A DNA stretch of 64,000 bases. Origin: Flavobacteria bacterium MS024-3C. Its GTDB lineage: Bacteria > Bacteroidota > Bacteroidia > Flavobacteriales > Flavobacteriaceae. Position numbers and translations under genes: made by a program. Below, one piece after another: positions 1-64,000 of the stretch. The notes below the pieces were generated by a model. It was given only the letters and a program-made list of their open reading frames with translations, ran no database searches and was not told the DNA's origin. The DNA is taken from contig ABVW01000001.1 of assembly GCA_000173115.1 (NCBI GenBank), positions 310,001 to 374,000 on the forward strand, in the 5' to 3' direction. Position 1 is the first letter of the stretch. Each line of letters starts with the position of its first letter.

Positions 1-1147
1 TGGTGCCCGGTTCTCCCCAAATAACCGTTTCGGTCTCATAAGAAACCCTATTTCCAGAACGATCAAAACACTTCCCATTGCTCTCCATTATGCCCTGCTG
101 TAAGTAAGCAGAAAACCTACTTAAATATTGGGTGTAAGGAATAATGGCTTGTGTCTCGGCTTTGTGAAAATTGGCATACCAAATACTAATCAAAGAAAGA
201 ACCACAGGAATATTCTCCTTAAAAGGGCTGTGTTTAAAATGCTGGTCCATTTCAAAAGCGCCGTCTAACATAGCTTCAAAATGATCATACCCAACAGCCA
301 ATGCTATTGAAAGACCTACGGCACTCCAAAGAGAAAACCTTCCCCCTACCCAGTCCCACATGGTAAATACATGGGCGGGCACTATACCAAAGTCTGAAAT
401 TTTTTGCGTGTTGGTAGACACTGCTGCAAAATGCTTGGCCACATCTTCCTGAGAAGCTGTCTCCAAAAACCAATTTTTTATGGTAGTGGCATTTGAAAGG
501 GTCTCTTGTGTGGTAAAGGTTTTAGACACCACCACAAACAATGTAGTCTCTGGGTTTAGTTCCCTGATAACTTCTTGCACGTGATCTCCATCTACATTGC
601 TTACAAAATGAACTTTTAAATGATTTTTATAAAATTTTAAGGCTTCTACCACCATGGCAGGACCTAAATCAGATCCGCCAATCCCTATATTGACAACATC
701 TGTAAAGGCTTTACCAGTATAGCCTCTTTTTGTGCCGTTAATAATGTCATTTGAAAAAGCTTTCATTTGCGCTTTAACTTCACGGATTTGTGGAATAATG
801 TTTTCGCCATCAACGTTTATTGGTGTAGCATCTTTATCTCTAAGGGCTGTGTGAAGAACCGCCCTAGATTCCGTTTCATTAATAGCTGTTCCATTAAAAT
901 AATGCGCTATAGCCTCACTTAAACCCACTTCTTTAGACAGGTCAATAAGCAAATCCATGGTCTTTTTAGAAAGGGCATTTTTAGAATAATCTACATAGAA
1001 ATTATTCCATTGAATGCTAAAATCTTTGGCCCTATTGGATTCTGATTCAAACAGACTTTTAATGTCTGAAGTGTTGTCTTGATTAAAATGGTCTTGTAAT
1101 GCAGTCCAAGCCTTTGTCTGAGCTGGATTAATTCTGGATAATGACAT
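1..1147 (-). CDS. pgi: glucose-6-phosphate isomerase, 3' end cut by the window edge
   Basis: Interconverts glucose 6-phosphate and fructose 6-phosphate in the cytoplasm (glycolysis/gluconeogenesis). My own minus-strand reading from the ATG at 1147 starts MSLSRINPAQTKAW and stays open to the window edge, giving about 382 residues of a family that is usually about 545. The isomerase core is clear: a glycine-rich NIGIGGSDLGPAMV segment and the sugar-phosphate-binding VVSKTFTTQET segment. The C-terminal third with the catalytic Lys/His region lies outside the window. The M23 peptidase gene ends 6 bp... upstream in the same orientation is 1154-2416, so the two are probably co-transcribed. Identification is firm; only the 3' end is missing. 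Confidence 0.96.
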   Translation of the reverse strand, partial: MSLSRINPAQTKAWTALQDHFNQDNTSDIKSLFESESNRAKDFSIQWNNFYVDYSKNALSKKTMDLLIDLSKEVGLSEAIAHYFNGTAINETESRAVLHTALRDKDATPINVDGENIIPQIREVKAQMKAFSNDIINGTKRGYTGKAFTDVVNIGIGGSDLGPAMVVEALKFYKNHLKVHFVSNVDGDHVQEVIRELNPETTLFVVVSKTFTTQETLSNATTIKNWFLETASQEDVAKHFAAVSTNTQKISDFGIVPAHVFTMWDWVGGRFSLWSAVGLSIALAVGYDHFEAMLDGAFEMDQHFKHSPFKENIPVVLSLISIWYANFHKAETQAIIPYTQYLSRFSAYLQQGIMESNGKCFDRSGNRVSYETETVIWGEPGT

Positions 1148-1153
1148 AAGTGT

Positions 1154-2416
1154 TTAATTGGTCGCTATAGCGTCTAAAGATTGACTGCTAAAATTTATAT
1201 TATCTATTTGCTCTTTTTTGGGAGCAATCTCTACTAAGTAAGTGTTTAAAATACTTTTTGGCAATGGTTCTGCAGCAGGAAGCTTTTCCCTTAAAGGATC
1301 TACTTGTCTGCCATTTTTCCAAAACCTATAGCACACATGGGGTCCTGAGGTATTTCCTGTCATTCCAACCCATCCAATGACGTCTCCTTGTTTTACATAG
1401 TCTCCCTTCTTTACTTTCTGGGATTTCATGTGTAAGTATTGGGTACTGTATACATTGTTGTGCTTAATCTTCACGTATTTACCATTGCCTCCCCTTCTGG
1501 TAGACTCTACTACCCTTCCATTAGCGGTAGCCAATATCTCTGTGCCTACTGCTGCTTTATAGTCTGTCCCTTTATGAGGGCGCACCTTATTACCGTAAAA
1601 AGCAATTTTCCTTTTTAGATTGTATCTAGAACTAATTTTAGCAAAATTAACTGGGGCTCTTAAAAAAGCCCTCCTGAGGTTATTGCCATTTTCGTCAAAG
1701 TACTCTACTATTTTATTCACCGTATCCGGCATGTGCCTAAAAGCGTAAAAGGGTTTCCCATTATGTTCAAAATAAGCAGATTCTATAGGTCCTGCACCAG
1801 CGTAAATAGTGTCGTTTATAAACTTTTCTTTATAAACAACCTTAAACTTATCTCCTTTTTGAAGGCTAAAAAAATCAATGGTCCAAGCGTAAATAACAGA
1901 TAGATTATTGGTTACTTCATAGTCAATTCCTTGATCTAAGATGGCCTCGGACAAAGATGATGTAATTACGCCTGAGGCTTCTCTTGTGACATACTTAACG
2001 GGTTTTTCTTCTTTGTACACATTCACGCCATTGGTGAAATCAATCACCGCATAACGAATGGCGTCTTGCTCATAGATGAAATATTGCGTAGACTGTAGAC
2101 TGTCCTTTGACTTAAGTAAGGTGTAGGGCCTTCCAATACCCAATCTTCTCACATCAAAAACCTCCCTGTATTCTTTAGAAATACCATATATCTTAGAATA
2201 ACCAATATTATTCCTGAGCATAATTTGCCCAAAAGTTTCATTCTTTTTTATGGTGTCTCTGACCACTTCAAATTGATTGAAGTTAATACCGTAAAATATA
2301 CTGTCTTTAGGAGCGGATTCTTTAAGCGCTTTTTCAACAGTATCCGTCTTGCAACTCACTAGTAAAGAGAATAACAATAAAGCACTTAACACAACAGGTT
2401 TGTAAATTAATCTCAT
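1154..2416 (-). CDS. M23-family peptidoglycan metallopeptidase, lipoprotein
   Basis: Predicted murein endopeptidase or its regulator, anchored in the envelope. The N-terminus is a lipoprotein signal (hydrophobic run, then LLVSC with the lipidated Cys at about residue 22). The C-terminal M23 (LytM) domain covers roughly residues 265-375, with HKGTD giving zinc ligands H281 and D285, and YLHM giving H329. The usual last motif HxH is GPHVC here: H360 is kept but the second histidine, normally a zinc ligand, is Cys362. I believe this variant occurs in other flavobacterial homologues, so it may be a family trait and not decay. A TAnnTTTG box ends 4 nt before the ATG, and pgi follows 6 bp downstream. 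Confidence 0.9.
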   Translation of the reverse strand: MRLIYKPVVLSALLLFSLLVSCKTDTVEKALKESAPKDSIFYGINFNQFEVVRDTIKKNETFGQIMLRNNIGYSKIYGISKEYREVFDVRRLGIGRPYTLLKSKDSLQSTQYFIYEQDAIRYAVIDFTNGVNVYKEEKPVKYVTREASGVITSSLSEAILDQGIDYEVTNNLSVIYAWTIDFFSLQKGDKFKVVYKEKFINDTIYAGAGPIESAYFEHNGKPFYAFRHMPDTVNKIVEYFDENGNNLRRAFLRAPVNFAKISSRYNLKRKIAFYGNKVRPHKGTDYKAAVGTEILATANGRVVESTRRGGNGKYVKIKHNNVYSTQYLHMKSQKVKKGDYVKQGDVIGWVGMTGNTSGPHVCYRFWKNGRQVDPLREKLPAAEPLPKSILNTYLVEIAPKKEQIDNINFSSQSLDAIATN

Positions 2417-2420
2417 GCGG

Positions 2421-2428
2421 CAAATATA
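2421..2428 (-). promoter_or_regulatory. Bacteroidota -7 box for the M23 gene
   Basis: On the minus strand this reads TATATTTG, a perfect match to the TAnnTTTG consensus. Only four bases separate it from the ATG at 2416, so transcription would start at or within a base or two of the start codon: a candidate leaderless mRNA. It overlaps the end of the upstream DUF3108 reading frame region, so the M23 gene could be expressed both alone and by read-through. No TTG was seen at a good -33 distance. Confidence 0.45.
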
Positions 2429-3211
2429 CTAGTCCATTTTTATTTTAAATTGGTTTTTTAAACCATTGTACGCTTCTAAATCTGCTTTGATAGAACCCAC
2501 AGCTAAATCTGCTTCTATTCTTATTGGGATTTTGTTTAAATCATTCGAAATCCAAAGACTAATACTTTCTTGGGCTTTAAATACCCTGCCGGACTGCACA
2601 TAAGGCCTAAACTTTAAACAAGATACTTTTCCGAATTTAGTTTTGAGTGCTTCTGTTCCTAAATATTCCAGCTTAAAAGGGAAAACACCGTCGTCATCAT
2701 AGAGCATACTAATCAAGGTAAAATCTCCTACTTTTAATTTGGCTGGATTAATTTCATTGCGCAAAAAATAAAAGGCAGAAATAATATCCTGAATGCCCTT
2801 TTGGGTGTCGAATTCAAAATCTTTTCCGTTTTTAACATCTTGCATATAAGCTTTGTCATTTTCATGATCAAAGTCCACTTCCAAATGCATGGTAGTACCA
2901 CCTTCTCTCACCTTTCTAATAAACCTTATGGGTTCATTTTCTTTGGGTGTAAAAAAGCTTTCGTAAGTATCGTCTACTTTAAAAAATATACTGGCCCACC
3001 CCGTAGTCTTTCCTTTGGCCACAACGTGAAATAAAGGCTTTTTCTCCAAAGATGCTTTGGTCAAATGCAAGGTAGCGTAACTGGCATTTAAAAATCCATA
3101 ATGAAGTCTAAACTTCAACCACTCCCCGTCTTTATAAGCAACAGAAGAATCTTGGGCAGTTAGGCTCCCGTAAAAACCCAAAAATAGACACAGAAGAATG
3201 ATTTTTTTCAT
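2429..3211 (-). CDS. DUF3108 domain-containing exported protein
   Basis: About 260 residues with a clean signal peptide (MKKIILLCLFLGFYGSLTAQ, cleavage after AQ), followed by a beta-rich domain typical of DUF3108: short alternating strands, motifs like FHVVAKGKTTGWASIFFKVDD and ESFFTPKENEPIRFIRKVREG. Function of the family is unknown; it is a periplasmic or outer-envelope protein in Bacteroidota and Proteobacteria. An in-frame ATG 18 codons upstream exists, but the start at 3211 is the one that puts the signal peptide at the N-terminus. It sits 12 bp upstream of the M23 peptidase gene in the same direction, so a role in cell-envelope upkeep is a reasonable inference and nothing more. Confidence 0.85.
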   Translation of the reverse strand: MKKIILLCLFLGFYGSLTAQDSSVAYKDGEWLKFRLHYGFLNASYATLHLTKASLEKKPLFHVVAKGKTTGWASIFFKVDDTYESFFTPKENEPIRFIRKVREGGTTMHLEVDFDHENDKAYMQDVKNGKDFEFDTQKGIQDIISAFYFLRNEINPAKLKVGDFTLISMLYDDDGVFPFKLEYLGTEALKTKFGKVSCLKFRPYVQSGRVFKAQESISLWISNDLNKIPIRIEADLAVGSIKADLEAYNGLKNQFKIKMD

Positions 3212-3351
3212 AACCAGATTTAGGGTAAAAATAGAAAAAAGGAATGGCTTTAAATTCTCCTTCACAGATATTTAACCATATTTTGCATTTTAATTAAGCT
3301 CCTGTGATACAAACATTGTATTTATCCAGGTCCTTACGGTCAGTAGCAAAC

Positions 3352-3455
3352 AAAAAAAAAGCCCAGTTTTACAACTAGGCTTTTCTTAAATAACCAACCA
3401 AACTTTAAATGATGAAAAACCAATACTTAAAGTTCTAAAGGGAACCACCCCTTTA
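3352..3455 (-). ncRNA. candidate structured small RNA (or leader attenuator) of about 105 nt
   Basis: Read on the minus strand there is a complete promoter (3461-3490), then three consecutive hairpins. Hairpin 1: 3436-3442 with 3449-3455 (TAAAGGG/CCCTTTA, 6-nt loop). Hairpin 2: AACTTTAA at 3401-3408 with TTAAAGTT at 3427-3434, an exact 8-bp stem with an 18-nt loop. Hairpin 3: 3360-3368 with 3373-3381, 8 of 9 pairs, followed on the minus strand by nine Ts (3352-3360), an intrinsic terminator. The segment between hairpins 2 and 3 is nearly C-free (GTTTGGTTGGTTA). There is no credible reading frame. It could be a free sRNA or an attenuator of the DUF3108 gene that starts 140 bp downstream. Confidence 0.55.
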
Positions 3456-3460
3456 TACTT

Positions 3461-3490
3461 CAAAGGTAATACAAACATAGACCGCTACAA
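3461..3490 (-). promoter_or_regulatory. complete Bacteroidota promoter driving the 3352-3455 RNA
   Basis: On the minus strand TTG (3490-3488) is followed after exactly 19 nt by TACCTTTG (3468-3461), a full match to the TTG-N(17-23)-TAnnTTTG consensus. A second box, TATGTTTG, lies 11 bp upstream (3479-3472) but lacks a matching TTG. Predicted start of transcription is near 3455. The rest of this gap, 3491-3619, is plain AT-rich DNA downstream of the patatin gene and I see nothing in it. Confidence 0.5.
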
Positions 3491-3619
3491 ATTTTTTAAA
3501 CCACTTTAACTAAGGTCTTAACAGTAATTTATCTATTGGGCGCATTTTTTAGTAATTCCTTAAGAATAATCACTATTTGAAACTATTTAAATAATAGGAA
3601 ATATCTGAAATTAAGAGCG

Positions 3620-5965
3620 TTAAAACGGAAAACCTAGGGTAAAAAACACCGCCCCTGGACCGTTTAATGGCGATTTAGTATACATGAGTTGTGCCGGACC
3701 TAAAATAGACTCAAAGCCATAGCCTAATCCATAGCCAAAATAAGAAGGGGCTCTTTTAAATGATCCAGGCCTTAAAATGTCATCTGTAACTTTAGCAATG
3801 TTTGCTGCTACAATCAAATGATTCTTAGGGGCTATTTCAAAATCTAATGAAGCCTTCATCTTTAAAAAACTATCCCCTGGAATGGCAATAAAATCATAGC
3901 CTAAAAAAGGAATGAAATTATTAGTTTGAGTAGCACCCATGCCTCCAAGGGCAAAATCAAGGGATTTAGTTCCCGAACTTCCGGACTTAATCCCCACCTC
4001 TGGAGCCAAAACAAAAGACCAGTTTTTAGCGAAATTTACGGCTGCGATTGCCTTTGATCTAAAAATAGAAAAAGGATTAAATGTCCCGTTATAATTGCTA
4101 GACAAAAAATAAGTATGAAAATCTACTTCCAAGTATAAACCTTTAGAGGGAAAGAAAAGATCATCTAAAGTGTCGAACTTCAATTGTCCATAACCACTCG
4201 CATAATGGCTTTTTTCTAAAGTGAGCACTGAACTATTATTGCTTTGTGTATTTTCTTGTAAAAATGTATCGCTACTGAATTTAATCCACTTATGCTCTAG
4301 TCCCAAAGAAATGGAGAAAGCGTTTTTATACACGGTCTGGAGATACATTTGATTAGTAAAGTCTGTAAAGTCCATATTCACTGTATTTAAATTAGGATCA
4401 TCTGGTACCCTAAAATTATTTTCTAATACGGTATAAGGGATGTCAAAATTAAAATCGTTCAACTTACTTCTCAATCCAAAACTCCAGTTAAACCCTTTGT
4501 CTACGTAGTAATCTATTTGGTACCTTAGGTAGTCTCCAAAAATAAAATCCAAGGAGAGTACGTCGTCTTTTCTCAATAAATTCTTTTGAGTAATATTTAT
4601 CAAAGCAGCGCTTTTATACAACTTATCATAATGGGCCCCAAACCTAATATTGGTCTTGTTGTCACTTTCTTTCAAGTTTAAAATTAAACCCAATCCAGTG
4701 GCCTTTTCAATTAATTTATACCGAATGGTATTAAAATTATTTGTTGCTGCTAAATTATTAATGCCACGCTTTAAATCTTCGAATAAAATTTGGTCACCTT
4801 CCTTAAATCGCAGTTTCCCTTTCACATAATCATCCGAATAATTAACTATCCCATTCACCTCTATATAGTTAATTTTCAGGGTATCTGCCCTACTATCTCT
4901 CCGTTGAAAGGTTTTATCTAAAGGTGTTTTTTTTAATTGGTTTTTAGATAATTCCAGCAATGCGTTCTCTTGAAGCAAAGCTGCTCTGGCTCCTTCTGCT
5001 ACAATTGCCGCTCCCTTGTCAAAATCTATGATAGAATAAGGGGCCATATTTGGTCTAATGTATAGGTCTGTTTTATTAGACTTACTTTTCATTGCTTCTA
5101 CCGTCCTGAAATTGTTAATCTGTAACAAAATATCCGTAGCAGATCCCAAAGACCCTCTTTTGGAAAGATCCTGCTGAACGTCTACACCAACAATGAAATT
5201 TGCCCCTAAGGACTTTAGTTCTTCTATGGGATAATTATTTAACACGCCCCCATCTATGAGTAGCTTACCCTCCAATTCCATTGGTTCAAAGAGGGAAGGA
5301 AAGGTGCCAGAAGCCATAATAGCCTCAGGAAGGTAACCATTATCTAAGCGAATGGCAACACCGTTCTCTATGTCTGTTGCTATACAAAAAAAGGGAATGG
5401 GCAATTGGTTAAAATCTCTCACGTCTTTTACATGAAATAATAGGGATACCAATTCATTATATACCTTCTGTCCTCCAGAAATAGCTTGTGGAAAAGAAAT
5501 TTTATACCCGTCAAAAGGCAAACTAATGGCATAGCGCTCTGCGTCTTCCTTTTCATAAAAAGTCTTACTTTCCCTTGAAAAGTCGTCTTGAATAAGGCTG
5601 TTAAAATTAATTTGTCTAAAAATAGAATCCAGCTCTTCTGCCCTATATCCAGAGGCGTATAAGGCGCCTACTATAGCCCCCATACTCGTTCCTGCTATAT
5701 AGTCTATTTGAACACCGGAGGCCTCAATCACTTTAAGCGCGCCTATGTGTGCCAATCCCTTCGCACCTCCACCACTTAAGACCAAACCTACTTTTAAAGG
5801 CTTATCCCTTGATTGTAAGGCGGTTGAATCCCTTGTCGCGAATGCTTTCGAAATCTCATTGATTGATGCTGTTTGAGCTCGAAGGTTGAATACACTAGCT
5901 ATTAATAGGGTGAAAAAGAAAAAACGCAGGAATAAAAAATAAGGATATTTAATGAAAATGCTCAT
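3620..5965 (-). CDS. patatin-like phospholipase fused to POTRA and outer-membrane beta-barrel
   Basis: A 781-residue type V-like secreted or surface lipase of the PlpD/patatin-BamA class. In order: signal peptide (to about residue 31, ending RAQ); patatin domain (about 55-330) with oxyanion loop GGGAKG (66-70 region), nucleophile Ser94 in GTSMG and catalytic Asp238 in DGG; a POTRA-like segment (about 365-445); and a 16-strand-type barrel ending in phenylalanine (LGFPF), as expected for Bam-dependent insertion. Catalytic dyad is intact. The start overlaps the end of uvrC by 17 bp, so it is translationally linked to uvrC despite unrelated function. Likely role: hydrolysis of phospholipid at the outer membrane or outside the cell. 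Confidence 0.92.
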   Translation of the reverse strand: MSIFIKYPYFLFLRFFFFTLLIASVFNLRAQTASINEISKAFATRDSTALQSRDKPLKVGLVLSGGGAKGLAHIGALKVIEASGVQIDYIAGTSMGAIVGALYASGYRAEELDSIFRQINFNSLIQDDFSRESKTFYEKEDAERYAISLPFDGYKISFPQAISGGQKVYNELVSLLFHVKDVRDFNQLPIPFFCIATDIENGVAIRLDNGYLPEAIMASGTFPSLFEPMELEGKLLIDGGVLNNYPIEELKSLGANFIVGVDVQQDLSKRGSLGSATDILLQINNFRTVEAMKSKSNKTDLYIRPNMAPYSIIDFDKGAAIVAEGARAALLQENALLELSKNQLKKTPLDKTFQRRDSRADTLKINYIEVNGIVNYSDDYVKGKLRFKEGDQILFEDLKRGINNLAATNNFNTIRYKLIEKATGLGLILNLKESDNKTNIRFGAHYDKLYKSAALINITQKNLLRKDDVLSLDFIFGDYLRYQIDYYVDKGFNWSFGLRSKLNDFNFDIPYTVLENNFRVPDDPNLNTVNMDFTDFTNQMYLQTVYKNAFSISLGLEHKWIKFSSDTFLQENTQSNNSSVLTLEKSHYASGYGQLKFDTLDDLFFPSKGLYLEVDFHTYFLSSNYNGTFNPFSIFRSKAIAAVNFAKNWSFVLAPEVGIKSGSSGTKSLDFALGGMGATQTNNFIPFLGYDFIAIPGDSFLKMKASLDFEIAPKNHLIVAANIAKVTDDILRPGSFKRAPSYFGYGLGYGFESILGPAQLMYTKSPLNGPGAVFFTLGFPF

Positions 5966-7736
5966 ACAATATGCTGGCTTTTGCTGGACCTACTTGAGTA
6001 ATTAAAGCATCTAAGTTAGCTTCTTTTATCTTAGCGACTGTTTTAAAATGCCTTAATAATTGTGTCGCTGTTTTTTCTCCTATTCCCTTAATTCCGTCCA
6101 ATTCTGAAACTATAGCACCTTTACTTCTCAAATTTCTATGAAAAGTAATCCCAAATCTGTGGGCTTCATTTCTCAATTGTTGGATTACTTTTAGAGACTC
6201 GGATTTCTTATCTAAATACAAGGGAATAGGATCTTCAGGGAAATAAATTTCCTCCAAACGCTTTGCAATACCCACTATAGCAATTTTCCCTCTTAAGCCT
6301 AATTGATCAAGGGCTTTTAAAGCAGCAGATAATTGCCCTTTACCTCCATCAATTACAATAAGTTGTGGTAATGAACTGCCTTCTTCTTTGAGCCTTTTAT
6401 AGCGCCTGTATACAACTTCTTCCATAGAGGCAAAATCATCAGGTCCCTCTACGGTCTTAATGTGAAAATGTCGGTACATTTTTTTATTGGGCTTGGCATT
6501 GGTAAACACCACACAAGCAGCCACCGGATTAGACCCTTGAATATTAGAGTTGTCAAAGCATTCAATATGCACTGGAAGCGAAGAAAGCCTTAAATCTTGT
6601 TTAATTTGAGCCAAAATACGCTTAGAATGACGTTCAGGATCTACAATACGCATTTGACTCAATTTATCCTGTCTATAAAAACGGGCATTGCGCTCAGACA
6701 ACGCTAACAATTTTTGTTTGTCTCCCAAAACAGGTATAGTAGCCTTTATTCCTTCTGGCATTAATACTTTAAAAGGGATGATCACCTCTTTAGAAATAGA
6801 TTTAAAACGCTCCCTTAAGGACACAATAGCCAATTCTAAAATTTGTGCATCTGTCTCCTCCAGCTGCTTTTTAATTTCCAGGGTGTGAGATCGAATAATG
6901 GCGCCGTGAGAAAGTTCAAGAAAATTCACATAGGCATGGGTTTGGTCTGAAATAACAGTAAACACATCTACATTGTTTATTTTAGGATTTACTATTGTGG
7001 ACTTAGATTGGTAACCAGCCAATACGGCCAGCTTTTCTTTTACTTTGTGGGCCATTTCAAAAGCTTCCTCAGCGGCGTAACGATCCATTTCTATTTTAAA
7101 ATGCTTCATTGCTGCAGCTAAATTGCCCTTTAATATATGTCTAATGGCTTCTATATCTTTAGCATATGAGGCCTCTGATTGTAAATTCTCACAAGGTGCA
7201 TGGCAATTCCCTAAATGATACTCCAAACAACTTTTATACCTGCCTTCTTGAATTTTTTCAAAAGAGAGGTCATAATTGCAGGTTCTCAAAGGATAAAGCC
7301 CTTTAATGAGCTCCAGCAAAACCTTCACCATTCTCTTATTGGTATAAGGCCCAAAATATTCTGAACCATCTTTAATTAACTGACGGGTTAAAAAGACCCT
7401 TGGAAACCGTTCTTTTTTAATACAAATCCAAGGAAAGGTCTTGTCATCTTTTAATAATATATTATACCTTGGCTGGTATTTTTTAATCAGGTTGTTTTCT
7501 AATAAAAGTGCGTCTGACTCTGTGGGAACCACTATATGCTTGATCAGCACAATTTTCTTGACCAATAAGCGTGTTTTGGCTATCTCGTGTTTTAAAGTAA
7601 AATAAGAGCTGACCCTTTTTTTAAGGTTTTTGGCTTTTCCTATATATAAAATCTTATCTGAGCTATCATAAAACTGGTACACTCCCGGAGTTTCCGGAAG
7701 TACACTGAGTTGTATAGAAATGCTATTGGCCGCCAT
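5949..7736 (-). CDS. uvrC: excinuclease ABC subunit C
   Basis: Makes both incisions in nucleotide excision repair after UvrA/UvrB load on the lesion. 595 residues, the normal length. Domains in order: GIY-YIG nuclease with GVY (18-20), YIG (31-33), Arg41 and catalytic Glu80; a Cys cluster near 155-180 (CNYDLS, CLEYHLGNCHAPC); UVR motif binding UvrB (about 207-242); RNase H-like endonuclease with Asp in ECFDNSN near 398; and a C-terminal helix-hairpin-helix pair (LDGIKGIGEKTATQLL). All key residues are present. A TAnnTTTG box lies 10 nt upstream of the ATG. The patatin gene overlaps its 3' end. Confidence 0.97.
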   Translation of the reverse strand: MAANSISIQLSVLPETPGVYQFYDSSDKILYIGKAKNLKKRVSSYFTLKHEIAKTRLLVKKIVLIKHIVVPTESDALLLENNLIKKYQPRYNILLKDDKTFPWICIKKERFPRVFLTRQLIKDGSEYFGPYTNKRMVKVLLELIKGLYPLRTCNYDLSFEKIQEGRYKSCLEYHLGNCHAPCENLQSEASYAKDIEAIRHILKGNLAAAMKHFKIEMDRYAAEEAFEMAHKVKEKLAVLAGYQSKSTIVNPKINNVDVFTVISDQTHAYVNFLELSHGAIIRSHTLEIKKQLEETDAQILELAIVSLRERFKSISKEVIIPFKVLMPEGIKATIPVLGDKQKLLALSERNARFYRQDKLSQMRIVDPERHSKRILAQIKQDLRLSSLPVHIECFDNSNIQGSNPVAACVVFTNAKPNKKMYRHFHIKTVEGPDDFASMEEVVYRRYKRLKEEGSSLPQLIVIDGGKGQLSAALKALDQLGLRGKIAIVGIAKRLEEIYFPEDPIPLYLDKKSESLKVIQQLRNEAHRFGITFHRNLRSKGAIVSELDGIKGIGEKTATQLLRHFKTVAKIKEANLDALITQVGPAKASILYEHFH

Positions 7737-7746
7737 AGGTGATTTA

Positions 7747-7754
7747 CAAAGGTA
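7747..7754 (-). promoter_or_regulatory. -7 box for uvrC
   Basis: Minus strand reads TACCTTTG, a perfect TAnnTTTG. It lies 10 nt before the uvrC ATG (7736), predicting a very short leader of about five bases. The plus-strand cyclo-ligase gene starts at 7819, so 7737-7818 is a divergent promoter region. Confidence 0.45.
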
Positions 7755-7818
7755 TAGTAGAAATTATTATTGGGCCTTTATTTTATCTGTATTTTTATAA
7801 GCTTAAAATGCCCAATTT

Positions 7819-8382
7819 ATGAATAAAATAGCCCTTAGAAGTGCTTACCTTGAAAAAAGAAAAAAGCTCCAAACAGAAGAAATTGCTACATTAAGTGCCG
7901 CTATAGGGAATCAATTATTAAACTGTCCTATATGGGATGCCTCCTATTACAGCCTATTCCTGAGTATTGTTTCCAAAAAAGAAATAGATACCGAATTCAT
8001 CCTCACATTACTGCATGGAAGAGATAAAGAAGTCTGTTTGCCAAGAATACAAAACGATACTGAAATAGTGCATATACTACTGACAGACAATACCAAAATA
8101 AAAACAAACCATTGGGGGATTCCAGAGCCTCAAAATGGATTGACTGTTCCCCCTTCAGAAATAGAAGTAGTCTTTATTCCTTTATTGGCATATGATAAAA
8201 AAGGGCACAGAGTCGGATACGGAAAAGGATTCTACGATCGTTTTTTATCTAAATGCAAACCAAATACCCTAAAAATAGGCTTATCCCTATTTGAACCTGA
8301 AGAAAAAATTGAGGGCTTAGACGCCACAGATATTCCATTAGATTACTGTGTAACACCAGTTAAGGTATACGAATTTAAATAA
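7819..8382 (+). CDS. 5-formyltetrahydrofolate cyclo-ligase
   Basis: ATP-dependent conversion of 5-formyl-THF to 5,10-methenyl-THF, which returns a storage/inhibitory folate to the one-carbon pool. 187 residues, normal for the family. The diagnostic loop GYGKGFYDRFL near residue 135 binds phosphate and folate; the N-terminus (NKIALRSAYLEKRKKL) matches the conserved Arg/Lys-rich first helix. It is a single gene, divergent from uvrC and convergent with lspA. The 95-bp tail to lspA contains only a weak hairpin without a T tract. Confidence 0.94.
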   Translation: MNKIALRSAYLEKRKKLQTEEIATLSAAIGNQLLNCPIWDASYYSLFLSIVSKKEIDTEFILTLLHGRDKEVCLPRIQNDTEIVHILLTDNTKIKTNHWGIPEPQNGLTVPPSEIEVVFIPLLAYDKKGHRVGYGKGFYDRFLSKCKPNTLKIGLSLFEPEEKIEGLDATDIPLDYCVTPVKVYEFK

Positions 8383-8477
8383 ACAATTCTGAGTCTTATG
8401 ATACAGCTCAGATCTAATTCTGACAAATGATGCAGAAAAGAAGACAAATTTAGCGACTTTGAAAATTCGCAAAACAC

Positions 8478-9089
8478 CTATCCCTGTGGAAAAGCTTTTT
8501 TGTTGAAGACCAATAAAAGACCTACTCCAGTACTAATAGCGGTGTCTGCAATATTAAAAACTGGTTCAAAAAATCTTAATGAATTTCCTCCTAAAACTGG
8601 CACCCATTCTGGCCATGTAGTATCTATGAGCGGGAAATAGAGCATGTCTACCACCTTACCTTGTAGTAAGCTGCCGTAAGGCTGATCAGAAAATAGGGTC
8701 GCTACTTGGTACATACTGTCATTAAATAGTACCCCATAAAAAACAGAATCAATAATATTACCCAAGGCCCCTGCGAAAATCAAAGCTTGGGCCATTTGCA
8801 AAAAAAGTGGCACACCTTTTTTAACAGAACTTACAAACCACGCACCAATTCCCACAATAGCAAACAGTCTAAAAACGGTGAGGGCAATTTTTCCACTTAC
8901 ATCTGAAATGGGTAAAATATCACTGAGTTTGGCCCCCCAAGCAGCGCCCTCGTTTTCGATAAATAAAATTTGAAAACCAGAAAAGACCTCTACTGATTCT
9001 CCTAAAAAAAAGTGTGTTTTAATATAAATTTTTACACATTGGTCCAGAATCAATAAAAAATAGGCGAGTAAAAAAGGCTTTTTAAACAT
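8478..9089 (-). CDS. lspA: lipoprotein signal peptidase (signal peptidase II)
   Basis: Integral membrane aspartyl protease that cleaves prolipoproteins ahead of the lipidated Cys. 203 residues, longer than the Proteobacterial enzyme (about 165) because of an insertion at about 120-170 typical of Bacteroidota. Catalytic aspartates are Asp114 (GNIIDS) and Asp182 (FNIADT); conserved LDQCVK at 15-20 and NEGAAWG at 46-52. Four membrane segments are visible. It acts on proteins such as the M23 and cytochrome lipoproteins in this window. A 46-bp gap separates it from the upstream minus-strand gene at 9136-9759, so it may be part of the ileS-traR-lspA series. Confidence 0.95.
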   Translation of the reverse strand: MFKKPFLLAYFLLILDQCVKIYIKTHFFLGESVEVFSGFQILFIENEGAAWGAKLSDILPISDVSGKIALTVFRLFAIVGIGAWFVSSVKKGVPLFLQMAQALIFAGALGNIIDSVFYGVLFNDSMYQVATLFSDQPYGSLLQGKVVDMLYFPLIDTTWPEWVPVLGGNSLRFFEPVFNIADTAISTGVGLLLVFNKKAFPQG

Positions 9090-9135
9090 AATAGGTACTT
9101 AGGTGGCTAAAATAAACATTATTATTAAAATGAAA

Positions 9136-9759
9136 CTAGTCTAGAGGAACCACTTTAATGTCTCCGTGTATGGACCGCAATACAATCTCTGAAAGCCCCT
9201 TTGGAACACTGGGTAAAATTAGCGTTCCATAGGTTGTTTCAGCATTTACAATGGCTTTTTTTTGCTTTAAAATAATAGGCGCTCTAATGGTATTTACCCG
9301 CACTTGATTCCCTACTTCTTTTAAAACACACAATCCGTCATTGAGTTGGATCTGAAGTTTCTCAAAAATACCCTCAGCATTTATTTGGGTATTTCCTCCA
9401 TCTATATAGACTTCTAGATATGTTGGTATTTCAATAGCCAAATCAACCGACCATATTTTGTGGGCACTGAGTTTGTCATTGGGAAGTTCAAAAGTTGCTG
9501 AAAGGTCTGGTTCAATAAATAAGGTATTTCCTTTTCTAGTAAACACGATCATCTGATGGAGACTGTACTCTCCATTTAAACGTGCTGAAACAAGAAGTTC
9601 CTTGGAGGAAGATGGTTTTAAATGTAAGGTATTGACTTCTTGGGCCAATACATGGATTTGGGTGAGAGAAGGGTCTTCTAAAACTTTAGATAATATCTTT
9701 TGAGACCAGGATAAATGAAGGGCTAACACCAGAAGTATCGCTGTGTATATAACCTTCAA
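9136..9759 (-). CDS. uncharacterised exported beta-rich protein
   Basis: 207 residues with a signal peptide (MKVIYTAILLVLALHLSWSQ). The mature part is a run of short alternating hydrophobic strands with turns rich in G/N/D, for example the region around IDGGNTQINAEGIFEKLQIQ, which resembles the DUF4097-type right-handed beta-helix or adhesin-like fold. I cannot assign it a function or name a family with certainty. It lies between a TraR/DksA-like gene (6 bp upstream) and lspA (46 bp downstream), all on the minus strand, and is probably co-transcribed with ileS. A gene in this position is, as far as I recall, common in flavobacteria. Confidence 0.7.
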   Translation of the reverse strand: MKVIYTAILLVLALHLSWSQKILSKVLEDPSLTQIHVLAQEVNTLHLKPSSSKELLVSARLNGEYSLHQMIVFTRKGNTLFIEPDLSATFELPNDKLSAHKIWSVDLAIEIPTYLEVYIDGGNTQINAEGIFEKLQIQLNDGLCVLKEVGNQVRVNTIRAPIILKQKKAIVNAETTYGTLILPSVPKGLSEIVLRSIHGDIKVVPLD

Positions 9760-9765
9760 TAACGA

Positions 9766-10149
9766 CTACTTTTGCATGTTCTTAGCTTCAATACTTAGGG
9801 TCGCGTGAGGGACTAGCTTTAATCTTTCTTTGTTGATTAATTTACCCGTTACCCTGCATATGCCATAGGTCTTATTCTCAATTCTAAGCAAGGCATTTTT
9901 TAAATCCCTGATAAATTTCTCTTGACGAATAGCCAATTGGGTATTAGCTTCTTTGCTCATGGTCTCAGAGCCTTCTTCAAAAGCCTTGAAAGTTGGAGAG
10001 GTGTCATCTGTACCATTGTTTCCATCATTCATATATGAACTCTTTAAAAGTTCAAGATGAGACTTAGCCACCTCTATTTTCTCAGAGATAAGGACCTTGA
10101 ATTCTGCCAAATCTTTATCTGAATATCTGTTTTTTAAATCTGTTTCCAT
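9766..10149 (-). CDS. TraR/DksA-family protein with degenerate zinc finger
   Basis: About 127 residues. DksA-like proteins bind the RNA polymerase secondary channel and tune rRNA and stress transcription. The long coiled-coil N-terminal half (DLAEFKVLISEKIEVAKSHL) and the C-terminal block (GICRVTGKLINKERL then PHATLSIEAK) fit the family. Only one Cys remains where the classical finger has four (C..C..C..C is C..T..H), so zinc binding of the usual type is unlikely. The start at 10149 was chosen because it lies one base after the ileS stop and gives the normal N-terminus METDLKNRYSD; an earlier ATG 17 codons up would run inside ileS. Confidence 0.88.
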   Translation of the reverse strand: METDLKNRYSDKDLAEFKVLISEKIEVAKSHLELLKSSYMNDGNNGTDDTSPTFKAFEEGSETMSKEANTQLAIRQEKFIRDLKNALLRIENKTYGICRVTGKLINKERLKLVPHATLSIEAKNMQK

Positions 10150-10150
10150 A

Positions 10151-13100
10151 TTAGTTTTGTTTTTCAATAAATAACACTGAGCGTACCTCATCAAATTCAA
10201 TTGGAAGTCCCTCGTTTAGAGTTGTTTCTACCAATATTTCTGTCGCCAATGTTTCTGTTTTAATATATTCTAAATTATCTAATAAAGCCGAATCTATAAA
10301 GGGGTCTTTTAGAAATTTAATAACAATTTTGTCCGTGACTTCAAAGCCACTGTCTTTTCTTAAGTTTTGAATCCTATTGACCAGCTCTCTCGCTATTCCT
10401 TCTGCTTTTAGTTCAGGGCTAATTGTAGCATCTAAAGCCACTGTTAATGCGCCTGAAGAAGCTACCAACCATCCTTCAATATCCTGAGAACTGATCTCCA
10501 CATCAGACAACTCCAAAGCTATTTTATCCCCATCTACAAGCAACTCAATAGCGCCATTTAGCTCCATTTGGTTAATATCTTTTGATGTTAAGGATTGTAT
10601 CGCTGTAGCAACCGCTTTCATTTTAGGACCAAATTTAGGACCTAAAGTCTTAAAATTAGGCTTGATCTGTTTGACCAAGATATCTGAAGAATCCGCCAAA
10701 ATTTCTAATTCTTTTACATTTACTTCAGATAAAATAAGTGAAGCAACTGCTTTTAAATCTATTGCTTTTACTAGGGCAGAAACAGGCACCATAATTTTCT
10801 GAAGGGGCTGTCTTACTTTAATTTTTTCTTTTTGTCTAATAGACAAAACTAGCGAACAAGTTTGCTGAGCCAATTGCATTTTGCGCTCTAAATCTGAATC
10901 AATAACAGCGCTATTGGCCTCTGGAAATTGCGCTAAATGAACACTTTCTTTTACATTAGGGTCACACACGCCAGCCAAATCTAGATAAAGTCTGTCCATG
11001 AAAAATGGAGCAATAGGTGCAGATAATTTAGAAACCACCAAGAGACATTCATACAATGTTTGGTAAGCGGCTATTTTATCTGGTCCGTATTCTCCTTTCC
11101 AAAAACGCCTTCTACACAAACGAACATACCAGTTGCTTAAATTTTCTTGCACAAAATCTGAGATGGCTCTCGCTGCTTTTGTGGGCTCATAGGTTTCATA
11201 GGCCGCTTCTACCCTGATGATTAAACTATTGAGTTCGGAAAGCACCCAACGGTCAATTTCTGGCCTGTCTGCTAATGGAATCTGAGGAGCACTGTTGTCA
11301 AAATGATCTAAGTTGGCATACAAACTAAAGAAAGAATAGGTATTGTACAGGGTGCCAAAAAACTTACGCTTTACCTCTACAATCCCTTCTGTGTCAAACT
11401 TTAGGTTGTCCCATGGATTTGCATTGGCGATCATATACCAACGCGTGGCGTCGGCCCCATGGGCCGCAATAGTTTCAAAAGGATCAATCGCATTGCCAAG
11501 GCGCTTAGACATTTTCTTTCCGTCCTTGTCTAATACCATCCCATTAGAGACTACATTTTTATAGGCTGGCCTGTCAAAAACCATGGTCGCAATAGCGTGA
11601 AGGGTGTAAAACCACCCCCTTGTTTGGTCTACGCCTTCTGCAATGAAATCTGCAGGGAAGGCCTTGTTCTCATCTATGAGTTCTTTGTTCTCAAATGGGT
11701 AGTGCCACTGGGCATAAGGCATAGATCCAGAGTCAAACCAGACATCTATAAGGTCTGATTCTCTGTGCATTGGTTCCCCAGTGCTGGATACTAAAACCAC
11801 CTGGTCTACAATGTTTTTATGAAGGTCTATTGTGGCGTAATTCTCCGCTGAATAGTCTCCTACTTTAAAGTCTTCAAAAATATCTTTAGACATAAGTCCA
11901 GCAGCAACAGAAGCTTTCATGGCTTCTTTAAGTTCTGCTACAGAACCAATCATGATTTCTTCTTTGCCGTCTGCCGTTCTCCAAATAGGCAATGGAATTC
12001 CCCAATATCTAGATCTAGAAAGGTTCCAGTCATTGGCGTTGGCCAACCAGTTTCCAAACCTACCTTCACCGGTGGCTTTTGGCTTCCAGTTAATTTCCTG
12101 GTTCAAAGACACCATTTTATCCTTTACTTCAGTCATTTTAATAAACCAAGAGTCTAAGGGGTAATATAAAATAGGCTTGTCTGTTCTCCAGCAATTTGGA
12201 TAGGAATGCACATATTTTTCTACTTTAAAAGCCCTGTTTTCCTCCTTGAGTCTAATGGCAATTTCTACATCTGCAGAACGTTCTGGCGCTTCTCCCTCCG
12301 GATAGTACTCATTTTTAACATACTTACCTCCTAAGCCCGCAACTTCAGGTCTAAACTTTCCTTGTAGGTCTACTAGAGGCACTTTGTTGCCCGCTGAATC
12401 TAAAACCAACATTGGCGGGATTTCTGGGCTAGCTTGTTTGGCTACCAAGGCGTCGTCTGCACCAAAAGTGGGGGCCGTATGCACAATACCGGTTCCATCT
12501 TCTGTGGTCACAAAATCTCCTCCAATCACTCTAAAAGCGTTTTCAGGATGATCACAAGGCAATACACCAGTCATGAGTTGTTCGTATGTGACACCGATAA
12601 GGTCTGCCCCTTTAAAAGACGCTAAAACCAAATAAGGTATTTTCTTGTCTTCTTTGTTGTATTGTTGAATGGCTTCTTTACTTTCCACTGCTACAAACTT
12701 TCCTGCAAATTGCTTTCCTACCAATGATTTGGCGAGCAATACATGCATAGGTTCAAAGGTGTACTGATTAAAAGTACGCACCAAAACATAGTCAATTTTA
12801 GGGCCTACGGTTAAAGCAGTGTTGCTCGGAAGGGTCCAAGGGGTAGTGGTCCATGCCAAGAAATATAAAGGTGCGTCTAAAGATTGTAAGCCCTTTGGTA
12901 GGGTCTCTTCTATGGCTTTAAACTGTGCCGTTACTGTGGTATCTGTCACATCCTGATAGGTGCCTGGCTGGTTCAACTCGTGTGAACTCAATCCTGTACC
13001 AGCTTTAGGAGAATAAGGTTGAATGGTATATCCCTTATAGATTAGGCCTTTCTTGTATATTTCTTTCAACAACCACCAAACAGACTCCATGTATTTTGGC

Positions 13101-13555
13101 TCATAGGTAATATAAGGGTTTTCCATATCTACCCAATAGCCTATTTTATCTGTCATGTCGTTCCACACATCGGTGTAGCGCATCACAGCGGCTCTACAAG
13201 CTTTGTTATAATCTTCTACAGATATCTTAGTGCCAATGTCTTCTTTGGTAATTCCCAAGGCTTTTTCTACACCCAATTCAATAGGCAAACCGTGGGTGTC
13301 CCAACCTGCTTTCCGCTTTACCTGAAAACCCTTCATGGTCTTGTATCTAGGAAAAATATCCTTGATCGTTCTAGCCATTGCATGGTGAATTCCAGGCATG
13401 CCGTTGGCCGACGGCGGCCCTTCAAAAAACACATAAGAAGGTTGCCCTTCTCGTTGCTCCACGCTTTTTTGGAATACCTCTTTGTCTTTCCATTCCTGTA
13501 AAACAGCTTTGGAAATACCAGGCAAATCTAATCCTTTATATTCTGCAAACTTCAT
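10151..13555 (-). CDS. ileS: isoleucyl-tRNA synthetase
   Basis: Charges tRNA-Ile and edits misactivated valine. About 1134 residues, the long eukaryote-like class found in Bacteroidota. HIGH-type motif is GIHHA near residue 57, the CP1 editing domain occupies about 200-400, KMSKRLGN is the KMSKS loop, and the C-terminal region after about 850 is the anticodon-binding and DUF5915-type extension. The start at 13555 (MKFAEYKGLDLPGISK) is preferred over an ATG 12 codons upstream because it matches the conserved N-terminus and fits a TAnnTTTG box 33 nt upstream. The TraR gene follows after a single base, so the two are tightly linked. Confidence 0.97.
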   Translation of the reverse strand: MKFAEYKGLDLPGISKAVLQEWKDKEVFQKSVEQREGQPSYVFFEGPPSANGMPGIHHAMARTIKDIFPRYKTMKGFQVKRKAGWDTHGLPIELGVEKALGITKEDIGTKISVEDYNKACRAAVMRYTDVWNDMTDKIGYWVDMENPYITYEPKYMESVWWLLKEIYKKGLIYKGYTIQPYSPKAGTGLSSHELNQPGTYQDVTDTTVTAQFKAIEETLPKGLQSLDAPLYFLAWTTTPWTLPSNTALTVGPKIDYVLVRTFNQYTFEPMHVLLAKSLVGKQFAGKFVAVESKEAIQQYNKEDKKIPYLVLASFKGADLIGVTYEQLMTGVLPCDHPENAFRVIGGDFVTTEDGTGIVHTAPTFGADDALVAKQASPEIPPMLVLDSAGNKVPLVDLQGKFRPEVAGLGGKYVKNEYYPEGEAPERSADVEIAIRLKEENRAFKVEKYVHSYPNCWRTDKPILYYPLDSWFIKMTEVKDKMVSLNQEINWKPKATGEGRFGNWLANANDWNLSRSRYWGIPLPIWRTADGKEEIMIGSVAELKEAMKASVAAGLMSKDIFEDFKVGDYSAENYATIDLHKNIVDQVVLVSSTGEPMHRESDLIDVWFDSGSMPYAQWHYPFENKELIDENKAFPADFIAEGVDQTRGWFYTLHAIATMVFDRPAYKNVVSNGMVLDKDGKKMSKRLGNAIDPFETIAAHGADATRWYMIANANPWDNLKFDTEGIVEVKRKFFGTLYNTYSFFSLYANLDHFDNSAPQIPLADRPEIDRWVLSELNSLIIRVEAAYETYEPTKAARAISDFVQENLSNWYVRLCRRRFWKGEYGPDKIAAYQTLYECLLVVSKLSAPIAPFFMDRLYLDLAGVCDPNVKESVHLAQFPEANSAVIDSDLERKMQLAQQTCSLVLSIRQKEKIKVRQPLQKIMVPVSALVKAIDLKAVASLILSEVNVKELEILADSSDILVKQIKPNFKTLGPKFGPKMKAVATAIQSLTSKDINQMELNGAIELLVDGDKIALELSDVEISSQDIEGWLVASSGALTVALDATISPELKAEGIARELVNRIQNLRKDSGFEVTDKIVIKFLKDPFIDSALLDNLEYIKTETLATEILVETTLNEGLPIEFDEVRSVLFIEKQN

Positions 13556-13588
13556 AGTATTAAGGTCTTGTATGCGGTATGAAAGGGG

Positions 13589-13596
13589 CAAAATTA
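13589..13596 (-). promoter_or_regulatory. -7 box for ileS
   Basis: Minus strand reads TAATTTTG, a perfect TAnnTTTG, 33 nt before the chosen ileS start, leaving a normal leader of about 27 nt. This supports 13555 as the true start codon, since the alternative ATG at 13591 would lie inside the box. Confidence 0.5.
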
Positions 13597-13680
13597 AGCA
13601 ATTAGAACGAAACCATCCTCATTTTAAAGGGATGTTAAAAATGCGGTAGATACTGGCCCTTAAAAAACAATACAAACCCT

Positions 13681-16104
13681 TTAAAATTGGTAACTAGCGC
13701 CCAGAATAAGGTTACTCCCTGGAGCACTTAAGCCAGAAGCATACGTCCTGTACAACTGATTGGTGATATTCTCCCAAGCCAAAAAAGTTGTAACGGCATT
13801 GGTCAAGGTGTATTGGGACCTGAAATTAAGGCTGTGCCATGAGGGGCTGTATGGATTCCCAAAGCGGTCTAAAGCATACATATAGCTTTTTGATTGTTCT
13901 GATACAGCCAGCTGATCTGCACTTATTTCTCTATTAAAATTGAGCAATATACTTGCTTTAAACCTGGAATTTTTATAAAGCAGCTGTAGGTCTCCAAAAG
14001 AAGGTGCCACATGCCTGCCTGGAGATAGCGCCCCATTGTCTTCTTCCTCTGTGCCTTTAATATAACTGTAATTTGCCGCAAATGACAAGTAGGGACTCAG
14101 CATAAAATCTGCCCCTATTTCCCAACCGTATACATAGGCATTTGCAGCGTTTTGAACTGCTTGAACCTGACTTAAAACACCCTGATATACTATTTGAGAC
14201 TGACCGTTTAAGGCAAAATTTCTTCGCACTAAGGCGTCTTTTAGATGGGTGTAATACCCTGCAAGTCTCCAAACTACTTTATCTGAAAAATTCTTTTTTA
14301 GGCCTATTTCTGTTCCATATGCATATTCTGGTTTCAAAGCTGGGTTTGGCACTACAACAGACCCTGGTTCTGAATCAAAAACCTTTCCAATGTCGTCAAT
14401 ATTAGGGGCCCTAAATCCTGTAGTAGCATTCCAACTCACTTGAAAATCTTCCGCCACAAACCAACTCCAACCTAAGCTTCCTGTTAAAGCAGCTGTATTT
14501 AGGTCTGCCTTTTCAAAAGGGAAATCATAAAATTCATTGTCAAAAGAGGCATTTACCCAAACATGAGTATAGCGAATACCACCTAAAAATTTAAAATTTT
14601 CAGAAGCCTCAAAAGTGCTGTTTAAATACAATGCAGCGGAACGCCACAGCGCATTATCTGGATACCTAGAAGCGGCTGGTAAAATCATGTTGCTGCTCAC
14701 TATGTTTTCAGATCCCTTTGAGTACACTTTATTCCCTACATATTCAGCCCCATAAAATAACCTAAAGGTGCCTGTCTTTTTGTGTTCTATGTCAAGGTTA
14801 AATGATATTGCGTCTACTTTTTCCTCAGTACCGAAAAGAGAAACCGCTCCAAAGTCTCTGTCAAAGCGGCTTTCATTAAAGCGCTGGTATGCCGCTGTAA
14901 ATTTAAGTCCCTCATAAAATGTATTTAAGGGGGCATGAGAGATATTAAAATTGGTCATAAACCATTTTTGTGGGCCGTAATCCCAAACTGCGGAGCGTAG
15001 TCCAGTACCTGCATTATCTGGTCTTGTGAGACGGTCGTATCTGGCGAAATGAGAGGTCTCAGAAAAGTAAACGCCCAACTGGAATTCAAGGTTTTCATCT
15101 GCTTTATACCGTACTTTCTGCAAACTGTTTATCTGATTGTAACCTGTGGGATTTTGAAGCCTTGGATTGGGATTGTCTACCAGTAGGTCTGCTCCGCCAC
15201 CTTGTAATACAAATTGAGGTCTCAAGTATGCCTCTGGGCCGTTTTTACCCATTTGTAAATCTTCAAAATTACTGTGCGTTATACTGCTTAAAAAACCCCA
15301 CTTTTCTGTTCCTACACTAAGATCTAGATGGGCTGTCCGCTCTTGGTTGGCACTCGAATACCTATATTGGGCATTTCCGGAGTATGTTGTAGTCACATTT
15401 TTGCTCAATTGTGGTTCCTTTGTATAATAATGCACCACACCACCTATGGCGTCACTACCATAAATAACAGATCCAGAGCCAAAAATCACCTCCGTGTTTT
15501 TTATACTAAAGGGATCTACAGCAATACTATTTTGTAAATTTCCTCCTCTAAAAATAGCATTGTTCATTCTCACCCCGTCTACAGAAAGCAACAGTCTGTT
15601 TGCTGCAAAACCCCTGATCATAGGGCTTCCTCCGCCTAATTGACTTTTCTGGACGTAGACTTTGCCTGTTTGCTGGAGCATGTCTGCCGCCGTTTGGGGC
15701 TGGTTAAATGCAATGCTTTGTGCATTTATACCAACAATCTTCTGTGGTACATCTTTTCGCTGCTGTTCCCATTTAGACACAGACATCACCACCTCATCTA
15801 ACTCGAAAGCATTGCGCTGCAAATAAACCACACGGCCCCTTTGCACCCACTGTTTTACATTGGTTCTATATTCAATATATGAGGAATGGTTAATATATAA
15901 GGTCTCTTTTGCGGAATACCCATTTAATACACAACGCCCGTCTAGCGCTGTAAGAAAACGTATGGATTGATCTTTGTTGTACACCAATACACCTGCCAGA
16001 GGTTCTTTTGTATCTGCGTCATACACAAAGACTTCTTGCGCTATTGAAAATAAAGGAAGGCACCCAATGACTGTCACATATATTAGTTTAAGAAAATACT
16101 TCAT
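13681..16104 (-). CDS. TonB-dependent outer-membrane receptor with carboxypeptidase-like N-terminal domain
   Basis: About 807 residues. Imports a large ligand across the outer membrane using TonB energy. In order: signal peptide (MKYFLKLIYVTVIGCLPLFSIAQ); a CarboxypepD_reg-like beta-sandwich (VFVYDADTKEPLAGVLVYN, about 24-100); a TonB-box-like stretch (ELDEVVMSVSKWEQ); plug domain (about 125-235) with IRGFAANRLLLSVDGVRMN and YGSDAIGGVVHYYT; then the 22-strand barrel ending in a terminal Phe. The plug resembles haem/cobalamin receptors (HmuR/BtuB-like), but the substrate cannot be read from the sequence. No SusD partner is adjacent. The start overlaps recO by 17 bp; an ATG 12 codons further up is less likely. 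Confidence 0.92.
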   Translation of the reverse strand: MKYFLKLIYVTVIGCLPLFSIAQEVFVYDADTKEPLAGVLVYNKDQSIRFLTALDGRCVLNGYSAKETLYINHSSYIEYRTNVKQWVQRGRVVYLQRNAFELDEVVMSVSKWEQQRKDVPQKIVGINAQSIAFNQPQTAADMLQQTGKVYVQKSQLGGGSPMIRGFAANRLLLSVDGVRMNNAIFRGGNLQNSIAVDPFSIKNTEVIFGSGSVIYGSDAIGGVVHYYTKEPQLSKNVTTTYSGNAQYRYSSANQERTAHLDLSVGTEKWGFLSSITHSNFEDLQMGKNGPEAYLRPQFVLQGGGADLLVDNPNPRLQNPTGYNQINSLQKVRYKADENLEFQLGVYFSETSHFARYDRLTRPDNAGTGLRSAVWDYGPQKWFMTNFNISHAPLNTFYEGLKFTAAYQRFNESRFDRDFGAVSLFGTEEKVDAISFNLDIEHKKTGTFRLFYGAEYVGNKVYSKGSENIVSSNMILPAASRYPDNALWRSAALYLNSTFEASENFKFLGGIRYTHVWVNASFDNEFYDFPFEKADLNTAALTGSLGWSWFVAEDFQVSWNATTGFRAPNIDDIGKVFDSEPGSVVVPNPALKPEYAYGTEIGLKKNFSDKVVWRLAGYYTHLKDALVRRNFALNGQSQIVYQGVLSQVQAVQNAANAYVYGWEIGADFMLSPYLSFAANYSYIKGTEEEDNGALSPGRHVAPSFGDLQLLYKNSRFKASILLNFNREISADQLAVSEQSKSYMYALDRFGNPYSPSWHSLNFRSQYTLTNAVTTFLAWENITNQLYRTYASGLSAPGSNLILGASYQF

Positions 16105-16807
16105 TGAGTATGTGTATTGATTTTGGTGTTTTAAATCCATCTAAATGGTGCTGGTAATAAACCATTAAATGCGATATAAGTTCTCGCCTACTTTTTTGAG
16201 ACATTTTAATATCATTTAACTTATCAAAATTTATGCCTAATATAGATTTAAAAAAAGAAATTTCAGGTTCGCCCATATGGGGATTCAAGCCTGCATGGGA
16301 ACAAAAGTCTCCTTCTACTAGATCAAAATATGGGCTATCCATATGATTATCAGAAGGATAAAATCCAAAATACTTGCTGATTTCTACGAGAAAAAATAGG
16401 TGAAAATTGGCTATTTGATCTTCATTATCTAGCCATTGTAAAGCCGTTTCAATAAATGAAAACAATTCCTTATTCTCTGTTTCTTCTTGAATGGCATTAG
16501 ATAAAAACTCAGATAAAAACAGTACAATGGCATTTTTGGCCATATGGGTATGTGCGCTCTGATAGGGATAAGACAATTTGGCTTCAATTAATCTTTCTAA
16601 ATTACCCTTATCCCTGTGTTGGGCAACAATTTCTAATTGACTTAAAGGCAAAAAATGGGCCTTGTTGAACTTTCCTTTTTTCCTGCTCAATACTCCGTTG
16701 AGCATATAGGACTTTAAGCCACTAGACGCCGTATACAACTTAACAATTAAGCTGTTGTCTCCATACTTAATCGTTTTTAAAACAATCGCTTTAGTGGTTT
16801 GCTGCAT
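16088..16807 (-). CDS. recO: DNA repair protein RecO
   Basis: RecF-pathway mediator that loads RecA onto SSB-coated single-stranded DNA and anneals strands. 239 residues, normal. The N-terminal OB fold (QQTTKAIVLKTIKYGDNSLIVKLYTA) is textbook, followed by a helical C-terminal domain containing the YFGFYPS segment conserved in the family. The TonB receptor start overlaps its end by 17 bp. Its promoter must lie in the short gap to gdhA; a near-consensus TATTTTTA at 16813-16820 overlaps the tail of the gdhA terminator. Confidence 0.95.
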   Translation of the reverse strand: MQQTTKAIVLKTIKYGDNSLIVKLYTASSGLKSYMLNGVLSRKKGKFNKAHFLPLSQLEIVAQHRDKGNLERLIEAKLSYPYQSAHTHMAKNAIVLFLSEFLSNAIQEETENKELFSFIETALQWLDNEDQIANFHLFFLVEISKYFGFYPSDNHMDSPYFDLVEGDFCSHAGLNPHMGEPEISFFKSILGINFDKLNDIKMSQKSRRELISHLMVYYQHHLDGFKTPKSIHILNEVFS

Positions 16808-16823
16808 GGATGTAAAAATAAAA

Positions 16824-16855
16824 AAAGCCTTTTCTCTAACAAGAGAAAAGGCTTT
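16824..16855 (-). terminator. intrinsic terminator after gdhA
   Basis: A perfect 14-bp stem (AAAGCCTTTTCTCT with its complement) around a 4-nt loop, followed on the minus strand by a run of Ts (A tract at 16819-16826). It sits 22 bp past the gdhA stop and separates gdhA from recO. Confidence 0.9.
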
Positions 16856-16877
16856 AATATTAATTGAAAAAACAGTT

Positions 16878-18221
16878 TTAAATCACGCCCTGCGCCAACA
16901 TAGCGTCTGCTACCTTAACAAATCCAGCAATATTGGCTCCTTTTACATAATTACAATAGCCGTCTGCTTCTTTTCCATAGGCAATACAAGAATCGTGAAT
17001 GTCCGACATAATGGCTTTTAAGCGCTCATCTACCTCTCCTCTAGTCCAGCTAATTCTCAATGAATTCTGAGACATTTCTAATCCAGAAGTAGCTACACCG
17101 CCAGCGTTAGATGCCTTTCCTGGGGCAAATAAAATTTTAGCCTCATGAAAAGCATGAATGGCTTCAGGAGTAGAAGGCATATTAGCCCCCTCTGCAACAC
17201 AAAGACATCCGTTGGCTATTAATTTTTCTGCATCCTGGCCATCCAACTCATTTTGAGTCGCACATGGCAGCGCAATATCACAGGCAACACCCCAGGGTGT
17301 CTCCCCTTCGTGATAGCTAGCATTAGGATAGGTATTAATATAAGCTGAAATTCTGGCCCTCTGGTTGTTTTTAAGGTCCATTACAAAAGCCAATTTTTCT
17401 GCATCTATTCCCTCTGGGTCGTGAATAAATCCTTTAGAATCCGATAAAGTCAGGACAGTAGCCCCTAATTGAATGGCTTTCTCTGCAGCGTATTGCGCCA
17501 CATTTCCTGAACCAGAAATAACCACTTTTTTTCCTGAAAAATCATTGCCGCTAGTCTGTAACATGCTCTGTGCAAAATACACTGTTCCATAACCTGTTGC
17601 CTCAGGCCTAATTAATGACCCTCCCCAAGAGCGTCCTTTACCTGTAAGCACCCCTGTAAACTCGTTGCGTATCTTTTTATACATACCAAACAAGAAACCA
17701 ATTTCTCTAGCACCAACACCAATATCTCCAGCAGGTACATCTGTATTTGGACCAATATGACGGTTGAGCTCCAACATAAAAGCATGGCAAAAACGCATGA
17801 CTTCGTCGTCTGATTTTCCTTTAGGGTCAAAGTCAGACCCCCCTTTACCACCTCCCATTGGAAGGGTAGTTAAAGAATTTTTAAACACCTGCTCGAAAGC
17901 CAAGAATTTTAAAATACTGGCATTTACTGAGGGGTGAAAACGAAGCCCTCCTTTATAAGGACCAATAGCAGAATTCATTTGAATTCTATAGCCTCTGTTT
18001 ACGTGAATCTCTCCAGAATCATCTACCCAAGCGACTCTAAAAGAAATGAGTCTTTCAGGTTCAACCATTCTGAGTAAAATATTTTTCCCGTTGTAAATAT
18101 CGTGCTTGGCAATATAAGGAATGACTGTTTCAGCCACTTCTTGAACTGCTTGAATAAATTCAGGTTCATGACCATTTCTAGTCTTGACCTCTTCCATAAA
18201 TGCATTAATTTTTGCTTCCAT
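16878..18221 (-). CDS. gdhA: NADP-specific glutamate dehydrogenase
   Basis: Reversible amination of 2-oxoglutarate to glutamate in the cytoplasm. 447 residues, the hexameric class I size. The catalytic/substrate block PMGGGKGGSDFDPKGKSD contains the conserved lysines; the dinucleotide-binding fold shows VVISGSGNVAQYAAEKA; and NAGGVATSGLEMSQNS is the C-terminal signature. NADP preference is inferred from similarity to the E. coli type. It is a single-gene unit with its own -7 box (18268-18275) and a strong terminator, consistent with a highly expressed nitrogen-assimilation enzyme. Confidence 0.97.
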   Translation of the reverse strand: MEAKINAFMEEVKTRNGHEPEFIQAVQEVAETVIPYIAKHDIYNGKNILLRMVEPERLISFRVAWVDDSGEIHVNRGYRIQMNSAIGPYKGGLRFHPSVNASILKFLAFEQVFKNSLTTLPMGGGKGGSDFDPKGKSDDEVMRFCHAFMLELNRHIGPNTDVPAGDIGVGAREIGFLFGMYKKIRNEFTGVLTGKGRSWGGSLIRPEATGYGTVYFAQSMLQTSGNDFSGKKVVISGSGNVAQYAAEKAIQLGATVLTLSDSKGFIHDPEGIDAEKLAFVMDLKNNQRARISAYINTYPNASYHEGETPWGVACDIALPCATQNELDGQDAEKLIANGCLCVAEGANMPSTPEAIHAFHEAKILFAPGKASNAGGVATSGLEMSQNSLRISWTRGEVDERLKAIMSDIHDSCIAYGKEADGYCNYVKGANIAGFVKVADAMLAQGVI

Positions 18222-18267
18222 TTAAAATCTAATAGCAAGGCGATTTACGCCATTAATAATATAGGTG

Positions 18268-18275
18268 CAAAATTA
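18268..18275 (-). promoter_or_regulatory. -7 box for gdhA
   Basis: Minus strand reads TAATTTTG, a perfect TAnnTTTG, about 47 nt upstream of the gdhA ATG at 18221. No clear TTG at -33. The remaining part of this gap up to 18372 shows no other feature. Confidence 0.45.
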
Positions 18276-18372
18276 TGTTATTTCCATAATTTAAACCGGT
18301 TTTTTTATAGAATAATGCAATCTTACTGTATGGAAAAATATTACTAAAGTTAAAGCCGTTATAATAAAGGGT

Positions 18373-18834
18373 TTAGCCTTTCAATGCCTTTCTAAGGGCT
18401 ATAATGGAACCTATGTGAATGCCCTCATGCACCAGGTTAAAAGCCATAGCGTCGGAGACATTATTCAAGGTCACACCAGCAGAAGTTAAGTAGGGTGTGT
18501 AGGAAGAAAAAAGGCCTTTATGATAGTCTTCTTTTGTCCTGACAATTAACTCTTTCAAGGCAGCCTTTAAGAGGCCTACATCTTCTAAAGTTGGCGCATT
18601 TACGGGGGCTGTTCCCTTTCTATAAGTGTCAATAAAAGACTTAGACATATGGGGTTCCAAGCCGCTAAGCCCGTACACCAAAAGCTGTTGGGTTACAGCT
18701 ACATGAGCAATATTCCACCATATATTGTTATTAAAACCTGTCGGTATTTTCCCAAGATCTTCTAAAGAAATATCATTTAAAAATTTAATGTATAGCTCAC
18801 GAGTAGCAGCTGTAATCTGTAGAATAGTCTCCAT
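18373..18834 (-). CDS. DinB-superfamily four-helix protein
   Basis: 153 residues of the DinB/YfiT (bacillithiol-transferase-like) superfamily, metal-dependent four-helix bundles often involved in thiol chemistry or stress. The expected histidine triad is visible: His in WWNIAHVAV near residue 43, and the pair in HEGIHIG near 136-140. This superfamily is unrelated to the DNA polymerase IV also called DinB. It stands alone, divergent from the ArsC-like gene, with a near-consensus TATTTTTA box about 20 nt upstream. Substrate unknown. Confidence 0.85.
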   Translation of the reverse strand: METILQITAATRELYIKFLNDISLEDLGKIPTGFNNNIWWNIAHVAVTQQLLVYGLSGLEPHMSKSFIDTYRKGTAPVNAPTLEDVGLLKAALKELIVRTKEDYHKGLFSSYTPYLTSAGVTLNNVSDAMAFNLVHEGIHIGSIIALRKALKG

Positions 18835-18903
18835 GAATTGATTTTTTCTAAAAATAGTACAATTCCTTTAAAATAAGTTTCTTTGTATCTAATTTATCAC
18901 ACC

Positions 18904-19257
18904 ATGAAACACATCTACCATTTAAGCACTTGCAACACTTGTAAAAAAATCATTGATGCTTTTGGGCCCCTGACCGATGTCACTCTGCAAGACCTAAAAC
19001 AAACCCACATCTCTGAAAAAGAACTGGACGAGCTCGCTACAATTACAGGCTCTTACGAATCGCTCTTTAACAGGCGCTCCCGTTTGTATACCTCAGAAGG
19101 ATTGGCCAATAAAGACCTCAGCGAACAGGACTATAAGTCGTATATTTTATCCCACTATACCTTTTTAAAAAGACCTGTGATACGGGTAGAAGGTGCTGTT
19201 TTTGTGGGCTATAAAAAAGACACCATTGCCGCTGCAGATGTGGCTTTAAAATCTTAA
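18904..19257 (+). CDS. ArsC/Spx-family thioredoxin-fold protein
   Basis: 117 residues of the arsenate reductase/Spx family. The N-terminus MKHIYHLSTCNTCKKII shows a CxxC (Cys10 and Cys13) at the position of the redox centre. The family includes arsenate reductases and Spx-type RNA-polymerase-binding regulators; I cannot tell which this is, and no arsenic genes are nearby. The start at 18904 is preferred to an ATG seven codons earlier because it gives the canonical N-terminus. The transporter gene starts 2 bp after the stop, so the two are translated together. Confidence 0.85.
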   Translation: MKHIYHLSTCNTCKKIIDAFGPLTDVTLQDLKQTHISEKELDELATITGSYESLFNRRSRLYTSEGLANKDLSEQDYKSYILSHYTFLKRPVIRVEGAVFVGYKKDTIAAADVALKS

Positions 19258-19259
19258 TA

Positions 19260-20183
19260 TTGAAAGCACTCTTAACCAAAAGAGCCCTGGCTTTACTAGC
19301 AGCATTTGGTGCCACCACTATATATGGTTTAAACCATACGATTGCTAAAGGAGCTATGCCGGACTATGTAGGGGCTTTTGGTTTTATTATGCTCCGGGTA
19401 GGTGGTGCAGCCGTTTTATTTTGGACCCTCTCCCTCTTTACGCCTAAAGAAAAGATCCAACGAAAAGACTGGAAAATACTTTTGGCGGCTACATTACTAG
19501 GCATGGTGATTAATATGCTTTCTTTTTTTAAAGGGCTTTCGCTTTCCACCCCTATCAATAGTGCCGTTTTAGTAACCATTACACCCATCATTGTCGTGTT
19601 GCTGTCTGCCCTATTTTTAAAGGAAAAAATTGGATTGCGAAAAATACTTGGGATTGGCTTAGGATTCTTAGGGGCGCTGGGCCTCATTTTATTTGGTCAT
19701 GAAATAAGACAAGACGCCCCAAATATTTTTGTAGGAAATATACTATTTGTGCTTAATGCCACCTCTTATGGCGCTTACTTAATAGTGGTTAAGTCACTGA
19801 TTAAAAAATACCATCCTATCACCCTAATGAAATGGTTGTTTGGAATGGCCTTTGTCATAAATTTCCCTATCACTATAGTAGAGTTTAATCAAATTCAATG
19901 GGGAGAAATGCCTTTGGAAATTTGGGCAGCTATTGGATTTGTGATTGTTGGAACTACTTTTCTTACCTATTTATTTAATGCTTTCGCGCTCACCACCCTT
20001 AAAGCGTCTTCTGTGGGTGCATTTGTTTATTTACAGCCGCTCATAGGAATTATCTATGCCGTGCTCAGCGGAAAAGACCAACTGAGTCCCGTGAAATTAG
20101 CGGGTACTTTGGCCGTTTTAGTAGGGGTCTATTTGGCTACCTCAAAACAGGCTTCTAAGTCTAGTGAAGGGAAAACTATTTAA
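19260..20183 (+). CDS. EamA-family drug/metabolite transporter
   Basis: 307 residues, ten predicted membrane segments in two EamA repeats (about 8-145 and 155-295), the usual architecture of DMT exporters. Substrate cannot be predicted. The start is TTG at 19260, 2 bp after the stop of the ArsC-like gene; the next ATG is 32 codons on and would remove the first membrane helix (ALALLAAFGATTIYGLNHTIAK), so TTG is the better choice. The gene is convergent with the thioesterase gene 23 bp away. Confidence 0.88.
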   Translation: MKALLTKRALALLAAFGATTIYGLNHTIAKGAMPDYVGAFGFIMLRVGGAAVLFWTLSLFTPKEKIQRKDWKILLAATLLGMVINMLSFFKGLSLSTPINSAVLVTITPIIVVLLSALFLKEKIGLRKILGIGLGFLGALGLILFGHEIRQDAPNIFVGNILFVLNATSYGAYLIVVKSLIKKYHPITLMKWLFGMAFVINFPITIVEFNQIQWGEMPLEIWAAIGFVIVGTTFLTYLFNAFALTTLKASSVGAFVYLQPLIGIIYAVLSGKDQLSPVKLAGTLAVLVGVYLATSKQASKSSEGKTI

Positions 20184-20206
20184 AACAACCCTTTAAGATA
20201 ACACAA

Positions 20207-20686
20207 TTAGACGGTCTTATCTACCGGCTTTTTTGCAAATTTTCTAGTGTCTTCCTTGGTGAGAACCTTAAAACCATCTGCCTTTTCAATCCCTGCAAAA
20301 GCATTTAAAAAAACTTCTGGCAATGGTGCCAATGCCCTAGATTTCATGTCTATCCAAGCACCCATCATTTCGCAGTGTGCAAAGTTTTTCCCCTTGTGAT
20401 CATAAAAGTTATGGTGAAATTCAAAGAACATTCCGTCTTTACTAAGTCCTTTTAATTCTAGGGATACTTGAATGGGTTTTCCAGCAAAAGCCTCTTTGAA
20501 ATAATATATATGCTCGTAAAACACCACAGGGCCAAGTTGGTATTGCGCCATGCTTTCTTGATTAAAACCACATTCCATTAAGAAACCCATTCGGGTATGA
20601 CTCATAAAATTTAAATAAGAAGCGTTGGCCAAATGTCTATTGGCGTCTAAGTCACTCCAGCGAATATCAAATGATTTTGTGTACAT
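20207..20686 (-). CDS. acyl-CoA thioesterase, 4-hydroxybenzoyl-CoA thioesterase (hotdog) family
   Basis: 159 residues of the YbgC/FadM-like hotdog fold. The catalytic Asp region is seen at the N-terminus, RWSDLDANRHLANASYLNF, followed by the long hotdog helix (SHTRMGFLMEC). It hydrolyses acyl-CoA thioesters in the cytoplasm; natural substrate not predictable. Its promoter (TACTTTTG at 20721-20728, minus strand) has a perfect 14-bp palindrome at the predicted transcription start, so regulation by a dimeric repressor is plausible. Confidence 0.88.
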   Translation of the reverse strand: MYTKSFDIRWSDLDANRHLANASYLNFMSHTRMGFLMECGFNQESMAQYQLGPVVFYEHIYYFKEAFAGKPIQVSLELKGLSKDGMFFEFHHNFYDHKGKNFAHCEMMGAWIDMKSRALAPLPEVFLNAFAGIEKADGFKVLTKEDTRKFAKKPVDKTV

Positions 20687-20700
20687 TTATAGTGTGTTTG

Positions 20701-20714
20701 TTATGCATGCATAA
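20701..20714. promoter_or_regulatory. 14-bp perfect palindrome, candidate operator
   Basis: TTATGCATGCATAA is an exact inverted repeat without spacer. It lies in the 74-bp divergent gap between the thioesterase (minus) and the nitronate monooxygenase-like gene (plus), directly downstream of the thioesterase -7 box, where a bound repressor would block initiation. The binding protein is unknown. Confidence 0.4.
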
Positions 20715-20720
20715 TAACTG

Positions 20721-20728
20721 CAAAAGTA
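20721..20728 (-). promoter_or_regulatory. -7 box for the thioesterase gene
   Basis: Minus strand reads TACTTTTG, a perfect TAnnTTTG, 34 nt upstream of the thioesterase ATG. Predicted start of transcription is about 20714-20716, at the edge of the palindrome. Confidence 0.45.
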
Positions 20729-20760
20729 TTATTATTTTTTGAACTCCCTAAAAGTACCTT

Positions 20761-21732
20761 ATGTCAAAAAAAGCGCCTTTTATCCATGACCTAAATCTGC
20801 CTGTTGTAGCAGCGCCTATGTTTTTAATTTCAAATCCAAACATGGTCATTGAATGTTGTAAAAACGGAATTGTAGGCACCTTTCCAGCGTTAAACCAAAG
20901 AACCAGTGAAGGTTTTGAAGCATGGTTGATTGAGATAAAAGAGGCCTTAGCGGCATTTGAAAAAGAAACCGGCCAAAAGGCGGCGCCTTTTGGTGTGAAT
21001 TTAATTGTTCACCCTACCAATCCTAGATTAGAAGCAGATGTAAAATTGTGTATGAAACACAAGGTCCCTTTAGTGATTACTTCTCTTGGGGCGGTGTCTA
21101 TGGTAGTAGACGCTATTCATTCTTATGGGGGTTTGGTGTTTCACGATATTATTAAAAAGAGGCATGCTGAAAAAGCTGCTGAAGCTGGTGTAGACGGTCT
21201 AATTTTAGTCGCTGCAGGTGCTGGAGGCCATGGAGGTTCTTTAAACCCTATGAGCCTTGTGGCAGAAGTAAAAAGCATATTCGATAAGACCATCTTACTC
21301 TCAGGCTGTATTAGCACGGGCAAAGACGTTGCTACTGCCCTACAAATGGGCGCAGACTTGGCTTATATGGGTACAAGATTTATCAATACTGATGAGAGTA
21401 TTGCCCCTGAAGCATACAAAAAAATGATTGTAGACGCTGGGGCAAATGATGTGGTTTACACCGCAGCTATTTCCGGAGTTCACGCGAACTTTTTGGCGGC
21501 GAGCTTACAAGCTGCTGGAATTACGGCAGAAGACCTTAAAAAAGATGTCAAGATAGATTTTGGAAAAGAAATGGATACAGAAGCTAAAGCCTGGAAAACC
21601 ATTTGGTCTGCAGGACAAGGCGTCACCACAATTAAAGACAGTATTCCTGTAAAAGCACTTGTGGAAAGATTGAGAAGTGAATTTATAGCCGCACTTAAAT
21701 CTCAGGCCAGCATACTAGAAAAATTTCAGTAA
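20761..21732 (+). CDS. NAD(P)H-dependent flavin oxidoreductase, nitronate monooxygenase family
   Basis: 323-residue FMN-binding TIM barrel of the 2-nitropropane dioxygenase/FabK superfamily. Visible signatures: VAAPMFLISNPNMVIECCKNG at the N-terminus, the FMN-phosphate loop AGAGGHGGSL near 155, and the second phosphate-binding segment ALQMGADLAYMGTRF near 200. Members oxidise alkyl nitronates or act as enoyl-ACP reductases; the sequence looks more like nitronate monooxygenase but the substrate is open. Divergent from the thioesterase gene and ended by a strong terminator. Confidence 0.88.
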   Translation: MSKKAPFIHDLNLPVVAAPMFLISNPNMVIECCKNGIVGTFPALNQRTSEGFEAWLIEIKEALAAFEKETGQKAAPFGVNLIVHPTNPRLEADVKLCMKHKVPLVITSLGAVSMVVDAIHSYGGLVFHDIIKKRHAEKAAEAGVDGLILVAAGAGGHGGSLNPMSLVAEVKSIFDKTILLSGCISTGKDVATALQMGADLAYMGTRFINTDESIAPEAYKKMIVDAGANDVVYTAAISGVHANFLAASLQAAGITAEDLKKDVKIDFGKEMDTEAKAWKTIWSAGQGVTTIKDSIPVKALVERLRSEFIAALKSQASILEKFQ

Positions 21733-21757
21733 AAAATCACAACATTTAACAAATTTG

Positions 21758-21791
21758 AGCCCTTTTTGACCGATAAAAAAAGGGCTTTTTT
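21758..21791 (+). terminator. intrinsic terminator after the flavin oxidoreductase gene
   Basis: AGCCCTTTTT (21758-21767) pairs with AAAAAGGGCT (21777-21786), 9-nt loop, then a T run through 21791. It separates this gene from the cytochrome gene. Confidence 0.88.
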
Positions 21792-21816
21792 ACTATATTC
21801 GTTTTTTATTTATTAA

Positions 21817-21834
21817 TGTCCCGGCTTGGGGACA
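21817..21834 (+). promoter_or_regulatory. hairpin in the 5' leader of the cytochrome gene
   Basis: TGTCCC and GGGACA form a 6-bp stem with a 6-nt loop, 23 nt before the ATG. A near-consensus TATATTCG box at 21794-21801 would start transcription just before it. There is no T tract, so it is not a terminator; it may be an mRNA 5' stabiliser or a protein-binding site. Confidence 0.25.
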
Positions 21835-21857
21835 CCTCAAAGCCAATACCCTATATT

Positions 21858-22337
21858 ATGAAAAAAGTATTATTTGCATTGTCTGCTGTATTTATCTTAA
21901 ACAGCTGTGGTGAAAGCAAGAAAAAAGAAGAGAGTGGTTTTCAGATGAACAGAACTAAAAAGGAAACTACCCTTAAAAAAACAAAAGTAGAAGTTCCTGT
22001 AGACTTAAACAACAAAGGGATTGGCCCTGTAAAGACAGTGTCACTATCAGATACATTAGACGCAGACATGGTGTCTCTAGGACAAGAAATTTTCGAAGTG
22101 AAGTGTACTGCATGCCATATGCCCAATCAAAGAATGATCGGTCCAGCCTTAGCAGGTACTTTAGAGAGAAGAAGTCCTGAATGGATCATGAATATGATCA
22201 TTAACCCTACGGAGATGATTAAAAAAGACCCTATAGCAAAAGCCTTATTAAAAGAATACAACAATGCTATTATGCTCAACCAGAATGTAAACCAAAATGA
22301 CGCTAGGGCACTTTTAGAATATATTAGGTCCCTGTAG
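21858..22337 (+). CDS. mono-haem cytochrome c lipoprotein
   Basis: 159 residues. Lipoprotein signal MKKVLFALSAVFILNSC with lipidated Cys17, a charged linker, then a class I cytochrome c domain with haem motif CTACH (Cys83, Cys86, His87). The distal Met ligand is probably Met120 or Met139. Likely a periplasm-facing electron carrier, for example to a terminal oxidase or nitrous/nitric oxide reductase, but no partner is nearby. The start at 21858 is chosen because the longer frame begins inside the leader hairpin and would bury the signal peptide. Confidence 0.88.
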   Translation: MKKVLFALSAVFILNSCGESKKKEESGFQMNRTKKETTLKKTKVEVPVDLNNKGIGPVKTVSLSDTLDADMVSLGQEIFEVKCTACHMPNQRMIGPALAGTLERRSPEWIMNMIINPTEMIKKDPIAKALLKEYNNAIMLNQNVNQNDARALLEYIRSL

Positions 22338-22379
22338 ATTCAAAACAGCGGTGCTTTAAAAATTAAGGGGCGGCCAGAT

Positions 22380-23906
22380 CTAAACATCTACAGCTACCTT
22401 ATAGGTAGGATCTTCTAGGACGTTAACCTCAATTAAGGCATCGGCGTTGCGAAGCAAGGCCTTACAATCTGAACTGAGGTGTTTTAAATGTACCTTCTTG
22501 CCTAATTTTAAATAACGCTCTGTGATTTTATTGAGCGCTTCTATGGCAGACATATCTACCACCCTACTCTCTTTAAAATCAATGATCACTTCTTGGGGGT
22601 CGTTTAGGACGTCAAATTTCTCATTAAAGGCTGTAATAGAGCCAAAGAAAAGTGGCCCATATATTTCATAATGCTTCACCCCTTGTGCGTCTACTGTTTT
22701 TCTAGCCCTAATTCTCTTGGCGTTATCCCATGAAAAAACCAGTGCAGAAATGACCACACCCACCAGAACAGCCAAGGCTAGATTGTGGAGGAAAATAGTG
22801 ACTAAGGTGACTAAAACCATCACCAATACATCTGATTTGGGCATTTTATTGAAGGTTTTTAAACTGGCCCACTCAAAAGTACCTACCGAGACCATAATCA
22901 TCAGTCCCGTAAGGGCTGCCATGGGCATTTTTTCAATTAAACTTGCACCAAACATGATGAAAACCAAAAGCATTACCGAGGCAACAATTCCTGAAAGTCT
23001 GGCCCTTGCTCCGTTAGACGTGTTTATTAGACTCTGTCCTATCATGGCACAACCACCCATGCCCGAAAACAATCCAGATAAGATATTGGCCGCACCCTGA
23101 GCTACAGCTTCTTTATTTCCACTACCCCTTGTTTCTGTAATTTCGTCTACAATATTCAAGGTGAGTAAACTCTCTATAAGACCTACTCCAGCCACAATAG
23201 CTGCAAAAGGGAAAATAATACTTAGCGTTTCCAAAGTCCATGGAATTTCAGGAATGTGAAACGGGGGGAACCCTCCTTTTATAGAGGCAATATCTCCGAT
23301 GGTTCTGGTGTCTATATCCAAGAAAAAAACAATGCCAAAAACAGTTAAGATAGCCACCAAAGAAGCAGGAATAGCTTTGCTGAGTTTGGGTAATCCCCAA
23401 ATCATTAAAATGGTTAGGGCTACTAATCCCAGTAGTATATAAAGTGATTGTCCAGTGAGCCAATCACCATTTGCATCTTTAAACTGGGCCATTTGAGACA
23501 TGAAAATAATTATGGCCAAGCCGTTTACGAATCCAAATATCACAGGATGCGGCACCAAGCGCATCAGTTTACCCAATTTAAGAAAACCCGCCAGAGATTG
23601 CATCATACCGGCTAAAATAACCGTAGCAAAAACATATTCAACTCCATATTCCTTTGCAAGAGAAACAATCACCACAGCAACTGCTCCAGTAGCGCCAGAT
23701 ATCATTCCTGGACGGCCACCAAAAATAGACGTGACAAAACCCATCACAAAAGCAGCGTAAAGTCCCGTTAATGGTGAAAGTCCCGCGATTAGCGCAAAAG
23801 CTATTGCTTCTGGCACCAAAGCTAAGGCCACTGTAAGTCCGGAGAGTACTTCTGTTTTATAATTTACTTTTTGGGAAAAATCGAAAAGATGGATGAATTT
23901 ATTCAA
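22380..23906 (-). CDS. SulP-family inorganic anion transporter with STAS domain
   Basis: 508 residues: a 14-helix-type SulP membrane domain (about 15-400) with the N-terminal signature AFALIAGLSPLTGLYAAF, then a cytoplasmic STAS domain (about 410-508) containing VIIDFKESRVVDMSAIEAL. SulP proteins carry sulfate, bicarbonate or C4-dicarboxylates. The stretch at about 265-310 (GGCAMIGQSLINTSNGARARLSG) is intact. Unlike the second SulP gene at 44245 it has no carbonic anhydrase next to it, so sulfate is as likely as bicarbonate. It is a single gene, convergent with the cytochrome gene. Confidence 0.92.
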   Translation of the reverse strand: MNKFIHLFDFSQKVNYKTEVLSGLTVALALVPEAIAFALIAGLSPLTGLYAAFVMGFVTSIFGGRPGMISGATGAVAVVIVSLAKEYGVEYVFATVILAGMMQSLAGFLKLGKLMRLVPHPVIFGFVNGLAIIIFMSQMAQFKDANGDWLTGQSLYILLGLVALTILMIWGLPKLSKAIPASLVAILTVFGIVFFLDIDTRTIGDIASIKGGFPPFHIPEIPWTLETLSIIFPFAAIVAGVGLIESLLTLNIVDEITETRGSGNKEAVAQGAANILSGLFSGMGGCAMIGQSLINTSNGARARLSGIVASVMLLVFIMFGASLIEKMPMAALTGLMIMVSVGTFEWASLKTFNKMPKSDVLVMVLVTLVTIFLHNLALAVLVGVVISALVFSWDNAKRIRARKTVDAQGVKHYEIYGPLFFGSITAFNEKFDVLNDPQEVIIDFKESRVVDMSAIEALNKITERYLKLGKKVHLKHLSSDCKALLRNADALIEVNVLEDPTYKVAVDV

Positions 23907-23976
23907 GAGAGGTTTGTTTAATATGGCCTAGTGGCTTTTTAGGAAGTTGCAAAAGTAGCCTTTTTAAATGGAACGC

Positions 23977-24024
23977 AAAAAACCCCAGGTCCTCACCCGG
24001 GGTTTTGAATCAACTAATTCTAAC
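23977..24024 (-). ncRNA. candidate short terminator-ended RNA upstream of sulP
   Basis: On the minus strand a TAGTTTTG box (24037-24030, exact TAnnTTTG) is followed by about 18 nt that are almost C-free and contain GGTTAGAATTAG, then a strong hairpin: GGGGTTTT (24006-23999 in minus sense AAAACCCC) pairing across 23979-23986, plus an inner GGT/ACC, followed by Ts (23977-23982). The layout, a short C-poor leader plus terminator, resembles the two units at 58788-59140. No -33 TTG was found. It may instead be an attenuator of sulP (ATG at 23906) or the terminator of something else. Confidence 0.35.
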
Positions 24025-24167
24025 CTAAACAAAACTAAAATATAAATTTATTGTAGTCATAAAACATAAATCAATTTTCGTGCCAAACTAAAAATTTACT
24101 AAAATACTTTTAGGGCTTTTTTTCTTGTTTTATTTTGAAGTCTGGCCCTAAAGCCCTTAGTGTTTAG

Positions 24168-24262
24168 AATAAGACGGGGTGAGGATTAAAATAAGACGCG
24201 AATTGGATTTAGAATAAGACTGGGCGTGTTTTTATAATAAGACGCGAAGTTCTAAATAAGCC
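24168..24262. repeat. regular AATAAGAC direct-repeat array upstream of gpsA
   Basis: Four exact copies of AATAAGAC start at 24168, 24190, 24213 and 24236 (spacings 22, 23, 23 bp), and a degenerate fifth, AATAAGCC, starts at 24255. Two copies are followed by GCGAA, the others by GGGG and TGGG. Spacing of about two helical turns places all copies on one face of the DNA. The last copy ends 12 bp before the gpsA -7 box, so this looks like an activator or repressor binding array. The rest of the 23907-24320 gap is AT-rich with the RNA candidate at 23977-24024. Confidence 0.6.
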
Positions 24263-24274
24263 AAAGGGTTTTCT

Positions 24275-24282
24275 TAAATTTG
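24275..24282 (+). promoter_or_regulatory. -7 box for gpsA
   Basis: TAAATTTG, a perfect TAnnTTTG, giving a predicted start near 24288 and a leader of about 30-40 nt. The normal -33 element is absent; its place is taken by the end of the AATAAGAC array, which suggests activator-dependent initiation. Confidence 0.5.
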
Positions 24283-24320
24283 TCGGAGTCTTTATTTGGT
24301 AAGACCTCTATAATTAAGGA

Positions 24321-25322
24321 ATGAAACCTATGGATAAGTTTGCTGTAATAGGTGGTGGGAGCTGGGCTACCGCCATAGTGAAAATGCTCACCGAAAATAA
24401 CAATACAGTCATCTGGTACATGAGAAACTCAGAGGCTATAGCGCACATAAAAGAAGAATTTCACAACCCAAACTATTTATCTGCGGTTAGTTTTGACCTT
24501 CAATACCTCAAGCTCACAGACCAAATTGACGAAGCATTAAATGGGGCTCAATGTATTGTTTTTGCCATTCCTTCTGCCTTTTTAGTCACTGAAATGGCTA
24601 AATCTACTATAGATTTAAAGGGCAAGATTATTTTTTCTGCTATTAAAGGGATTGTGCCTGAAACAGGTAAAATAGTAGGGGAGCATTTCAATGAAACTTA
24701 TGGGGTCCCTTTAGAACAAATAGGTGTCATTACAGGGCCATGCCATGCAGAGGAGGTGGCGCTTGAAAGGCTTTCTTTTCTAACCATTGCCTGTGCAGAT
24801 TTAGCTACTGCTTCTCAAATGGTAAAAGCCCTACAAAGCAGTTATATTAAAACAAAAATTTCAGATGACATTATTGGCGCAGAATACGCAGCTGTACTTA
24901 AAAACATCTATGCTATTGCTGCGGGTATAGCTCATGGTCTTGGGTATGGGGATAATTTTCAAGCAGTGCTCATGAGTAATGCCATAAGGGAGATGAAGCG
25001 ATTTATTAAACAAGTCCATAAAATGAAACGCAACATTAACGACACCGCTTATCTTGGAGATTTGTTGGTTACGGGCTATTCCGTTTTTAGTAGGAATAGA
25101 ATGTTTGGGAACATGATTGGAAAAGGGTACACCGTAAAGAGTGCTACCATGGAAATGAATATGGTCGCTGAAGGGTATTACGCTTCAAAGAGCGCTTTTA
25201 AAATCATGGAAAAAAAGGAAAAAAACGTAAAAACCCCCATTGTTAATGCAGTCTACGGGATTTTGTACGAAAACAAAAATCCAAAAAATACTTTTAAAAA
25301 ACTCATTGAAGAATTGGATTAA
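24321..25322 (+). CDS. gpsA: NAD(P)H-dependent glycerol-3-phosphate dehydrogenase
   Basis: Reduces dihydroxyacetone phosphate to sn-glycerol 3-phosphate, the backbone of phospholipids. 333 residues, normal. The Rossmann loop VIGGGSWATAIVKML is at the N-terminus, the TGPCHAEEVAL segment near 140, and the catalytic lysine is in AAVLKNIYAIAAG near 193. ATG codons at 24321 and 24330 are both possible starts. It is a single gene preceded by the unusual repeat array, so its expression may be specifically controlled, which would set phospholipid supply. Confidence 0.93.
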   Translation: MKPMDKFAVIGGGSWATAIVKMLTENNNTVIWYMRNSEAIAHIKEEFHNPNYLSAVSFDLQYLKLTDQIDEALNGAQCIVFAIPSAFLVTEMAKSTIDLKGKIIFSAIKGIVPETGKIVGEHFNETYGVPLEQIGVITGPCHAEEVALERLSFLTIACADLATASQMVKALQSSYIKTKISDDIIGAEYAAVLKNIYAIAAGIAHGLGYGDNFQAVLMSNAIREMKRFIKQVHKMKRNINDTAYLGDLLVTGYSVFSRNRMFGNMIGKGYTVKSATMEMNMVAEGYYASKSAFKIMEKKEKNVKTPIVNAVYGILYENKNPKNTFKKLIEELD

Positions 25323-25360
25323 CTCATAGAGAGGCTATTAAAAGGCCCTTGAAATAATGT

Positions 25361-25693
25361 CTATTTACCTTCCTTTAATTCTTTATCAAAACCATAAGAC
25401 CGTTCTACCTTGCATATTTGAACGGAATATTTTTCATACCAATCAGATTTTCCTTTTTGCTGTGCCAAAGAATGGTCTGCCTGTAACTTCCACTGGGCGA
25501 TATCTTTTAAGGTAGCCCAATAGCTCACGGTTATTCCCACTTGGCTTCTAGCCGACACCATTCCGAGATAACCTGGCTGAATTTTAGCCAATGCCTCCAT
25601 TTCTTGGGCCATTAACTCATATCCAGCTATGGAATCTGTTTGTGTGGAAGTAAAAATAACGGCATAATAAGGAAGTTCTTGATTTATAGTCAT
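25361..25693 (-). CDS. antibiotic biosynthesis monooxygenase (ABM) domain protein
   Basis: 110-residue single ABM (dimeric alpha/beta-barrel) domain, the fold of small cofactor-free monooxygenases and haem-degrading enzymes. The pattern YYAVIFTSTQTD at the N-terminal strand, GYLGMVSARSQVGITVSYW in the middle and the W-x-x-D/H-containing helix (AQWKLQADHSLAQQ) are typical. Function not predictable beyond the fold. It follows the hypothetical gene at 25716-26072 by 22 bp and is likely co-transcribed with it. Confidence 0.82.
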   Translation of the reverse strand: MTINQELPYYAVIFTSTQTDSIAGYELMAQEMEALAKIQPGYLGMVSARSQVGITVSYWATLKDIAQWKLQADHSLAQQKGKSDWYEKYSVQICKVERSYGFDKELKEGK

Positions 25694-25715
25694 TTTAACC
25701 GTTTACAAATTAGAC

Positions 25716-26072
25716 TTAAACAATGTATTCTTTTTCTACAAAGTACTGTACAATAGCCTCTTTCATCAATACAGACTGCTCTCCAGCTTTTAATGGCGGC
25801 AAGTTTTCCACTATCTGATAATGCGGCCATCCGTCTGCATCTACAAAATCAAAAGCGTAATAACCATAGGGTTCCAACAACTTGCAAATAGCAATATGCA
25901 TGAGATCTACTTTGTCTTCTTTTTTAAACTTTTGGTGGTATTTCCCTAACTCTTGAACCCCAACCAAACAAATAATAGCATCTAAATCTAGTGGATCATG
26001 GTCTGAAAATTGTGCAGAAAGCTTTTCGACAAGTACTTCCCAGCGCTGTTTTAATTCGGCGTCTCTAGACAT
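25716..26072 (-). CDS. conserved uncharacterised protein
   Basis: 118 residues, acidic and soluble, no signal or membrane segment. Motifs visible: ICLVGVQELGKYHQKF, HIAICKLLEPYGYYAF and DADGWPHYQI. I do not recognise a characterised family; proteins of this kind appear to be Bacteroidota-specific. It is the first gene of a two-gene minus-strand unit with the ABM protein, divergent from cvpA. Good codon structure and a normal upstream AT-rich region support it as a real gene. Confidence 0.75.
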   Translation of the reverse strand: MSRDAELKQRWEVLVEKLSAQFSDHDPLDLDAIICLVGVQELGKYHQKFKKEDKVDLMHIAICKLLEPYGYYAFDFVDADGWPHYQIVENLPPLKAGEQSVLMKEAIVQYFVEKEYIV

Positions 26073-26227
26073 GTTTTTATGTTGTAGTGTTATTTTTTAT
26101 AAAGGTACAAATCTAAGCAGCTCAAAGACTTTAATGCCCTAAAATTAATCTAATTCACCGCTAAAAGGGAGCTCATTTTAATCAAATGAGGTACCTTAGA
26201 ACATAAATATTAATTGATTGACAGAAA

Positions 26228-26749
26228 ATGAGTTCATTTGACATTGGTTTGCTGGTTATAGGTGCTTTTGGTTTTTATAAAGGTTTTAAAAATGGCATTC
26301 TTATAGAACTCACTACTTTACTAGCGCTTATTCTTGGGTTTTATGGGGCACAACACCTGTCCTCTTATACGGCTAGAATACTTAATGAACAGTTCCATTG
26401 GAATCCAGAAAATTTATACCTCGTGGCTATGGGGCTCACTTTTGTGTGTATTGTGGTGGGGGTCTATTTACTCGGGAAAGCACTTACAAAAGTCGCTTCA
26501 ATGATTTTACTAGGGGGTATAAACAAAATCTTAGGAGGCATTTTTGGTGTGATTAAAATGGGGGTTATCATGGGTGTTCTTATCGCTTATGGACAACAGT
26601 ATTTTAATTTATTAGACGTCCTTCCTGAATCTATTTTTGAAAACAGTGTGGCTAAAAAGCCCCTTGAAAATTTTGGCCACTTCTTGATTCAAGAAGTTTT
26701 TGTGTCAGAAAACCTAAACGCTATTAAGAATTTATTTTCACAGGGCTAA
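26228..26749 (+). CDS. CvpA-family membrane protein
   Basis: 173 residues with four hydrophobic helices (about 5-30, 33-55, 65-90, 100-125) and the CvpA signature (KGFKNGILIELTTLLALILGFY). CvpA was named for colicin V export in E. coli; its general role in membrane homeostasis is poorly understood. Stands alone between a divergent hypothetical gene and the ALDH gene. No operator or riboswitch seen in its 155-bp upstream gap. Confidence 0.85.
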   Translation: MSSFDIGLLVIGAFGFYKGFKNGILIELTTLLALILGFYGAQHLSSYTARILNEQFHWNPENLYLVAMGLTFVCIVVGVYLLGKALTKVASMILLGGINKILGGIFGVIKMGVIMGVLIAYGQQYFNLLDVLPESIFENSVAKKPLENFGHFLIQEVFVSENLNAIKNLFSQG

Positions 26750-26875
26750 TGGGCGCAATAACAAAGCATAACCCAAAAGTGATGCTGCTTAATATTTAAA
26801 CTTAGCCTATAAATTATTACCTTTAGTTTTTAAAAATAGCACATTTAATAACCAAAAAGTTACAAAAATAACATT

Positions 26876-28417
26876 ATGTCTGTAATTAACATTCAAGCGC
26901 AATTAAACCTTTTGGGTCTATCAAAGGAAAATTCAGGAACAAAAATTGGAAATTCCACCATAAAAGGAGACGGTATAATACCCTCACATTCTCCTGTAGA
27001 TGGATCACTTATTGGCTCTGTAGACACCACTACTAAAGAAGGTTACCAAGCCGTCATGAAAAGTGCTGAAGAAGCATTTCAAAGCTGGCGCGTGACGCCT
27101 GCCCCCCTTAGAGGAGAAATAGTAAGACAATTCGGAGAGCGATTAAGGACGCTAAAAGCCCCTTTGGGTGCGTTGGTGTCCTATGAAATGGGAAAATCCC
27201 TCCAAGAAGGATTGGGAGAGGTGCAAGAAATGATTGATATCTGTGATTTTGCTGTTGGATTGTCTAGACAGCTACATGGACTAACCATGCATTCTGAAAG
27301 ACCTGGCCATAGAATGTATGAACAATACCACCCTTTAGGTATAGTTGGCATTATTTCTGCATTCAATTTCCCAGTAGCAGTTTGGTCCTGGAATACGGCA
27401 CTGGCAATGATTTGCGGAGATGTATGTGTATGGAAACCCTCAGAAAAAACCCCGCTATGTGGGGTTGCTTGTCAAAAAATATTAGCAGATGTTTTAGAAG
27501 AAAATAATATCCATGCCGGGGTATCTAGTCTTATCAATGGAAATTATACTGTAGGAGAATGGATGACGGAAGACCCTAGAATGGCTTTGATCTCTGCTAC
27601 AGGCTCCATTAGAATGGGAAAAATTGTCGCTCAAAAAGTAGCGGCTAGATTAGGGAAGTCCCTTCTAGAACTGGGCGGGAATAACGCTATTATAGTGACT
27701 CCAGATGCAGACCTCAAAATGACCCTGATGGGTGCCGTTTTTGGTGCAGTAGGAACCGCAGGACAAAGGTGTACTTCTACCAGACGTTTGATCGTTCACA
27801 GCTCTAAGTACGAGGCAGTAAAAGAAGCCTTGATAAAAGCATATGGCCAACTTAAAATAGGAAACCCATTAGATGCGACCATGCATATGGGCCCTCTAAT
27901 AGATACAGACTCTGTAAACAACTACCTCAATGCCATTGAAAAAGCGAAAGCTGAGGGCGGTAAAGTCATTGTTTCTGGTGGTGTGCTGGAAGGTGGCGCT
28001 TACAGCAGCGGATGCTATGTAAAGCCTGCTATAATAGAAGCAGAAAACCATTTTGACATTGTCCAAGAAGAAACCTTTGCACCTATATTATACCTAATCA
28101 AATATGAAGGAGAATTACACAATGCCATTGGTATTCAAAATGGTGTTAAGCAAGGGCTTTCCTCTGCTATTATGACCAATAATTTAAGAGAGGCAGAAGC
28201 TTTTTTATCTGTTGCTGGATCTGACTGTGGAATTGCCAATGTAAATATTGGCACCTCTGGCGCTGAAATTGGTGGTGCATTTGGAGGAGAAAAAGAAACT
28301 GGAGGAGGGAGAGAGTCTGGATCTGATGCTTGGAAAGTATATATGAGAAGACAAACAAACACCATAAATTATACTGCTGAGCTTCCCTTAGCCCAAGGCA
28401 TTACTTTTGATCTGTAG
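26876..28417 (+). CDS. aldehyde dehydrogenase, ALDH7 (alpha-aminoadipate semialdehyde) type
   Basis: NAD(P)+-dependent oxidation of an aldehyde to the acid. 513 residues, the ALDH7/antiquitin length. Catalytic Cys299 lies in GTAGQRCTSTRRL and general base Glu265 in LELGGNNAII; the NNA and CTSTRR contexts are those of aminoadipate-semialdehyde dehydrogenases used in lysine catabolism. Start fits the family N-terminus. A candidate -7 box (TACCTTTA, one mismatch) lies about 50 nt upstream. It is monocistronic: a strong bidirectional terminator follows. Lysine degradation is the best inference; other lysine genes are not in the window. Confidence 0.92.
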   Translation: MSVINIQAQLNLLGLSKENSGTKIGNSTIKGDGIIPSHSPVDGSLIGSVDTTTKEGYQAVMKSAEEAFQSWRVTPAPLRGEIVRQFGERLRTLKAPLGALVSYEMGKSLQEGLGEVQEMIDICDFAVGLSRQLHGLTMHSERPGHRMYEQYHPLGIVGIISAFNFPVAVWSWNTALAMICGDVCVWKPSEKTPLCGVACQKILADVLEENNIHAGVSSLINGNYTVGEWMTEDPRMALISATGSIRMGKIVAQKVAARLGKSLLELGGNNAIIVTPDADLKMTLMGAVFGAVGTAGQRCTSTRRLIVHSSKYEAVKEALIKAYGQLKIGNPLDATMHMGPLIDTDSVNNYLNAIEKAKAEGGKVIVSGGVLEGGAYSSGCYVKPAIIEAENHFDIVQEETFAPILYLIKYEGELHNAIGIQNGVKQGLSSAIMTNNLREAEAFLSVAGSDCGIANVNIGTSGAEIGGAFGGEKETGGGRESGSDAWKVYMRRQTNTINYTAELPLAQGITFDL

Positions 28418-28442
28418 GAGATTTCGTTAAGTTTTATCAAAT

Positions 28443-28469
28443 AAAAAAGGGCCCGTAGGGCCCTTTTTT
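28443..28469. terminator. bidirectional intrinsic terminator
   Basis: A perfect 12-bp stem (AAAAAAGGGCCC and its complement) with a 3-nt loop, A-tract on one side and T-tract on the other, so it can end both the ALDH gene (plus) and the acyl-ACP desaturase gene (minus). Confidence 0.92.
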
Positions 28470-28483
28470 ATTTGATTTTTTTC

Positions 28484-29476
28484 TTACAACACGCCATTTG
28501 GCGTCACCCATTTAAAGTGGTGCTGGTCTTCTGGAAATTTCATGCGCTCGGAAATTCTCGTCAGACGGGATGGTAGTTTTACCAAGTAATCACGGGCTTT
28601 TTCTGCCTCATCTGAGATGGCTCTAACATTTTCAATATCCCAATAACTATTTAATTTTTCTAAAATATCTATATAATCTTTAGAGGTGTAAACACCCAAA
28701 CGTTGGGCACAATTGGAGAATACCTCAAAAGCACTACTAGCGGCTCCCCCAGATTCTCTGAGAAAATGAGCAGGCATTACAATTTTCTTCTTCATCATAT
28801 CTGCAAAAGCCAAAATCATCTGAGAAGGGTCCTGATCCATAATAAGCTTCACAAATTCTCTGTATGCTAAATGATGGCGCATTTCATCTCCTGCAATAAT
28901 GGCACACATTTTACCTAGTAAATGATTCCCTGTTTTCTTGGCAAACTGCCCCACGCGTTTGTGAGAAATATTAGTAGCCAATTCTTGAAAACTCGTATAA
29001 ACAAAGTTTTTATATGGATCTCTGTCCGTACCAATATCGAATCCGTCTGCAATCAGGTATTGGGTGCTCTTCTCTACCTCTTTCATATTTACCCTACCAG
29101 ACAGGTACAGGTACTTATTGAGTACATCTCCATGCCTATTCTCTTCACCGGTCCAATTTCTAATCCATTTGGTCCATCCATTTTTATCTGCGTGTTGGTC
29201 TATACCGTCTACATCTAAAAGCCAAGATTCATAAGTTGGTAAAGCTTCTTCTGTAATGGTATCTGCTACCAAAGTAACCCAAAGGTCATAGCCAATTTCC
29301 TTAGCTCCCTCCCTAATTTGAGCCGTCTGTTCAAAAAAATCTTCAGACTGTGAGTCTGGAAGAAAATCAGATGGCTGCCATATCTCTTCAATGGGAATTA
29401 AGAATTGTTCAATAAAGCCGTCTATTTTAGGCTCTAAAGAACGCATTACTTCTAATCTAATATTGTGTTGTGACAT
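28484..29476 (-). CDS. acyl-ACP desaturase (stearoyl-ACP desaturase family)
   Basis: Soluble di-iron enzyme that inserts a cis double bond in acyl-ACP chains to make unsaturated fatty acids. About 330 residues. The two carboxylate-histidine iron motifs are intact: EENRHG (Glu111/112, His115) and DEMRHH (Glu198, His201/202). The start at 29476 (MSQHNIRLEVMRSLEP) is preferred; an ATG 21 codons up adds a hydrophobic leader not found in bacterial members. Bacteria with this enzyme use it for aerobic membrane-fluidity control. Monocistronic, ended by the shared terminator. Confidence 0.93.
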   Translation of the reverse strand: MSQHNIRLEVMRSLEPKIDGFIEQFLIPIEEIWQPSDFLPDSQSEDFFEQTAQIREGAKEIGYDLWVTLVADTITEEALPTYESWLLDVDGIDQHADKNGWTKWIRNWTGEENRHGDVLNKYLYLSGRVNMKEVEKSTQYLIADGFDIGTDRDPYKNFVYTSFQELATNISHKRVGQFAKKTGNHLLGKMCAIIAGDEMRHHLAYREFVKLIMDQDPSQMILAFADMMKKKIVMPAHFLRESGGAASSAFEVFSNCAQRLGVYTSKDYIDILEKLNSYWDIENVRAISDEAEKARDYLVKLPSRLTRISERMKFPEDQHHFKWVTPNGVL

Positions 29477-29576
29477 AAAAAAAGAATGTTTTAAAGTAAA
29501 GATAAAATTTAAGGGGAGTTTAGTTGCCAATAAGAGCAAAGGATTTTAATAAAAAATAAAGATGTCACAAAATTAA

Positions 29577-30308
29577 TCAAGAATCGTTTCTTCCTAACTC
29601 ATGGGGATAATACAAATAAACTGCTGCAGACTGCCAAAAATCTTTGGTGTTTATTTCCATAGCAGATAAGGGGCCTTTAAATGCAGCTCCTGTGTCTATA
29701 TTCCAGACATTGGCATGTTTGGTTGGGACACTTTCTCCTATCTTATCTAAAGAGCTGTGGCCAATAAAGATTTCGCTGTAACACAAAAAGCGTTTGGGAT
29801 ATAAAGGGCTATTTGTAGGAATTCTAGGGTCAAGAGAAATAGCACTTTCCCAAAGAGACCTGTCCCAGTAAAATATTTTTTCAAAATATTCTTTGGCAAC
29901 CCCTTTTTGATTGGTAAAACCGGCGTGAATGAATAACCTGTTTTTTGAATCTAAATAGTAGGGCATTAAAGCTGTATAAAATAAAATATGGGCCTTTTTC
30001 TTGTTCTCAGAAACTTTCTGATAAGCGGCCACTGTAGCTGCACCTCCATGACTAAGCCACAAATCATTTGCAGTCCCGTTAAGCAGCCAATCTAAGGCCA
30101 ATGAATCATGGTTTCCCATGAGTAGAATGGTATTATAACGGGCTTTTAATTCACAAAGGTAATCTACCGTCTCAACGGGCTCAGACCAACCATCTACATA
30201 ATCTCCTAAAAAAATTAATCGATCCTCAGGGGCTAAAGAAAGTTTTTCTATCAGGGCTTTTAAAGCCAAATAACCTCCATGAATATCCCCTATAACATAT
30301 TCTTTCAT
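29577..30308 (-). CDS. metallophosphoesterase, PP1/ApaH-like
   Basis: About 243 residues with all metal motifs of the calcineurin-like family: GDIHG near residue 6, GDYVDG near 40, GNHDS near 71, and histidine in HAGF near 156. The GDxVDGW variant is close to PPP phosphatases and diadenosine tetraphosphatases. Substrate unknown: protein phosphatase or nucleotide hydrolase are both possible. The start at 30308 was chosen because it is eight residues before GDIHG, as in homologues; the long N-terminal extension available upstream is basic and unlikely. Divergent from the PfkB kinase gene. Confidence 0.88.
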   Translation of the reverse strand: MKEYVIGDIHGGYLALKALIEKLSLAPEDRLIFLGDYVDGWSEPVETVDYLCELKARYNTILLMGNHDSLALDWLLNGTANDLWLSHGGAATVAAYQKVSENKKKAHILFYTALMPYYLDSKNRLFIHAGFTNQKGVAKEYFEKIFYWDRSLWESAISLDPRIPTNSPLYPKRFLCYSEIFIGHSSLDKIGESVPTKHANVWNIDTGAAFKGPLSAMEINTKDFWQSAAVYLYYPHELGRNDS

Positions 30309-30425
30309 GTTGTTTTTAAAACAAAGATACATTGGTAAAAAACGTCTAAACCCATAATAGTTTGTGTTTTTTACGACTTTATTTTTGAAGGATAGGCTTT
30401 TCATTGTATTTTGCCCTAATATTAA

Positions 30426-30438
30426 GGTGTTATACACC
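30426..30438. promoter_or_regulatory. 13-bp inverted repeat in the upstream region of the sugar kinase gene
   Basis: GGTGTTATACACC has arms GGTGT/ACACC around TAT. It lies 18 bp before the kinase ATG (30457) and upstream of the divergent phosphoesterase gene, close to a TATTTTG-like -7 element at about 30406-30413. Compatible with a sugar-responsive repressor operator, but one short palindrome in AT-rich DNA is weak evidence. Confidence 0.25.
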
Positions 30439-30456
30439 GCTTATTTTTAAGTTATT

Positions 30457-31404
30457 ATGCCCATTAAAAAAGTTTTCTGTATTGGTGAATTACTCATAGA
30501 CTTTGTTGCTGAAAATCAAGGAAGTGATTTAAAAAAAGCACAGACTTTCACAAAGAAAGCGGGTGGAGCTCCAGCAAACGTAGCCTGTGCAATAAACAAA
30601 CTAGGGGGATACGCGGCCTTTATTGGTTGCTTAGGCAATGACGCTTTTGGAGACTTTTTATGGAAAACCTTGGAGGAACACGAGATAGACTTAAGTCTCA
30701 CCCAACGGACAGATACTTTTACAACACTAGCATTTGTTTCTATTGACACTGATGGCGAAAGAGACTTTGTTTTTAGTAGGGGGGCTGACAAGGAATTGCA
30801 ATACCAAAGCAATATAAAACATCTTTTTAACCAACAAATGGTGCACTTTGGAGCAGCTACTTCTTTTTTAGGGGGTGCTTTAGAGGAATCTTACGGACAC
30901 TACCTGTTTGACGCCCTTACGCAAGACGCCTTCATTAGTTTTGACCCTAATTTCAGAACGGATTTATGGAAAAATAATGCAGCTACCTTTATAAAAAAAT
31001 GCCTGCCGTTTATAGAAAAATCACACCTCTGCAAGTTCAGTGAGGAAGAAGCAAAATTGCTCTCTGGGAAAGAACATTTGGAGGAAGCTTGTACTGTACT
31101 TCACGAATTAGGAGCCCCTATTATTTGTATCACTATGGGTGCCAGAGGGACTTTAGTAAGCACGCCTGAATCTAAAAAACAAATTGAGAGCACTGCAGTA
31201 ATTCCAGTAGACACCACAGGTGCTGGAGACGCTTTCATTGGAAGTTTATTGTCGCAAATTTCTAAGCTAGATTTTTCCCCAATCGAATTATCTTCCCAAT
31301 TGGACCTGCTTTACAACATGGTGGCAAAAGCCAATAAAGTAGGTGCGCTCACCACAACTAAGTATGGTGCAATAGCAGCTATTCCTGCCCAAAATGAAGT
31401 TTAA
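30457..31404 (+). CDS. PfkB-family carbohydrate kinase, fructokinase-like
   Basis: 315 residues. The N-terminal GELLIDFVAE and KKAGGAPANVACAINKLGG motifs are typical of fructokinases, and the C-terminal signature DTTGAGDAFIGSLLSQ contains the catalytic Asp. ATP-dependent phosphorylation of a sugar, most likely fructose, feeding glycolysis. It is not with a sugar transporter here. Its last codon shares the TTAA at 31401-31404 with the convergent AlbA-type gene, so the two stop codons overlap. Confidence 0.9.
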   Translation: MPIKKVFCIGELLIDFVAENQGSDLKKAQTFTKKAGGAPANVACAINKLGGYAAFIGCLGNDAFGDFLWKTLEEHEIDLSLTQRTDTFTTLAFVSIDTDGERDFVFSRGADKELQYQSNIKHLFNQQMVHFGAATSFLGGALEESYGHYLFDALTQDAFISFDPNFRTDLWKNNAATFIKKCLPFIEKSHLCKFSEEEAKLLSGKEHLEEACTVLHELGAPIICITMGARGTLVSTPESKKQIESTAVIPVDTTGAGDAFIGSLLSQISKLDFSPIELSSQLDLLYNMVAKANKVGALTTTKYGAIAAIPAQNEV

Positions 31405-32537
31405 TTGTATTTTACCTTTCTAATGATTCTCTGGGCTTCTTTAAGTTTGGCGTAAGAAGTAATATAAGTCCCTTTTAAAAAGGGTTTTATTTTTTCTAAA
31501 AGTACTTTTGCGTCTAAAAAACCGTTTAAATAACACAGTAGAAGGGTTTGGGGGAGTGCGTCTATTTCTATGCATTCTTCTTGACTAAACACCCCATAAT
31601 TTTCGAGCTTTTCTACAAGATATTTACTGTTATTAAATACATGGTGCAAGAGTTTTAAATCGAAAAGAGGCGGAGCGAACATCAATACTGTATCTATGCT
31701 ATAGGTGCCATTGTCTTCGAAAATTATTTGAGTTTTCTCAAGCGGATAATGCATTATATCTGTGCCCAATCCCAAACTGACATATTCCACAATGGTAAAT
31801 GAATTATTGTCAAAATCAATCATCACCTCATCTAAATCTGAATAGAAAAGTTTTACTTGTTCCGTAATTAATTCAATGTCTACCCTAGAAAAATAAGTGT
31901 TCCCCTTTTGTTTTTTTGAAATTCCTGCCCAACAAACCACAAACTGATCCTTAAAAACCCTGTAATGACATTTGAGGTCTTTGTGCCTGTTGTTAATAAA
32001 ATCTATGACCCCATCTAGGGTTAGTTTAATGTTATTTTGAGCACTTAATTCTATAGCAGCTACAGCTGCTGCATTGAAGTCTAATAAATTAACGCCGGTG
32101 TCTTTTGGTAAGCTAATACTGCCTTCTCTTATAAAAACAGTGCCTCCGTAATATTTCCAAATGTTTTTTCTCAAGCTGCATACTTTTCCAGAAGAGCCAA
32201 TAGTGACTAAACCAATAACCTTTCCTGCTTCTAAATCTGGAAAATGGATGTTTTCATAAGAAATAACAGGCGCATTATTAAGGTATGCATTGACCAAGTT
32301 TTGAATTTTTGAATCGTCAAAAAAGTCAACACCAACAATGAGATTCTCTGCATCTGAAACACCAATAACAATAAAAGACCTGTTTTTTGGATTGCTATTG
32401 GCCAGAGCACAGACATGCTTTAAAAACTTGGCTTTACCCTCTTTTGAGCCAATGTTAATACACCGCTTTTTGTCATAAAAACTGTTCTCCCCATTATGGG
32501 AAAGTAGGCTTTTAACCAAAAGACGTTTATTGATCAT
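31401..32537 (-). CDS. AlbA_2/Schlafen-type ATP-binding domain protein
   Basis: 378 residues. The N-terminal ~130 residues match the AlbA_2 (Schlafen AAA_4) fold: FLKHVCALANSN with RSFIVIGV and a following GVDFFDDSKIQN segment; such domains bind nucleic acid or act as tRNA-cleaving nucleases in some families. The remaining ~240 residues show no recognised domain; there is no winged-helix HATPase as in many transcriptional regulators of this group. Whether it is a regulator, nuclease or defence protein cannot be decided. It is the last of a three-gene minus-strand run with the SDR (18-bp gap) and is convergent with the sugar kinase. Confidence 0.72.
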   Translation of the reverse strand: MINKRLLVKSLLSHNGENSFYDKKRCINIGSKEGKAKFLKHVCALANSNPKNRSFIVIGVSDAENLIVGVDFFDDSKIQNLVNAYLNNAPVISYENIHFPDLEAGKVIGLVTIGSSGKVCSLRKNIWKYYGGTVFIREGSISLPKDTGVNLLDFNAAAVAAIELSAQNNIKLTLDGVIDFINNRHKDLKCHYRVFKDQFVVCWAGISKKQKGNTYFSRVDIELITEQVKLFYSDLDEVMIDFDNNSFTIVEYVSLGLGTDIMHYPLEKTQIIFEDNGTYSIDTVLMFAPPLFDLKLLHHVFNNSKYLVEKLENYGVFSQEECIEIDALPQTLLLCYLNGFLDAKVLLEKIKPFLKGTYITSYAKLKEAQRIIRKVKYN

Positions 32538-32555
32538 TGTTGAATTATTTCTTCA

Positions 32556-33320
32556 TTAATTCCCTTTAAAGAGCGTAGTGCTGTTTGCCTGAGCAGTAGG
32601 CATAACAATTAAATCTGCTATATTCACATGGTAGGGTCTTGAAATTACAAACCCTATCACATCTGCAATATCACTGGCCTGTAATGGAGCAAAGCCTTTA
32701 TACACCTGAGCGGCCCTGTCTTGGTCTCCTTTAAAACGAACTTCACTAAAGGAAGTTTCTACAAGTCCCGGATGTATGGCACCCACTTTTATGCCTGTTC
32801 CGTTCAGGTCTATCCTCATGGCATTATTAATGGCGTCTACAGCGTGTTTAGAAGCACAATAAACATTGCCTTTGGGATAAACTTCTTTTCCTGCAGTAGA
32901 TCCAATATGAATAATATGGCCTTTTTTTCTCGTGAGCATACCTGGCAAAATTGCTTTTGTCACATAGAGCAATCCTTTAACATTAATATCTAACATGGCA
33001 TCCCAATCCTCTAGTGAAGCGTCTTGGAATAAATCTAAACCATGGGCATTACCTGCATTATTTACCAACACATCTATCTCATTAAATGGCTCCTTCAAAG
33101 AGGCAATGGCATCTAATACAGCTGTTTTATTTACTACGTCAAATAAAAGCGTTTGAACAAGGGTCTTTTTGGCTAAATCTAGGGCTACTTCATTCAAGCG
33201 TACCGCGTTCCTCCCACATAAAACAAGCTGGTAACCCATTTCTGCTAAATGTACTGCAGTCGCTTTTCCAATTCCACTACTCGCGCCTGTAATCAGAGCT
33301 GTTTTCTTTTCTGTACTCAT
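32556..33320 (-). CDS. short-chain dehydrogenase/reductase (YdfG-like)
   Basis: 254-residue classical SDR: TGASSGIGKATA cofactor loop near residue 11-22, NNAGNAHG, catalytic Ser in IGSTAGKEV near 137-142 and YxxxK in YCASK near 150-154. The GNVYCASKHAVDA context and 254-residue size match NADP-dependent 3-hydroxy acid dehydrogenases such as YdfG, but substrate is not assured. The start at 33320 gives the family N-terminus; an upstream in-frame ATG adds a Lys/Gln-rich tail that is not credible. Followed by the AlbA-type gene and preceded by the aldo/keto reductase gene (74 bp) on the same strand. Confidence 0.9.
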   Translation of the reverse strand: MSTEKKTALITGASSGIGKATAVHLAEMGYQLVLCGRNAVRLNEVALDLAKKTLVQTLLFDVVNKTAVLDAIASLKEPFNEIDVLVNNAGNAHGLDLFQDASLEDWDAMLDINVKGLLYVTKAILPGMLTRKKGHIIHIGSTAGKEVYPKGNVYCASKHAVDAINNAMRIDLNGTGIKVGAIHPGLVETSFSEVRFKGDQDRAAQVYKGFAPLQASDIADVIGFVISRPYHVNIADLIVMPTAQANSTTLFKGN

Positions 33321-33394
33321 CTGTTGTTTTTGCTGTTTTATTGCTGTTTTATTTGTGTGCTTATGTGTTTTTCCCTGCACCCTTATATTTTTTT

Positions 33395-34276
33395 TTAAGG
33401 AATATCATGCCCTCTAAAGGCAGCTAAAAGATAAAACCAATCTTCTATCTCAAAATCTATATTCATGGCACTAAGTGCATTTTTATAGCGTTCAACCTTT
33501 GTAGTTCCAATCACCGGATGTATTGCTGCTGGGTGTTTCAATAGCCAAGCCAACAAAATAGCGTCTCTAGTAAGCGCATATTTTTTTTCCATTTCCTCAA
33601 AAGCTTTTTCCAAAGCTAATGGAAGGGATTTATTTGATAAAATTCCTCCCAAAGGCGCCCAGGCCATAGGCGTAATCTGATGCATTAGACAATGGTCTAA
33701 TGCGCCATTAAAAAATGGATCACTGGCCTTGAGTGAAATTTCCATTTGATTCGCGCTAACCTTAAGTTTCTGTTGTATTATAGTGGTCTGAGAAGGAGTG
33801 AAATTAGACAGCCCAAAAGACTTAATATAGCCTTTATCTAAAAGTGTTTGAATCGCCTGTTGAATTTCAATTGGATCCATTAAAGGACTGGGTCTGTGAA
33901 GTAATAAAAGATCTAAATAATCTGTTTGTAATTCTTCCAAGGAGCGTTGGACACTGTTCAAAATATACTGATAGGTATAATTATAGTGATTGGTCACCGT
34001 GCCTCTTGATTTATTGGCAAGCGCAATACCACATTTACTAATAAACTGTACAGATTCTCTTGAAAGTCCACTTGCTTTAAAACCCGTTCCAAAGGCAGTT
34101 TCTGTGGTGTAATCCCCGTATATATCTGCATGGTCAAAAGTAGTCAGTCCCAATTTAAAAGCGGCTTCTATGCGAGTTGAAACTTCCTTTGTAGATAGAG
34201 ATGCACCCCAGCTACCCCAATTCATAGTACCTACAATGATCTGAGAATATTCAGGAGAATTCAGTGATGTTGTCAT
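33395..34276 (-). CDS. aldo/keto reductase (YdhF-like)
   Basis: 293-residue NADPH-dependent (beta/alpha)8 oxidoreductase. Catalytic tetrad is visible: Asp and Tyr in FDHADIYGDY (about 50-58), Lys in FISKCG (near 81), His in LLLLHRPSP (near 126). The C-terminal NADPH-binding segment is HPVIGTTKVERY. Overall pattern is that of E. coli YdhF. Substrate is unknown. It begins the aldo/keto reductase-SDR-AlbA series; the 217-bp region upstream to the Bat operon is the divergent promoter region, with no exact -7 box. Confidence 0.88.
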   Translation of the reverse strand: MTTSLNSPEYSQIIVGTMNWGSWGASLSTKEVSTRIEAAFKLGLTTFDHADIYGDYTTETAFGTGFKASGLSRESVQFISKCGIALANKSRGTVTNHYNYTYQYILNSVQRSLEELQTDYLDLLLLHRPSPLMDPIEIQQAIQTLLDKGYIKSFGLSNFTPSQTTIIQQKLKVSANQMEISLKASDPFFNGALDHCLMHQITPMAWAPLGGILSNKSLPLALEKAFEEMEKKYALTRDAILLAWLLKHPAAIHPVIGTTKVERYKNALSAMNIDFEIEDWFYLLAAFRGHDIP

Positions 34277-34493
34277 GTTTAATTAATTTTAATCCTGGGT
34301 TTTTATTCCATTGCTTTATCCTTTGAGGTAAAACAAAGATTGAAATTAGGCATAAATTCCTTAAAAACTTCATAAAAATATGGGGTTTAGTCATTTTTTA
34401 ACGCTGTATTAACAAGAGGTCTGTGAATAAATTTTTTAATTGCAACGCTGTAATTAAATTGCAGATACAAACACAGTAAATTATCTAAACACT

Positions 34494-35495
34494 ATGGAAG
34501 AAAAGAGTTCGATAGACATGGCGGCTATTAATGAAAAAATAGTCAATGAGAGTGGCTTTATAGACGCGTTACAATTTGAAATGAACAAAGTAATTGTAGG
34601 TCAAAAGCACATGGTAGAAAGGCTGCTGATTGGCTTATTAGGTCAAGGACATATTTTGTTAGAGGGAGTCCCTGGTTTGGCTAAAACTTTGGCTATAAAT
34701 ACTTTGGCAAAAGCAGTGAAGGGAAGTTTTAGTAGAATTCAATTCACACCAGATTTACTTCCTGCTGACGTTGTTGGTACCATGATTTTCAACATGAAAG
34801 AAAATGATTTTTCTATTAAGAAAGGTCCAATTTTTGCCAATTTTGTTTTGGCAGATGAAATTAATAGAGCCCCTGCTAAAGTGCAATCTGCCTTGCTAGA
34901 AGCCATGCAAGAAAAACAAGTTACTATTGGAGATGAAACCTTTATCTTAGACAAGCCTTTCTTGGTTTTGGCCACACAAAACCCTGTAGAACAAGAGGGT
35001 ACTTACCCCCTTCCAGAAGCGCAAGTAGATCGATTTATGCTAAAAACTGTGATTACTTACCCCAAGATGTCTGAGGAGCAATTGGTCATGAGGCAAGCCA
35101 TGAGTCAGGCCTACGAAAAAGTAAATCCTGTCGTAACAGTAAAACAGATATTATCTGCCCAAGCAGCTGTTCGTGAAGTATATATGGATGAGAAAATTGA
35201 GAAGTATATATTAGATCTTATTTTTGCCACCCGTTTTCCTGAAAAATACAATTTAGAAAGTCTCAAGCCATTAATTAGTTTTGGTGCATCTCCAAGGGGA
35301 AGTATTAACCTGGCTATGGCAGCAAAGTGCTATGCCTTTATTAAAAGAAGGGGGTATGTGATACCAGAAGATGTTAGGGCTGTAGTTCACGACGTATTAA
35401 GGCATAGAATTGGAATTACTTATGAGGCAGAAGCAGAAAATGTAACCTCAGAAGATTTAATCAATACCATTGTAAACGAAATAGAAGTGCCATAA
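34494..35495 (+). CDS. MoxR-type AAA+ ATPase, first gene of the Bat operon
   Basis: 333 residues. AAA+ chaperone-like ATPase thought to assist metal-ion loading or assembly of VWA-domain proteins in the membrane. Walker A GVPGLAKT at 58-65, Walker B LADEIN (Asp121, Glu122), sensor 1 in ATQNPVEQEG near 160, and the C-terminal lid. Followed by DUF58 and Bat genes, as in the conserved Bacteroidota arrangement. Two AATTGCA copies lie in its upstream 60 bp, but no exact TAnnTTTG promoter was found. Confidence 0.94.
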   Translation: MEEKSSIDMAAINEKIVNESGFIDALQFEMNKVIVGQKHMVERLLIGLLGQGHILLEGVPGLAKTLAINTLAKAVKGSFSRIQFTPDLLPADVVGTMIFNMKENDFSIKKGPIFANFVLADEINRAPAKVQSALLEAMQEKQVTIGDETFILDKPFLVLATQNPVEQEGTYPLPEAQVDRFMLKTVITYPKMSEEQLVMRQAMSQAYEKVNPVVTVKQILSAQAAVREVYMDEKIEKYILDLIFATRFPEKYNLESLKPLISFGASPRGSINLAMAAKCYAFIKRRGYVIPEDVRAVVHDVLRHRIGITYEAEAENVTSEDLINTIVNEIEVP

Positions 35496-35544
35496 AGTAT
35501 TGGAAAATAACGCTTAATATTCCAAATACTATTTCAATTCATTT

Positions 35545-36414
35545 ATGGAAACTAAAGACCTTTTAAAAAAAGTAAGGAAAATAGAGATAAAGACCAGAAG
35601 GCTTTCTGACCATATTTTTGGCGGAGAGTACCACTCTACTTTTAAAGGCCGTGGTATGACTTTTTCAGAAGTTCGCCAATACCAATTTGGAGACGACGTT
35701 AGGGCCATAGATTGGAATGTGACTGCAAGACAAAACGAGCCTTATATTAAAGTTTTTGAAGAGGAAAGAGAGCTCACCTTAATGATGGTTGTAGATGTTA
35801 GTGGGTCTGGTTTGTTTGGAACAACCACCGCTTTTAAGAAAGACCTATTAATAGAAATTACTGCGACCCTTGCTTTTTCTGCTTTGCAGAATAATGACAA
35901 AGTAGGGGTATTACTTTTTACAGATCAAATAGAGTTATTTATTCCTCCTAAGAAAGGGAAAAGCCATATTCTTAGAATTATTAGAGAACTTTTAGAGTTT
36001 AAACCAAAAAGTCAAAAAACAGATTTATCCTTTGCATTAAAATACCTTGGGAATGTACTCAAGAAAAAGGCCATTGTTTTTGTGCTTTCTGATTTTATTT
36101 CAGAAGAATACCTTCAAAGTTTAAGGATTGTAGGCAAAAAACATGATCTTACCGGTATTCGTATATATGATCCTAAAGAGGAACAAATTCCAAACCTTGG
36201 CTTTGTTCCTATTTTAGATGCAGAAACAGGTAAAATTGAAACAGTTGCTACCCAATCAAAAAAGGTGAGAAACGCCTACGAAAACTATCAAAGAGAACGT
36301 AAAGAATACTTTGAAGAAAGTTTTAGAAAATCTGGTTGCGGGCAAATTAGCTGTAGGGTAGATGAGAGTTATGTGAAAAAATTATTGGGCTACTTTAAAC
36401 AAAGGGGGAGATAA
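35545..36414 (+). CDS. DUF58 domain protein (VWA-like)
   Basis: 289 residues. DUF58 core includes the FSEVRQYQFGDDVRAIDWNVTAR segment near 40-62 and a VWA-like metal site DxSxS (Asp84, Ser86, Ser88). Probably binds MoxR and couples its ATPase activity to the downstream VWA proteins. It is 49 bp after moxR and one base before the next gene, so part of the Bat operon. Precise role not established in any Bacteroidota. Confidence 0.9.
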   Translation: METKDLLKKVRKIEIKTRRLSDHIFGGEYHSTFKGRGMTFSEVRQYQFGDDVRAIDWNVTARQNEPYIKVFEEERELTLMMVVDVSGSGLFGTTTAFKKDLLIEITATLAFSALQNNDKVGVLLFTDQIELFIPPKKGKSHILRIIRELLEFKPKSQKTDLSFALKYLGNVLKKKAIVFVLSDFISEEYLQSLRIVGKKHDLTGIRIYDPKEEQIPNLGFVPILDAETGKIETVATQSKKVRNAYENYQRERKEYFEESFRKSGCGQISCRVDESYVKKLLGYFKQRGR

Positions 36415-36415
36415 T

Positions 36416-38089
36416 ATGACACAGACATTCAACAATATTAAAACTATACCCAAAATTAAAAGTGTGACAAAAACACTTTTACTTCTGCTGATTTTGAGCT
36501 GCGGCACCTCATTTTCTCAAGAACAAAAAGTCCTTTTCAACCCTGTTGCAGTTATTGATAGTACTGAAATTAAAATTGGCGCACAAATAACGCTCAGTAT
36601 AGCTGTTTCTATTGGCCCAACAGACTTGGTGGATTTTCCTACAGAAGCACAATCATTCGCTCCATTAGAATTGGTTTCCGCTTCAGAAGTAGACTCCCTT
36701 GAATACCAAGGAAAATTACAGCTACTTAAAAAATACGCTTTAACACAATTTGACTCTGGATCATATACTATTCCAAAGCAACTGGTTTTAGTCAATAATC
36801 AAGCCTATTTCACTACGCCTTTAAAGCTTAAGGTATTAGACGTTCCAGTAGACACCCTCAAACAAAATTTATACGATATTAAACCTTTGGCTTCCGTAGA
36901 AAAAATAGCTACTTACGAATGGTTCTGGCAATTGCTGTTTATTTTATTGAGTTTAGGTGCCTTAATCTTTGCTTATTTGAGAAGGCTTAAGAAAAAACGC
37001 GCCGCAGCAGAGCGGGAACTCCCGCCCTATGACAAAGCGCTTTTGGCCCTAGACCAGCTAGAAAATTCTCAGTATTTAATCAAAGAAGAATACAAAGCTT
37101 ATTACAGTGAACTCACTAATATTGTTAGGGGTTACCTAGAAGAAGAGGTACATATTGCCGCATTAGAAAGTACTACAGACCAGCTCATTGAACGGTTGGA
37201 GCTGCTCAGGGATTCGGGAACACTTACCCTTGAACAAGAAACAATTACGCAGTTCAAACAGATTCTACAAACGGCCGATCTTGTTAAATTTGCAAAATCT
37301 ACACCAGAAATGAAGGCTGCAGAACAAGACAGAAGCAAATTGAAACAAATTGTTGTAAAAACAAAAGCTTCTATTGCACCGCCTACAGAAGAAGAGCTGG
37401 CTATAATTGCAGCAAGTGAGTCCGCAAAAAAAGCAAATAAAATAAATAAGTCTAGAAAAAGAAAAGTGGTTCTAGCCGCTGCTATTTTACTATCCCTGTG
37501 CTTTGCTGCTGTTGGTTATTACGGCCCTCAAAACTTATGGGATACGGCCCTTAGAAACCCAACCAAAATTCTACTAGAAAAAGATTGGATAAAAAGCGAA
37601 TACGGTGTGCCTGCTATTGTCATAGAAACCCCAGAGGCACTAGAACGCTCTTTAGATGTTGTATTGAATTCAGGGGAGAAATCCGTGCAGCAATTTTACT
37701 ACAAACATCCTAAAGGGGTGCTTTTTTTGGATATAGAAACAAAAATGTTAGTTTCTGACAAAGCACCCGATTTTAACGCACTAACAGAACAGGGACTTAA
37801 AAACCTTGAATCCTTAGGCGCTAAAAATATCATCACAAAACAGGAAAATTTCGAAGCTCAAGAAGGTGTCAAGGGGATTAAAACTTTTGGAACCGCAGAC
37901 TTTGCTTTAGATGGCGACAAATCACTTACAAAAGAAGACTATATTTTACTCTACTTTGGCGGTAAAGGATTTGTACAGTCTATTGGAATGCGATGGATTG
38001 ACAAAGATGAATACGCGGATCAGATTTCGCAAAAAATTATGGAAAGTATTGCTTTTGAAAAAATAGCCTTGCCCCAAAATCCTAAATAA
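36416..38089 (+). CDS. membrane-anchored BatD-like/DUF4381-like protein
   Basis: 557 residues with an unusual layout: signal or lipoprotein-like N-terminus (ends about 35, with an LSC motif), a periplasmic beta-sandwich (about 40-160) resembling part of BatD, transmembrane helix 168-187, a helical cytoplasmic region (about 200-320; the ALESTTDQLIERLELL segment is typical of DUF4381), a second membrane helix near 348-368, and a C-terminal soluble domain of about 185 residues that I do not recognise. It starts one base after the DUF58 stop. Likely the extra membrane component of the Bat system; the C-terminal part may be lineage-specific. Confidence 0.8.
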   Translation: MTQTFNNIKTIPKIKSVTKTLLLLLILSCGTSFSQEQKVLFNPVAVIDSTEIKIGAQITLSIAVSIGPTDLVDFPTEAQSFAPLELVSASEVDSLEYQGKLQLLKKYALTQFDSGSYTIPKQLVLVNNQAYFTTPLKLKVLDVPVDTLKQNLYDIKPLASVEKIATYEWFWQLLFILLSLGALIFAYLRRLKKKRAAAERELPPYDKALLALDQLENSQYLIKEEYKAYYSELTNIVRGYLEEEVHIAALESTTDQLIERLELLRDSGTLTLEQETITQFKQILQTADLVKFAKSTPEMKAAEQDRSKLKQIVVKTKASIAPPTEEELAIIAASESAKKANKINKSRKRKVVLAAAILLSLCFAAVGYYGPQNLWDTALRNPTKILLEKDWIKSEYGVPAIVIETPEALERSLDVVLNSGEKSVQQFYYKHPKGVLFLDIETKMLVSDKAPDFNALTEQGLKNLESLGAKNIITKQENFEAQEGVKGIKTFGTADFALDGDKSLTKEDYILLYFGGKGFVQSIGMRWIDKDEYADQISQKIMESIAFEKIALPQNPK

Positions 38090-38112
38090 TTAGCTTAAAA
38101 GAACTTTTTAAT

Positions 38113-39105
38113 ATGTTTCAAAATCCCTTTGCAAATCCAGAATTTTTATGGCTCTTATTAGTCATTCCATTGTTGGTGGCATGGCAGTTATTGAAGCAAA
38201 AAAAATCACTAGTGCCACTTAAAATGCCTAGTACAAAAGGTTTTAACAACAGTATTTACAACCGCTTAAAACCCATGCTTTTTATATTGAGATTATTGTC
38301 AATAAGCGCTTTAATTATTGGCCTTGCTAGGCCTCAAAATAGTTCAGAAAACACAAAAACTGAAACCACAAAGGGAATAGACATAGTTATGGCCATAGAT
38401 GTGTCTTCTAGTATGTTGGCAAAGGATTTAAGTCCAAATAGATTGGTTGCATTAAAAGAAGTGGCGTCTAATTTTATAAAAGACCGGCCCAATGACAGAA
38501 TTGGACTAGTTGTTTATGCAGGAGAAAGCTACACAAAGACCCCTATTACTTCAGACAAAAGATTGGTTTTAGAAGCATTAAAAGAGATTAAATACGGAGC
38601 ATTAACTGACGGAACTGCTATTGGGATGGGTTTAGCCACCTCAGTGAATAGGTTAAAAGACAGTAAAGCATTGAGTAAAGTGATTATATTGTTAACAGAT
38701 GGTGTAAATAACGCGGGGTTTATTGAACCTGCCACTGCAGCAGAATTAGCGGTTGAATATGATATTAAAACCTATACCATTGGACTTGGAACTAACGGTA
38801 ATGCACTTTCCCCTATTGCTTACAACCCAGATGGGAGTTTTAGGTACGGAATGGCAGAGGTTCAAATAGATGAAGCTTTATTAGAGCAAATAGCCACATT
38901 GACAGGAGGTAAATATTTTAGAGCAACAGATAACAAAAAATTAGAAGCTATTTACAATGAAATTAATAGCTTAGAAAAAACAGAAGTAGCCACTTTTAAA
39001 TTCTATGCTTATGAAGAAAAATTCAGGCCCTGGGCAATTGCTGGACTTGTCTTTTTCCTGTTAGAATGGGCACTCAAAAATACGCTGTTTAAAAGTTTTA
39101 TTTAA
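38113..39105 (+). CDS. batA: BatA, VWA-domain membrane protein
   Basis: 330 residues: two N-terminal membrane helices (about 10-27 and 55-72), a von Willebrand A domain with an intact MIDAS (Asp96, Ser98, Ser100 in DVSSSM; TDG near 150; LLTDGVNN near 198) and a C-terminal helix. In Bacteroides and other Bacteroidota Bat proteins are named for aerotolerance, though the oxygen link has been questioned in Leptospira. It forms a pair with BatB 7 bp downstream. Confidence 0.93.
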   Translation: MFQNPFANPEFLWLLLVIPLLVAWQLLKQKKSLVPLKMPSTKGFNNSIYNRLKPMLFILRLLSISALIIGLARPQNSSENTKTETTKGIDIVMAIDVSSSMLAKDLSPNRLVALKEVASNFIKDRPNDRIGLVVYAGESYTKTPITSDKRLVLEALKEIKYGALTDGTAIGMGLATSVNRLKDSKALSKVIILLTDGVNNAGFIEPATAAELAVEYDIKTYTIGLGTNGNALSPIAYNPDGSFRYGMAEVQIDEALLEQIATLTGGKYFRATDNKKLEAIYNEINSLEKTEVATFKFYAYEEKFRPWAIAGLVFFLLEWALKNTLFKSFI

Positions 39106-39112
39106 AAAAAAC

Positions 39113-40168
39113 ATGATTCAATTCGATCAGAAAATATATTTTTATGCCTTGCTGCTATTGCCCATAATGCTATTGGTGTTTTTGGGGGTACAGCTTTGGA
39201 AAAAAAAGACCCAAAGGAGTTTTTCAGATGGGCTTCTCCTAAATAGATTGGCCCCAAAAAAGTCAGCCTTTAAAGCGCCCCTTAAATTTTCCTTACAACT
39301 TCTTGGTGTCGCGGCAATTGTGATTGCCTTAGTGAATCCAAAGGCTGGAACAAAGCTAGAGACCGTAAAAAGAGAGGGAGTAGACATTGTATTCGCTGTA
39401 GACGTCTCCAAAAGTATGTTGGCAGAAGACATTGCGCCCAACAGAATGGAAAAAGCCAAGCGCCTGGTTTCAGAGATAATCAATGAACTGGCCAGTGATC
39501 GTATTGGAATAATTGCATATGCCGCTCAGGCATATCCCCAGTTACCTATCACGACAGATTTTGGCGCAGCAAAAATGTTTCTTCAAGGGATGAATACAGA
39601 CATGCTTTCTTCGCAAGGAACTGCCATTTCAGATGCTATTGAACTGGCTACTACTTATTACAACGATGCGGCTCAAACAAACAGGGTGCTTTTTATAGTC
39701 TCTGATGGAGAAGATCATTCAGAAGGTGGAGCCGTTAATGCAGTATCAAAAGCGACTGAAGCAGGGATTAAAATATTCACTATTGGTGTTGGAACAGAAA
39801 AAGGAGCCCCTATACCAATCAAGAAAAAAGGCATTGTAGAAAGTCTGAAAAGAGATGCGGAAGGGGAAGTTGTTATCACAAAAAGAAATACAGAAACATT
39901 GTTTGAAATAGCCTCAGAGGGAAATGGCATCTATATAGATGGAGAAAATACGGCTTCAGCAGTAGCGATCATAAAAGAGCAGTTAAATCAAATGGATAAA
40001 ATGGCTTTTGAAGCAAAGCAATTCTCAGATTATAAAGACCAATTTCAATGGTTTTTAGGCCTGGGCATTTTAATGTTTTTTTTAGATCAAATTATTTGGG
40101 AAGGAAAAACAGGGTGGATTTCAAAATTAAATTTATTTAATGAAAAAGAAGATGAGACAGCAGCTTAA
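39113..40168 (+). CDS. batB: BatB, VWA-domain membrane protein
   Basis: 351 residues with the same architecture as BatA: N-terminal helices (about 9-27, 60-73), VWA domain with MIDAS Asp97, Ser99, Ser101 in DVSKSM and SDGEDH near 200, and a C-terminal membrane segment (FLGLGILMFFLDQI). BatA and BatB are expected to be envelope-anchored partners. The BatC start overlaps the end by about 29 bp or, if the second ATG is used, 17 bp. Confidence 0.93.
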   Translation: MIQFDQKIYFYALLLLPIMLLVFLGVQLWKKKTQRSFSDGLLLNRLAPKKSAFKAPLKFSLQLLGVAAIVIALVNPKAGTKLETVKREGVDIVFAVDVSKSMLAEDIAPNRMEKAKRLVSEIINELASDRIGIIAYAAQAYPQLPITTDFGAAKMFLQGMNTDMLSSQGTAISDAIELATTYYNDAAQTNRVLFIVSDGEDHSEGGAVNAVSKATEAGIKIFTIGVGTEKGAPIPIKKKGIVESLKRDAEGEVVITKRNTETLFEIASEGNGIYIDGENTASAVAIIKEQLNQMDKMAFEAKQFSDYKDQFQWFLGLGILMFFLDQIIWEGKTGWISKLNLFNEKEDETAA

Positions 40169-41078
40169 TAAATTAGGGCTCTTTGGATGTTTAATTCTTG
40201 GATTAAGCGCCTATTCACAGGAAGGCAAACAAGATTTATCTGGGACACCCCTTGAAAACAAGAAGGAAGTGGCGGCAAAACCTATAGACACTAAAAAGGT
40301 CATAGAGGCACAAAACCTTACTTATAAAGGAAATGAATCCTTATCCAATAATGCGTTTGTAGCTGCTGAAAAATCCTATAGAACAGCGATTGGAATTAAT
40401 CCTGAAGACGCAACACCTGCCTATAATTTAGGAAGTGCTCTCTACCAAAAAGAGGCTTTTGAAGAAGCCTTAACCCCATTAAAACAAGCGGTTATTGCAG
40501 GAAAAAACAAGCAGGAAAAACACACTGCGCTTCACAACTTAGGAAATACTTTCATGAAAAATAAAAGCTATGAAAAAGCTGTGGAAACCTATAAAGAAGC
40601 CTTGAGAAATGAACCAACAGACAACGAGACACGATATAATTTAGCCATTGCCAAAGAAATGCTCAAAAAGGAAAAACAAGAGCAAGATAAGGACCAGGAC
40701 AATAAAGATCAAAAAGACCAAGATAAAAAAGACCAGGAAGACCAAGAAAATAAAGACAATAAAGACCAGGAAGGGGATCAGAAAAAAGATCCAAACGGCG
40801 ATCCTGATAAAGGAGACGGTGAAAAAAAAGACGAAGATTCCGCACCAAAAGACCCTGAAAAAGAAGAACAGAAAAAAGGGGATGGTGAAGATAAAAAAGA
40901 AACCCCTCAAAAACCCAAAGAAGACCAAGGGAAACCAGAGGAACGCAAAAGTCAGCTCTCCCCACAACAAATTCAAAACTTGCTAGATGCCATGCAGAAC
41001 GCAGAGAAAAAATCTCAAGAAAAACTGGAGGGTAAAAAAGTGAAAGGGGCTCCTGTAAAAACTAAAAAAGATTGGTAA
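40140..41078 (+). CDS. batC: BatC, TPR-repeat exported protein with low-complexity acidic tail
   Basis: 312 residues: signal peptide (ends near SAYSQE, residue 31), two to three tetratricopeptide repeats at about 60-175, then a strikingly biased tail (about 178-270) of Lys, Asp, Glu and Gln in repeats such as KDQDKKDQE, ending SPQQIQNLLDAMQNAEKKSQEK. The tail is likely a disordered linker or contact surface for BatD/BatA. Start may be ATG 40140 or 40152. Stop and BatD start share TAATG. Confidence 0.92.
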   Translation: MKKKMRQQLNKLGLFGCLILGLSAYSQEGKQDLSGTPLENKKEVAAKPIDTKKVIEAQNLTYKGNESLSNNAFVAAEKSYRTAIGINPEDATPAYNLGSALYQKEAFEEALTPLKQAVIAGKNKQEKHTALHNLGNTFMKNKSYEKAVETYKEALRNEPTDNETRYNLAIAKEMLKKEKQEQDKDQDNKDQKDQDKKDQEDQENKDNKDQEGDQKKDPNGDPDKGDGEKKDEDSAPKDPEKEEQKKGDGEDKKETPQKPKEDQGKPEERKSQLSPQQIQNLLDAMQNAEKKSQEKLEGKKVKGAPVKTKKDW

Positions 41079-42874
41079 TGTCCTTAATTGCAAAAACATA
41101 TTTGTTTCTTTTACTAGGTATAACCACCATCTTTGGAGGAGATTCATGGCGAGAAAAACAAGAGCCTGTAAGCTTTAAAATGGTGCTGAGTAAAAGCAGC
41201 ATGGGTATAAACGAACGCATTCGAGTAGATTTTGTAATGAACAAAGATGGAGACAACTTTGTCCCGCCATCTTTTGAAGGTTTTAAGGTAGTCATGGGGC
41301 CTTCTCAAGCCATAAGTTCATCTTGGGTAAACGGTGTAAGGAGTTTTTCAAAAACTTTTTCATACACCATTGCACCCACTAGAAAAGGAAATTTAACCAT
41401 TGCACAAGCTCAAATAGAAATAGACGGAACTAGCTATAAAACATCTGCTCAAAAAGTGACTGTAACAGATGCGGTCAAAAAGCCAAGTGAAGACATGACG
41501 GCAGAAGATGTAGCCAATGAAAACCTATATCTAGTAGCAGAGGTCTCTAAAACCAATCCTTACCTTAATGAGATGGTCACCGTGATTTACAAACTATATG
41601 TAGGTGCAGATATCAGTGTGACAAACTTTAGACCCCTAGACAACCCCACCTTTAATAACTTTTGGAACCAAGACATTCCTGTCACTCAGTACACCTTTCA
41701 ATCTGGAACATACAACGGAAAGCCTATGCAATATGTAGCCCTTAAAAAGGTGGTATTGTATCCTCAAAAAACAGGAGAACTTCAATTAGAACCCTTGGCT
41801 TTAGATGTCACCGCAGAGGTGCCCACCAACAGAAGGGACTTCTTCGGGGGAAGACTGTATGCGCAAACCAATAAAACGGTTACAGCTGGGAATAGAACCA
41901 TACAGGTAAAACCCTTGCCTGAAGCAGGTAAACCGGCTTCGTTTAGTGGGGCGGTAGGAAAATTTGATTTTTTTGTAAGAACTTCTAAAAACATATTGAA
42001 TGCCAATGAATCTCTTCAGGCTGTGGTAGAAGTGAATGGAAATGGAAACTTAAAATTATTTAAAGTGCCTGAACTTAAACTTCCAGCGGCACTAGAAGTA
42101 TATGAACCAGAATTTGAAGAGAAAATTACAACGAATTTATCAGGGATGCGAGGTAAAATCAGTAATAGCTATACCGTAGTACCTGCATACAAAGGAAAAT
42201 ACCCTATTCCTTCTGTCGCTTTTAGTTATTTTGATCCTTCTTTGGAAAAATACATTACCCTAGATGCTACGCCAGTAGTTGTTAATGTTATTGAGGGTCC
42301 TACGTACAATGAAAACCCCAAAAATGAAAATAATACGGTGACTACTGCAACCAAACAAGCCGTAGCAGAAAACAATGCCTTTGGGTTTATTAAAACAAAA
42401 ACAACGCTAGTTCCATTAGTACAAAGCGCATTCTTTAACGGCAAAACTTTTTGGTTGTTATACATACTCCCTTTCGCTTTACTACTACTAACGGTATTAA
42501 CACACCGATTCATCACAACTAAAAAAACGGACCAAGCGTCTGCTTTGAGCAAGAGATCACAACGATTGGCTAAAAAATTCCTCTCAGAAGCCAAAGGAAA
42601 AAAAGCAAACAAAGACGCTTTTTATGTAGCCCTTGAAAAAGGATTACAGCTCTACCTAAAAGGAAAATTAAAATTAGACAATGCAGATTTTAACAAAGAA
42701 AATATCTATAATATTTTTAACAAAAAATCTATTTCAAAAGAAACCACAGGCCTATTAATTACATTATTAGAGCATTGTGAAGCCGCAAGATACAGCCCTT
42801 TTACAGCCGTTGAAATTGAAGCAGACTATCTAAATGCAATAAGCGCAATAAGCCAATTAGATACACAGTTATAA
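41078..42874 (+). CDS. batD: BatD, oxygen-tolerance protein
   Basis: 598 residues: short signal peptide, long beta-rich exported region with several Ig-like or beta-sandwich repeats (about 25-440), transmembrane helix near 455-475, and a cytoplasmic helical C-terminus. This matches the BatD family of Bacteroidota. The correct start is the ATG in TAATG at 41078, sharing a base with the BatC stop codon, so translation is coupled; an upstream in-frame TTG would add two residues. Function is thought to be assembly or protection at the envelope, together with BatA/B. Confidence 0.92.
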   Translation: MSLIAKTYLFLLLGITTIFGGDSWREKQEPVSFKMVLSKSSMGINERIRVDFVMNKDGDNFVPPSFEGFKVVMGPSQAISSSWVNGVRSFSKTFSYTIAPTRKGNLTIAQAQIEIDGTSYKTSAQKVTVTDAVKKPSEDMTAEDVANENLYLVAEVSKTNPYLNEMVTVIYKLYVGADISVTNFRPLDNPTFNNFWNQDIPVTQYTFQSGTYNGKPMQYVALKKVVLYPQKTGELQLEPLALDVTAEVPTNRRDFFGGRLYAQTNKTVTAGNRTIQVKPLPEAGKPASFSGAVGKFDFFVRTSKNILNANESLQAVVEVNGNGNLKLFKVPELKLPAALEVYEPEFEEKITTNLSGMRGKISNSYTVVPAYKGKYPIPSVAFSYFDPSLEKYITLDATPVVVNVIEGPTYNENPKNENNTVTTATKQAVAENNAFGFIKTKTTLVPLVQSAFFNGKTFWLLYILPFALLLLTVLTHRFITTKKTDQASALSKRSQRLAKKFLSEAKGKKANKDAFYVALEKGLQLYLKGKLKLDNADFNKENIYNIFNKKSISKETTGLLITLLEHCEAARYSPFTAVEIEADYLNAISAISQLDTQL

Positions 42875-43809
42875 TGGTAAAATTATGGTTCACGATGAAA
42901 AAAAACACCTCTATGAAGCCTAATTACAAATCAAATGCCTCTAGACATACACTTAAAGCACACACTAATTGGCTTGTGTTCTTTTGGCTTTTCACCCTAG
43001 TCACTATGTTTCCTGTGGCAGCACAAAATGACACACAAAATAGTTTATTAAAAGGCACAACCGAAAAAAACCAGGAGGTCAAAAATGAAGGAATTGTAAA
43101 TAAATACAGCCAAGAAACTGCTTTTTTTAATGCCGCTACCCAAGCCTATAACGAATCTAATTTTCAACTAGCCATAGATTATTATGAAAAAATAATTGCT
43201 GCTGGTTACCACAGTGCAGAATTGTATTACAACCTAGGGAATGTGTATTACAAACAAAATGACATAGCGTCAAGCATCTATTATTTTGAAAAATCTCTTC
43301 TGCTAAACCCAAATGACCAAGAAGTGATTAAAAACTTGGGGTTTGCCCAAAAAATGACCATAGATGCCATTCCTTCTAAAGAAGTCAATGGTATTGGAAA
43401 AGCCTATTTAAAACTTATTAAGTCCCAAAGTGAAGATCAATGGGGGTTTTTCTGTATCCTTTTGGCCTGTATTTCTGTAACACTTTATTTAATGTACTAT
43501 TTCGCCAATACCTCTATGGCTAAAAGATTTTTCTTTACCACCTCTATTCTAATGGTTCTATTGAGTGGATTGGCTTACCTAAATGCTTCCTTAGTTGAAA
43601 AAGCATCCAAAAAAGACAATCCAGCAATTGTTTTTGAAACAGCTAAAGTACTTTCTGAGCCAAATTCAAACGGTATTGAGGCCTTTGAATTACACCAAGG
43701 CACTAAGGTTCAAGTTTTAGAAGGTTTTTCAAATTGGTATAAAATTCAAATTGCAGATGGTCAAATTGGCTGGCTATTACAAAACCAAATTAGGCCCTTA
43801 AAAGAATAA
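42874..43809 (+). CDS. batE: BatE, TPR and SH3-domain membrane protein
   Basis: 311 residues: N-terminal basic region and a membrane segment (about 32-50), TPR repeats (about 85-150), two transmembrane helices near 186-208 and 215-232, and a C-terminal bacterial SH3-like domain (about 245-310, with the WYKIQIADGQIGWLL core). Begins in a TAATG that shares a base with the BatD stop, the second such coupling in a row. Last gene of the Bat operon. Confidence 0.92.
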   Translation: MVKLWFTMKKNTSMKPNYKSNASRHTLKAHTNWLVFFWLFTLVTMFPVAAQNDTQNSLLKGTTEKNQEVKNEGIVNKYSQETAFFNAATQAYNESNFQLAIDYYEKIIAAGYHSAELYYNLGNVYYKQNDIASSIYYFEKSLLLNPNDQEVIKNLGFAQKMTIDAIPSKEVNGIGKAYLKLIKSQSEDQWGFFCILLACISVTLYLMYYFANTSMAKRFFFTTSILMVLLSGLAYLNASLVEKASKKDNPAIVFETAKVLSEPNSNGIEAFELHQGTKVQVLEGFSNWYKIQIADGQIGWLLQNQIRPLKE

Positions 43810-43828
43810 TACTTTGTTTTATTTTTTT

Positions 43829-43836
43829 CATCTTTG
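43829..43836 (+). promoter_or_regulatory. probable -7 box for the small membrane protein gene
   Basis: CATCTTTG matches TAnnTTTG at seven of eight positions and lies only 5 nt before the ATG at 43842, which suggests a leaderless or nearly leaderless transcript separate from the Bat operon. Confidence 0.35.
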
Positions 43837-43841
43837 TAGAA

Positions 43842-44153
43842 ATGTGGTGTAAACAAAATATTAAAATTTGGGTAGTTGGAACATTGTTCTTATGGCTTTT
43901 AAGTGCACTTATGCCTGCTGTTTCTGTTTATATTTTTCAAGAAGCTGATCAAATCTCAATGACTGGAACCCTGGAAGAAGAACAACAACAAGAAGAAAAA
44001 AAAGAAGAAAATAAAAAAGAGTGGATCTGCTATTATATATTGATTAATCCTACTACAATAACCGCTGCTTCATTGACCCATAGTTCAGTAGTGAAAAAAA
44101 CCTATAATAGCCCTGCAAATGTAGTTGTGCTTCCCCCTCCAGAGCTAGTATAA
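43842..44153 (+). CDS. small hypothetical membrane protein with acidic loop
   Basis: 103 residues: one N-terminal membrane helix (about 9-32, IWVVGTLFLWLLSALMPAVSVY), a Glu/Gln/Lys-rich loop (55-72) and a hydrophobic patch CYYILINPTTI at 75-85 that could be a second helix. I do not recognise a family and the C-terminus (NVVVLPPPELV) is not diagnostic. Position between the Bat operon and the SulP-carbonic anhydrase pair suggests but does not show a link with either. Real-gene status rests on its own near-consensus -7 box and on codon use like its neighbours. Confidence 0.6.
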   Translation: MWCKQNIKIWVVGTLFLWLLSALMPAVSVYIFQEADQISMTGTLEEEQQQEEKKEENKKEWICYYILINPTTITAASLTHSSVVKKTYNSPANVVVLPPPELV

Positions 44154-44244
44154 TACCTCCGCAATAGCAACTAAACTATTTACTTTTTTTACACCCTATC
44201 CCATTAAGGAAATGGGGGTATGTATTATAAAACAACAACAACTT

Positions 44245-45825
44245 ATGTTTAAAAATATCAAACAAGACATACCTGCGAGTATTGTCGTATTCTTCGTTGC
44301 GCTCCCACTTTGTTTGGGTATTGCGCTGGCGAGTGGAGCCCCACTTTTTTCGGGTCTTATCGCTGGAATTGTAGGGGGAATCTTAGTGGGATTCTTAAGC
44401 GGCTCAGAAATTGGCGTTTCAGGTCCAGCAGCTGGACTAGCTGCCATAGTACTTACAGCAATTGGCACCCTAGGAGGCTTTGAGAATTTCTTATTAGCCG
44501 TTGTACTCGGTGGCGCCATTCAAATTGTCTTTGGCTTATTAAAAGCTGGAGTGATCGGGTATTACTTTCCTTCTTCTGTGATTAAAGGAATGCTTACTGG
44601 AATAGGAATCATTATCATCCTAAAGCAAATTCCACACTTCTTTGGTTATGACGCAGATCCAGAAGGTGATTTTGCTTTCATGCAAATAGACGGGCAAAAC
44701 ACTTTTTCTGAAATATTAGCACCCTTAAACGGTATTCAGACAGGTCCAACAATTGTCGCTGTAATAGGTTTAGGCGTTTTACTTCTTTGGGATAAAATAC
44801 TCTCTAAAAAAGGAAAAATATTCACCCTAATACAAGGCCCTTTAGTGGCGGTAGTCATTGGTATTATTTACTTTGTTGTAACCAAAGACAATCAGGCGTT
44901 ATCTATTAATGCCAGTCATTTGGTTCAAGTACCTGTACCAGAAGATTTGGCCTCATTTAAAGCCCAATTTACAAGCCCTAATTTTTCTGGCATTGGAAAC
45001 CCAGAGGTTTGGGTAGTGGCATTTACTATTGCTTTAGTAGCCAGTTTAGAAACCTTACTGTGTGTAGAGGCCACTGACAAATTAGATCCAGATAAAAGGG
45101 TTACCCCAACCAATCGTGAATTATTGGCTCAGGGTGCTGGAAATATGTTTTCTGGGCTTATTGGGGGGCTTCCTGTAACACAGGTCATTGTAAGGAGTTC
45201 TGCCAATATTCAATCTGGTGGTAAGAGTAAATTAGCGGCAATTTTACATGGCTTTTTATTGCTTATATCGGTAATGATCATTCCTAAATTACTCAATATG
45301 ATCCCCCTATCTGTATTGGCTTCCATATTATTCATCGTAGGGTACAAGCTAGCAAAACCCGCATTATTTAAAAAAATGTACCTTTTAGGATGGAAACAAT
45401 TTGTGCCATTTATAGTGACTGTAATGGGTATTATTTTTACAGATTTACTCATTGGAATTGCTTTGGGCCTCGCCGTAGGTATTGTGGTTGTTTTGGTTAA
45501 AAGTTTTCAAAACTCTCACTTTTTGCACATTGAAGACAACAGCAATGGAAAACATAAAATCAAAATGACCTTGGCAGAAGAAGTTACCTTCTTTAACAAA
45601 GGGGCCATTTTAAAAGAATTGGACCAACTGCCTCCAAACAGCCACCTAGAATTAGACGTTAGGAAGACCCGTTTCCTAGATTATGATATTATTGAAATCT
45701 TAGAAGACTTTACGGAAAAAGCTGTTCTGAGAAATATAGATATTACATTGGTTTCAGAAAGCGAAACAGTATCTAACCCACAGAGTTTTGTTGCATTTTT
45801 TAACCTAAGCCCCAAAAAGGCATAA
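44245..45825 (+). CDS. SulP-family transporter, probable bicarbonate importer
   Basis: 526 residues: SulP membrane domain (about 10-420; N-terminal signature FFVALPLCLGIALASGAPLFSG) and a C-terminal STAS-like domain (about 440-526, LELDVRKTRFLDYDIIEIL). The gene directly upstream of a beta-carbonic anhydrase in the same orientation (14 bp) is a common arrangement for SulP bicarbonate transporters. The ATG at 44245 gives the canonical N-terminus MFKNIKQDIPASIVVFF and is preferred over one 11 codons upstream. Transport of bicarbonate is an inference from this context. Confidence 0.9.
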   Translation: MFKNIKQDIPASIVVFFVALPLCLGIALASGAPLFSGLIAGIVGGILVGFLSGSEIGVSGPAAGLAAIVLTAIGTLGGFENFLLAVVLGGAIQIVFGLLKAGVIGYYFPSSVIKGMLTGIGIIIILKQIPHFFGYDADPEGDFAFMQIDGQNTFSEILAPLNGIQTGPTIVAVIGLGVLLLWDKILSKKGKIFTLIQGPLVAVVIGIIYFVVTKDNQALSINASHLVQVPVPEDLASFKAQFTSPNFSGIGNPEVWVVAFTIALVASLETLLCVEATDKLDPDKRVTPTNRELLAQGAGNMFSGLIGGLPVTQVIVRSSANIQSGGKSKLAAILHGFLLLISVMIIPKLLNMIPLSVLASILFIVGYKLAKPALFKKMYLLGWKQFVPFIVTVMGIIFTDLLIGIALGLAVGIVVVLVKSFQNSHFLHIEDNSNGKHKIKMTLAEEVTFFNKGAILKELDQLPPNSHLELDVRKTRFLDYDIIEILEDFTEKAVLRNIDITLVSESETVSNPQSFVAFFNLSPKKA

Positions 45826-45839
45826 CTAAAACACATCCT

Positions 45840-46466
45840 ATGAAACTAGATAAAGTATTTAAAAATAATGAGGCTTGGATTAAAGACAAACTCAGCACAG
45901 ATGAGCGCTATTTTGAGGAATTGGGTAAAGGACAAAGTCCAGAATTACTCTACATAGGTTGTTCAGACAGTCGTGTCACTGCAGAAGAGCTTATGGGCTT
46001 AGGCCCAGGGGAAGTTTTTGTGCACAGAAATATTGCCAATATGGTGATTAGTATTGACCTCAACGTCATGTCTGTTGTCAATTACGCTGTAGACCATTTA
46101 AAAGTAAACCACGTAGTGGTTTGTGGCCATTATGCTTGTGGCGGGGTCAAAGCAGCCATGCAATCTGCAGACCTGGGAATTTTAAATCCATGGCTCAGAA
46201 ATATAAGAGATGTGTACAGAATTCACAGAAATGAACTAGAAGCTATAACAGATGAAGACAAGCGATACGATCGTTTGGTAGAACTCAATGTACAGGAGCA
46301 GTGCGTTAACTTGATCAAGACAGCTGCAGTACAAAAAGCAGCTAGAGATAGAGGTTTAAAAGTACACGGATGGGTATTTGACGTTCATACAGGAAAGCTC
46401 ATAGACCTCAAAATAGACTTTGAGGGAATTTTAAAGAACATCATGGAAATATACCATTTAGATTAA
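45840..46466 (+). CDS. beta-class carbonic anhydrase
   Basis: Interconverts CO2 and bicarbonate. 208 residues. Zinc ligands are Cys41 (GCSDSRV), His97 and Cys100 (CGHYACGG), with Asp43 and Arg45 the catalytic dyad. Sits 14 bp after the SulP transporter and ends before a strong terminator, so the two form a bicarbonate supply unit for carboxylations such as fatty acid and pyrimidine synthesis. Confidence 0.95.
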   Translation: MKLDKVFKNNEAWIKDKLSTDERYFEELGKGQSPELLYIGCSDSRVTAEELMGLGPGEVFVHRNIANMVISIDLNVMSVVNYAVDHLKVNHVVVCGHYACGGVKAAMQSADLGILNPWLRNIRDVYRIHRNELEAITDEDKRYDRLVELNVQEQCVNLIKTAAVQKAARDRGLKVHGWVFDVHTGKLIDLKIDFEGILKNIMEIYHLD

Positions 46467-46489
46467 ACAAAAAAACTGCGTGTTGTATT

Positions 46490-46522
46490 AATAGCCATCG
46501 CTTTGCGATGGCTATTTTTTTT
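46490..46522 (+). terminator. intrinsic terminator after the SulP-carbonic anhydrase unit
   Basis: ATAGCCATCGC (46491-46501) pairs exactly with GCGATGGCTAT (46505-46515), 3-nt loop, followed by eight Ts (46515-46522). Confidence 0.92.
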
Positions 46523-46583
46523 ATTGTCTTGAATACCACAAGGGTTTTCAAAAATAAAACCCATTTGATTGGCTAGAAAATCT

Positions 46584-46591
46584 TAAATTTG
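46584..46591 (+). promoter_or_regulatory. -7 box for pheS
   Basis: TAAATTTG, a perfect TAnnTTTG, preceded by a TTG at 46565-46567 with a 16-nt spacer. Predicted start about 46598, leader about 36 nt to the ATG at 46634. Confidence 0.5.
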
Positions 46592-46633
46592 TCCCTTAAT
46601 CTTAAGCGCCTAAAAAGCCTGAAGAAATAGTAC

Positions 46634-47653
46634 ATGATAGACCAATTAGAAAAATACATAGAAAGGGTAAAAGCGTTTGAATCAAAAGATCCAGGGGCTA
46701 TTGAAGCATTTAGAATAGAGTTCTTGGGGAAAAAAGGGGTCTTGACAGACCTTTTTACAGCCTTCAAATCTGTTCCAAACGAAGAAAAAAAAGTGTTTGG
46801 TCAAAAGCTCAATGAATTAAAAATTGCTGCTACAGAAAAGATCAGTACCCTTAAAGAAGCTATAGAGGAAACAGCTACTGTCTCAGGTCTGTACGGAGAC
46901 TTAACCAGGCCTGGAAGCCCCCTTGAAATAGGTTCTAGACACCCAATTTCTATTGTAAAGAATCAAATAATTGATATTTTTTCTCGTATTGGATTTAATG
47001 TGTCTGAAGGTCCAGAAATGGAAGATGATTGGCATAATTTCACTGCCTTAAACCTGCCCGAATACCATCCAGCAAGAGACATGCAGGACACCTTTTTCAT
47101 TCAAACAGATCCAGATATTCTCCTTAGAACACACACTTCTTCTGTTCAGGTACGGTATATGGAAAACAATAAACCTCCTATTAGAACAATCTCTCCAGGA
47201 AGGGTCTTTAGAAATGAAGCCATCTCTGCCAGATCCCACTGTTTCTTTCATCAGGTAGAGGGCTTGTATATAGACAAAGACGTCTCTTTTGCAGACTTAA
47301 AGCAAACCTTACAATACTTTACAGAATCCTTATTTGGCAAATCTAAAATTAGGCTCAGACCCTCTTACTTTCCTTTTACTGAACCCAGTGCAGAGGTTGA
47401 CGTTTATTGGGGTTTAGAGACAGAAACAGATTATAAAATGACCAAAGGAACCGGTTGGCTAGAAATTATGGGCTGTGGAATGGTAGATCCTAATGTACTT
47501 AAAAACTGTGGGATTGATCCAGAAGAGTATTCTGGTTTTGCCTTTGGAATGGGGATAGACAGAATTGCCTTATTACTACACCAAATATCTGACATTAGAT
47601 TACTCAGTGAAAATGACATTCGTTTTCTCTCCCAATTCAAGGGTAGTTTTTAA
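46634..47653 (+). CDS. pheS: phenylalanyl-tRNA synthetase alpha subunit
   Basis: 339 residues, normal. N-terminal coiled coil (about 1-85) that packs on tRNA, then the class II catalytic core with motif 2 around FHQVEGLYID and motif 3 GMGIDRIALLL near 320. Acts with PheT as an (alpha-beta)2 tetramer. pheT is not adjacent, as in many flavobacteria. Starts at the ATG 46634, expressed from its own promoter. Confidence 0.96.
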   Translation: MIDQLEKYIERVKAFESKDPGAIEAFRIEFLGKKGVLTDLFTAFKSVPNEEKKVFGQKLNELKIAATEKISTLKEAIEETATVSGLYGDLTRPGSPLEIGSRHPISIVKNQIIDIFSRIGFNVSEGPEMEDDWHNFTALNLPEYHPARDMQDTFFIQTDPDILLRTHTSSVQVRYMENNKPPIRTISPGRVFRNEAISARSHCFFHQVEGLYIDKDVSFADLKQTLQYFTESLFGKSKIRLRPSYFPFTEPSAEVDVYWGLETETDYKMTKGTGWLEIMGCGMVDPNVLKNCGIDPEEYSGFAFGMGIDRIALLLHQISDIRLLSENDIRFLSQFKGSF

Positions 47654-47662
47654 AGTAAAAAA

Positions 47663-48136
47663 CTATTCGCCCCAATCCTTAAAAGGAAATTGGCTTAGAG
47701 ATGCATTGTAATATTTCTTGTCACCTGTAACCTCTGCGCCCAACCAAGCTGGTTTTTCAAAAACCTGATCGGGATCAGACAATTCTACCTCTGCTATTAT
47801 AAGGCCTAGATTGCGTCCATAAAAAACATCTACCTCAAAATGGATTGTTCCTATTGGGACCACATATCTGGTCTTTTCTATAATACCTGGCAAACAAAGT
47901 TTAAACAGTGCTTCTGCAGCTTCTTTTGATAAAGTGTTTTCCCATTCAAATCTAGAAATACCGCCATCTGTAGAAATACCTTTAACGGTTATAAATCCAA
48001 GGTGCTCCTCTACCCTAATACGAACTGTTCTGTTGGGATCTGTAGACAAAAAACCCTGCTTAATAGTTCTACTAGTCACAGCTTCATTTTCAAACCTATG
48101 GTCTTTAACTAAAAATTTACGTTCTATTTCAATCAT
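47663..48136 (-). CDS. CYTH-domain protein (triphosphate tunnel fold)
   Basis: 157 residues beginning MIEIERKFLV, the ExExK signature of the CYTH/triphosphate tunnel metalloenzyme family, which includes inorganic triphosphatases and class IV adenylate cyclases. The IRVEEHLGFITVKG segment near 42-56 adds charged tunnel strands. For bacterial proteins of this size triphosphatase activity is more often found than cyclase activity. Convergent with pheS. Confidence 0.9.
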   Translation of the reverse strand: MIEIERKFLVKDHRFENEAVTSRTIKQGFLSTDPNRTVRIRVEEHLGFITVKGISTDGGISRFEWENTLSKEAAEALFKLCLPGIIEKTRYVVPIGTIHFEVDVFYGRNLGLIIAEVELSDPDQVFEKPAWLGAEVTGDKKYYNASLSQFPFKDWGE

Positions 48137-48264
48137 GGAATGTGGTATAAAAAAGGGCCTATCTAAAGCTCATAAAACACAGAAGACAAATAGCTAAAAA
48201 AGCATTAATTAAATAAAAAAACGCTTAAAATGCGCTATATAGAGCTAAAAAGATTGAAAAATGA

Positions 48265-48924
48265 TTAATAATTGGCTATTTCTATCAGTTTAGATGAGGT
48301 GACTTTTCTCGCATCATAAGGCGTATTGGCCAACCATATCATGGCTTTTGATATGTCTGCAGCTTGAATGGGCTTGTATTCTTTTAAAGGTCCCTTCCAA
48401 ATAAAAAACAAGGCCCGCATAAGTCCTTTCCCAATAAGTTCTACCAAACGAAATTCTTTTCTTTCACCCAAAATAACGGAGGGCTGTACAAAGTGAATCT
48501 TTGGAAGATCCAATGCTTCTAATTCATCCTCCATTTCTCCCTTCATCTGGCTATAAAAATTCTTAGAATGAGCATTTGCTCCTAAAGAAGACACCACAAC
48601 TACCGCCTCAAAACGAGCCTCTTTAGCTTGTGAGCAAGCCAATAAAGGTAGCGCAACATCTACTTTTTTATAGTCCTCTATCTTTGGTGTTTTGGCTTTT
48701 GTACTGCCCAAACAACAATACAAATGGTCTCCATTAATAGGGTGCTCCTTAAGGCCTTTTTCAAGGTCCGCATAAAGGGTTTCCTTAATCTTATAATGAT
48801 CAAAATCTAAAGGATTCCTCCCTATAATATGTATTTGTTCATACCTGTAATCTTGTAAAAGTTGTAAGACCAATAATTTTCCTACTACTCCTGTAGCCCC
48901 AAGTACTACTGCTGTTTTTCCCAT
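48265..48924 (-). CDS. NAD(P)-binding Rossmann-fold protein (atypical SDR)
   Basis: About 219 residues. N-terminal MGKTAVVLGATGVVGKLLVLQLL has the TGxxGxxG nucleotide loop. The fold is that of NmrA/HTATIP2-type or NAD-dependent epimerase-like proteins: HIIGRNPLDF after the second strand and CCLGSTKAKTPK near 82. Catalytic YxxxK is absent in its usual place, so it may be a sensor or reductase of another type. Start may be 48924 or 48933; a near-consensus TATATTTA box at 48938-48945 favours the later one. Divergent from dinB. Confidence 0.78.
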   Translation of the reverse strand: MGKTAVVLGATGVVGKLLVLQLLQDYRYEQIHIIGRNPLDFDHYKIKETLYADLEKGLKEHPINGDHLYCCLGSTKAKTPKIEDYKKVDVALPLLACSQAKEARFEAVVVVSSLGANAHSKNFYSQMKGEMEDELEALDLPKIHFVQPSVILGERKEFRLVELIGKGLMRALFFIWKGPLKEYKPIQAADISKAMIWLANTPYDARKVTSSKLIEIANY

Positions 48925-48950
48925 TTGAACCATTAGGTAAATATACGCTT

Positions 48951-48984
48951 TTGTTCGCAGATGTTGTTGGAATCTATATCTTTG
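48951..48984 (+). promoter_or_regulatory. promoter of dinB
   Basis: TTG at 48951-48953 and TATCTTTG at 48977-48984, a perfect TAnnTTTG, with a 23-nt spacer, the long end of the Bacteroidota range. Predicted start about 48990, 9 nt before the ATG at 48999. No LexA-like palindrome is evident in the 65-bp gap. Confidence 0.5.
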
Positions 48985-48998
48985 AAAAAAGCAGTTTA

Positions 48999-50096
48999 AT
49001 GTCTCTGGAGCCACCGTTTAGAAAAATTATACATGTAGACATGGACGCCTTCTTCGCTTCCGTTGAACAACTGGACCAACCCGAGCTAAGGGGCATTCCA
49101 CTGGCCGTTGGAGGCGGAGGCAAAAGAGGGGTCGTTGCAGCCGCTTCATATGAGGCTAGGGCATTTGGAGTACGTTCTGCCATGTCAGGAATAATGGCAT
49201 CTAGGCTGTGTCCCCAGCTTATCTTTGTCCCCCCAAGATTTGAGCGCTACAAAGAAGTGTCCGCACAAATAAGCACTATTTTTCGCCAACACACAGACCT
49301 GGTTGAGCCCCTATCCTTAGATGAAGCTTACTTAGATGTCACCCACCATAAAAAAGGAAACCCCTCTGCAAGCCTTATTGCTTCTGAAATTAGAACGGAG
49401 ATTTTAAAGCTTACTGGGCTACATGCCTCTGCCGGAATCTCCATCAATAAATTTGTAGCAAAAATTGCCAGTGACATTAATAAACCCAACGGACAAAAGA
49501 CCATTCCTCCAGAAGAGGTCCTTTCTTTTCTGGAAAATTTAGACATTAGAAAATTCTTTGGGATTGGCAAAGTGACCGCAGATAAAATGTATGGATTGGG
49601 CATTTTTACCGGAGCAGACTTAAAATTAAAATCAGAAGACTTTCTTGAGACCCATTTTGGAAAAAGTGGACGTTATTTTTATCGTGCTGTAAGGGGCGTG
49701 CACCACAGTGAAGTAAGCCCAGAGCGAATTCAAAAGTCTGTTGGCGCAGAGCGAACTTTTAATGAAAACATAAGCAGTGAAGTATTTTTAGAAGGTAAAA
49801 TAATCGCTTTAGCAGAAGAACTTTCTAAAAGGTTGGGGCGCAGTAAGCTTTCTGGAAAAACAATCACTTTAAAACTAAAATATGCAGACTTTAATACCCA
49901 AACTAGGTCCAAGACACTGCCTTATTTTATAGCAAACAAAGATTTGATTATAGCAGCAGCTACAGAATTACTGTATCAAGAGGTATTGAGTAATTCTGTG
50001 CGTTTGCTGGGGATCTCTATGGGAAAACTCAACAATGAAAAAAAAGAAGCAATTAAAGGACCGCCTGTGAGTGTTCAATTAAATATTGATTTCTAA
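48999..50096 (+). CDS. dinB: DNA polymerase IV (Y family)
   Basis: 365 residues. Translesion polymerase. Catalytic motifs HVDMDAFFASVEQ at about 12-24 and SLDEAYLD near 107-114 are intact; the little-finger region is present, and the C-terminus MGKLNNEKKEAIKG... ends with a PIP-like VSVQLNIDF that could bind the sliding clamp. The ATG at 48999 was chosen from the promoter and homologue length; an upstream start would precede the -7 box. Divergent from the Rossmann protein gene and ended by a strong hairpin. Confidence 0.95.
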   Translation: MSLEPPFRKIIHVDMDAFFASVEQLDQPELRGIPLAVGGGGKRGVVAAASYEARAFGVRSAMSGIMASRLCPQLIFVPPRFERYKEVSAQISTIFRQHTDLVEPLSLDEAYLDVTHHKKGNPSASLIASEIRTEILKLTGLHASAGISINKFVAKIASDINKPNGQKTIPPEEVLSFLENLDIRKFFGIGKVTADKMYGLGIFTGADLKLKSEDFLETHFGKSGRYFYRAVRGVHHSEVSPERIQKSVGAERTFNENISSEVFLEGKIIALAEELSKRLGRSKLSGKTITLKLKYADFNTQTRSKTLPYFIANKDLIIAAATELLYQEVLSNSVRLLGISMGKLNNEKKEAIKGPPVSVQLNIDF

Positions 50097-50123
50097 AGCT
50101 GCTGCCTGTTGCTCCCTTAACAA

Positions 50124-50158
50124 AAAAAGTCCCTTGAATGTGATTCAAGGGACTTTTT
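50124..50158. terminator. bidirectional intrinsic terminator
   Basis: A perfect 16-bp stem (AAAAAGTCCCTTGAAT with its complement) around GTG, with A and T tracts on the two sides, so it can terminate dinB (plus) and pyk (minus) in the 83-bp convergent gap. Confidence 0.93.
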
Positions 50159-50179
50159 AATGACTCAATAGGGCTATTA

Positions 50180-51607
50180 CTATATAGAAGAAACCCTTAG
50201 GGTATTGACCATACCTCTTTCCTTTATAGGCATAGAAGCTAAGTTAATGATGGTGTCGCCTTCTGAAACATAGCCGGCCTTTTTAGCCATTTCATTTAAA
50301 TCTAAAATGGTCTGGTCGGTAGAAACCATGCTGTCATAATAAAAAGCTTGAACCCCCCACAACAAATTCAACTGTGTTAAAATACGTTTGTTAGAGGTAA
50401 ATACTAAAATATGTGCAGACGGTCTCCAAGCAGAAATCTGATACGCAGTATAACCACTGTTTGTAAGTGTTGAGATAGCAGCAGTGTTCATTTCATTGGC
50501 CATAATAGCCGCATGGTAACAAACAGACTTAGTCACATATCTCCTACTTAAATTTACTGGCGGCGTTAACGGCACTCGAATGAGTTCAGAATGCTCTACT
50601 GCACGAAGAATGCTGCTCATTTTTTCAATCACTTGAACAGGATATTGTCCTACAGAGGTCTCTCCTGAAAGCATTACTGCGTCTGCACCATCCATAACGG
50701 AATTGGCTACATCATTTACCTCTGCTCTAGTTGGCGTAAGACTGTCTATCATAGTCTCCATCATCTGAGTAGCAATAATAATAGGCTTACGTGCCTGTTT
50801 GGCTTTAAGGACCAATTGCTTTTGAATGAGTGGTACTTCCTCTGCAGGAATTTCTACCCCTAAATCTCCTCTAGCCACCATTAAGGCGTCTGTATATTCA
50901 ATGATTTCGTCAATGTTATCAATGGCCTCAGGCTTTTCAATCTTAGAAACTATCGGAATTTTCAAATCCGTATGCTTGGCAATTAATTCCTGTAAATCTT
51001 TTAAATCTTGGCTAAAACGCACAAAAGATAAAGCGATCCAATCTACCTTCTCTCCTATGGCAAAAATGGCATCTTCTATATCCTTTTCCGTTAATGCTGG
51101 AAGGGAAATTTTAGTGTTTGGTAAGTTTACCCCTTTTTTAGATTTTAAAGGACCCCCTTGAACTACTTTAGTAACCACCTCATCTTTGCCGTTGGTACTC
51201 ACTACCTCAAATAGCAATTTACCGTCGTCTAACAAGACTTTCTCGCCCACTTTTACGTCCTGAGGAAAACTGTCATAAGTCATATAAGCCCTAGTGGCTG
51301 TTCCAACAAATGGCACTCCTGTAGCAAAAGTCACTTGATCTCCTGGGGCTACTACAATACCCTCTTCCATAACCCCTACACGAAGTTTAGGGCCTTGTAG
51401 GTCTGCTAGAATAGACGTATAAACATCCAATTCATCATTGAGTTCTCGGATCATTTTAATGCGGGCACTCACATCAGAATAATCTGCGTGAGAAAAGTTA
51501 ATTCTAAACACATTTACCCCCGCAAGAATCATATCCCTAAGGACAGACTTAGTACTGGTTGCAGGGCCTAAAGTGGCTACTATTTTTGTTTTTTTTGCGC
51601 TTGGCAT
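50180..51607 (-). CDS. pyk: pyruvate kinase
   Basis: Last step of glycolysis. 475 residues, normal bacterial short form without the extra C-terminal PEP-utilising domain. Signatures: ILADLQGPKLRVG near 63-75 and the active-site VSKIEKPEAIDNID and ALMVARGDLGVEIP near 220-255. It follows the IPExxxVDY gene after one base and belongs to the flavobacterial acpP-fabF-rnc-IPE-pyk series. Confidence 0.97.
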   Translation of the reverse strand: MPSAKKTKIVATLGPATSTKSVLRDMILAGVNVFRINFSHADYSDVSARIKMIRELNDELDVYTSILADLQGPKLRVGVMEEGIVVAPGDQVTFATGVPFVGTATRAYMTYDSFPQDVKVGEKVLLDDGKLLFEVVSTNGKDEVVTKVVQGGPLKSKKGVNLPNTKISLPALTEKDIEDAIFAIGEKVDWIALSFVRFSQDLKDLQELIAKHTDLKIPIVSKIEKPEAIDNIDEIIEYTDALMVARGDLGVEIPAEEVPLIQKQLVLKAKQARKPIIIATQMMETMIDSLTPTRAEVNDVANSVMDGADAVMLSGETSVGQYPVQVIEKMSSILRAVEHSELIRVPLTPPVNLSRRYVTKSVCYHAAIMANEMNTAAISTLTNSGYTAYQISAWRPSAHILVFTSNKRILTQLNLLWGVQAFYYDSMVSTDQTILDLNEMAKKAGYVSEGDTIINLASMPIKERGMVNTLRVSSI

Positions 51608-51608
51608 A

Positions 51609-52073
51609 TTAAAAAATTAAGTTATTTTTTGACTTTAATTGACTTTGGTCCACAGTAAATGCAGTAACTATCACGGGCAACTGCTTTAATTTAATGACCA
51701 GTTCTTTTATATTTAAAAATCCTTGTTCTTCTATTTTTAGAAAAAAATCAACCCCTTTGTGTTCTGGAATGAGGCACTGCTTTTTTTCTAAGGCGGCATT
51801 AGTAAAAAGATCTTGGGTGGCTAGATGTTGCAAACTCAAGTGTTTGTTAGACAAAAGTGTCCAATACGAATCTGAGCTTATGTCATGCCAATCAAACACA
51901 GAAAACGTCGCATCTGTATTGAGGTCTAGGTCTCTTTTATGTCTTTTAAATTTTGTCTTTAGATGTTTGTTCAACCAATAAGCCACTGCGAAATCATCCA
52001 ATGAAGTGTGCAGTGCTATGAGTACATATTCAGACTCATAAAAATCCATTGAAATTTTATGGAGTGCCGTCAT
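51609..52073 (-). CDS. IPExxxVDY-family protein
   Basis: 154 residues. Contains the name-giving motif CLIPEHKGVDFFLKI near 112-126. Family of unknown function that is found almost only in Bacteroidota, almost always next to rnc and pyk. Aromatic and hydrophobic residues dominate the N-terminal half (FYESEYVLIALHTSLDDFAVAYW). It is one base upstream of pyk and 105 bp after rnc. It could modulate either neighbour, but there is no experimental evidence that I know. Confidence 0.9.
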   Translation of the reverse strand: MTALHKISMDFYESEYVLIALHTSLDDFAVAYWLNKHLKTKFKRHKRDLDLNTDATFSVFDWHDISSDSYWTLLSNKHLSLQHLATQDLFTNAALEKKQCLIPEHKGVDFFLKIEEQGFLNIKELVIKLKQLPVIVTAFTVDQSQLKSKNNLIF

Positions 52074-52178
52074 ATTAAAAATCTAAACAGACAAATATAG
52101 ATAATCTCCCTTTTCTACAAGCAGACTGGCATGTCTAATCTGATTAAAAAAATTACGAAAACGTTTGCAGTCACCTTT

Positions 52179-52913
52179 TTAAGCGTCTATTTTTTCTTGA
52201 AGGGCAAAAAAGGCTCTTTTTGCCGCCTGCTCCTCTGCCTTTTTCTTGGAAGGTCCACGGCCTTTTGAAATAACCTTTTTATTTATAGCCAGCCGTACAG
52301 AAAAATGCTTGATCGGATCATTCCCGCTGTCTTCAAAAATTTGAAAATTAAAGGTCTTTTTTTCTTTTTGACACCATTCTATCAATAGACTTTTATAAGA
52401 GGTTACCTTGCCTTCAAGTTTGGCTAGGTCTACATGGGGTTCAATAATTTTAAGGTAAATAAAGTTTTCACAGTATTTATAGCCCCTGTCTAAATAAATA
52501 GCCCCTACCAAAGCCTCGAAAACATTGCCGTGAACATTGTCTCCAAAATGGTCTTTATGCACTTTGCTGTCTACAAATGACAGTAAATTAAGTTCTTTCC
52601 CCAGTTCATTTAAATGTTCTCTACTGACAATCTTAGAACGCATTTTTGTGAGATAACCCTCGTCTGCTGCAGGGACTTCGTTGTAGATATATTTAGAAAT
52701 AATAGCCCCCAACATAGCGTCTCCTAAAAACTCTAGGCGTTCATAATTTAATGGGTTTCCTTGGGGATCTTTCAAGTGAAGAGACCGGTGAATAAAGGCT
52801 TTTTTATAAATAGATAAGTTCTTGGGTTTAAAACCGAGTATATTTCGCATCCCTGTAAAAAAATTCCCATCCTCTTTGGAATGGGAATTGAATATATAGG
52901 GGCGTAATCCCAT
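52179..52913 (-). CDS. rnc: ribonuclease III
   Basis: Processes rRNA precursors and double-stranded RNA. 244 residues. Signature NYERLEFLGDAML at about 56-68, with Glu61 and Asp65, second catalytic acid pair in NVFEALVGAIYLD near 130-142, and a C-terminal dsRNA-binding domain (about 170-240). The start at 52913, one base after the fabF stop, was chosen over an ATG inside fabF. Part of the acpP-fabF-rnc-IPE-pyk series. Would be the enzyme expected to cut the paired RNAs described in this window. Confidence 0.95.
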   Translation of the reverse strand: MGLRPYIFNSHSKEDGNFFTGMRNILGFKPKNLSIYKKAFIHRSLHLKDPQGNPLNYERLEFLGDAMLGAIISKYIYNEVPAADEGYLTKMRSKIVSREHLNELGKELNLLSFVDSKVHKDHFGDNVHGNVFEALVGAIYLDRGYKYCENFIYLKIIEPHVDLAKLEGKVTSYKSLLIEWCQKEKKTFNFQIFEDSGNDPIKHFSVRLAINKKVISKGRGPSKKKAEEQAAKRAFFALQEKIDA

Positions 52914-52914
52914 A

Positions 52915-54168
52915 TTAAGCTTTAAATTTTTTAAACAGTACACAGGCATTATGCCCACCAAAACCAAAGGTATTACTCATGGCTACATTTACTTCTCTGG
53001 CTTGCGCTTTATTCAGCGTAAGATTTAGGCTTGGATCAATATTAGGATCTGCGGTAGTGTGGTTAATCGTTGGAGGAACCAAACCGTATTTCATAGCCAA
53101 AATAGACGCAATAGCTTCTATGGCTCCAGCCGCACCTAACAAGTGACCTGTCATAGATTTGGTGGAGTTAATATTAATACTCGCTGCATGGCTTCCAAAC
53201 ACTTTGCTAATGGCTTTTAATTCTGCCACATCTCCAAGTGGTGTAGAAGTCCCATGAGTATTTATAGCGTCTACTTGGTCAGGAGTCATTCCTGCATCTT
53301 TTAAACAGTTTTCCATAACACGAACCACGCCTATTCCTTCCGGATGTGGTGCAGTCATATGGTGCGCGTCTGAGGTCATTCCACCACCCATTACTTCACA
53401 GTAAATCTGAGCACCCCTAGCGACAGCGTGTTCGTATTCTTCCAAGATTAAAGCGCCAGCGCCTTCTCCTAAAACAAAACCGTCTCTATTGGCGTCAAAT
53501 GGCCTAGAAGCTGTTTCTGGACTTTCATTTCTAGTAGAAAGGGCATGCATGGCGTTAAAACCACCCATTCCAGCAATCGTTACAGCTGCCTCGCTTCCTC
53601 CAGATACAATCACATCACAATGGCCTAAGCGTATGTAATTAAGCGCGTCTATAAGGGCGTTCGAAGAAGAAGCACAAGCAGAAACAGTCGCGTAATTAGG
53701 TCCCATAAATCCATGCTTAATGGAAATATTTCCCGGAGCGATGTCTGCGATCATCTTAGGAATAAAGAAAGGATTAAACCTCGGTGTTCCGTCGCCTGCA
53801 GCGTAATTGAGGACTTCGTTTTGAAATGTCTCTAGCCCGCCAATTCCAGCACCCCAAATTACTCCTATCCTGAATTTATCCATGCTGTCTAATGGAAGAG
53901 CGGCATCGGCGATAGCCTCATCAGCAGCCACCATCGCATACTGGGCAAACTTGTCTAGCTTCCTTGCTTCTTTTCTATCAAAAAAATCTTCTGCATTGTA
54001 GCCCTTGAGTTCACAAGCAAATTTGGTTTTAAAATGGGTATTGTCAAAATGAGTAATAGGGCCTGCGCCACTTTTACCTGACTTTAGGCCTTCCCAGTAG
54101 GAGGCTACATTGTTACCTATGGGCGTTAATGCACCCAATCCAGTAACTACTACGCGCTTTAGTTGCAT
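52915..54168 (-). CDS. fabF: 3-oxoacyl-ACP synthase II
   Basis: Elongating condensing enzyme of fatty acid synthesis. 417 residues. Catalytic Cys165 in VSACASSSNALIDA, His in NTHGTSTPLGD near 305 and His in MTGHLLGAAGAIEA near 342, all intact. Follows acpP by 108 bp. A hairpin with a T tract in between (54215-54251) suggests that many acpP transcripts end before fabF. Confidence 0.97.
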   Translation of the reverse strand: MQLKRVVVTGLGALTPIGNNVASYWEGLKSGKSGAGPITHFDNTHFKTKFACELKGYNAEDFFDRKEARKLDKFAQYAMVAADEAIADAALPLDSMDKFRIGVIWGAGIGGLETFQNEVLNYAAGDGTPRFNPFFIPKMIADIAPGNISIKHGFMGPNYATVSACASSSNALIDALNYIRLGHCDVIVSGGSEAAVTIAGMGGFNAMHALSTRNESPETASRPFDANRDGFVLGEGAGALILEEYEHAVARGAQIYCEVMGGGMTSDAHHMTAPHPEGIGVVRVMENCLKDAGMTPDQVDAINTHGTSTPLGDVAELKAISKVFGSHAASININSTKSMTGHLLGAAGAIEAIASILAMKYGLVPPTINHTTADPNIDPSLNLTLNKAQAREVNVAMSNTFGFGGHNACVLFKKFKA

Positions 54169-54214
54169 GTAATTTGTTTTAGTTTTATTACAGAATACAA
54201 AGGTAATTTAAAAA

Positions 54215-54251
54215 AAATTATCCATGCAGTTTACAACCACATGGATAATTT
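54215..54251 (-). terminator. partial terminator/attenuator between acpP and fabF
   Basis: A perfect 12-bp stem (AAATTATCCATG at 54215-54226 and complement at 54240-54251) with a 13-nt loop, followed on the minus strand by Ts (A tract 54210-54217). Loop size makes it only moderately strong, consistent with partial read-through from acpP into fabF. Confidence 0.7.
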
Positions 54252-54275
54252 ACAATGTTTTAATATATCGTGAAA

Positions 54276-54509
54276 TTACTTAGCTCCTTCGATATAAGTG
54301 ATGGCTTGACCCACAGTGGCTATGTTTTCTGCTTGGTCATCCGGAATTTGAATATCAAATTCTTTTTCGAATTCCATAATTAACTCAACAGTGTCCAATG
54401 AATCGGCCCCAAGGTCGTTGGTGAAACTTGCTTCAGTTACAACTTCGTTTTCGTCAACGCCTAACTTATCTACGATAATGGCCTTTACTCTTGATGCAAT
54501 GTCTGACAT
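54276..54509 (-). CDS. acpP: acyl carrier protein
   Basis: Carries growing acyl chains on phosphopantetheine. 77 residues, acidic. Attachment residue is Ser37 in [10 protein letters not shown]. First gene of the fatty acid/rnc/pyk series, with its own strong promoter TATTTTTG at 54541-54548. Identification is certain. Confidence 0.98.
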
Positions 54510-54540
54510 AATAATTTGGTTTTTAAATTTTATATGTTTG

Positions 54541-54548
54541 CAAAAATA
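54541..54548 (-). promoter_or_regulatory. -7 box for acpP
   Basis: Minus strand reads TATTTTTG, a perfect TAnnTTTG followed by GC-A as in several strong flavobacterial promoters, 31 nt before the acpP ATG. No TTG at -33. Confidence 0.5.
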
Positions 54549-54662
54549 AAAAACTTTGCATTAATAACACGATTTGTGTCCAAAATGTATCGTATTTTTA
54601 ATCTTTAATCAATAACTACCCCTATTTCAGGCCCTTTTCAAGGAAGAAAACGCATAAATAAA

Positions 54663-55229
54663 ATGAAAAACATTGCACTATTGGCCTCTGGAGCCGGCTC
54701 TAACGTCCAAAATATTGCGCATTATTTTGCAAATAAGCCTGAAGTGAGAATTTCACTAGTCATTACAAACAACCCTAATGCTGGCGTTATAGAAAAGTGT
54801 AAAAACCTAGATATTCCGCTAATTTACTTGTCAAAAGCGGGGTTTCTAAATGAAAACACCTTATTAAACACCCTAAATGGTTTTTCTATTGACCTGATTG
54901 TCTTGGCGGGATTCCTTTTAAAAATTCCAGATACACTGGTCCAAGCATTTCCCAATAAGATTGTCAATATTCACCCTGCCCTACTGCCTAAATTTGGTGG
55001 GAAAGGAATGTATGGAATGCATGTGCACAGGGCGGTAAAGGAAGCCGGAGAAACGGCCTCTGGAATTACCATTCACTACGTGAACGAACACTACGACCAA
55101 GGGGGAGTTATTTTTCAGGCCAAAACGGCTCTAAATAAACAAGATACTCCAGAAGATATTGCCAAAAAAGTACAGGCTCTAGAAGCCTTACATTTTCCCG
55201 CCACAATAGAAAAACTATTAGATGCATAA
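54663..55229 (+). CDS. purN: phosphoribosylglycinamide formyltransferase
   Basis: Third step of purine synthesis; transfers formyl from 10-formyl-THF to GAR. 188 residues. GAR-binding loop LASGAGSNVQNIAHYF; catalytic Asn/His in IVNIHPALLP near 100-109 and Asp in HYDQGGVIFQ near 142. Overlaps rnhA by 8 bp. Near purF in the same orientation, so purine genes are loosely grouped here. Confidence 0.95.
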   Translation: MKNIALLASGAGSNVQNIAHYFANKPEVRISLVITNNPNAGVIEKCKNLDIPLIYLSKAGFLNENTLLNTLNGFSIDLIVLAGFLLKIPDTLVQAFPNKIVNIHPALLPKFGGKGMYGMHVHRAVKEAGETASGITIHYVNEHYDQGGVIFQAKTALNKQDTPEDIAKKVQALEALHFPATIEKLLDA

Positions 55230-55692
55230 AGCAGACGTTCATGTCTATACTGACGGTGCAGCCAGTGGAAACCCTGGTCCAGGAGGCTATGGAATTGTCA
55301 TGGAATGGGTAGGCACCCCTTATAAAAAAGAATTTTCCCAAGGCTTTACCCACACCACCAACAACAGAATGGAATTGTTAGCGGTCATAGAGGCCCTTAG
55401 AAAACTTAAAAAAGCCCCGCTTAAAGTGCTGGTGTTTACGGACTCTAAATATGTGGTAGACGCTGTAGAGAAAAAATGGCTTCAAAGGTGGGTGAAAACA
55501 AACTTTAAAGACAAGAAAAATGTGGACCTATGGAAGGCTTTTTTAAAAGAATACCCCAAGCATGAGGTGCGTTTTCAATGGATAAAAGGACACAACAACC
55601 ACCCTCAAAACGAACGTTGTGACGTGCTTGCAGTAGCCGCATCTAAGGGAAAAGATTTGTATATTGACAGTGGTTTTGTGAAAACCACTTAA
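55222..55692 (+). CDS. rnhA: ribonuclease HI
   Basis: Degrades RNA in RNA-DNA hybrids. 156 residues. Catalytic DEDD set is complete: Asp in YTDGAASGNPGPGGYG near 10, Glu in RMELLAVIEAL near 49, Asp in FTDSKYVV near 72 and Asp in ERCDVLA near 135. Overlaps the end of purN, likely co-translated. Confidence 0.95.
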   Translation: MHKADVHVYTDGAASGNPGPGGYGIVMEWVGTPYKKEFSQGFTHTTNNRMELLAVIEALRKLKKAPLKVLVFTDSKYVVDAVEKKWLQRWVKTNFKDKKNVDLWKAFLKEYPKHEVRFQWIKGHNNHPQNERCDVLAVAASKGKDLYIDSGFVKTT

Positions 55693-55741
55693 AATGAATT
55701 AAAAAACCAAAAACTGCATAGACCACTAGGTATAGGTTCCT

Positions 55742-55749
55742 TATATTTG
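55742..55749 (+). promoter_or_regulatory. -7 box for the 55766 PfkB kinase gene
   Basis: TATATTTG followed by CA, a perfect TAnnTTTG, 16 nt before the ATG at 55766. Predicted leader is about 10 nt. Confidence 0.5.
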
Positions 55750-55765
55750 CACTTAAATTTAAATA

Positions 55766-56695
55766 ATGGGTAAATTATTAGTTGTAGGAACTGTCGCTTT
55801 TGACGCCATTGAAACGCCATTTGGAAAAACAGATAAGATTTTAGGCGGTGCAGCCACCTATATTGCGCTTGCTGCAAAAAATGTTGCCACAATAGACGCT
55901 GCGGTGGTCTCTGTAGTTGGATCAGATTTTCCAGACGCCCATTTACAACTTTTAAGAAACCGAAATGTAAATATTTCTGGCCTTGAAATTGTGCCCAACG
56001 GAAAAACATTTTTCTGGAGTGGCAAATACCACAATGATTTAAATGTGAGAGACACTTTAGCCACAGAGTTGAATGTCTTGGCAGATTTTAAACCAGTTGT
56101 TCCTGAAGCCTATAAAGACGCTGAAATTGTGATGCTGGGTAATTTGCACCCAGGTGTGCAATTGAGCGTGATTGAACAAATGGTTAAAAAACCTAAACTC
56201 ATCGTGCTAGACACCATGAATTTTTGGATGGACCACACCCTAGACCTGCTAATGGAGGTTATAAAAAAAGTAGACGTAATTACCATAAATGACGAAGAGG
56301 CCAGGCAATTGAGTGGGGAATATTCGCTGGTAAAAGCAGCCGCTAAAATTCATGAGATGGGACCCGCTTATGTCGTGATTAAAAAAGGGGAGCACGGCGC
56401 CTTACTGTTCCACAACAAGCAAGTATTTTTTGCTCCTGCCCTTCCTTTAGAAGAAGTCTTTGACCCTACTGGAGCAGGAGATTCATTTGCAGGTGGCTTT
56501 GTGGGCTATTTGGCACAGAGTGAAAATATTTCTTTTGAAAACATGAAAAATGCCGTAATTCACGGATCAAATATTGCCTCTTTCTGTGTCGAGAAATTCG
56601 GAACAGAAAGGTTGATTGATTTAGACCCTCAGGAACTTAAAGACAGGTTAAAACAATTCATTGCTTTAACCCAGTTCGACATAGACCTTGCTTAA
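55766..56695 (+). CDS. PfkB-family kinase, probably nucleoside or sugar specific
   Basis: 309 residues, PfkB fold. N-terminal VVGTVAFDAIETPFGKTDKILGGAATY, nucleotide signature DPTGAGDSFAGGFVGY with the catalytic Asp at the C-terminus. The N-terminal FDAIETP segment is like adenosine kinase/ribokinase-type members of flavobacteria. Position just upstream of purF supports a purine nucleoside substrate, but this is an inference. Own promoter at 55742. Confidence 0.85.
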   Translation: MGKLLVVGTVAFDAIETPFGKTDKILGGAATYIALAAKNVATIDAAVVSVVGSDFPDAHLQLLRNRNVNISGLEIVPNGKTFFWSGKYHNDLNVRDTLATELNVLADFKPVVPEAYKDAEIVMLGNLHPGVQLSVIEQMVKKPKLIVLDTMNFWMDHTLDLLMEVIKKVDVITINDEEARQLSGEYSLVKAAAKIHEMGPAYVVIKKGEHGALLFHNKQVFFAPALPLEEVFDPTGAGDSFAGGFVGYLAQSENISFENMKNAVIHGSNIASFCVEKFGTERLIDLDPQELKDRLKQFIALTQFDIDLA

Positions 56696-56742
56696 TTCGT
56701 ACCTAACATAACTACGCCTGAAAAGGCCCAGATGCATCTATT

Positions 56743-58641
56743 ATGAGCGACGCCATTAAACACGAATGTGGAATTTCATTAATCAGGCTCCTAAAGCCTC
56801 TCGAGTATTATAAAGAAAAATACGGCACCGCCTTTTACGGGGTAAACAAAATGTACCTCATGATGGAGAAGCAGCACAACAGGGGCCAAGACGGTGCTGG
56901 TTTTGCAAGTATTAAATTAGATATGCCGGCCGGCTCAAGGTATATGAGTAGGGTTCGCTCAGCGGAACAACAACCCATACAAGATATCTTTGCGCAGATT
57001 AACCAACGCATTAGTAGTGAGCTACAGGCCAATCCGGAATACCAAGACAGCGTAGCCTTACAAAAACAACATGTTCCTTATATTGGAGAATTGCTTTTAG
57101 GACACGTACGTTACGGTACTTTCGGAAAAAACTCCATTGAAAGTGTACATCCTTTTTTAAGACAAAACAACTGGATGCACAGAAACCTCATTGTGGCAGG
57201 TAACTTTAATATGACCAATGCCAAAGAGCTTTTTGAGAATTTAGTGACCCTAGGGCAACATCCTAAAGAAGACGCAGACACAGTGACTGTTATGGAAAAA
57301 ATAGGTCATTTCCTGGACGACGCCGTAGCCAAATTATACAAGCAAATTAAAAAAGAAGGCTACACCAAAATGGAAGCCTCAACGATTATTGCAGAGCGCC
57401 TCAATGTGGCCAAAATATTAAAAAAAGCCTGTAAGAATTTTGACGGAGGTTACGCCATGGCAGGTTTAATAGGCCATGGAGACGCTTTTGTCCTCAGAGA
57501 TCCTTCAGGTATTAGGCCTGCGTATTACTACGCAGACGAGGAGGTGGTTGTGGTAGCCTCAGAGCGTCCTGCGATTCAAACAGTGTTCAACGTGCCCTTT
57601 GAGCAGGTAAAAGAACTGGATCCTGGAAGCGCCATTCTCGTAAAAAAGAATGGCGAGATGAACATCAAACAAATTCTAGAACCTTTAGAACGCAAAGCCT
57701 GTTCCTTTGAACGAATTTATTTCTCTAGAGGGAGCGATAAAGAAATTTACCAGGAACGTAAAGCCCTTGGAAAATACCTTTTCCCACAAATTTTAGACAG
57801 TATAAAAGGAGACATTAGAAACACCGTATTCTCTTATATTCCCAATACAGCAGAAACCTCATTTTTCGGTATGGTCCGCGAAGCGCAAAACCATATGAAC
57901 AGAGAAAAAGAGGCACAAATTTTGGCCATTGGGAGAAACATTACTTCTGCAGAATTACACGAAATATTAGAAGTAAGACCCCGTATAGAGAAAGTGGCTA
58001 TTAAGGACGCCAAACTCAGGACCTTTATCACACAAGACTCCGGTAGAGATGACCTTGTTGCCCATGTATACGACGTGACCTATGGCTCGGTAAAAACAAC
58101 AGACAACCTAGTCATTATAGATGACTCCATTGTAAGGGGAACCACTTTGGAGAAAAGTATTTTAAAAATTTTAGACCGCTTAGGCCCTAAGAAAATAGTA
58201 GTGGTCTCTTCTGCGCCACAAATACGCTACCCGGATTGCTATGGAATAGACATGGCTAAGCTAGAAGACTTTATTGCTTTTAGAGCCGCTCTGGCACTCC
58301 ACAAAGACCGCAACACTATGAATGTAGTAGAAGGTATTTATAAAAAATGCCTGTCTCAGTTGGCGTCTAAAGACGCCGATGTCGTTAATTATGTCACAGA
58401 ATTTTACGCCCCTTTCACTGTGGAAGAAATCTCTGCAAAAATTGGGGAGCTACTCACTGGCCCAGAAATAAAAGCTGAGGTAGAGATTGTGTACCAAACC
58501 ATAGAAAACCTTCATTTGGCCTGTCCGGAAAACTTAGGAGACTGGTATTTTACCGGAGACTATCCTACTCCAGGAGGAAATAGGGTGGTGAATAGGGCTT
58601 TTGTAAACTTTTTTGAGGGTAAAAACGAGAGAGCCTATTAA
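56743..58641 (+). CDS. purF: amidophosphoribosyltransferase (long Bacteroidota form)
   Basis: First committed step of purine synthesis: PRPP plus glutamine gives phosphoribosylamine. 632 residues, about 130 longer than the classical enzyme, which is usual in Bacteroidota. The glutaminase nucleophile is Cys9 after an 8-residue leader (MSDAIKHE-C); the PRPP loop VIIDDSIVRGTTL is near 465. Extra residues lie mainly in the glutaminase domain loops and in a C-terminal tail. Followed by a 589-bp gap with two small-RNA candidates, not by another protein gene. Confidence 0.93.
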   Translation: MSDAIKHECGISLIRLLKPLEYYKEKYGTAFYGVNKMYLMMEKQHNRGQDGAGFASIKLDMPAGSRYMSRVRSAEQQPIQDIFAQINQRISSELQANPEYQDSVALQKQHVPYIGELLLGHVRYGTFGKNSIESVHPFLRQNNWMHRNLIVAGNFNMTNAKELFENLVTLGQHPKEDADTVTVMEKIGHFLDDAVAKLYKQIKKEGYTKMEASTIIAERLNVAKILKKACKNFDGGYAMAGLIGHGDAFVLRDPSGIRPAYYYADEEVVVVASERPAIQTVFNVPFEQVKELDPGSAILVKKNGEMNIKQILEPLERKACSFERIYFSRGSDKEIYQERKALGKYLFPQILDSIKGDIRNTVFSYIPNTAETSFFGMVREAQNHMNREKEAQILAIGRNITSAELHEILEVRPRIEKVAIKDAKLRTFITQDSGRDDLVAHVYDVTYGSVKTTDNLVIIDDSIVRGTTLEKSILKILDRLGPKKIVVVSSAPQIRYPDCYGIDMAKLEDFIAFRAALALHKDRNTMNVVEGIYKKCLSQLASKDADVVNYVTEFYAPFTVEEISAKIGELLTGPEIKAEVEIVYQTIENLHLACPENLGDWYFTGDYPTPGGNRVVNRAFVNFFEGKNERAY

Positions 58642-58717
58642 GAAAGTTCTTTTAAAAGGCCTCAAGAATATTAAATTAAGGGCTAAAATACCATCAAATG
58701 TTAAAAAAAAGTGCCGT

Positions 58718-58744
58718 TCATCGAAAAAACATGTAGATCATCGA
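58718..58744 (+). repeat. pair of TCATCGA direct repeats upstream of the first small-RNA unit
   Basis: TCATCGA at 58718-58724 and 58738-58744, start-to-start 20 bp, on the same strand and about 45-70 bp before the predicted RNA start. Direct repeats about two helical turns apart are the known binding pattern of LytTR-type response regulators, which are common in flavobacteria. No such pair precedes the second unit. Confidence 0.4.
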
Positions 58745-58787
58745 GTTTATTTTTTTCTAGCATTAAGAGCAGCTACATTTATGAAAC

Positions 58788-58853
58788 CATAAACAATTAG
58801 GTTACGTTCTTGGTAAGATTTGGGGAAAAAGGCGGACAGTTGTCCGCCTTTTT
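58788..58853 (+). ncRNA. candidate small RNA A of a tandem paralogous pair
   Basis: Preceded by a near-consensus -7 box (TACATTTA, 58774-58781). The conserved core is 58798-58824 (begins TAGGTTAC, ends GATTTGGG), then a terminator with GGCGGAC at 58831-58837 pairing with GTCCGCC at 58842-58848, A-tract before and six Ts after. Core matches the sister unit at 59081-59107 at 24 of 27 positions. The core is poor in C and unpaired, as expected for a target-binding region. No reading frame of credible length is present. Confidence 0.55.
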
Positions 58854-59014
58854 TATACGATCATTTTATTTTGTCATAGAAATAATTCCTTTTTTAAACT
58901 AGATAAATAAAATATTCATAAGGTTATGTTTAATGATAAGAATTTGTCAAAAAATCAATTGATACTTTAAACAAAAATGAGTGGTTTTTAAAATTATTGC
59001 TGCTATTGCTAAAA

Positions 59015-59030
59015 TAGATAAGCATATCTA
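59015..59030. promoter_or_regulatory. inverted repeat upstream of the second small-RNA unit
   Basis: TAGATA (59015-59020) and TATCTA (59025-59030) around AGCA, about 24 bp upstream of the -7 box of unit B, where an activator normally sits. Unit A has no such site, so the two units may be under different regulators. Confidence 0.35.
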
Positions 59031-59053
59031 ATGGAATCCATAAATAAATAATG

Positions 59054-59061
59054 TATTTTTG
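59054..59061 (+). promoter_or_regulatory. -7 box for small RNA B
   Basis: TATTTTTG followed by CAG, a perfect TAnnTTTG; predicted start near 59068. No TTG at -33, consistent with an activator-dependent promoter. Confidence 0.5.
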
Positions 59062-59067
59062 CAGCAT

Positions 59068-59140
59068 ACCATGGCATAAGTAGGTTAAGTTTATGGTAAG
59101 ATTTGGGAGAGAAAAGGTGGTGCTTGCACTACCTTTTCTT
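59068..59140 (+). ncRNA. candidate small RNA B of a tandem paralogous pair
   Basis: Follows a perfect -7 box. Core 59081-59107 (begins TAGGTTAA, ends GATTTGGG) matches unit A. It ends in a 12- to 13-bp terminator hairpin: 59111-59123 with 59126-59138 (one G-T pair), then TTAT. The T tract is shorter than in unit A. The start context ACCAT is also shared with unit A (58785-58789 and 59067-59072). The segment between the units, 58856-59014, is plain AT-rich DNA. Confidence 0.6.
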
Positions 59141-59144
59141 ATAT

Positions 59145-59181
59145 AAAAAAGGCGCGGTTCTTAGAGAACCGCGCCTTTTTT
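59145..59181. terminator. bidirectional intrinsic terminator, end of sod
   Basis: GGCGCGGTTCT (59151-59161) pairs exactly with its complement (59165-59175) around TAG, flanked by six As and six Ts. On the minus strand it ends the superoxide dismutase gene; on the plus strand it is a backup for small RNA B. Confidence 0.92.
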
Positions 59182-59230
59182 ATTAATGCCTATTGCATGA
59201 CTATTACAGTCAGAAATGGCTTTTAGCGTA

Positions 59231-59839
59231 TTATTTATTCGCTTCGAACAAAGCAGTAGCGTTGGACCAGTTAATCACATTAAAAAATGCATTTACATAA
59301 TCCGGTCTTCTGTTTTGATAGTTCAGGTAATAGGCGTGCTCCCAAACATCTAAACCTAAGATAGGAAAACCACCACAGCCAATTCCTGGCATGAGTGGAT
59401 TGTCTTGGTTTGGTGTAGAACACACTTCAAGTTTACCCCCTTTGTGAACACAAAGCCAGGCCCAACCAGAACCAAATCTTGTGGCTGCAGCTTTAGAGAA
59501 AGTTTCTTTAAAAGCGTTAAAAGAACCAAAAGAAGCGTCAATTGCAGCCGCTAAATCTCCACTTGGAGTGCCGCCGCCATTTGGCGCCATAGACTTCCAA
59601 AAAAGGTTGTGGTTATAAAAACCACCTCCATTGTTTCTTACCGCCCCATTATTGAGGTCTAAATCTGCCAGTATTGTTTCAATAGAAGCGCCCTCCATTG
59701 CTGAACCAGCAATAGCAGCGTTTAAATTATTTGTGTATCCTTGGTGGTGTTTACCGTGGTGAATTTCCATAGTACGCGCATCTACATGAGGTTCTAATGC
59801 GTCGTGAGCATAATCTAATTGAGGTAATTCAAAAGCCAT
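59231..59839 (-). CDS. superoxide dismutase, Mn/Fe type
   Basis: Removes superoxide in the cytoplasm. 202 residues. Metal ligands His27 (IHHGKHHQ), His77 (NHNLFW), Asp164 and His168 (LDVWEHAYY). Whether Mn, Fe or both is used cannot be told. Its promoter TAAATTTG is at 59868-59875 on the minus strand. It is monocistronic, opposed to the two RNA units, and convergent with them; cross-talk between those RNAs and its own mRNA is possible in principle. Confidence 0.96.
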
Positions 59840-59867
59840 AATATTTTTTTTTAAGTTTATTGCATAT

Positions 59868-59875
59868 CAAATTTA
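59868..59875 (-). promoter_or_regulatory. -7 box for the superoxide dismutase gene
   Basis: Minus strand reads TAAATTTG, a perfect TAnnTTTG, 28 nt upstream of the ATG at 59839. No other operator is evident in the 110-bp divergent region. Confidence 0.5.
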
Positions 59876-59949
59876 CAATAAGTCTTTGAAAAAGACCCTA
59901 AAAATGAATAAGAAGGAGCAAATATGTGTATTTTGCATTAAAAAAGAGG

Positions 59950-62900
59950 GTGAAAGACAACTTTCTCATTTACAACGCATCTGCAGGGTCTGGAAAAACT
60001 TACACCCTTACAAAAGTGTATTTAAAGCTTATTTTGGCACCAAATGCCCACAATAATTTTGGCCACATCCTGGCCCTAACGTTTACCAATAAAGCGGTAA
60101 ACGAAATGAAGGAAAGGATTCTAACTGGTCTGGCTGATTTTTCTCTAACGCCCTGTCCAAAAAAAAGTGAAGCGCTTTTTTCAGATGTAGTTAAAGAACT
60201 GGGTTGTTCTAGAGAGGTGCTTCAAAAAAAGTCCGAAAAAGTCCTGATGCAACTCTTGCATAATTATGCGTTTTTTGAAGTGTCTACTATTGACAAATTC
60301 AACCACCGTCTCATTAGAACTTTTGCCAAAGACCTAAAACTTCCTCAAAATTTTGAGGTGCAATTAGACACGGACTTGGTGCTCACAGAGGGTGTAAACG
60401 CCCTGATTGATCGGGCCGGAAATGACGCTGCACTCACCGATATTTTAGTGGCGTTCGCCCTAGAGAAAATTTCAGAAGACAAGAGCTGGGACCTGAGTTT
60501 TGATTTAAAAAACATAGGTAAATTACTTTTTTCAGACCAACATATAGCCCCCTTAGAACACCTTTCAAACAAGAAATTATCAGACTTTGAAAATCTAAAG
60601 AAAACGCTTAAGTCAAAAATTTCTCAAAGCGAACAGGTATTTATGGAGGCGGCAAAAAGTATTAAAACACTGCTGTCTGAAAGTGGTTTAATCCCCACAG
60701 ATTTTAGCAGACAGTCCTTGCCAAAATTTATAGATAAAATTATAAGCGGTGCACTTCCAGATACCACCGCCAAATGGATTCAAGAATTCGAAGACACCAA
60801 ATTATACACCGGAAAAACCCCTGTGGAAGCTCAGGACACTATCATGAGCATTCAGCCACAATTGAGTGGTTTTATGAAGGTTATTTTATTGGCCATAAGC
60901 CTTCAATATTTTTACCGTAACGCCCACAAGCACTTGCTGTCCTTGAGGCTTATAAATGCCTTGCAATACCAAGTAAAAAGCTATTGTGAAAATCAAGAAA
61001 TATTACCCATATCCGAATTCAATAAAAAAATACAAGGCGCTATAAAAAACCAATCTGTTCCTTTTATTTATGAAAGAATGGGAGAGCAGTACAGCCATTT
61101 TTTTATAGATGAATTTCAAGATACTTCCTCGCTGCAGTGGGACAACCTAAAACCCTTACTGGAAAATGCCGTGGTTTCAGAAGATGAAAAAGGCCAAAGA
61201 GGCTCCTTGCTTTTGGTGGGAGACGCCAAGCAATCTATCTATAGATGGCGTGGCGGTAACGCAGAGCAATTCATTGACCTCTATGAAAACAAAGCATTCC
61301 CTGCCGCTCAACCAAAGGTGATTAACCTTCCTAATAATTTTAGGAGTCTATTCGAAATAGTGCAGTTCAACAACCGCTTTTTTAACTATACCGCAGCCTA
61401 TTTAGAACGAGAAAATTTTGCGTCATTATACCGAGATGGGAGCCACCAAAAGCCTCAAAAGGAAAGTGGTGGTTTTGTATCACTAGAATTCCTAGATGAT
61501 GATCCGGACAAGGAAGCGCACTATTGCGAAAAGGTATTAGATGCCATAAATGCTTCCTTAGACAAAGGTTTTTCTTATGGAGATATTTGTCTTTTAACCC
61601 GCAAAAAAAAACACGGGGTATTACTTGCTCAGTACCTAATAGAAAAACAAATTCCTGTAATTTCTTCAGAATCTTTGCTTTTAGACAACCACCCTAAGGT
61701 GCGTTTTCTGGTTCAATTAATTCGCTTTGTTTACCAAGAAACCACCCCTTACCAAGCATACCCAATACTGGCCTATCTGGCTCAGACACAAAATAAAATC
61801 TCCGTACATGAGTATATTAAAAAATCTTTGGGGAATGCTTCAGAATTTTTTAAATCCGAATTTGGGTTTAATCCGGAAGCTTTAAATACTGCATCGATCT
61901 ATGATTTTTGCCTTATGGGCATCCGCTCTTTTTCATTGGCTAATGGAAAAGACGCTTACCTTCAATTCTTTTTAGATGTAGTGTCAGAAGTAAGTTTAAA
62001 AGAAGGAGGTGGCCCAAGCGTATTGCTTCAATACTGGGAACAGAAAAAATCTCAATTGAGTGTTTCAGCGCCAGATGGATTAAATGCCATTCAAATACTC
62101 ACCGTTCATAAAGCCAAAGGACTTGAATTCCCTGTAGTGATTTTTCCATTTGCAGAAACGCCTTTAAAAGAAGAGCGGAACCCTACTTTTTGGCTTCCCG
62201 TTCCAAAGGAAGACTTTGATGGTTTTGAATACCTGCTCTTGGCTAAAAATGACAAAATTGCACAATACAACCCATTGTCAAAGCAGATTATTGAAGAAGA
62301 AGACCAGCGATTGGTGTTAGACGCGCTCAATATTTTATACGTAGCCCTCACAAGAGCATCACAGGCACTTTTTGTCATTGGCGGGATGGCATTAAATAAA
62401 GATGGGAAAGTGAATAAAAACCAATACTCCGGATTGTTAATAGATTACCTCATGGATCAAGGGGAGTGGTCTGCGGAAAAACAGCGCTACACCTTTGGCC
62501 ACTTTAAGATGCCGGAAGAAACAACAGCAGCCCACAAAAACGATCCTAAAACCATATTTTTTCAATTAACACAAAACACCCATGAGCGTTATGCACTGCT
62601 GATGCATCCGCATACTTTTGTTCCAGAGAAAGTATTGCAAGCACAAAACTTGGGACAGCAACTTCACTATTTATTAGAACAACTGGATATTCATCCCTTG
62701 GAAAAATCGCTTGAAAAAACAAGTAAAGCTTATCCCAGCGCAGATCTGGGATCGCTTAAAACCCAAGCCGTTGGCATAATCTCACACGAGCACTTGGAAA
62801 AATATTATCAAAAAGGGCTTAAGGCCTTTAATGAAAAAGATATTTTTACCCAAAACGGCTCAGTGGCACGACCAGATCGATTGGTTTTTAACGAAAATAA

Positions 62901-63057
62901 AGTAACGGTAATTGATTATAAAACAGGTGTTGAAAAAGAAGAAGACCAGGTTCAAATAAAAAGTTATGGAGCACTTTTGGAAGAGATGGGCTACCAGGTA
63001 GAAAATAAAATTTTAGTCTACGTAGACGGTGCGCGTGTGCTGCCTATATTTGTATGA
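59950..63057 (+). CDS. UvrD/AddA-like helicase-nuclease
   Basis: About 1035 residues. RecB/AddA-type double-strand break repair enzyme. Walker [12 protein letters not shown] at the N-terminus, helicase motifs [25 protein letters not shown] and [14 protein letters not shown], and a C-terminal PD-(D/E)XK nuclease (RPDRLV, then VIDYKTG, near 975-1010). Two GTG starts are possible: 59926, which has a GGAG 7 nt upstream, and 59950. I prefer 59950 because TATTTTGCA just before it looks like a -7 element and homologues start a few residues before the Walker A. No AddB-like partner is in the window; kbl follows after 16 bp. Confidence 0.88.
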
Positions 63058-63073
63058 AAATAAAACAGCGGTC

Positions 63074-64000
63074 ATGTATAAAGAAATAGGATCATTCCTA
63101 GCAGAAGAGCTAGAACAAATAAAAAAAGACGGTTTATTTAAGAGTGAACGAGTGATAAGCGGGCCACAAGGATCAGATGTATCACTTACGGATGGGTCGC
63201 ATGTCATTAACCTGTGTTCCAACAACTACCTAGGACTTTCTGCGCATCCTGAGGTCATAAAGGCAGCCAAAGACACCCTAGATTCTCATGGATTTGGCAT
63301 GTCTTCTGTAAGATTTATCTGTGGCACCCAAGATATTCATAAAACATTAGAGCAAAAAATAGCTTCCTTTTACCAAACAGAAGACACCATTTTATACGCT
63401 GCTGCTTTTGATGCAAACGGAGGGCTCTTTGAGCCATTATTTGGACCTGAAGATGCTATTATATCAGATGCTTTAAACCACGCCTCAATTATTGACGGAG
63501 TGCGGCTTTGTAAAGCCAAAAGATATAGGTACGCCAATAGTGATATGGCAGACTTAGAAACCCAATTAAAGCAAGCCCAAGAAGACGGTGCTAGATTTAA
63601 AATTATTGTAACTGATGGGGTGTTTTCTATGGACGGCTTAGTGGCACCACTAGACAAAATATGTGATTTAGCAGACCAGTACAACGCGCTAGTCATGGTA
63701 GACGAATGCCATGCTGCTGGTTTTTTAGGAGCTACCGGAAGGGGGTCTCTAGAAGCTAAAGGCGTAATGGGAAGGGTAGATATTATTACTGGAACCCTTG
63801 GAAAGGCCCTTGGTGGCGCCATGGGCGGATACACCACAGGTAAAAAAGAAATCATTGAAATGCTCCGCCAAAGATCAAGGCCCTATTTATTTTCAAACTC
63901 TTTGGCTCCAGCTATTGTGGGTGCTTCTATTAAAGTATTTGACATTATAGAAAAAGACACTTCTTTTAGAGACCAACTAGAGGCCAACACACATTATTTT
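63074..64000 (+). CDS. kbl: glycine C-acetyltransferase (2-amino-3-ketobutyrate CoA ligase), cut by the window edge
   Basis: PLP enzyme that splits 2-amino-3-ketobutyrate with CoA to glycine and acetyl-CoA in threonine degradation. My own reading from the ATG at 63074 begins [18 protein letters not shown] and stays open to the edge (309 of about 397 residues). [30 protein letters not shown] and the PLP-lysine region [13 protein letters not shown] are all present. The C-terminal quarter is outside. Next to the helicase gene on the same strand. Not to be confused with 8-amino-7-oxononanoate synthase, which is related, since the [17 protein letters not shown] block fits kbl better. Confidence 0.93.

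Follow-up and report, generated by a model that had tools for sequence, protein, structure and literature searches.

The two short units that lie between purF and sod in the window, the 64,000-nt stretch of DNA analysed here, are very probably genes of a trans-acting, multicopy small RNA (sRNA) that would limit the translation of co-regulated surface lipoproteins and would itself be titrated by decoy RNAs. We infer the transcription of the units, the sign of the regulation, the regulator and the titration from sequence. The likely targets are mRNAs of surface lipoproteins together with the decoy RNAs, and the antisense matches found in both suggest a shared circuit of cell-surface control in the Flavobacteriaceae. 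These bacteria are major degraders of polymers in sea and fresh water, and to our knowledge little is known about their post-transcriptional control. About four fifths of the family genomes examined contain this sRNA. With its nearly invariant pairing parts, candidate targets and sponges and a shared promoter element, it offers an entry to such a network.

Two sRNA-like units in the purF-sod gap

The gap is bounded on the left by a 632-aa ORF at 56743..58641 on the plus strand, which we take by recognition to be purF (amidophosphoribosyltransferase), and on the right by a 202-aa ORF at 59231..59839 on the minus strand, presumably sod (Fe/Mn superoxide dismutase; also named by recognition). A preliminary description of this DNA had proposed that the gap holds paralogous sRNA-like units with a common segment and separate promoters and terminators, and the comparative data support this. 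The two 27-nt cores on which that proposal was built lie at exactly 58798-58824 and 59081-59107, are identical at 24 of 27 positions and are closed by the same 14-nt block, TGGTAAGATTTGGG. The ACCAT start context it had named is present in both copies (58786 and 59068), as are a -7 box of the TAnnTTTG kind, judged by eye (TACATTTA and TATTTTTG), and an own hairpin with a T-run directly after each core (fold z -3.98 and -3.51). The conserved unit is about 41 nt long, consisting of a hairpin and a linker, and the 27-nt core is a part of it.

With up to two mismatches, TGGTAAGATTTGGG occurs at two places in the whole window, both of them the cores. This count alone is not significant (chance mean 0.79, and two or more places in 19 of 100 shuffles); the units stand beyond chance because near-identical units recur across the family. 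A third copy of TGGTAAGATTTGGG in the window's own genome (C20:158653) was rejected as a unit, as it reads by eye as gyrB/parE-like coding sequence.

Copy 1 is of the regular type and spans ca 58786..58856 on the plus strand, with ends estimated from the fold and from a 49.4-bit match (G000:C21:368786-368825) to R1, a covariance model of the 41-nt part that was used at a threshold of E <= 0.001. Its -7 box TACATTTA (58774..58781, +) is located at -12 to -5, matching the logo of 213 units. Further upstream there are two repeats of an element as in the promoters of the predicted targets: GCCGTTCATCGAAAAAACAT at 58713..58732 (+), with a matrix score of 19.3 and its core at -65, and GTAGATCATCGAGTTTATTT at 58733..58752 (+), recognised by eye, whose core at -45 coincides with the second peak in other units. 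The loop of copy 1 is diverged (ACAATTAGGTTACG). It is followed by the linker AAGATTTGGGG (58815..58825, +), a predicted pairing segment that is either long or 1 nt shorter in 208 of 213 units, and by a terminator hairpin placed by folding at 58825..58854 (+).

Copy 2, at ca 59068..59142 on the plus strand (66.6 bits to R1, ends again estimated), is of the array-final type according to its TTTATGG and TTTGGGA signature, and the upstream element is absent (matrix score -7.4). The -7 box TATTTTTG at 59054..59061 (+) precedes a 5' hairpin at 59068..59097 (+; folding and structure test) with the loop AAGTAGGTTAAG, the linker AAGATTTGGGA at 59098..59108 (+) and a terminator hairpin at 59109..59140 (+; folding). 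The two window copies differ, in other words, in promoter type. Between copy 2 and sod there is a two-way terminator at 59145..59181, recognised by eye from its GC-rich, perfect inverted repeat and from a T-run on either strand. A 17-codon ORF in copy 2, MVRFGREKVVLALPFLI (59093-59146), runs across the terminator; as a micro-ORF it was discarded, the frame not being kept across the family, where the linker length varies.

The gap was also searched against Rfam, Flavo-1 included, and the window has no family at cut-off; with Rfam 15 there were no matches above the gathering score in the window or in seven array loci. At relaxed E-values, 74 rows were obtained for the purF-sod gap, every one below its own cut-off and mostly terminator hairpins, and Flavo-1 was absent from them. 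ARAGORN found no tRNA or tmRNA in the window. The cores do not occur merely as the ends of long mRNAs, since the units have their own -7 box. The suggestion that the duplication serves to widen regulation is not borne out: the pairing parts are nearly identical between the copies, so that dosage and different inputs fit better.

Family-wide distribution, fold and promoters

Matches to R1 are found in 315 of the 397 genomes of the window's GTDB family, with 1-7 copies each; for good-quality genomes the number is 280/329 and by genus 196/237. At least four of the single-copy matches are weak (E 3e-4 to 8e-4). A draw of 246 genomes from the order gave R1 in 37, that is, 37/47 genomes of the own family and 0/199 of other families, as assigned from the complete list for this draw. 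In 92 unit-bearing loci, some of them from the same genome, tblastn detects a purF homologue in 89, a sod homologue in 75 and both in 72, and in all 72 of the latter every unit lies between purF and sod. Among the matches listed, an exact scan of genome contigs for TGGTAAGATTTGGG gave many chance hits together with arrays in which 2-6 units follow one another, mostly at intervals of about 200 nt; these arrays come from Maribacter, Zobellia, Flagellimonas/Allomuricauda/Muricauda, Pricia, Eudoraea, Arenibacter and others. Copies within an array are very similar.

A member of the family begins with a 5' hairpin of 30 nt, continues with the unpaired 11-nt linker AAGAUUUGGGG and ends in a terminator. 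The consensus of the family is ACCAUAGCAUAAGUAGGUUAAGUUCAUGGUAAGAUUUGGGG, after which comes a hairpin of variable sequence; in each window unit the conserved block ends in AAGATTTGGG. In the predicted fold the 5' hairpin is closed by ACCAU/AUGGU and the linker is unpaired before the terminator (z -3.5 to -4.95 for six examples), the 5' hairpin being weaker in window copy 1 according to folding. The linker is long in 155 and 1 nt shorter in 53 of 213 distinct units. The shorter variant is that of the large genus g128, by inference Flavobacterium, where part of the inner UAA/UUA pairing is missing; judging from the sequence, this fits an open loop. A terminator hairpin of -8 kcal/mol or better with a T-run is present in 204/213 units.

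When the pairing was examined on 11 distinct sequences, 95.8% of the cells were found to pair, a value reached by 153/500 shuffles, and covariation in the hairpin is not significant on the same number of distinct sequences (126/500 shuffles). The structural evidence is modest; the RNA is too conserved for such a test. A helix obtained with RNAalifold on the raw alignment was set aside, as it conflicts with the single-sequence folds and probably stems from terminators shifted by MAFFT. The RNA family appears to be undescribed, and its units carry what look like an own promoter and an intrinsic terminator, as expected for a trans-acting sRNA.

We now consider the promoters. In the logo of the 213 distinct units, positions -12 to -5 read TAnnTTTG and positions -36 to -33 form a T-tract, and two blocks ca 21 nt apart, near -70 and -49, are half conserved. 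The array-final unit often has a different promoter, CACAATACCAGTAATTTAGT (36/213 units by a set rule), along with the TTTATGG...TTTGGGA signature; window copy 2 has the signature and lacks this promoter block. In many array-final units (for example L125, L127 and L131) a distinct, strongly conserved promoter block CTTTGTTATTTCTCACAATACCAGTAATTTAGT can be seen, which suggests another regulator.

The upstream element was described by a 20-nt weight matrix (consensus GTATTTCATCGAAAATAAAA) learned from 26 promoters, 22 of targets, 4 of decoys and none of the sRNA. Among the regular sRNA promoters, 108/177 score above 6, compared to 2% of shuffles, and 69/177 do not exceed 6; the matches cluster at -65 to -68 and at -45 to -47. 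Only 2/36 array-final promoters score above 6. Of the 88 loci that have a regular unit, 77 include one or more such units with a score above 8. The same score is exceeded by 24/33 lipoprotein leaders, which are outside the learning set, and by 1/68 sod promoters. These units and loci are related by descent, and hence the counts are not independent. The background is 7/266 regions above 8, with the qualifications that some of its loci had been chosen for seed matches, which makes it a non-neutral sample, and that two of the seven, L418 (the top one) and L432, themselves carry antisense sites. It replaces an earlier background that still held lipoprotein loci (31/248 above 8). The fixed spacing of the element beside the -33 region suggests an activator.

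Antisense sites at start codons and in decoy-like RNAs

Thirty complete genomes were scanned with two seed patterns designed to avoid ordinary sRNA genes. For the single 10-nt linker seed there is no genome-wide enrichment (85 vs 78 in the control, 30 genomes), and the single 10-nt loop seed gives 45 vs 443 in the same genomes, with a control that is likely inflated by codon use. Combined with an ATG, the loop seed is not raised (65 vs 154 control) and the linker seed is slightly raised (157 vs 117 control). Among 60 fetched seed loci, two matches, from different genomes and to different seeds, were found just 5' of the starts of homologous lipoproteins of ca 205-217 aa.

Homologues of this lipoprotein are present in 32/149 genomes. 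It belongs to no Pfam or NCBIfam family, the one NCBIfam row being a chance match (E 0.026, 13.8 bits vs a cut-off of 380). In the 60 nt 5' of the start, 15/33 leaders contain an exact antisense run of 10-16 nt, whereas the chance of a run of at least 10 nt is 0.0067 per leader according to shuffles, and both the backwards antisense and the sense controls give 0/33. The other 18/33 have runs of 8 nt or less. In these counts the paralogues L381 and L382 are entered separately, and the start of L367 is miscalled, by which its antisense site is lost. The type of antisense differs by genome, with the loop type TTAACCTACTTA in some and the linker type CCCCAAATCTWA in others.

A two-part pattern, CCCAAATCTN{2,10}AACCTAC, in which the gap excludes most sRNA genes, was then found at 51 places in 39/299 family genomes, compared to 5 for the reversed control. 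The sRNA is present in 39/39 of these genomes (lists compared by eye). In the 199 other-family genomes of the order draw the pattern shows no excess (3 vs 2 control), the three places being coding sequence by eye, and in the 47 own-family genomes of that draw it has 7 places, four of them sRNA-gene-like, with none in the control. Both sets of candidate targets cover few genomes, that is, 32/149 for the lipoprotein and 39/299 for the two-part pattern.

The 51 places divide into 27 start-codon sites, 16 decoy-like RNAs, one 3' UTR, three sRNA genes (L465 with two places, and L470) and four that are coding or unclear (L473, L490 and L498 read as coding, L452 unclear), the last two groups being left out of the targets. 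The 27 start-codon sites lie over the start codon or 1-8 nt upstream of it; two of the starts are TTG and one ORF is very short. Eight of the sites belong to a large lipoprotein beginning SCSDETTV, six to a 123-aa lipoprotein, three to a CAP-domain lipoprotein (Pfam for one, the others by eye) and three to a CxxC protein of 77-79 aa, and the remaining seven occur once each, a subtilase and a metallo-beta-lactamase-fold protein being among them. One more two-part site, in the g128 genome G582 of the order draw (L503), is located directly 5' of the ATG of a 499-aa protein.

The decoy-like RNAs are of two kinds that look separate in origin judging from their sequences. Five short units (L471, L480, L482, L486 and L493, from five genomes) consist of a promoter-like sequence, an antisense block and a terminator, with no ORF of 60 aa or more, and their promoter regions resemble one another (the clearest example has CTTGACAACTATT...GCATCTTTG). 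The multi-site units, at 11 places (L455, L456, L466 (from its sequence), L468, L472, L475-L477, L494, L496 and L500), are longer, with 2-5 tandem antisense sites and, in nearly all, a TTTCATCGATTTA-like element upstream. Both kinds have, by sequence, the property of a sponge, namely a separate RNA with extended complementarity to the sRNA. Several multi-site units adjoin gene ends that by eye are scoB-like and ABC-transporter-like. The 3' UTR case (L481 in G154) has its two-part site directly 5' of a terminator and is possibly a 3'UTR-derived sponge.

Duplex energies were calculated for 62 pairs, comprising 24 of the 27 start-codon sites, the 5 short decoys and the 33 lipoprotein leaders; L467, L485, L488 and the multi-site decoys are outside this set. 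The median z over the 62 pairs, decoys included, is -2.1, and several targets are near zero. The strongest duplexes are those of the short decoys with the sRNA (-41 to -50 kcal/mol, z -3.5 to -6.3).

A conserved, predicted unpaired segment is, in summary of these sites, complementary to the translation starts of remote genes, with a signal that is weak or absent in the window's own genome. This genome is 64% complete, and the 205-217-aa lipoprotein was not found in it. For CCCAAATC followed by an ATG there is no excess (21 vs 21 control, sRNA genes included), and only two leader sites are plausible. They lie upstream of a LuxR-type response regulator (G000:C21:12044-12070, L520) and of a 453-aa secreted protein (C21:407844-407861, L528), both named by eye and both candidate targets. 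The neighbouring sod was considered as a target and dismissed: no conserved antisense was seen by eye in 69 sod upstream regions, and the run of ca 10 nt in the window's sod leader, ATAAACTTAA, is therefore ascribed to chance.

Two further observations concern loci mentioned above as background. L432 and, in another genus, L329 contain NAD-dependent epimerase-like genes (by eye) with linker antisense directly 5' of the ATG, likely another recurrent target. L418 encodes a secreted protein with AACCTACTTA 5' of its ATG and has the best matrix score of the background, 21.2.

Proposed circuit, alternatives and known systems

In the mechanism that we propose, each copy would give an RNA of ca 70-75 nt from its own promoter to its own terminator, in which the loop of the hairpin, AAGUAGGUUAAG, and the linker, AAGAUUUGGGG, stay unpaired and available. 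The loop, the linker or both would pair with mRNAs of surface lipoproteins or secreted proteins at sites that overlap the start codon or immediately precede it, which most likely blocks translation. Since the promoter element GTATTTCATCGAAAA is common to the targets and to the regular sRNA copies of most loci, both are probably activated by one regulator. Under the condition to which this regulator responds, the lipoprotein mRNAs and the sRNA would rise together and the sRNA would limit the output, as in a feed-forward arrangement. The array-final copy, usually without the element, may give a baseline, and in some genera decoys with 1-5 antisense sites would titrate the free sRNA.

A more far-reaching version, which we favour with moderate confidence, makes the purF-sod array the hub of a family-wide regulon. 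One regulator, acting at GTATTTCATCGAAAA, would drive the lipoproteins, the two-site sRNA that restrains them and, in some genera, the multi-site sponge that relieves the restraint; the dose would be set by the copy number of 1-7 and by the regulator-independent array-final copy, and sponges would have arisen at least twice. Pairing through loop and linker, with the apparent repeated emergence of sponges, would then be a natural experiment on the tuning of sRNA dosage.

Three other explanations were weighed. CsrB and 6S RNA act by binding protein, and the present RNA could likewise be mainly a protein ligand whose antisense sites are incidental. About 40 nt are extremely conserved, stem positions too, which would fit, and the accessible part of PMC11697453 reports that RbpB of Bacteroides binds the paralogous FopS RNAs. 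From protein binding alone, however, one would expect neither antisense runs immediately 5' of the starts of unrelated genes, for which the controls are clean, nor small complementary decoy-like RNAs, and we regard this explanation as improbable; a protein partner besides the pairing could exist.

It is still less probable that the units are transcription attenuators, leader peptides or mere terminators of purF read-through. The 17-codon ORF of copy 2 does run from an ATG in the core into the terminator, and inspection just past purF revealed no strong terminator (both by eye). Against this, sod, which comes next, lies on the other strand and leaves nothing downstream to attenuate, the units have their own -7 box and a promoter element in common with remote genes, and the ORF frame shifts with the linker that is 1 nt shorter in 53/213 units. 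Finally, mobile or repetitive DNA that multiplies by copying itself and has no role in regulation would account for the variable copy number (1-7) and for the similarity of array copies, but is hardly credible given the one syntenic site in 72/72 loci with both flanks and the absence of units in an exact motif scan of fetched viral-contig stretches.

Among known systems, the trans-acting sRNA proposed here may be likened to Qrr1-5, OmrA/B and MicL/RybB/MicA of the Gammaproteobacteria, which are multicopy or envelope-stress sRNAs, several of them repressing outer-membrane proteins or lipoproteins under one regulator, and which depend on Hfq. SroC, 3'ETS-leuZ and the ChiX trap are bacterial sponges that sequester an sRNA via base pairing. 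The decoys of the purF-sod RNA differ in being of two types, one short and single-site with its own promoter-like sequence and terminator, the other longer, with 2-5 sites under the target-type element.

The nearest analogue is found in the same phylum. According to the accessible part of PMC11697453, the FopS/GibS RNAs of Bacteroides (GibS being RF04182) are multicopy paralogous sRNAs of ca 65-70 nt with a common 5' segment, and FopS pairs with mRNAs of surface proteins (susC homologues) at their start codons. The purF-sod RNA resembles them in being multicopy and paralogous, with start-codon sites, here predicted, in mRNAs of surface proteins. As far as that part of the paper goes, the FopS copies are scattered over separate loci, as intergenic, antisense or 3'-UTR genes, in contrast to the tandem array at a fixed locus, and FopS acts via a 5'-end seed, whereas the predicted pairing parts here are the hairpin loop and the linker; decoy RNAs, for which there are candidates here, are not mentioned for FopS in it. 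The GibS model (RF04182) reaches 22 bits in the purF-sod gap vs a cut-off of 115. Run on whole genomes, it recovers a match in the control, Bacteroides ihuae, and none in the window's own genome.

A literature search by text, including sequence fragments, found no description of the purF-sod RNA among the papers listed (its scope held no bioRxiv and few subscription papers). In the portion of PMC9723704 at hand, 85 new RNAs of Flavobacterium psychrophilum are described and Rfp18 is studied, a conserved flavobacterial sRNA whose deletion alters the levels of secreted-protease mRNAs. There, the third stem-loop of Rfp18 is predicted to pair with metalloprotease mRNAs; the predicted fold of the purF-sod RNA has one hairpin and a terminator. 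The F. psychrophilum copy of the purF-sod RNA may be listed among the Rfp RNAs of PMC9723704, without a function.
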